A stretch of DNA of 20,319 nucleotides from a virus: the IMG/VR virus record IMGVR_UViG_3300020020_000179, positions 1 through 20,319 of that record; one strand, given 5' to 3'. Position 1 is the first letter of the stretch; every line of letters starts with the position of its first letter. Shown here piece after piece: positions 1 through 20,319 of the stretch. The position numbers and the translations under genes were made by a program. The notes beneath the pieces are model-generated. The model was not told the DNA's origin and did not search any database. It saw nothing but the letters and a program-made list of their open reading frames with translations.

Positions 1-2
1 AT

Positions 3-287
3 CGCGGCATCGAGGATCAGGGTTGGACCTGGGATTCCATAAACGATAAGTTCATGGTCGCGGTCGATGTTGACTGGGACATCGCACATGTGCCATTCTT
101 CCAGGAGCAACGCCAATACCACAATCGCCGCGTGCTTGCCTCGTTCGGACCGCCATACGGCCCATCACCGACGATTGTGAGCACTGGGCTCGACCACGAC
201 AACTTCTTTCCCCCTGTTCCCAAGAAACCTGCTCCTCAGCGCCCCGCTCCCGCTAAGAAACGCCCTCCAAAGAAAGAGACTTCGTGA
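3..287 (+). CDS. Partial hypothetical protein with basic Pro/Lys tail (5' end outside window)
   Basis: The frame is open from the left edge, so the start lies upstream of the window; an internal ATG at 54 is not a convincing start because the protein-like sequence continues upstream of it (Gly-Trp-Thr-Trp-Asp). About 94 residues are visible. The first part is mixed and aromatic-rich. The last 25 or so residues are a disordered, strongly basic Pro/Ala/Lys tail (KKPAPQRPAPAKKRPPKK), as often seen on nucleic-acid-binding or structural phage proteins. No family is recognised. The stop codon overlaps the GTG start of the next small gene (GTGA), so the two are probably translationally coupled. Confidence 0.6.
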   Translation, partial: RGIEDQGWTWDSINDKFMVAVDVDWDIAHVPFFQEQRQYHNRRVLASFGPPYGPSPTIVSTGLDHDNFFPPVPKKPAPQRPAPAKKRPPKKETS

Positions 288-415
288 ACATTTACTTCCT
301 TCGCTTTATGCAGTGGCTGTACTCCGTCCTCGAGGCGATGTTTGACATGTTCCTGCAGTTCCTCGGCCTCGTAAGGCTGATGGAGTTCATTCGACGCAAC
401 CTGGGAGAGGCATGA
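284..415 (+). CDS. Small hydrophobic/amphipathic protein (43 aa)
   Basis: A GTG start overlaps the previous stop as GTGA, with a purine-rich AAAGAAAGAGA stretch just upstream as ribosome-binding site. The 43-residue product is dominated by Leu, Phe, Met and Trp in the first 33 residues (MNIYFLRFMQWLYSVLEAMF at the start) and ends with a basic, polar tail. It could be one amphipathic or membrane-associated helix. Its stop overlaps the ATGATG start of the next gene. It fills the gap between two flanking genes in the same direction, which supports it being real. No family is recognised, and a membrane role is only inferred from composition. Confidence 0.45.
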   Translation: MNIYFLRFMQWLYSVLEAMFDMFLQFLGLVRLMEFIRRNLGEA

Positions 416-969
416 TGGCTGATATTAAACCTTGTTGGGTGCGTACTGCGCACGAACATCATGGATGGACCGAGGTTAGTGATGGACTCATCACAAAGGT
501 AGTCTCCTTGGTAGACGCGTCCACTGTATTGCGGCCGCCAGAGGGTAGCAAAGTGAGCTACCACCATTGCGAGGGGGTACCTGACCTGCTGGAGGAGACT
601 CGGCACAGCAAGTACCTGAGACAGGACTACCGTGACTCGGTCTATGAGGTCAAATCGGCACCATTTGGGAACGCTGAGGTCGTCACAGAGCGTCAGGTGA
701 GCATAGATGCGGTGTATGAGAGGGTCATAATCCAGGAGCCCTGGAGAGAAATACAGCGGATAACATGCTTCTGTTGCTCCTGCGGGGACTTTGGCAGCGA
801 TGGGTACTGTCGGAATCACAACGCCAGCGTCGGCATGAGGCCGTGTGAGAAGCATGGTTGCATGGGGCAAGAGGACGAGGATTCGGGGATCATGCCGGAT
901 AGCGTGCAGGTGGAGCGCAAGCGGCAGGGTTGGATTGGGGACGGTGACGCGCGATGGAGAAACGGTTGA
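415..969 (+). CDS. Hypothetical protein with C-terminal Cys/His cluster
   Basis: Two ATG codons are adjacent (412 and 415). The GGGAGAGG ribosome-binding site at 403-410 sits 4 nt from 415 and only 1 nt from 412, so 415 is preferred. The 184-residue product has a polar N-terminal part of unknown fold. At about residues 119-149 it has a dense Cys/His region (CFCCSCGDFGSDGYCRNH, then CEKHGC) that looks like a zinc-binding module. The C-terminus is charged. The TGA stop (967-969) lies inside the TTGACC -35 box of the promoter for the next gene. Function unknown; the zinc site is inferred from residue pattern only. Confidence 0.6.
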   Translation: MADIKPCWVRTAHEHHGWTEVSDGLITKVVSLVDASTVLRPPEGSKVSYHHCEGVPDLLEETRHSKYLRQDYRDSVYEVKSAPFGNAEVVTERQVSIDAVYERVIIQEPWREIQRITCFCCSCGDFGSDGYCRNHNASVGMRPCEKHGCMGQEDEDSGIMPDSVQVERKRQGWIGDGDARWRNG

Positions 970-994
970 CCCGGGCAAAATTAGTCGATATGAT
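966..994 (+). promoter_or_regulatory. Sigma70-type promoter driving a leaderless gene
   Basis: TTGACC (966-971), a 17-nt spacer, then TATGAT (989-994). The last -10 base is followed by six bases and then the ATG at 1001, so the expected start of transcription coincides with the A of the start codon. The -35 box contains the TGA stop of the upstream gene. No Shine-Dalgarno sequence precedes the ATG, consistent with a leaderless transcript. Confidence 0.7.
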
Positions 995-1000
995 GATACT

Positions 1001-1474
1001 ATGATCATTTTTCGAGGGAAGCGCATAAAACTTCACACGGCGGGAGGTATGAGGTTCGGTTTCGGGTATTTGCCTCACTGGAAGACGAATAAGGACACTC
1101 AGCACCCCCGCCAACTGATCGCATGGTGTGGACCGCTCATTCTGACATATGATTTGCGGAAAAAGGGCTGGGTTCCTCGCGCATGGCATGATATGGAGCG
1201 TCATGACGAGTTGGCCACTGCGGTTTCAGCCATGGTTGGAGATATCATGCAGATTCGCATATACCATGAGAACCGCGAGGCATGGCAGGCTCAATCGGAC
1301 AGGGTAAAACTGGCAGATTATGACCCTGACCCAGAACCTGGTCCTCGCGTGCATTGCCGGCGCTGCGGTGATCCGATCGTGCCCTCTGAGGTGACCGACG
1401 AATGGATCCATGAACGACCTTTGAACCCTTGGACGCAAGATCACGATGTAATAGCTTGTTTGGAAACCCACTAA
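1001..1474 (+). CDS. Hypothetical protein with C-terminal zinc-ribbon-like motif, leaderless
   Basis: The frame is open further upstream (from 845), but that part overlaps the preceding gene and reads as Arg/Ser/Cys-rich shadow sequence. ATG 1001 is chosen because a TTGACC-17-TATGAT promoter ends six bases before it. The 157-residue product begins MIIFRGKRIKLHTAGG. Near the C-terminus it has CRRCG followed by His and Cys residues (about residues 119-155), resembling a small zinc ribbon. No enzyme family is recognised. It is followed after 9 nt, with an AGGAGAAG ribosome-binding site, by another small gene that is probably co-transcribed. Confidence 0.65.
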   Translation: MIIFRGKRIKLHTAGGMRFGFGYLPHWKTNKDTQHPRQLIAWCGPLILTYDLRKKGWVPRAWHDMERHDELATAVSAMVGDIMQIRIYHENREAWQAQSDRVKLADYDPDPEPGPRVHCRRCGDPIVPSEVTDEWIHERPLNPWTQDHDVIACLETH

Positions 1475-1483
1475 GGAGAAGAA

Positions 1484-1783
1484 ATGACATACACAGAAGA
1501 AGAAATGGCAGCGGCCGGAATTGAGGCGGCTGAGGTAGTAGAGGCGATCGAGGCACAGATTACGAGCGCGGATCAGCACGTCATTCTTTCAAAGCTTGCT
1601 GGTCATCTGGGTAAGACAGAGATGGAAATGATTGAGTTGATGCGAGCTAACGTAAACTACAACCGCGCTATCATCATCATGATGGGCGAACTGAGCAACG
1701 GTATGTCAGTAATCTTCAAGGCACTGGACATCACGCCTGAAAACGTCTTCGAGAAGATGGGTGAGGAAGAGCCCAGTGACTGA
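1484..1783 (+). CDS. Small acidic helical hypothetical protein
   Basis: ATG 1484 is preceded by AAGGAGAAGAA, one of the clearest ribosome-binding sites in the window. The 99-residue product is acidic, rich in Glu, Ala, Met and Ile, and free of Pro except near the C-terminus, so it is probably all-helical (for example EEEMAAAGIEAAEVVEAIEA at the N-terminus). There are no Cys residues, signal peptide or TM segment. It overlaps the next gene by a few bases. No family is recognised; a small helical adaptor or regulator is possible but not shown. Confidence 0.65.
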   Translation: MTYTEEEMAAAGIEAAEVVEAIEAQITSADQHVILSKLAGHLGKTEMEMIELMRANVNYNRAIIIMMGELSNGMSVIFKALDITPENVFEKMGEEEPSD

Positions 1784-2591
1784 GTTCTACCAGAGATTCC
1801 GAGACCCTCGAGTGAACTATGTGATGGTGGTTATCGGAATCGAAACTGACAAGGGCACCTTCGGCGATGCATTCCACGTGCGTATGACAGAGGAGGAGTA
1901 CGAGAACTTCCGCGCATCCTCGCGCCGGCAATATGAGCGAGGATATTGGCCTCCTGGGGGAGACTATCGCACGCCTGGCGGTGCTGCCTCATCTCGGTCG
2001 TACCCAAGCGACCCATTCTCTCGCCCTTTCTATGATTCAGAGACGCCTTTCTATGCTCCCGGTAGCCCCTATGAGCAACAGCGTAGGGAGTATGAGCGGG
2101 AAAGAGCTAACATGAAGGCGGAGGAAGAAGCTCGGAAGCAGAAAGAACAACAGGATCGGGATCGAGCCCAGGGAAAAGGTGGAGCTAAGTTCACTGACAG
2201 AGGTGGAGGTAATTTCGAGTTTACCTTTAAAGAGGGAGAGAACTTCTGGGCCACTTTTGGGCCGGGGGTATTCTTCATTCCTGAGGATGAGCCACCTAAG
2301 GAACAGTTTTTCTACGATGGTGAACCAGTAACTGAAGAAGAATTCCATCGGCGCAATGAGAAGCATCAAAAGAAGACTGCGCCGAAGATGTCGACATCAG
2401 ATGCCAAGAAACGACTTTGTGAACTGGCTGAAATGCCTTTGACATCAGATGCTAAGGCGGCGTACAAGAAAGCCATGCGTCGATGCCACCCCGATATGCC
2501 AACGGGTAGTCATGAGCTTTGGCTTGAGTTGGCCAAGATAGCAATGATCCTTGGTTTAGGCGGTACTAAGGCTGGGAGGTCTGCAGGATGA
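1776..2591 (+). CDS. DnaJ-like protein with C-terminal J-domain
   Basis: Two GTG starts are possible, 1761 and 1776. GTG 1776 is preferred because GAGGAAGAG lies 4-5 nt upstream of it and because it overlaps the preceding TGA only slightly. The 271-residue product has an N-terminal beta-like region (about 1-50), a long low-complexity stretch rich in Arg, Glu, Tyr, Pro and Gly (about 50-200), and a C-terminal J-domain-like segment with AYKKAMRRCHPDMPTG. The His-Pro-Asp triad is at about residues 238-240. J-domains stimulate the ATPase of Hsp70/DnaK, so the protein could recruit host DnaK to phage assembly or replication. The domain is short after HPD. Orthodox DnaJ has the J-domain at the N-terminus, so this is not a true DnaJ. 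Confidence 0.75.
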   Translation: MTEFYQRFRDPRVNYVMVVIGIETDKGTFGDAFHVRMTEEEYENFRASSRRQYERGYWPPGGDYRTPGGAASSRSYPSDPFSRPFYDSETPFYAPGSPYEQQRREYERERANMKAEEEARKQKEQQDRDRAQGKGGAKFTDRGGGNFEFTFKEGENFWATFGPGVFFIPEDEPPKEQFFYDGEPVTEEEFHRRNEKHQKKTAPKMSTSDAKKRLCELAEMPLTSDAKAAYKKAMRRCHPDMPTGSHELWLELAKIAMILGLGGTKAGRSAG

Positions 2592-2878
2592 GCGAGCTGG
2601 TATATCACTGGGTAAACCCAGTATCAGTAGGAGAAATTCCTTTAGATGCACAAACCGTTGACATCTATCGTGATCGATGGTGGATCATGAATGAGAAGGG
2701 TGAGATTGCTTTCTACCAAGGTCGAACTATGCCTCGCCATGGGGCGAAGTACACCATGCCTCAGTGCAACCCCAACAAGGTGATATCTGACACCATCTTG
2801 AAGAACTTCGGCGAGGGATATTCTGTCGGTTTCGTGCCAGTAGTTTATATTCCACACCACTGCAGTGACTACCAGTAG
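2588..2878 (+). CDS. Hypothetical protein (96 aa)
   Basis: ATG 2588 overlaps the stop of the J-domain gene (ATGA), implying coupled translation; AGGTCTGCAGG upstream is a modest ribosome-binding site. The product is mixed and aromatic-rich (for example DRWWIMNEKGEIAFYQ), with no TM segment, and ends HHCSDYQ. The spacing of hydrophobic and charged residues suggests a small beta-rich fold. No family is recognised. It lies in the same run as the J-domain protein and the next unknown gene. Confidence 0.6.
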   Translation: MSELVYHWVNPVSVGEIPLDAQTVDIYRDRWWIMNEKGEIAFYQGRTMPRHGAKYTMPQCNPNKVISDTILKNFGEGYSVGFVPVVYIPHHCSDYQ

Positions 2879-2886
2879 GAGAGAGA

Positions 2887-3303
2887 ATGAATGAGATTGT
2901 AAAGGCTGAGGCAGAAGCCCGTACGTTGCCTTCAGTGGTACTCGTGCTATCATCTGACGGTTATACCTGGGCGAAGGAATGGGGAGCTAAGGAGTTTCAG
3001 CATGGTAAGGAAGTGGGGCTCAATGTTCGCACGGTGTTCAATATCAACGAGATCACCTTTGGTCCGTATGAACGAGGGTGGTCAATTCCTCACTACTTCT
3101 GCCTACTGAGTCAAACTGGCCAGCAGATCAATGAATGGGCTGAGATTAACGGTATGCAGGGGCGGGTATTGGCTGTCGGCGATATGATCAACTTCTTTCC
3201 TCGAGGGATAGAATTCGTGCTCACGTTCGAGTTTGGTCGTACTTACCCCCCTCCTCGAGAGCCTCGAAGACTCCGATCACCATTCAAGAAACTTGGCCGT
3301 TGA
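2887..3303 (+). CDS. Hypothetical protein (138 aa)
   Basis: ATG 2887 follows AGGAGAGA at the right distance. The 138-residue product appears globular with alternating hydrophobic residues (SVVLVLSSDGYTW; GRVLAVGDMINFF) and ends in a basic Pro/Arg tail (PPPREPRRLRSPFKK). No family is recognised. Its TGA stop (3301-3303) lies inside the TTGACA -35 box of the promoter for the next gene, so transcription of the following genes restarts exactly where this one ends. Confidence 0.6.
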   Translation: MNEIVKAEAEARTLPSVVLVLSSDGYTWAKEWGAKEFQHGKEVGLNVRTVFNINEITFGPYERGWSIPHYFCLLSQTGQQINEWAEINGMQGRVLAVGDMINFFPRGIEFVLTFEFGRTYPPPREPRRLRSPFKKLGR

Positions 3304-3328
3304 CAAGGTATTAACGAGGGCATATAAT
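3300..3328 (+). promoter_or_regulatory. Consensus sigma70-type promoter driving a leaderless gene
   Basis: TTGACA (3300-3305), a 17-nt spacer and TATAAT (3323-3328) match the bacterial consensus exactly at both boxes and spacing. Six bases after the -10 box comes ATG 3335, so the predicted +1 is the A of the start codon. The -35 box carries the TGA stop of the upstream gene. This is the strongest promoter by sequence in the window. Confidence 0.85.
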
Positions 3329-3334
3329 GGGGGT

Positions 3335-3508
3335 ATGCCATCGATCGATGAAACCAACATCCCGCGATACGCCTTGTTCCGAGGCCGCAAGGTCCGGATT
3401 ATCGACTACGATCCAGGAGGGTTGAACCCGTTCCGGATTCTCGATACTGACGACACACAACGTTCGGTTGCTCGCACAGAGTTACTGTTCCTGAGGGAGA
3501 AGAAATGA
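3335..3508 (+). CDS. Small hypothetical protein (57 aa), leaderless
   Basis: The frame is open from 3233, but ATG 3335 is chosen: it is placed exactly at the expected transcription start of the consensus promoter, and the upstream part overlaps the preceding gene. No leader or separate ribosome-binding site is available. The 57-residue product (MPSIDETNIPRYALFRGRKV at the N-terminus) has the alternating pattern of a small SH3-like beta-barrel (YALFRGRKVRIIDYD), but that is only a guess. It ends FLREKK and overlaps the next gene by ATGA. Being first behind a perfect promoter, it is likely highly expressed when the promoter is on. Confidence 0.65.
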   Translation: MPSIDETNIPRYALFRGRKVRIIDYDPGGLNPFRILDTDDTQRSVARTELLFLREKK

Positions 3509-3759
3509 GTGAAGAGTTTCAGGGGCCATCTAACCCTAACGTACGGCGTAACATTGCTCTGGTCGGTCTCAAGGGTCGTCTGAGCTACTCCATCCGCATC
3601 CATCGGACTGATGCGTTCGCACTATCTGCGGTCAAGGGGTGGGCAGCGAAGGATGGAGTCATGATCACAACAACTCGGCAAGGTTTGACCTGGGTCGAGG
3701 CAGAACTAGATAAGATCAGATCAGAGAGAGAATCTCGTGGGCAGACCACCAGCGGGTAG
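3505..3759 (+). CDS. Hypothetical protein (84 aa)
   Basis: ATG 3505 overlaps the stop of the preceding gene, with GAGGGAGAAGAA directly upstream as ribosome-binding site. The product is small and slightly basic, with a beta-then-helix pattern (RNIALVGLKGRLSYSIRIHR; WVEAELDKIRSERES). No Cys or TM segment is seen and no family is recognised. Translation runs 23 bases into the next gene, which starts at GTG 3737. Confidence 0.55.
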   Translation: MSEEFQGPSNPNVRRNIALVGLKGRLSYSIRIHRTDAFALSAVKGWAAKDGVMITTTRQGLTWVEAELDKIRSERESRGQTTSG

Positions 3760-4060
3760 TAGAAGCGGAGCATTTATCTACTCCGATATCTGGTCGGGTG
3801 GTATGGCTGCATTCAAATCCATGGGTTATCCCCCTGTTAGGGGCGGGCGATGGAAGATTCGGAAGATGCGTCGCCCGAATACGGCTGGTAAGATGTGGAT
3901 GGCCCGCACGGCTGGTAAGGCAAAGCGATGGAACAAGTCTTTCGTAAGGTGGGAAGACGCTGTTCACTGGGCTCATTTTGTCGCTCTGATGTATAAAATC
4001 AATGCCCGGTCAACGGCAGATATGATAATCCGAGAGTACATAGCAAGGAGAGAATCATGA
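3737..4060 (+). CDS. Basic hypothetical protein (107 aa)
   Basis: GTG 3737 is chosen because AGAGAGAGAA lies 4-5 nt upstream; ATG 3803 is a shorter alternative without a good ribosome-binding site. The product is strongly basic and Trp/Met-rich in the middle (WKIRKMRRPNTAGKMWMART, then GKAKRWNKSFVRW) with a helical C-terminal half. The charge suggests DNA or RNA contact, but no fold is recognised. It overlaps the preceding gene by 23 nt and the next by ATGA. Confidence 0.5.
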   Translation: MGRPPAGSRSGAFIYSDIWSGGMAAFKSMGYPPVRGGRWKIRKMRRPNTAGKMWMARTAGKAKRWNKSFVRWEDAVHWAHFVALMYKINARSTADMIIREYIARRES

Positions 4061-4365
4061 TGGAACGTGAGTTCAGACTTTTGAAGAACAGACTTCAGTA
4101 CAAGCTCAACAAGATGACCAATACAGCGCTGGTAGCGCTTGACGACCAGACAAGATTGATGAACTTGCGTGGCGACTACGTTTGGTTTAAGGACCAAGTC
4201 GATGGCATATTGCCTCTAGGTATCATGAACAGCTACGATGAGTCCTTGATTCGTCTTTATGCTCGCGTTTCCGGCATGGGGCATATCGTCGATGCAATCA
4301 TCGATGAGCTATCTCTCAAGGGCGCAGGGATCGAGCTCGCGCTCCCTGATCGATTGCGCGCATGA
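4057..4365 (+). CDS. Hypothetical helical protein (102 aa)
   Basis: ATG 4057 sits 6 nt after AAGGAG and overlaps the previous stop; ATG 4060 is adjacent but has poorer spacing. The product appears mostly alpha-helical with heptad-like hydrophobic spacing (FRLLKNRLQYKLNKM; VDAIIDELSLKGAGIELALP). No catalytic motif or TM segment is visible. It ends the first transcription unit and is followed by a 75-nt gap holding the next promoter. Confidence 0.55.
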   Translation: MMEREFRLLKNRLQYKLNKMTNTALVALDDQTRLMNLRGDYVWFKDQVDGILPLGIMNSYDESLIRLYARVSGMGHIVDAIIDELSLKGAGIELALPDRLRA

Positions 4366-4395
4366 TCAAGCGAGCATAAAAATGGGGCATTAGGG

Positions 4396-4425
4396 TTGAT
4401 CCCTACGGCGATACGATGATATAGT
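4396..4425 (+). promoter_or_regulatory. Sigma70-type promoter with extended -10 and flanking inverted repeats
   Basis: TTGATC (4396-4401), an 18-nt spacer and TATAGT (4420-4425), with TG one base before the -10 (TGATATAGT, extended -10). The -35 region sits in the centre of TAGGG-TTGAT-CCCTA (4391-4405), and the -10 sits in the centre of GATGA-TATAG-TCATC (4415-4429); either could be a repressor site. The expected +1 is about 4432, so the mRNA would begin with the AAAGGAGAG ribosome-binding site and ATG 4441, a leader of only about 9 nt. Confidence 0.6.
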
Positions 4426-4440
4426 CATCTCAAAGGAGAG

Positions 4441-4809
4441 ATGATGAGCGACTTCGTAGCAGTCATGGTAGTACTTATCGCGGTTCTCATAGTTTTCTAT
4501 GGCTCCGCGATTTTGCATGTACTGGCCAGAATCGAACAGCGTCAAAGAGTTCAGGGAGCCACTCTGTCAACGATTCTCTCCTCGACATCCACCACCCAGT
4601 CTCAGATTCGGACTCGCATGAGTTCACCTGGTGTGGAACCAATCCTGGATCACCCGAGAGCAGAGCAGCATTATGAAGGACGTGGAGTCAAACGGGTTGC
4701 CCGTGGAGGTAAGGCGGACCCAGCAAGCGGGGAAAGCACTACAGCTCGAATTGGTACGGTTAAGCACAGCAGCTATGGCGGAACCCCAAGCAACCCCCCA
4801 AGTAGTTGA
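4441..4809 (+). CDS. Single-TM small membrane protein
   Basis: ATG 4441 follows AAAGGAGAG directly; ATG 4444 is the next codon. The 122-residue product has one strong N-terminal TM helix (about residues 5-28, VAVMVVLIAVLIVFYGSAIL), then a short charged helix and a Ser/Thr/Gly/Pro-rich disordered tail. The last third is encoded by DNA that also encodes the start of the next gene in another frame, an unusually long overlap for this genome. Function unknown; a membrane-anchored accessory or lysis-regulating role is possible but not shown. Confidence 0.55.
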   Translation: MMSDFVAVMVVLIAVLIVFYGSAILHVLARIEQRQRVQGATLSTILSSTSTTQSQIRTRMSSPGVEPILDHPRAEQHYEGRGVKRVARGGKADPASGESTTARIGTVKHSSYGGTPSNPPSS

Positions 4810-5488
4810 CTTTACCGCTGTCGACGACTATGTGCAACATACCACTGGTCGGTGGCGTGATGAGGGTGTTCGTCCGATATCTCCTGACGGCTACGTGCTG
4901 AACAAGCAACAGATCTATCGTCGCATGAAGCGAGCACGTAAGAGGTTTCTCGAATCGATGGACATTGGCCAGGCAGAGAAACAAGCATACTACCAGAAGC
5001 CGCTTGCTGATTGGGACCCTGAGGAACTAGCCCGTGGTCGGCCTCGTAACTCTAAGGGGAACTTCAAGGGTCCGAAGCCTACATGGATCACTGCAGAGAT
5101 GCATGAGGAAACCATAGATCGATTCAAGTCGATCATTCGTACGGGCATGAGAGTGGCAACAGTAGATGCCATTGAGTTCATGAAGACCATGATTGCGGAT
5201 AACTCTGTTGACAATCGTGGTCGTCCGATTGTGCCGGCATCGACGAAGCTTCAAGCAGCTCAGTTCCTCGTCGAGCACCTTGTTGGTAAGCCGACGCAGC
5301 GCATCGAATCCGATGTCTCAGTCAAGCTTCAGGCGATCATGGCTTCGGTCATGGTTAACCCTGGCGACGTTGCAACGGGTAACTATATGGCTGCGCATCT
5401 GCCTGGCCATACAATGGAGCTAGCTCAGGTAGTAGCCGATGAGGAGGAAGATGATGACTTCCAGTTCGACGTCGAGTTCGAAGAGTGA
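4673..5488 (+). CDS. Putative terminase small subunit-like protein
   Basis: The frame is open from GTG 4631; ATG 4673 is the first ATG, and ATG 4775 would remove the overlap with the upstream gene. None has a strong ribosome-binding site, so the start is uncertain. From 4673 the product is 271 residues. It has basic helices (QQIYRRMKRARKRFLESM), a GRPRNSKGNFKGPKP segment, and a helical region ending AAQFLVEHLVGKPTQR, a motif seen in phage small-terminase and DUF5681-like proteins. The C-terminus is very acidic (EEEDDDFQFDVEFEE). TerS recognises packaging sites and loads TerL. Against the call, TerL lies about 10 kb downstream and no clear helix-turn-helix was identified. Confidence 0.45.
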   Translation: MKDVESNGLPVEVRRTQQAGKALQLELVRLSTAAMAEPQATPQVVDFTAVDDYVQHTTGRWRDEGVRPISPDGYVLNKQQIYRRMKRARKRFLESMDIGQAEKQAYYQKPLADWDPEELARGRPRNSKGNFKGPKPTWITAEMHEETIDRFKSIIRTGMRVATVDAIEFMKTMIADNSVDNRGRPIVPASTKLQAAQFLVEHLVGKPTQRIESDVSVKLQAIMASVMVNPGDVATGNYMAAHLPGHTMELAQVVADEEEDDDFQFDVEFEE

Positions 5489-5747
5489 CGAGCCAGCTGT
5501 TAATCCTGACGAACCTTGCTCAATCTGTAGTGAAACCAGGGAGAACCATGGCGACAAGCATCACAAGTTCAACACCGAAGGTCATCTCATCCCATTGGAC
5601 CCTCCGCCGAAGCCTCGAGCGGAAGCTCCAGTTCATGTATCTGAAGCGATCAAAGCAGCCTCGTTCGCTACGCTGATGGAAGTCCTCGTGGAAAAGGATA
5701 TCCTCACTGCTAAGGATGTGATTCGGGTATTCGGAGGTAATGGCTAA
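5454..5747 (+). CDS. Small CxxC/His putative zinc-binding protein
   Basis: ATG codons occur at 5439, 5451 and 5454. AGGAGG at 5442-5447 sits 6-7 nt before 5454, so 5454 is preferred. The product (about 97 residues) starts with a Ser/Thr-rich stretch. It has CSICSETRENHGDKHHKF (two Cys and three His), a plausible zinc site, and a C-terminal helical part (ATLMEVLVEKDILTAKDVIR). The gene overlaps the acidic end of the upstream gene. Its TAA stop shares bases with the ATG of the JAMM gene, indicating coupling. No named family is recognised. Confidence 0.6.
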   Translation: MTSSSTSSSKSDEPAVNPDEPCSICSETRENHGDKHHKFNTEGHLIPLDPPPKPRAEAPVHVSEAIKAASFATLMEVLVEKDILTAKDVIRVFGGNG

Positions 5748-6097
5748 TGGACCTGCCACTGATCGAGGGCAGGCTCAAACTGTCGATGCTTGCGTTAGTC
5801 CGTGAAGCGGCACCTGATGAAGCGGTAGGCATCATATACAATGAAATGGTGTACCCCCTACGGAACATCTCGGACTCCCCCACTGACCATTTCGCCATGA
5901 GCCTAGCGGATCTTCGTGAACTAGTTCACACTCTTCAGATACACTTCGATTTGATCGACGACAACGTTTTCTTGTGGCATTCACATCCCGGTGGTGGTGT
6001 GGGGCCGTCTCGATTCGACATGACACACAAGACTCCACTGAAGCATCATCTCGTAGTAGCGCTAGTCGATAACGACCTAGTATCTACATGGTATTGA
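5747..6097 (+). CDS. Standalone JAB/MPN-domain (JAMM) metalloprotease
   Basis: ATG 5747 follows GGAGG with 9-nt spacing and overlaps the preceding TAA. The 116-residue product is a single JAMM domain. A conserved Glu is in DEAVGII (about residue 25), and the zinc signature HSHPGGGVGPSRFD matches HxH-x7-S-x2-D exactly (His78, His80, Ser88, Asp91). Family members cleave isopeptide or peptide bonds using zinc. In phages a JAB domain is best known from the lambda tail-tip protein K, fused to NlpC/P60; here it stands alone. It could act in tail assembly, or remove ubiquitin-like conjugates used by some bacterial defences; the sequence does not decide. The TGA stop lies inside the -35 box of the next promoter. 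Confidence 0.85.
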   Translation: MDLPLIEGRLKLSMLALVREAAPDEAVGIIYNEMVYPLRNISDSPTDHFAMSLADLRELVHTLQIHFDLIDDNVFLWHSHPGGGVGPSRFDMTHKTPLKHHLVVALVDNDLVSTWY

Positions 6098-6122
6098 CCC
6101 ATCCCTGTATTAATGATAAAAT
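6094..6122 (+). promoter_or_regulatory. Sigma70-type promoter of the lysis region
   Basis: TTGACC (6094-6099), 17-nt spacer, TAAAAT (6117-6122). The -35 contains the TGA stop of the JAMM gene, and the -10 lies in a short palindrome (TGAT-AAA-ATCA, 6114-6124). Expected +1 is about 6129, leaving an 18-nt leader with GAGGAAAGG before ATG 6147. It likely starts the transcript for the small gene at 6147 and the endolysin/holin genes behind it. Confidence 0.7.
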
Positions 6123-6146
6123 CACTCCGAGGAAAGGCGAGAACTC

Positions 6147-6398
6147 ATGACAGGAACTACTCGCGACGAGGCTAGAGCTCAGATCGAGGGCGACCTTAAG
6201 CGGTGGAAGGCAGAGGGTATTGTAGATCCGATGATCTGCTCTTATACCGATGCCAATGCTGATACCATGCCTGATATCTGGGGTTTGGATGTTTTCGGTA
6301 AGATCGAACTTCGTCCCGATGCCACAATTGCAGACACAGTTAGTGTTTCAGATGGTACAGGCCTTGAGGATCCCAAGACGGAGGCTCCCAATGGTTGA
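6147..6398 (+). CDS. Hypothetical protein upstream of endolysin (83 aa)
   Basis: ATG 6147 is preceded by GAGGAAAGGCGAG. The 83-residue product is acidic, with an N-terminal helix (TRDEARAQIEGDLKRWKAEG) followed by a Pro/Asp-rich part (DADTMPDIWGLDVFGK-like order). No Cys, TM segment or recognised motif is seen. It is the first gene behind the promoter at 6094 and overlaps the endolysin start by 8 nt, so the two are likely translated together. Function unknown. Confidence 0.6.
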   Translation: MTGTTRDEARAQIEGDLKRWKAEGIVDPMICSYTDANADTMPDIWGLDVFGKIELRPDATIADTVSVSDGTGLEDPKTEAPNG

Positions 6399-7194
6399 TA
6401 TCGTCTACATCGATGGCGAGAAATTTACGCCTGAGATGGCCTACTGGTTTAACCTCATGGCTGCAGACTTCCTTCGGGATACCGGCTGTGAACTTCATGC
6501 TTCTAGTGCCCTGCGCTTTAGTTGGGAACAAGAGGCAATTTTTCGGGAGAGATATGTCCCGATCTGGGAAGTCAATGGCCGCAGGGTTTATGACTACCGA
6601 TGGTGGGATGGGGTTCAGTGGGCTCGCATCTCTTCGGCAGGTACGGTAGCAGTACCTCGTACCTCAAACCATGAATTCGAAGTTACTGGAGTTGGCGCAG
6701 TCGATGTCTATGACTCGGGCGGCGATGCTGGGGTTTCAGTTCGTGGTACTGCCCGATCCAATTGGATGGAACGATGGGCATCTGGTTACCACTTCGACAA
6801 TGAGGGTATGAGCTTCGGTGAGGCATGGCACAAGCGCTTCACTGGCAACCTCTTCGCAAGTCGGCCTGACTGGGCTGGCGGGGGAGCAGTTCCCCTACCA
6901 ATACAAAAGGAAGTTGAAGAAATGAGCGGTGTTCTTTACGGAATCAACAATGCGGATAGCCCAACGGCGCCGGGTAACTACTGGGCACTCGCAGGTACCA
7001 GTCCCGGTACTCCGGCAAACTGGCTTGAAATCTCAGACTCTGCCCTGGCAAATCAGTTGGCAGCAAACACGAAGAGTGGTAACTACATCTTCCTGAGTCG
7101 GGGTACTTGGGATCTCTGGAAGAAGGCATACCTCTCGCCGCTGTCCACGGATGAGATCGAGGCAGTACCCCCGGCTACGCCCCCAAAAGCCTGA
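6391..7194 (+). CDS. Endolysin, zero-frame product: M15-type peptidoglycan peptidase
   Basis: ATG 6391 is chosen over the in-frame ATG 6250 because GGAGG precedes it by 6 nt. The 267-residue product has an M15 (VanY / D-Ala-D-Ala carboxypeptidase or L-Ala-D-Glu endopeptidase type) domain at about residues 30-155. Probable zinc ligands are His94 in TSNHEF, Asp105 in GAVDVYD and His147 in EAWH; the spacing of the first pair is a few residues longer than the usual SxHxxGxAxD. A second segment from about residue 178 is Trp/Ala/Gly-rich, then a Pro-rich linker ends at TGA. No wall-binding domain is in this frame. The linker codons contain the slippery heptamer CCCAAAA, so a -1 shift would join it to the next reading frame. 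An internal ATG at 6922 with AAAGGAAG upstream may give a shorter product. Confidence 0.8.
   Translation: MVDIVYIDGEKFTPEMAYWFNLMAADFLRDTGCELHASSALRFSWEQEAIFRERYVPIWEVNGRRVYDYRWWDGVQWARISSAGTVAVPRTSNHEFEVTGVGAVDVYDSGGDAGVSVRGTARSNWMERWASGYHFDNEGMSFGEAWHKRFTGNLFASRPDWAGGGAVPLPIQKEVEEMSGVLYGINNADSPTAPGNYWALAGTSPGTPANWLEISDSALANQLAANTKSGNYIFLSRGTWDLWKKAYLSPLSTDEIEAVPPATPPKA
6922..6924 (+). promoter_or_regulatory. Possible internal translation start inside the endolysin
   Basis: An in-frame ATG begins MSGVLYGINNADSP, exactly where the M15 domain's basic/Pro linker ends. AAAAGGAAG (6905-6913) precedes it by about 9 nt. Initiation here would give an endolysin fragment lacking the peptidase, as known for some dual-start endolysins that make a separate wall-binding subunit. 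Confidence 0.35.
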
Positions 7195-7235
7195 ACCTTC
7201 CTGTCTACCCGGCTCCAGTAGAGCCGACAGGGGGG
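7182..7235 (+). promoter_or_regulatory. Programmed -1 ribosomal frameshift signal (slippery heptamer plus stem-loop)
   Basis: In the endolysin frame the codons are C|CCA|AAA (7182-7188), the canonical X XXY YYZ heptamer. The spacer 7189-7195 holds the TGA stop. A stem-loop follows: 7196-7204 pairs with 7227-7235 (two G-T wobbles), a 5-nt bulge at 7205-7209, then CGGCTC (7210-7215) pairs with GAGCCG (7221-7226) around a 5-nt loop. A 7-nt spacer is in the usual 5-9 nt range. After slippage, reading continues AAA-AGC-CTG-AAC into the frame ending at 8039. A natural or assembly one-base deletion in the nearby C runs is the main alternative. Confidence 0.7.
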
Positions 7236-8039
7236 TGGCCGACTACGGGTGGGAACAGCAGTTCAAGCTCCGACGAGAAGGTGCAGACCGAACTCAAGCG
7301 CTTGGGCTTCTACAACGGACCGATCGACGGTGACTTCGGTGCTAACTCGATCCGTGGTGTCTGGATGTATCAGCAGACTCGATGGCTCATGGAAGATGGC
7401 GACTGGGGTTATACCACCAACCAGTACGCATTCCCTCCTGAGGGGGCGGTTTTCTGTATCGACTTCTCGTTCAACCGTTTTGCCGGAGAGTGGCTTGCTC
7501 AGCGCGGAGTCAACGGTGCGGGGCGTTACTCGTATGGAGCGACGTACGACGGCGGCAAGACTGGCAAGGGCATCAACAAGGCCGAGTTCGACGACCTCAC
7601 CGCGCATGGTGTTCCGCCGTGGTATAGCTATGAGACCGATCACACTGACCCGATCAGTGGTTTCGAAACCGGAGTGCGCCATGCCAAGGACAATGCCAAG
7701 TGGCGAGAGCTGTACGGCTTGCCCCGGCAGATCACGTACTACAACTGGGACACTGACTACATTCCATCACAGCACCGTCAGCTTCTGCTCGATGGTCTAC
7801 GTGGCGCGATCAGCGTTGATGGTCCAGAGTGGGTCGGTCTGTATGGGGAGTATGACGCTATCAAGGATGCGTTCGACGCTGGTCTGATTGTATCTGGCTG
7901 GCAGACGTACGGGTGGTCCACGCATCCGGATACGAGGCTCATTCAATGGGATCCGCGCGCTAAGTACCGCCAGTGGTCAAACGCCCAGTGGGATAACATG
8001 GTAGACTTCTGCTGGAACATGACGGGAGTAGCAGTATGA
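7188..8039 (+). CDS. Endolysin, -1 frame part: peptidoglycan-binding domain and DUF1906-like glycosidase domain
   Basis: This frame is open from 7155 to TGA 8039. No ATG lies near its start; GTG 7281 is the first conventional start, but it has no good ribosome-binding site and would begin inside a domain. The upstream codons read as a Pro/Gly/Ser linker (VYPAPVEPTGGWPTTGGNSS), continuing the Pro-rich end of the peptidase frame. Next comes a PG_binding_1-like motif (KVQTELKRLGFYNGPIDGDF), then about 190 residues resembling DUF1906 / Rv2525c-like GH25-type domains (FCIDFSFNRFAGEW, GKGINKAEFDDLTAHGVPPW, SYETDH). If fused by frameshift the full endolysin is about 549 residues: M15, linker, wall-binding, glycosidase-like. 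Sugar hydrolysis is inferred from family likeness. Confidence 0.75.
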   Translation, partial: SLNLPVYPAPVEPTGGWPTTGGNSSSSSDEKVQTELKRLGFYNGPIDGDFGANSIRGVWMYQQTRWLMEDGDWGYTTNQYAFPPEGAVFCIDFSFNRFAGEWLAQRGVNGAGRYSYGATYDGGKTGKGINKAEFDDLTAHGVPPWYSYETDHTDPISGFETGVRHAKDNAKWRELYGLPRQITYYNWDTDYIPSQHRQLLLDGLRGAISVDGPEWVGLYGEYDAIKDAFDAGLIVSGWQTYGWSTHPDTRLIQWDPRAKYRQWSNAQWDNMVDFCWNMTGVAV

Positions 8040-8614
8040 CGAAAGAAGATCCCACCGGGTCTAGTCAGGGGCCGTCCACCGATCGGCATGGTGCTCCGGT
8101 GGTCGACCCGACAAAAAACGTACTCGATCTGGTCGAGGCGGCTGTGGACGCTCTCAAGGAATCGCTGAAAGCGGGGTTCGAGCGTCAGGACGACCTTCGT
8201 GCCCTGGAATCGACACATTTCAGGGAACTGCTGAATGAGAAGGTCGGCGCGATGGAGATCCAGTTTGGTCTCGTTGAACGTCAGCGAGTCGAGCAGAAGA
8301 AAGACACGAAGGATGCTGTCGACGCGGCGCTCGCGGCGGCGAAGGAGGCTGTGAAGGAGCAGACGACTGCATCCGGTCTGTCGATCACGAAGTCCGAGAC
8401 CGCCACCGCTGAACAGCTCAAGCAGCTGTCCACGACCTTCACCACCGCGATCAACGGGCTCACCCAACTGCAGAACGATATCAAGACTCGCGTGGAGCGG
8501 ATCGAGAACATCAAGCAGGGTGGGCGGGAAGTATTCAGCGGGATCTACGCGGTGGCTGGGTTCCTGGGTGTCGTAGTCCTGATCCTGGGTGCGGTTATCG
8601 CATTCGCGCCATGA
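8036..8614 (+). CDS. Coiled-coil protein with C-terminal TM helix (lysis cassette)
   Basis: ATG 8036 overlaps the endolysin stop (ATGA) with GGGAG upstream. The 192-residue product has a Pro/Ser/Gly-rich N-terminus, a long helical coiled-coil region (about 28-160, Ala/Glu/Lys/Gln-rich with heptad spacing) and one C-terminal TM helix (IYAVAGFLGVVVLILGAVIA). Actinophage lysis cassettes often carry this kind of protein next to endolysin and holin, where it may act as a holin-like, antiholin or spanin-like factor. Codons are notably G/C-ending compared with the genes upstream. Topology is read from sequence; the role is inferred from location. Confidence 0.7.
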   Translation: MTKEDPTGSSQGPSTDRHGAPVVDPTKNVLDLVEAAVDALKESLKAGFERQDDLRALESTHFRELLNEKVGAMEIQFGLVERQRVEQKKDTKDAVDAALAAAKEAVKEQTTASGLSITKSETATAEQLKQLSTTFTTAINGLTQLQNDIKTRVERIENIKQGGREVFSGIYAVAGFLGVVVLILGAVIAFAP

Positions 8615-8994
8615 TGATCCTGATGCTGGTGGGAGCGGTCAGTGGCGCGGTGTCGCTGAACCTCGGACTGTGGATCCCGGTCGGCATCGCCATCATCGCG
8701 GCGGTCGCCTCGATCGTCAACAGCGAGCGGGCGCGGCGGAGCATCCTGCAGGCACACCGTGAGCCGAGTTGGGCCGAGCTGCACGCTCGACTGCGTGATG
8801 TGGAAACTCGGTGCAAGTCTCTCGAGGACACGAACGCCCTTGAAATGGGTGCGGTGGCACGGATCTTTCGCCGGATCGCCCAGCAGTGGCACACTGAGGA
8901 TGGTCCAGATATCGATCCCGCTGACTTGAAGATCATTAGCGATGTGGTTCCCGCGAAGTGGATGCGTCGACCACATCTACCCCCTCAAGCATGA
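8611..8994 (+). CDS. Membrane protein of lysis cassette (127 aa)
   Basis: ATG 8611 overlaps the preceding stop (ATGATGA context) and has no ribosome-binding site of its own, so translation is probably coupled. The first 37 residues form one or two TM helices (MMILMLVGAVSGAVSLNLGL, then a second hydrophobic run to about residue 37). A charged helical cytoplasmic-type tail follows (RARRSILQAHREPSWAELHA) with a Trp/His/Asp-rich C-terminus. It is candidate second holin, antiholin or membrane-anchored tail factor. GC content is very high locally (about 72% in the 60 bases from 8701). Confidence 0.6.
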   Translation: MMILMLVGAVSGAVSLNLGLWIPVGIAIIAAVASIVNSERARRSILQAHREPSWAELHARLRDVETRCKSLEDTNALEMGAVARIFRRIAQQWHTEDGPDIDPADLKIISDVVPAKWMRRPHLPPQA

Positions 8995-9029
8995 AAGAAC
9001 CCTCGGCCGAAGTGGTCGAGGACGCCTAA
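8991..9029 (+). CDS. Possible 12-codon minigene
   Basis: ATG 8991 overlaps the stop of the upstream membrane-protein gene (ATGA), as real starts in this genome often do. It encodes MKEPSAEVVEDA and stops at TAA 9027-9029. It lies just before the holin gene and contains a GC-rich hairpin (9001-9021). It could be a translated leader for the holin, or the ATGA could be chance. Small acidic peptide; no family. Confidence 0.25.
   Translation: MKEPSAEVVEDA
9001..9021 (+). other. GC-rich stem-loop upstream of holin
   Basis: CCTCGGCC (9001-9008) pairs with GGTCGAGG (9014-9021) with one G-T wobble around GAAGT. No U-run follows, so it is not a standard terminator. It may slow, process or attenuate the transcript between the two membrane-protein genes. 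Confidence 0.4.
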
Positions 9030-9044
9030 CAAAGGAAACGGATA

Positions 9045-9536
9045 ATGGATAACAGAGTTCTGACTCCCATTCTGACGGTTGTTCTTCTGTCAGTTGGTTT
9101 CTTCCAGGTCTCGATCAGCGATGGTGAGTTCACCACCCTCGAGAAGTGGCAGCTTGCTGCTCTCTTCGTGGGTGCCGTCGTCACATACATCGGCAAGATT
9201 CTGCCCGGTCCCTGGCCAGGTCTGCTCAAGGTTGCTGGTGCAGTAATTGGTGCTGCTCTGGCTGCGATTATCACTTGGGTAATCTCAGGAACTGCTTTCG
9301 ATACCAACATGTTCACTATCGTCATCCTTGCCGCGCTGAACGCGTTCGCTGCTCAGATCGGTGTTGATGCTCGAGTGACAGATGCGAAGGTTGCTCTGGC
9401 TGATCCGATAGTAACTCATGAGGAAGCCGTCGCTGCTGACAAGACCGCAGTCGCTGCTGCGATTAATCATGGTGCTCTTGAGGTAGTTCAGGATTCAGCT
9501 CCGGCGACCGACGAAGGTTTTACCCCGCACGTCTAA
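9045..9536 (+). CDS. Holin
   Basis: ATG 9045 is preceded by AAAGGAAACGG. The 163-residue product has hydrophobic segments at about residues 5-23, 40-50, 62-82 and 87-105, consistent with three or four TM helices. A long soluble Ala/Asp/Glu-rich C-terminal tail ends FTPHV. Holins permeabilise the inner membrane to time lysis. Small size, multiple TM segments and position directly after the endolysin support the call. The run of Ala-rich helices resembles actinophage holins. No alternative start is better placed. It is the last gene before a long inverted repeat that probably ends the lysis unit. Confidence 0.75.
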   Translation: MDNRVLTPILTVVLLSVGFFQVSISDGEFTTLEKWQLAALFVGAVVTYIGKILPGPWPGLLKVAGAVIGAALAAIITWVISGTAFDTNMFTIVILAALNAFAAQIGVDARVTDAKVALADPIVTHEEAVAADKTAVAAAINHGALEVVQDSAPATDEGFTPHV

Positions 9537-9546
9537 GCAGGGTGTG

Positions 9547-9591
9547 GACTATATCACTGGCAAGTTCGTCCTGCTTCTCAGTGATATAGTC
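9547..9591 (+). terminator. 13-bp perfect inverted repeat, probable terminator with embedded -10 element
   Basis: GACTATATCACTG (9547-9559) and CAGTGATATAGTC (9579-9591) pair perfectly over 13 bp around a 19-nt loop, followed by TTTAGG. This lies between holin and the tail genes, where a terminator is expected, but the U-run is short and the stem is AT-rich. The right arm also reads TGATATAGT, an extended -10 like that of the promoter at 4420. It may therefore end one transcript and start the next (+1 about 9597), or be an operator. Confidence 0.5.
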
Positions 9592-9631
9592 TTTAGGTAC
9601 TAGCCTCGGAATCTCACAAAGGAGTAATACA

Positions 9632-10012
9632 ATGGCTGGACTTACCCAGGCACTGCAGCAGTCAGTGCTTGACAGTGCGACGTTGTTCCCAACTTCGGGA
9701 GCCACTGACCACATCGGATATTCAACAAACGGCTCTTCGGAGTCGACGGCAGTGATCGGCGCACGTACTCCGATTGGTGCCACGGGATGGGCAGCGGCAA
9801 CTGCTGCAACGCCTTCCGTCAAGGCCAACAATGCAGTGATTACTTCGGCCGCAGCCGTCGGCGCAGGTACTATCACTCACGTTGCCGACTTCTCCGCGCT
9901 TACAGCGGGTACTCAGAAGACTGACTGGCAGGCACTGGCTGCATCGAAGACGCTCGCCATCTCGGACGTTATCCAGTTTGCCATTGGTGCCATCGTCATT
10001 ACGCTCGACTAG
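9632..10012 (+). CDS. Tail-fibre-like structural protein (126 aa)
   Basis: ATG 9632 has CAAAGGAGTAA 5-6 nt upstream, a strong ribosome-binding site. The 126-residue product is Ala/Thr/Ser-rich with little charge and an alternating beta pattern. Its layout matches small actinophage 'tail fibre' proteins: a SATLFPTSGATDHIGYS start, a TITHVADFSA centre, and a C-terminal GD-x-IQF-x-IG-x-IV-type strand ending VITLD. It would form part of the virion's host-contact apparatus. It is the first gene of the tail/receptor group after the inverted repeat. Family assignment is by recall of pattern, not a search. Confidence 0.55.
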   Translation: MAGLTQALQQSVLDSATLFPTSGATDHIGYSTNGSSESTAVIGARTPIGATGWAAATAATPSVKANNAVITSAAAVGAGTITHVADFSALTAGTQKTDWQALAASKTLAISDVIQFAIGAIVITLD

Positions 10013-10026
10013 TTCGGGGGTAGGCC

Positions 10027-10632
10027 ATGGGCTACACCATTCCGACAGCTGTAGAGGGCTCCGGTGCTCCAGCAGCAGAGTTCAATGCTGCTCGTGATGC
10101 GATTCTGGATTTGGATGTTCGTGCGCTCGCTCATGGATCGACTCAGTATATTCCCGCGGTCGGGCAGTCATTCTCATCTAGCTTTTGGTTTTCTTCTACA
10201 ACGACCACTTTGCGTTCTCAGGCAGATACTGCTTTGCCAATCCTCATTCCAGAGGCTATTGGGGTAGATCGAGCCTCGTTCAGCATTACGGTTGGTGCGA
10301 CGGTGAACACAGTGGCTGAGTTGAGTCTAAGAACCCTAGATAGTGATTTCTCCTGGATTGATGTAGGCGCAGATTTGGCCACGGGTATCCCGCTTGATAC
10401 GCCTGGAACGATCAATGTTGATTTCACTGAAATTGAGCTTCCTCCAGGTATCTGGGGCTTTTGTCTACACCAGACGGGATCATACGATACCACATTCCGG
10501 TGTCAGGCTGGGAAGTTGGTGGGCCCCGGCATCGGCATCGCTGGCTCGTTCACTCAGGTCGGATTCCCAGTAAACACCAACACCGGCGTCACCGTTGCCA
10601 TTCCCTTCCTTCGCCTTCGGAGGTCTTCATGA
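10027..10632 (+). CDS. Beta-rich virion/tail protein (201 aa)
   Basis: ATG 10027 follows GGGGGTAGG. The 201-residue product has a short N-terminal segment (MGYTIPTAVEGSGAPAAEFN) that resembles the start of phage appendage proteins. A beta-sandwich-like body follows, rich in Thr, Ser, Gly and Phe, with aromatic strands (PPGIWGFCLHQTGSYDT) and ending PFLRLRRSS. No TM segment or catalytic motif is seen. Position between a tail-fibre-like gene and a carbohydrate-binding gene supports a tail or tail-fibre role. Exact function unknown. Confidence 0.55.
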   Translation: MGYTIPTAVEGSGAPAAEFNAARDAILDLDVRALAHGSTQYIPAVGQSFSSSFWFSSTTTTLRSQADTALPILIPEAIGVDRASFSITVGATVNTVAELSLRTLDSDFSWIDVGADLATGIPLDTPGTINVDFTEIELPPGIWGFCLHQTGSYDTTFRCQAGKLVGPGIGIAGSFTQVGFPVNTNTGVTVAIPFLRLRRSS

Positions 10633-11168
10633 TCTTGGTCTATAGCTCGACTGGTGTACTTCGCGAGAAGTGGGATCATGTTGCTCAGGTAGTCACGTTT
10701 TATGATACAAGTGGAGTACAAACAAGTCAGCAGGGTTATACAGCTGAAGAGAAGATATGGGGAGATGAGGAGTTGGCTGATCAGGCACGGTGGGAAGAAT
10801 CTGTTCGCATGTCGGAGGCAGAAGAGGCTCTTATCAAGGCATCGATAGAGCTTGCTCCCGCACCTACCACTAGTGGTGCATGGGCTCAACCGACCGGTGC
10901 TCAAGATGCTTATGCCAAAGAGTCAGTTGTTGAGCATGCAGGTAAGACCTGGGTTAGTCTGACTCCGTTCAATGTCTGGGAACCAGGAGTCTCATCCTGG
11001 CGCGAGCAAGTTGCTGAGGGGTATCCCGCCTGGATTCAGCCTACTGGTGCTCAGGATGCATATCCTATGAATGCTCGAGTCAGCCATAACGGTCAGGACT
11101 GGGAGAACACGGGCTCGGATGCAAACGTATGGGAACCGGGCGTCTTTGGCTGGGTAGTCATCCCCTAA
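10629..11168 (+). CDS. Tail protein with duplicated CBM5/12-like carbohydrate-binding motif
   Basis: The frame is open from 10461, but ATG 10629 is chosen because GGAGG lies 5-6 nt upstream and the ATG overlaps the preceding stop. The 179-residue product has an N-terminal charged region (1-80). Two copies of a chitin-binding (ChtBD3/CBM5/12)-like unit follow at about residues 84-126 and 134-179. Both begin AW-x-QPTGAQDAY, have HAGK or HNGQ plus Trp in the middle and end VWEPG-x-x-x-W. Trp and Tyr in such domains stack on sugar rings. Likely role is binding of host cell-wall or capsule glycans. Confidence 0.7.
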   Translation: MILVYSSTGVLREKWDHVAQVVTFYDTSGVQTSQQGYTAEEKIWGDEELADQARWEESVRMSEAEEALIKASIELAPAPTTSGAWAQPTGAQDAYAKESVVEHAGKTWVSLTPFNVWEPGVSSWREQVAEGYPAWIQPTGAQDAYPMNARVSHNGQDWENTGSDANVWEPGVFGWVVIP

Positions 11169-11190
11169 CTCGGAAGGGCGGTGATTCGAT

Positions 11191-14100
11191 ATGCCAGCCG
11201 CACTCGTAACGTCGTTCACCGCGCAGGATAAAACACCGGGGACATCGTTCACTGTACTGGGGACCGCAGGTCTTAGTGTTGCTGCTCGAGATAAGATTGT
11301 TCTTACCATCACCTACGACAATCTGTCTACGTCAACGCCCAATATTACAGCCATCGATCGTGTTGGCGGCGGTGATCTGCTCCTAACCTGGAACATGATC
11401 CGCAATCAGAACTCGCCTCAAGCAGCAGCGGCAGCCGGTGTTCGCACCGAGATGTGGTATGCCGATGTGCTCTCCGCAGGCACCGTTTCAATCGTTGTGA
11501 CTCTGAGCGCGTCAGTGGCTGCGAAGGCCGCGGTTGGCATGGTGTTTAGTAGTCTTAATACAAGTATTTCAGTTGCAGGTAGTGCCGTTAGTTCTGCTAC
11601 TACTACTGGTGTCACAGTCCCAGCAACGGATATGTGGGTTCATGGCGGAGGCAGTGAACAAAATACCGCAATCAGTTTTACTCCTGCCGCTGGTTCAGGA
11701 GGATCAACTGCCCCAGTAACTCAGTTCACTACCGGTGGTAGTGGTGTAACTAACGCTTCGGCAGGTCAGCACTATTCACTGCAAGGTACTGGTGTCAGTG
11801 TAACATTCGGGATGACTGGTACTGATGGTGGCCACATTATTGCCCGGTTCATCATTAATAACTCTTTGCTTACTCAGGCGGCATATGGTTTCTATGATGA
11901 TGGTACTGCGGCTGCTGCCACTCTACTTGCTACACAGGATACCGCTCCCACGGTAGATACCTCCGGCGGAGATGTGAATCTTACACTCCGGGTGAGATTG
12001 CAAGAGACTGGTGCTTGTGCCGTCTCGGGTGTTGATGATTTCCAGTTGCAGTGGGAAAAGAACAACAGTGGAACGTGGACTGATGTCACCGTCGGTGGAG
12101 GCACTGTTGGCGCTTATAGTAACCCTAACACGACTGAGGGTGCAAGTATTACTGCTCGTCTCACTGGAGGAAGCGGTTCTGCTGGTCTTGGTAGGGTTGG
12201 TGAAACTGGTGTGGCTTTGGATAGGAGCCTGGTAGCCAGCGGTTACATGGAACTGCTTTACACGCTGAAGCTAGTCGCCGCGAACCTCGCCCCCAGTGAT
12301 GTACTTAAGTTTAGGGTACTCTGGAATAATGTAACTCTGGGAATGACTTACACTCAGGTACCAACGCTCAATATTGCCGCTGGTGGTGCTACCACTCATC
12401 AGGCCTCAGTTTCAATTCCGATTACTTCTGCAGTAACCGCGACCGCCACCAAAATTACGCCAGCTAGTGTAACTGTTGCAGTGACCTCAGCAGTTACTGC
12501 CGCTGGTGGTCTTGTTTCTCAAGTTTCTGCAACCACAGCAATTGTATCTACTGTTACTGCCGCTGCTGTTAAAGTTCTACCTGCTTCAGTATCTACAGCC
12601 ATCACTTCTGGAGTAACCGCTGCTGCGAAGCTTGTAGCTCAAGGATCAGTAACCACTGCAATTACTTCTGCCATTACTGCGTCGGCTATAAGTATCTTCT
12701 CAGGATCAACAACAAGTGCAATTGTATCCGCACTAACAGCATCAGCCATTGGCATCTTCTCCGGTGCTGCAACGAGTGCGGTTGTTTCTGCAGTAACTGC
12801 TGATGCCACTCTCGTTCCTGGAGGAGGCGGCGGAACCACTCACTCGGCAAGTGTTGATATTACCATCACCTCAGGTGTGGGACAAGATGAAGGTTGGCCT
12901 CCAGACTGGCCGCCCGATTGGCCTAGTAGTGGCGGTATACCAGCAACTGTTATTAAACTGGCAAGTGTCACTACTGCCATCGTTTCTGCCGTTACTGCAG
13001 AGGGTGAAGTCATAACTGGCTTTGTCACTCACCAAGCTTCTGCCTCAATCAATATTGTCTCTCAGGTAACCATTGCCGCTTCAGCTCGTTTGAGTGTTTC
13101 GGTTTCCACACCGATAGTCTCGGCAGTTTCATCGCCTTCAGCTCTTCTGTTGAAGATCGCCTCGGTAAGCACAGCAGTTGTCTCGGCAATGACCGCGACT
13201 GCCCGGCTGGTTGCAACGGGGGTTGTGACGACAGCGATTGTTTCAACAACTCCCGCTCCTAGTGGTATAGTTATTCCTGGGCCTGCGTCGGTTACGATAA
13301 CCATTCAGTCGAATACGCCTGCGCCTGCTAGCACGAGGGTAGTATCTGCATCAGTAGCCTTCGCGATTATTTCGGCAACAACTGCTCCGAGTGCCAAGGG
13401 TATCTTCGCTGGTGCGGCAACGATCGCCATTGTCTCTACGACTCCTTCGCCTACCTCACGAGTAATCAAGGTTGCTTCAGTATCAACTGCTATTGTTTCT
13501 GCAGTTACTGCCAATGCTCGATCGATTCTGCAGGTCAGTGCTCCTGCCGTTAACATCGTTTCAACTTTTGCTGCTGAGCCAAGTATTCCCGGGCAAACTT
13601 CAGTGATTATGCCGATTGTTTCGACTTTCTCGGCAACGGCCATTGTTATCCGCCCCGCTAGTGTCTCCATTCCTATCACTTCATCGATGAGTGCGAATGC
13701 GAGCGCGAAGTTCGCGGCATCTGCTACTACGGCAATTGTATCGACGACTTCAGCAGTGGCAACGCGAGTTTCATTTGGTTCTGTCACGACCGCCATTATA
13801 TCGACCACTGCTACACCTAGCGCTAAAGGCATCTTTGCTGGGGCTACTACAATTGCCATTGTATCTACCTTTAGTGTCACCCTTACTGCTCCTCAATCAG
13901 CCAATGTTGAGTTCTTCATTCTCTCTGGTGCCAGTGCAGATGCAAGAAAGGTTACTTCAGCTTCAGTAGTGACAGCCGTTATATCGACGACTGCAGCTTC
14001 TGTTCTTCGAATCTCGCCTGTCTCGGCAACGACTAGTATTGTTTCTACAACCTCGGCCGCAGGTGTTCGAGCTGCCCAGGCCTCGGTTGTAACACCTATC

Positions 14101-14439
14101 AACTCGACCTTCGTTGCTCCGGCTCAAGCAGTTCTCCAGGCTAGTGGTATCATACCCATTGTATCGGGCACGCTTGCAGATGCAACACTTGCCGCAATGG
14201 CTTCTGTAGTAATTCCGATCATTTCAACAGTCTATGTTGAAGGATCAACTGAAGATGTCATTCCGAGGCTTCACCCGACGATCCTTGAGGAACTTACTCA
14301 GGCAGTTTTGCTTGGTGAACTTAACTCGAGTTCGACCTTGACTGATCTCTCAACATCGATTGGCCTAGAGGCATTGACGTACAAGACCGCAGTCGATGAT
14401 GTAGTAGGACCTTGGAAGCTGGAGGATGTGGTGCAATGA
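11191..14439 (+). CDS. Large repeat-containing tail fibre / minor tail protein (1082 aa)
   Basis: ATG 11191 has GAAGGGCGG about 10 nt upstream. Residues 1-225 look like a Ser/Thr/Gly/Ala-rich beta-sandwich. Residues about 228-400 contain a second beta domain (QAAYGFYDDGT, DDFQLQWEKNNSGTW) of a kind common in actinophage tail fibres. Residues 405 to about 1020 consist of 29 tandem imperfect repeats of about 20 residues, consensus like ASVSTAIVSAVTA plus a variable tail. The pattern is alternating small/hydrophobic residues with no charge, as in elongated beta-solenoid or fibre shafts. Repeat 8 carries an inserted WPPDWPPDWP segment. The last 60 residues are acidic and helical (PRLHPTILEELTQAVLLGEL). 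Probable receptor-binding fibre, with the repeats as spacer. Minus-strand open frames over this region are shadows of the repeats. Confidence 0.75.
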   Translation: MPAALVTSFTAQDKTPGTSFTVLGTAGLSVAARDKIVLTITYDNLSTSTPNITAIDRVGGGDLLLTWNMIRNQNSPQAAAAAGVRTEMWYADVLSAGTVSIVVTLSASVAAKAAVGMVFSSLNTSISVAGSAVSSATTTGVTVPATDMWVHGGGSEQNTAISFTPAAGSGGSTAPVTQFTTGGSGVTNASAGQHYSLQGTGVSVTFGMTGTDGGHIIARFIINNSLLTQAAYGFYDDGTAAAATLLATQDTAPTVDTSGGDVNLTLRVRLQETGACAVSGVDDFQLQWEKNNSGTWTDVTVGGGTVGAYSNPNTTEGASITARLTGGSGSAGLGRVGETGVALDRSLVASGYMELLYTLKLVAANLAPSDVLKFRVLWNNVTLGMTYTQVPTLNIAAGGATTHQASVSIPITSAVTATATKITPASVTVAVTSAVTAAGGLVSQVSATTAIVSTVTAAAVKVLPASVSTAITSGVTAAAKLVAQGSVTTAITSAITASAISIFSGSTTSAIVSALTASAIGIFSGAATSAVVSAVTADATLVPGGGGGTTHSASVDITITSGVGQDEGWPPDWPPDWPSSGGIPATVIKLASVTTAIVSAVTAEGEVITGFVTHQASASINIVSQVTIAASARLSVSVSTPIVSAVSSPSALLLKIASVSTAVVSAMTATARLVATGVVTTAIVSTTPAPSGIVIPGPASVTITIQSNTPAPASTRVVSASVAFAIISATTAPSAKGIFAGAATIAIVSTTPSPTSRVIKVASVSTAIVSAVTANARSILQVSAPAVNIVSTFAAEPSIPGQTSVIMPIVSTFSATAIVIRPASVSIPITSSMSANASAKFAASATTAIVSTTSAVATRVSFGSVTTAIISTTATPSAKGIFAGATTIAIVSTFSVTLTAPQSANVEFFILSGASADARKVTSASVVTAVISTTAASVLRISPVSATTSIVSTTSAAGVRAAQASVVTPINSTFVAPAQAVLQASGIIPIVSGTLADATLAAMASVVIPIISTVYVEGSTEDVIPRLHPTILEELTQAVLLGELNSSSTLTDLSTSIGLEALTYKTAVDDVVGPWKLEDVVQ
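12403..14250 (+). repeat. 29 tandem degenerate ~60-bp repeats encoding fibre shaft
   Basis: The first unit starts at GCC 12403 and the last at GCT 14200. Each unit codes about 20 residues starting ASV, GSV, VSA or GAA and containing an Ile/Val-Val/Ile-Ser core. Units 15-16 and 22-23 are near duplicates of each other at protein level (PSAKGIFAGA then TIAIVST), and units 5-7 share SIFSG/GIFSG joins, suggesting duplication by recombination. DNA similarity between most units is low, so the array is old or under drift. Confidence 0.8.
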
Positions 14440-14753
14440 CAACCGTAAAGAGACGGGACCGACGCTTCCTGAAGTGGCGAGTCACTAACCCAGAGACCGG
14501 AGATGTTCAAGACCTGACAAGCTCCACGGTTAAACTTCTGGTTCGGGAGCAGTACAGTGAAGAAGATGTCGTCGGATATGCCATGGAAATCGATGGTGAT
14601 CCCACTCTTGGTATCGTGAAATATTGGTATGATGGCACTATCCCTCCAGGAACTTATGACATTGAGGTAGAGGTTACAAGTCCCGCCGGCACAATCATCA
14701 CCTCTCCGAGCGAAGGATACAACACTCTGCTCGTGGAGCCCGACCTAGGATAA
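14436..14753 (+). CDS. BppU-like small tail/baseplate protein (105 aa)
   Basis: The frame is open from 14412, but ATG 14436 is chosen: GGAGG is 9 nt upstream and the ATG overlaps the fibre stop (ATGA). The 105-residue product has a basic start (TTVKRRDRRFLKWRV), then WRV-x-NPETGD-type and STVKLLVREQ strands, a YDGTIPPGTYDIEVEV strand and a C-terminal strand ending LLVEPDLG. This order resembles the N-terminal domain of BppU-type baseplate proteins and Ig-like linkers that attach fibres. Function in fibre attachment is inferred from fold-like pattern and from following the fibre gene. Confidence 0.55.
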   Translation: MTTVKRRDRRFLKWRVTNPETGDVQDLTSSTVKLLVREQYSEEDVVGYAMEIDGDPTLGIVKYWYDGTIPPGTYDIEVEVTSPAGTIITSPSEGYNTLLVEPDLG

Positions 14754-14755
14754 TC

Positions 14756-15064
14756 ATGCAGCCACGAAACCCATCAGCAGACCGTAGCCCTTCCGAGTAT
14801 GAGGGCGGCGGAGTTCAGTCGAACACTATCTACCCTAAGGGTGCTGATGCCCTGACACCTGAGGACAAGCTTCGACTACTGTCGATCACGGGTCAAACCG
14901 AGGATCCGAACGCAACGCCCGATCCCGGGTACTGGTATGGCAATGACTACTTCGACCCGGATGCACCCGAGTATATCGATCCTGAGCGACTGGCAAAGGA
15001 ACGAGAGCTTGCTCGCCAGGAAAGTGGTCGGTACAGAGAAACGCCTCGCCCGTCACAGTATTGA
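14756..15064 (+). CDS. Acidic Pro/Tyr-rich hypothetical protein (102 aa)
   Basis: ATG 14756 follows the previous stop after 2 nt; CCTAGGATAATC upstream is a weak ribosome-binding site, so coupling is likely. The product is hydrophilic with many Pro, Asp, Glu and Tyr (DPGYWYGNDYFDPDAPEYID) and a charged C-terminal helix. No fold, TM segment or motif is recognised. It is the last gene before the terminase and a 121-nt gap. It may be a small virion or assembly protein; nothing in the sequence fixes this. Confidence 0.55.
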   Translation: MQPRNPSADRSPSEYEGGGVQSNTIYPKGADALTPEDKLRLLSITGQTEDPNATPDPGYWYGNDYFDPDAPEYIDPERLAKERELARQESGRYRETPRPSQY

Positions 15065-15185
15065 GGTGTGGGAATAACGATTCGGGTGACGTCAAGTCAG
15101 ACTGATAGCATAACTCTCAACAGGCTCAGAGCAGTCCGTAATCGCCTCATGCGGGGCGCGCGATAAATCACGAGGGGTCGAGAAT
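15065..15185 (+). other. Longest intergenic gap, upstream of terminase
   Basis: A 121-nt gap with no tRNA and no good sigma70 promoter (best fit GTGACG-17-CATAAC is weak). It contains the 8-bp palindrome TGACGTCA (15087-15094) and TCAG-A-CTGA (15097-15105). The terminase ribosome-binding site is only GAGGGG at about 15172. Its position invites thought of a packaging or regulatory site, but nothing specific is seen. Confidence 0.4.
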
Positions 15186-16592
15186 ATGGCACATGGGTCA
15201 ATCCCTCTGCTGGGTAATGGCCGCGTGTTCCGCAAAGATAAGTGGTTCGAGGCAACAGGGTATCGCCCTCACCCGGGGCAAAGCATGGTGCATTACGATA
15301 ACACTCGTCACCGTGTGCTCTGTAATGGACGACGCTGGGGTAAGACTCTCTTCGGTGGCAAGGAGATTGAGACTACGGCTTTCGTAAAGAACTACCTCAG
15401 TGAGCCCATGATGGGCTGGATTATTGGTCCGAATTATGGTGATGCGGAAAAAGAATTCCGAGTCATCTACAATACTTTTAAGGCACTCGGTATCGACACT
15501 CTGTCAAACAAGTTCATCAAGAACGCCGAGAATGGGAACATGAAGATCGAGACCAACTGGGGATGGTCTGTTGAATGTCGATCTGCACAACACCCTGATA
15601 GCCTCGTCGGTGAGGGTCTCGACTTCATCCTGATGGCTGAGGCTGGTCGACACAGTAAGAAAACATTCACTGAGTACGTACGACCTGCTCTGTCTGATAA
15701 GCGCGGGTTCTCAATGATGAGTGGAGTTCCTGAGGATGCAAACGATACTAACCTGCTCTACTGGGCATATATGCGAGGACAAGAGCCCCTCTTTACACAA
15801 TGGCAGTCCTGGCAACTACCCTCCTGGACCAACACTCACGTTTTCCCAGGCGGAAGAAATGATCCGGAGATTGTGGAAGCAGCCTCCGATCTTACCGACG
15901 ACGAATTCCGCCGGCAGTACGGGGGCGAATTTGTTCTAAAGCGTGGTCGCGTCATGAAGGAGTGGGATGATGACAAACACGTTGTGGACGTTCACTACCG
16001 CCGTGATTGGCCTCTGTTCGCAGCGGTTGACTTCGGGTACACGAACGACTGGGTATGGCTTTGGATCCAACTTGATCCAATCGATAACCGTACCTACGTT
16101 ATCGGTGAGAAGCGATGGAAGTTCACAGATACTGAGATGATCGCCAAGGAGATGGCACAAAGTGAACTCATCGGCAATTGCCGAGCCATCTACGTTGATC
16201 CCTCAAGTCCTGACGACGCAGCCATTCTTCGTCGACACTTGGGGGTTCCCACACGAGCTAACACAGGTGGGGAAATTAAGCTTCGACTCCAGCTCATTCG
16301 TTCGGCGCTGAAGACTCGACCTGAGTCTTTGCCTGAGGATCACCCAGAGCGTCTGCCTAACCTTATGGTTGATCGCTCCTGTGATCGCCTCATCTGGGAA
16401 ATGCGCGAGGGTTATCGCTGGCCCGAGAATAAGAACGACAGTAAGAACTCCAGTGAAATTCCGATGGATGATAACAACCATGGACCGGAAGCGCTTGGGC
16501 GGTTCTATAAGGGCCACATGGAGAGTCTGTCCACGGTTGGTAGTAGAATTAGTCGGCAGGGATCGATTCGAGTTAGGAAGAGAGCAGCATGA
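15186..16592 (+). CDS. Terminase large subunit
   Basis: ATG 15186 follows GAGGGGTCGAGAAT. The 468-residue product is the packaging motor and nuclease. The N-terminal ATPase has Walker A-like GRRWGKT (48-54, Lys53, Thr54) and a Walker B-like stretch LDFILMAE (145-152), with Glu152 as catalytic carboxylate after Ala instead of the common Asp-Glu pair. The C-terminal RNase H-like nuclease has Asp282 (AAVDFGYTND) and Asp338 (YVDPSS) as metal-binding candidates. A final conserved motif NHGPEALGRF has Glu435 where Asp is usual. The length is typical. TerL docks on the portal encoded next door (ATGA overlap), cuts concatemers and pumps DNA using ATP. Confidence 0.9.
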   Translation: MAHGSIPLLGNGRVFRKDKWFEATGYRPHPGQSMVHYDNTRHRVLCNGRRWGKTLFGGKEIETTAFVKNYLSEPMMGWIIGPNYGDAEKEFRVIYNTFKALGIDTLSNKFIKNAENGNMKIETNWGWSVECRSAQHPDSLVGEGLDFILMAEAGRHSKKTFTEYVRPALSDKRGFSMMSGVPEDANDTNLLYWAYMRGQEPLFTQWQSWQLPSWTNTHVFPGGRNDPEIVEAASDLTDDEFRRQYGGEFVLKRGRVMKEWDDDKHVVDVHYRRDWPLFAAVDFGYTNDWVWLWIQLDPIDNRTYVIGEKRWKFTDTEMIAKEMAQSELIGNCRAIYVDPSSPDDAAILRRHLGVPTRANTGGEIKLRLQLIRSALKTRPESLPEDHPERLPNLMVDRSCDRLIWEMREGYRWPENKNDSKNSSEIPMDDNNHGPEALGRFYKGHMESLSTVGSRISRQGSIRVRKRAA

Positions 16593-18181
16593 GCGACGAC
16601 CCGAATCAGTGGTCTACGACGAAGCCATACGTAGGCCCAGAAGCTGCGGCCATGACATGGGTCCCTGAAGATGATCGACCCCGCCTTGCTGCATATTTCC
16701 AGTATGATGACATGTACTGGAATGACCCACGACAGTTTGCTCTGCGCGTTCTCGAGGGTGAAGAACCTGTCTACATCCCTAACGCGCGTACTGTCGTCAA
16801 CACGACTGCCCACTACTTCCTCAAGGGTCTTGAGCTCACCTGCGATAACGCGGGTACGAAAGCCGCCCTTGACAAACTACTGAAGCGCGAAGCCTTTTAC
16901 TCGAGGTTCAATGACGCGAAAGTTTCTGGCGTCGCTCGAGGCGACTGGGTTTTACATATGACGGCGAACCCCAAGAAAGACCAGGGCGAGCGAATCTCGA
17001 TCACCGTCGTTGAACCGATGGATGTCTTTCCCATCTGGGATGAGGACGAACCCGGTAAGATGATCGGCTGCCACCTTGCAGTCTCATATCTGCCTCCGAA
17101 GGAAGATGACCCTGAACAGAAGGTTCGTCTGCGTCGTTTGACCTATCGCCTGATTATCGATCCGAAGTCGGGCAAGAAGCGCATCAGTCGTGAAGAGGGT
17201 ATCTATAAGATCGAGCAAACCACTGGTCTTAGTGGTGAAACTGAGGGCAAGGCAGTACTGGTTAAGTCGATTCTGCCTCTGGGGTTGCTTGACGAACGCA
17301 TCACCGCAATTCCGATCTACTGGTTCAAGAACCAGCACTGGGGTGGTGAGGACTATGGTTCCTCAGAACTTCGCGGTATGGAGCGACTGACTGAAGTCAT
17401 TTCTCAGGGTTCCACCGATGTCACTGGTGCACTCTCGCTCGAGGGCTTGGGAGTTTATGCCACTGATGGTGGACGCCCCGTCGCCCCATCTGGCGAAGGT
17501 GGACAACTGGTTGAGACTGACTGGGAGGTTGCTCCCGGTAAGGTTATGGAGGTTCCCTCCGGAGCGTACTTCCGCCGAGTTGATGGTGTGGGATCAATCA
17601 CACCCGCGATCGACAATATCGGATATCTCGAGACCAAGATCCATCGTTCACTAGGTTTGACTGATGTTGCTCTTGGAGATGTTGAAGCATCAGTGGCTCA
17701 GTCAGGTATCGCGCTCGCGATTAAGTTTCTGCCGACGCTTGCTCGCCTTGAATCCCGAGACCAAGCAGGCATTGATAAGTTGACGCACCTGTTCTATGAC
17801 TGGAAGACATGGCATGAGGTCTTCGAGAAAGAATCACTCGAAGGTGATATAGTCCCAGTAATCGGGGATAAACTGCCGATGGACCGCACTGCGCGGGTCA
17901 ACGAACTCAACAACATGTTCGATCGTAAGATCATTCCGAAGACCTATTACCGGGCCGAGATGGAAAAAATGGGGTATGAGTTCCCCGACGACATTCAGAA
18001 AGAACTGGATAAGGAAGCAGAAAAGGCTTTCCAGGATCAAATGCGCGCAATGATGGAAGCGGGCAATCAGAATTCCGGGGATGATTCCTCGGGTACGACT
18101 CTTCCTTCCGGAGGGAACAAGAGCAATAACAAGGACCGCCCGAACGAAAGTGCGGGTACGGAAGTGAAGAATAAGAGCTGA
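16589..18181 (+). CDS. Portal protein
   Basis: ATG 16589 overlaps the terminase stop (ATGA). The 530-residue product follows the order of SPP1 gp6-like portals (Phage_prot_Gp6). The N-terminal region has FALRVLEGEEPVYIPNAR and VVNTTAHYFLKG; the middle has VVEPMDVFPIWDEDE, then Leu/Arg-rich strands; the stem region has ERLTEVISQGSTDVTGALSL. A helical crown follows with HRSLGLTDVALGDVE and SGIALAIKFLPTLARLES, and a Lys/Asn/Ser-rich disordered tail. Portals form the dodecameric ring at one capsid vertex for DNA entry and exit. Position between TerL and scaffold fits. Start and length look typical. Confidence 0.85.
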   Translation: MSDDPNQWSTTKPYVGPEAAAMTWVPEDDRPRLAAYFQYDDMYWNDPRQFALRVLEGEEPVYIPNARTVVNTTAHYFLKGLELTCDNAGTKAALDKLLKREAFYSRFNDAKVSGVARGDWVLHMTANPKKDQGERISITVVEPMDVFPIWDEDEPGKMIGCHLAVSYLPPKEDDPEQKVRLRRLTYRLIIDPKSGKKRISREEGIYKIEQTTGLSGETEGKAVLVKSILPLGLLDERITAIPIYWFKNQHWGGEDYGSSELRGMERLTEVISQGSTDVTGALSLEGLGVYATDGGRPVAPSGEGGQLVETDWEVAPGKVMEVPSGAYFRRVDGVGSITPAIDNIGYLETKIHRSLGLTDVALGDVEASVAQSGIALAIKFLPTLARLESRDQAGIDKLTHLFYDWKTWHEVFEKESLEGDIVPVIGDKLPMDRTARVNELNNMFDRKIIPKTYYRAEMEKMGYEFPDDIQKELDKEAEKAFQDQMRAMMEAGNQNSGDDSSGTTLPSGGNKSNNKDRPNESAGTEVKNKS

Positions 18182-18196
18182 GGTGTGAGGCCTCAG
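18178..18196 (+). other. Stem-loop at the portal stop codon
   Basis: CTGAGG (18178-18183) pairs with CCTCAG (18191-18196) around a 7-nt loop; the TGA stop is in the left arm. There is no U-run. It could reduce read-through of transcription or affect mRNA stability between portal and scaffold, but this is only a suggestion. Confidence 0.35.
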
Positions 18197-18235
18197 TAAT
18201 CAAACAGCGCGTGAGGCGCGAGAGGGAGTAAAATC

Positions 18236-18892
18236 ATGCACGACTTCTGGAACCAGTGGCCCGGGGTGATCCTGGGTGCTGAAGGCGAACCAGAGCCGAA
18301 GACCGATCCTGACCCGAAGGAAGATCCGGAAGATCCGGACGATCCCGAGGACAAGGGAGAAGGCGAAGGCGAAGGCACTACCGATAAGTCGAAGGAAGAC
18401 TTTGAGGCAGTCCAGAAGGCACTCGACGCAGAACGTCGAATCACGAAGAGGCAGGAACGAGAACTGAAGCGACTCCGTATCACCCAGGAAACTGGGAAGG
18501 AAGAGAAGCAGGAAGACCTCGAGAGGACTCGGCAGGAGTCTGAAGCTGTGAAGGCTCAGAACCAGAAGCTTGCTGCCGGTCTGCTTACCCGTGATGTTGA
18601 TGCGGCAATTCGTGAAGCCGCCAAGGATGCCAAGTTCATTGACCCCGAAGATGCAGTTAACGGAGTCGACCGCTCGAAGATCGTTGCCGAGCAGGACGAT
18701 GAAGACCCGACCGACATCTTCGTCGATGAAACGACCGTGCAGGCTGCGGTCAAGGCCCTGGCGACTAAGAAGTCGCACTTCATTCGCTCGGGAACCGACG
18801 ATGGTGATGCCACTGGCAGCCAGTTCGGCGGCTCCAAGAAGAAGAAGCAGCAGGACGAAGAAGCACTGCGTGAGCTTTACCCCTCATTGTAA
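18236..18892 (+). CDS. Capsid scaffolding protein
   Basis: ATG 18236 has GAGGGAGTAAAATC upstream. The 218-residue product has a short Trp-containing N-terminus, then a highly acidic Pro/Asp/Glu region (about 18-55) and a long charged coiled-coil (about 56-125: EAVQKALDAERRITKRQERE and onward). A helical domain (130-190) and a Lys-rich C-terminal tail (GGSKKKKQQDEE) follow. Acidic, helical, Cys-free composition with a basic C-terminal end, placed between portal and capsid genes, is typical of scaffold proteins that guide procapsid assembly through the C-terminal helix and are then removed. No protease domain is visible here. Confidence 0.8.
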   Translation: MHDFWNQWPGVILGAEGEPEPKTDPDPKEDPEDPDDPEDKGEGEGEGTTDKSKEDFEAVQKALDAERRITKRQERELKRLRITQETGKEEKQEDLERTRQESEAVKAQNQKLAAGLLTRDVDAAIREAAKDAKFIDPEDAVNGVDRSKIVAEQDDEDPTDIFVDETTVQAAVKALATKKSHFIRSGTDDGDATGSQFGGSKKKKQQDEEALRELYPSL

Positions 18893-18929
18893 GGTAATAT
18901 CCACACACAACCAAGAAGGGTAACTCGTC

Positions 18930-19388
18930 ATGGTACAGCCGTCCTATGATAAGTACGACCCCATTGCCTCAGGATTCCGGGCGCGCCTCGCAGCAGACCT
19001 CACCCTGACCAATGGATCCTTCCTCGGCGGTGTTTCGCTGAACGCTAGCGGACGCGTCGTGGTAGGAACAGCGGGTCAGTCAGGCCTGGTGGGGGTTCTC
19101 TTGAAGAACGCCGGCCGTGGGCCTGTCTCGCAGTACGGAGCCCTGCCGGGTACCGTCAACCCGAACGCACCCATCGCAACTGTTGCAGGGTCCCAGGTGG
19201 ACATCATGCAGTTCGGTGAAATCGTGGGACTGGATAAGGCAGTATTTCTTGCCGGCTCCAAGGTCTACACGACCACTGCCGGAGTGCTTTCCCTCACGGG
19301 TGGCACTGGCCGGTTCCTCGTTGGATTCACGATCGAGGCAGGACGACTTCGCGTATGCGTCGCCGTTGGCCAGGTCGCACAGGCATAG
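18930..19388 (+). CDS. Head decoration / capsid-stabilising protein (DUF2190-like)
   Basis: ATG 18930 follows AAGAAGGGTAAC. The 152-residue product is small and beta-rich with few charges (LGGVSLNASGRVVVGTAGQS; GRGPVSQYGALPGTVN). The strand order, a VAGSQVDIMQFGEIVGLDKA strand and a C-terminal FLVGFTIEAGRLRV strand, matches small decoration proteins of siphoviruses. It would sit on the outside of the capsid shell and stabilise it after expansion. Location directly upstream of the major capsid gene is the usual place. Family name is from recall of pattern. Confidence 0.7.
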   Translation: MVQPSYDKYDPIASGFRARLAADLTLTNGSFLGGVSLNASGRVVVGTAGQSGLVGVLLKNAGRGPVSQYGALPGTVNPNAPIATVAGSQVDIMQFGEIVGLDKAVFLAGSKVYTTTAGVLSLTGGTGRFLVGFTIEAGRLRVCVAVGQVAQA

Positions 19389-19405
19389 GAAAGGGGCAGC
19401 ACATC

Positions 19406-20319
19406 ATGAAGACTCAGACCAGTGCAGAGGCACTGATTCACTGGCTTCTCGACGAGACGCCTCAGTCCTTGACCATCTTTGGTCAGGAAGCCGGCTTCAA
19501 TGAGAGGGCAGACCTCGTTCGCGCAGCGGACGGAACCGACCTGAACGAGTTCTGGAACGAGGTGCAGCGCACCATCCAGATTCGCAACCAGGCGCGCAAC
19601 ACCATCCTCGACCAGTTGACCTACCGCGTCACGGGGGTTTCTTCGGAAGTCACCCTGCCGTCTGAGGTCGACTTCGAAGAGGCGTCCGAGTTCGGGCAGC
19701 CCGTCGGTATCAAGGCAACTGCGAACCGGTTCTTCCGAGGGTACGACTTCAAGTTCTACGACCTGGCCATCCGCTACACGTGGATGTTCCTGGCGGAGGC
19801 TACGGTCGCTGACCTTCGACTGAACCACAACCTCGCACTCGAGGCCGACGTCAAGATCCGTTTCCGCAAGGTGATGGAACGCCTGTTCAACCCGCTGAAC
19901 TCCACGGGGTTCACGGACAAGAACGAGCCCATGACAGTTTTTGCTGCCTACAACGCGGATGGGGAGGTGCCCCCGGCGTTCAACTACATCACGTTCGCGG
20001 GTTCGCACAACCACTACGTCGTCTCGGGCAACACGGCTGTCACCTCGGCGAACGTTGACACCCTGGCCACGCTCCTCACCGAGCACGGCTACACGCTCCA
20101 GCGGGGTAACCGCCTGGTGCTCTGGGTTAACGCTCAGGAAGCTGCGATCATCTCCGCATTCCGCACCACGACCGGCGCGAAGTTTGACTTCGTTCCGAAC
20201 CCGGCGCTGTATGGTGGGAAGATTTGGGTGCCTGACAACGGCCGCTACGTTGGTGGCCCGACCGGGGTACTCCCGGGTGAGATTGGGACTTACGGCCCGT
20301 TCCACATCATCCAGGAGGG
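19406..20319 (+). CDS. Major capsid protein (3' end outside window)
   Basis: ATG 19406 follows AGGAAAGGGGCAGC. The frame remains open to the window end, giving 304 residues without a stop. The N-terminus reads MKTQTSAEALIHWLLDETPQ. Then come an EFWNEVQRTIQIRNQARNTI helix, an AEATVADLRLNHNLALEADV helix (long spine-helix type) and a beta/A-domain-like region (RLVLWVNAQEAAIISAFRTT; KIWVPDNGRY). This order and the position after scaffold and decoration genes support an HK97-fold capsid protein. Codons are strongly biased to C/G endings (AAC, TTC, GTC, CTC), more than in other genes, consistent with very high expression. A 346-residue minus-strand open frame over the gene is a by-product of this bias. 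Confidence 0.85.
   Translation, partial: MKTQTSAEALIHWLLDETPQSLTIFGQEAGFNERADLVRAADGTDLNEFWNEVQRTIQIRNQARNTILDQLTYRVTGVSSEVTLPSEVDFEEASEFGQPVGIKATANRFFRGYDFKFYDLAIRYTWMFLAEATVADLRLNHNLALEADVKIRFRKVMERLFNPLNSTGFTDKNEPMTVFAAYNADGEVPPAFNYITFAGSHNHYVVSGNTAVTSANVDTLATLLTEHGYTLQRGNRLVLWVNAQEAAIISAFRTTTGAKFDFVPNPALYGGKIWVPDNGRYVGGPTGVLPGEIGTYGPFHIIQE

Follow-up and report, generated by a model that had tools for sequence, protein, structure and literature searches.

The stretch of DNA analysed here (the window) is the whole of IMGVR_UViG_3300020020_000179, a linear viral record of 20,319 bases from a soil-actinobacterium phage, given as one strand. Its terminase gene (15186-16592) groups it with Microbacterium phages Huwbert and Triscuit, Curtobacterium phage Shrew and several uncultivated IMG/VR contigs. 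The lysin gene is located between a conserved MPN-like gene (5747-6097) and genes for small membrane proteins, a position at which lysins have been exchanged wholesale in this phage group, with M15, M23 and amidase-like versions occurring at one place. In the region from the MPN-like gene to the terminase gene, otherwise collinear phages (L004, L006, L007 and L012-L014) carried unrelated lysins that were amidase-like, M23 or other M15 types. The small MPN/JAB-like gene, which possesses a WHSHPGG..GPSR.D motif and lies directly 5' of the swappable lysin throughout the group, showed 31-54 % identity across many contigs; its role is unknown. Between the lysis genes and the terminase gene there is also a 1082-aa ORF (11191-14439) with many imperfect ASVxxAIVSxVTAxA-type repeats, which by appearance resembles a surface or tail protein built of repeats.

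The lysin is encoded in two overlapping frames (Table 1). The zero frame comprises an M15/VanY-like peptidase (about residues 7-154), an acidic linker, a small C-terminal module and a Pro-rich tail that continues to the stop, its 3' end reading ACG CCC CCA AAA GCC TGA. The match of this frame to Pfam VanY fell just below the cut-off of 25 (23.3 bits, E 6e-5); the protein was 37-57 % identical to annotated Microbacterium phage endolysins (232 records), with which the HE, D and E.WH motifs of the peptidase were conserved (activity unknown). The original prediction described the short product as having catalysis but no wall binding, which is not supported as stated, as the small module, of unknown role, occupies the position of a binding module. 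A leave-one-out HMM of the small C-terminal modules of the window, L233 (a second phage, described below), L133, Leaf and Camille missed those of the window and L233. Homology of these modules is not claimed; they are alike in position only.

Table 1. Features of the lysin locus, in window coordinates
Feature	Position	Strand	Description or basis
Zero-frame lysin ORF	6391..7194	+	ATG 6391, TGA 7192-7194, 267 aa; translation
Possible internal ribosome-binding site AAGGAAG (6907-6913) and ATG (6922-6924)	6907..6924	+	5-nt SD match, small-module start
-1 frame ORF	7155..8039	+	Linker, PG_binding_1, Rv2525c/GH25-like domain
Slippery heptamer C CCA AAA	7182..7188	+	X XXY YYZ phase of the zero frame; same place in L233
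Pro/Ser/Gly/Thr linker SLNLPVYPAPVEPTGGWPTTGGNSSSSSD	7188..7274	+	-1 frame; codon log-odds favour the -1 frame
Zero-frame stop TGA	7192..7194	+	One codon past the heptamer; L233 has TAG there
Stimulatory hairpin (predicted)	7195..7236	+	11 + 5 bp, 5-nt bulge; 6-7 nt past the heptamer
PG_binding_1 domain	7275..7418	+	Pfam PF01471, E 1e-6, above cut-off
Rv2525c-like glycoside-hydrolase-like domain (PF08924, formerly DUF1906)	7440..8036	+	Foldseek, AlphaFold, homologues

The -1 frame opens only at 7155, after a stop codon at 7152, and runs to 8039. It had been described as lacking a good start, and this was borne out: no ATG, GTG or TTG was found in it from 7155 to the GTG at 7281, the only candidate being a CTG at 7191. 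The Pro/Ser/Gly linker predicted across the join was likewise present, the -1 frame linker meeting the Pro-rich tail of the zero frame, and its WPT..G motif reappears in the -1 frame of L233 and in the fused lysin L206. The sequence of the window's C-terminal domain alone had no Pfam match at E 0.1, its homologues matching PF08924. A model of the C-half obtained by AlphaFold with 35 homologues reached a pLDDT of 90 (without an alignment the value was 36, which was of no use); the best Foldseek match of this model was the Rv2525c crystal structure (4pmn, E 3e-15), followed by GH25 lysozymes. The earlier description of this half as wall-binding and DUF1906-like thus holds for its second term, given the PF08924 matches of the homologues, but the half is not purely wall-binding, since it combines PG_binding_1 with a GH25-like fold. 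Every residue invariant in the 35 homologues, D and E included, was retained in the -1 frame of the window, and for this reason the C-half looks functional; catalysis has not been shown. Joined by slippage, the two frames would encode 266 + 283 = 549 residues, in agreement with the fusion of about 549 residues that had been forecast, with 267 aa for the short form.

At the junction, all of the elements attributed to it by the original prediction were observed, with the M15 frame ending at the TGA and C CCA AAA lying in phase before it. In-frame heptamers of the strict form (XXX and then AAA or TTT) are scarce in the window genes, with only four, CCCAAAA included, per 6309 codon positions, and the chance of finding one in the 12-codon overlap is about 0.6-0.8 %. 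Codon log-odds were +8.7 for the zero frame (7101-7188) and +3.9 (7189-7281) and +10.7 (7282-7400) for the -1 frame, so that the observed switch of frame in codon usage coincides with the heptamer. The hairpin downstream pairs 7195-7205 with 7226-7236 and 7211-7215 with 7221-7225, with an energy of about -27 kcal/mol. The stem-loop originally placed at 7196-7235 is real, except that its stem begins one base earlier. The spacer is 6-7 nt. The segment 7189-7248 folds at -28 kcal/mol (z = -2.4; 4 of 200 shuffles were equally good), the 45-nt fold at 7193-7194 (-24.8) is within the best 0.03 % of all window positions, and the hairpin ranks in the strongest 0.03-0.2 % of the window. A caveat is that the hairpin competes with another fold when upstream bases are included, the longer piece 7160-7290 adopting an alternative pairing that was not significant (z -0.87). 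No strong SD-like stretch was present 5' of the heptamer in the window. The window meets the criteria of an in-phase heptamer, a coding -1 overlap without a start codon and a spaced 3' structure.

A further criterion of programmed -1 frameshifting, conservation of the signal in related genes, is met by L233 (IMGVR_UViG_2838243717_000001). Here the N-half is an M23 peptidase (PF01551) with a small module, ending in LPPKA and a stop, and the -1 frame is open from 2860 on and comprises a Pro/Glu linker followed by PG_binding_1 and PF08924. The two phages share C CCA AAA and GCN-stop as well as the 12-mer GCCCCCAAAAGC, which is followed in L233 by G-TAG. The 100 nt past the heptamer of L233 reach -56.7 kcal/mol on folding (z = -6.64), which 0 of 200 shuffles equalled, the stem beginning 7 nt past the heptamer, and an SD-like stretch AAGGAGGT lies 7 nt 5' of CCCAAAA with no start codon nearby. 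An ATG occurs at 2971, just 5' of the PG_binding domain, and the bases preceding it are the 3' arm of the hairpin. The C-halves of L233 and the window are only 44 % identical and their N-domains are unrelated, and on these sequence comparisons an assembly error shared by both appears very unlikely. The support from conservation is nevertheless thin, as the signal was observed in two members, most homologues being fused; it could be checked over one deep divergence only, no close relative of the window lysin having been found.

Relatives were recovered via alignments of the terminase, a neighbouring gene (A1) and the C-half (A3, A5 and A6); scanning IMG/VR for patterns of a single protein, whichever half was used, gave no close relative. 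The closest full-length relatives (L021, L136, L139 and L323) carry an M15 peptidase and the same end domains in one continuous frame, with about 33-42 % identity in the C-half and other linkers, and L205, L206 and L207 (the last being the same lysin as L137) are continuous with an M23 peptidase. The alignment of relatives called for by the original prediction showed the signal kept in L233, with the frames split, and a single continuous frame without the heptamer-stop junction, which that prediction had named as refuting, in the four M15 relatives. In L133-L135 (L133:323-1959, L134:3231-4912 and L135:3183-4915), the M15 peptidase with its small module stops at TGATG, the ATG of which starts a PG_binding-glycosidase gene. 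By comparison with the continuous relatives, which carry both, the two lysin halves belong to one enzyme; the continuity of those genes does not show that the window is broken. Since most homologues are fused in one frame, lysins of this type can do without the shift. In 357 loci (3.1 Mb in total, partly overlapping), strict in-phase heptamers were sought that had a stop soon after them and a long -1 frame lacking a start; only the window and L233 gave coding pairs with the full signature. Matches in L097 (own ATG, non-coding upstream frame) and L298 (non-coding) were rejected, and one in L130 (AAAGGGT) was set aside because its composition looked non-coding, by eye only. The C-half was present in three of 298 Microbacterium genomes, fused in every case; a family-wide draw of 400 genomes yielded one carrier, already among these three, and six further Microbacterium phage lysins had no heptamer in the overlap at their ends.

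Programmed -1 ribosomal frameshifting, as originally proposed, remains the best-supported reading of the lysin gene, L233 sharing the heptamer, stop position, frame relation, spacer and a highly significant structure. We put its probability at roughly 0.87, on sequence evidence and without protein, ribosome-profiling or reporter data. Most ribosomes would translate the zero frame to its stop and release the M15 peptidase with its small C-terminal module. A fraction, with the hairpin at the mRNA entrance, would re-pair one base back on the heptamer, P-site pairing moving from CCA to CCC and A-site pairing from AAA to AAA. These ribosomes would go on to add the linker, the domain that binds peptidoglycan and another enzyme domain, which is Rv2525c/GH25-like. 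With two products arising from partial slippage, the signal would determine how much of the small lysin with one enzyme is made relative to the large, wall-anchored lysin with two. The shift itself, the fraction of ribosomes that undergo it and any benefit to the phage are inferred.

The same arrangement would result if a continuous lysin gene had lost one base in a homopolymer tract, through an error of sequencing or assembly or a real inactivating mutation. The junction is a C5A4 tract, the coverage and platform of the window are unknown, and the same end domains are continuous in the four M15 relatives. This account is nonetheless unlikely, as L233, which is another phage and has another N-domain, shows an identical break (the same tract, next codon and stop), and structures lie at a stimulatory distance in both, that of L233 being highly improbable by chance (z = -6.6). 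It also sits poorly with the retention of all of the family-invariant residues in the -1 frame and with the structural genes of the window, which are unbroken along a 5.6-kb alignment to L002 (80 %). Slippage of the polymerase on the C5A4 tract could in principle supply mRNAs in both frames, but it would leave the exact-phase heptamer and the spaced hairpin as a coincidence. Known cases of transcriptional slippage require longer homopolymers, about 8-9 A or T, than this tract offers, and the idea is scarcely tenable.

Separate translation of two genes, with the PG_binding-glycosidase re-initiated at CTG 7191, which overlaps the stop, or at GTG 7281, has a precedent in the TGATG split of L133-L135, and the ATG at 2971 makes it a real option for L233. 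In the window, no ATG, GTG or TTG precedes 7281, and the GTG there falls within the first helix of the PG_binding domain and lacks a good SD. The 30-residue linker 5' of 7281 has the codon bias of a coding -1 frame and is similar to inter-domain linkers. As a coupled start, CTG 7191 was rejected, being absent from L233, where the -1 frame reads AGC GTA GAG; in L233, moreover, the 3' arm of the hairpin occupies the sequence just 5' of ATG 2971. A canonical heptamer would also remain unexplained, and re-initiation was accordingly given even less weight than the loss of a base.

Within the zero frame, a possible internal start lies at the boundary of the small module (Table 1). Equivalent sites with an SD-like sequence and an ATG occur in most related lysins (L008:3020, L010:3035, L133:809, L233:2618 and L358-L363), some with AAGGAGG; a 5-7 nt SD match was found at the module boundary in nine of 10 related Microbacterium phage lysins, compared with seven of 106 internal ATGs in the window genes. 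An internal translation start is thus probable in many actinophage M15 lysins and apparently widespread, with expression unknown; it stays a prediction because acidic linkers encoded by GAGGAGGA can mimic SD sites. Combined with the -1 shift, it might yield up to four polypeptides (M15-module, M15-module-PG_binding-glycosidase, module alone and module-PG_binding-glycosidase), and related actinophages might alternate among three wirings of the two halves (fused frame, TGATG stop-start and frameshift) as a means of setting enzyme stoichiometry, a proposal that is tentative and on present evidence somewhat doubtful.

If programmed frameshifting of the lysin gene is confirmed, it would control the amount of a second catalytic domain, beside the known internal starts. 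The occurrence of the same halves as a fusion or a stop-start pair in relatives provides a natural experiment on why two lysin forms are made. There is also a warning for annotation, in that such lysins are called truncated enzymes or broken genes and the second half is missed.

Most known cases of frameshifting in dsDNA phages concern tail and capsid genes. In E. coli the motif C_CC.A_AA.A has been measured and is shifty, belonging to the efficient V_VV.A_AA.R class, and SD-like sequences and 3' structures are known -1 stimulators (PMC4066793). By analogy, the predicted signal of L233 has the same elements as this known class of bacterial -1 signals (PMC4066793). The signals of IS3/IS911 transposases are similar in their X_XXZ_ZZN motif, 3' hairpin and optional upstream SD-like stretch, but serve another gene and another purpose (PMC4066793). 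Phage tail assembly chaperones of the lambda G/T type are -1 frameshifted (Xu, Hendrix and Duda 2004, cited in PMC5506516) and resemble the window in having a heptamer towards the end of the first frame, a start-less -1 frame and a pair of products that share their N-terminus and are made at a fixed ratio. The products predicted for the window differ in being peptidoglycan hydrolases, the extension adding a wall-binding and an enzyme domain.

The original prediction held that frameshifting was not established for endolysins of this architecture, and no report of one was found in the open-licence literature, which does not prove absence. Lysins are, however, listed among the genes known to contain a frameshift (PMC10885494), and a lactococcal lysin reported in 1994, encoded by two genes that overlap, is cited there as frameshifted; to judge from that citation alone, it shares overlapping frames with the window and belongs to a different phage group. 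The continuous actinophage lysins (four with M15, and L205-L207) have the same end domains in the same order, and differ in their single frame, extra PG_binding repeats and lack of a heptamer-stop junction. Two-polypeptide endolysins with an internal in-frame start (Ms6 LysA, PMC3111421; CTP1L, PMC4777826; phi2638A, PMC12203907; survey, PMC9430671) make more than one polypeptide from one gene, as is predicted for the window, and an SD-like sequence and an ATG precede the C-terminal module in the window and related lysins as well; if the internal start is real, the window gene also joins this group (PMC3111421, PMC4777826, PMC9430671). The products of those endolysins have a common C-terminus and different N-termini, whereas those of the predicted frameshift would have a common N-terminus and different C-termini.
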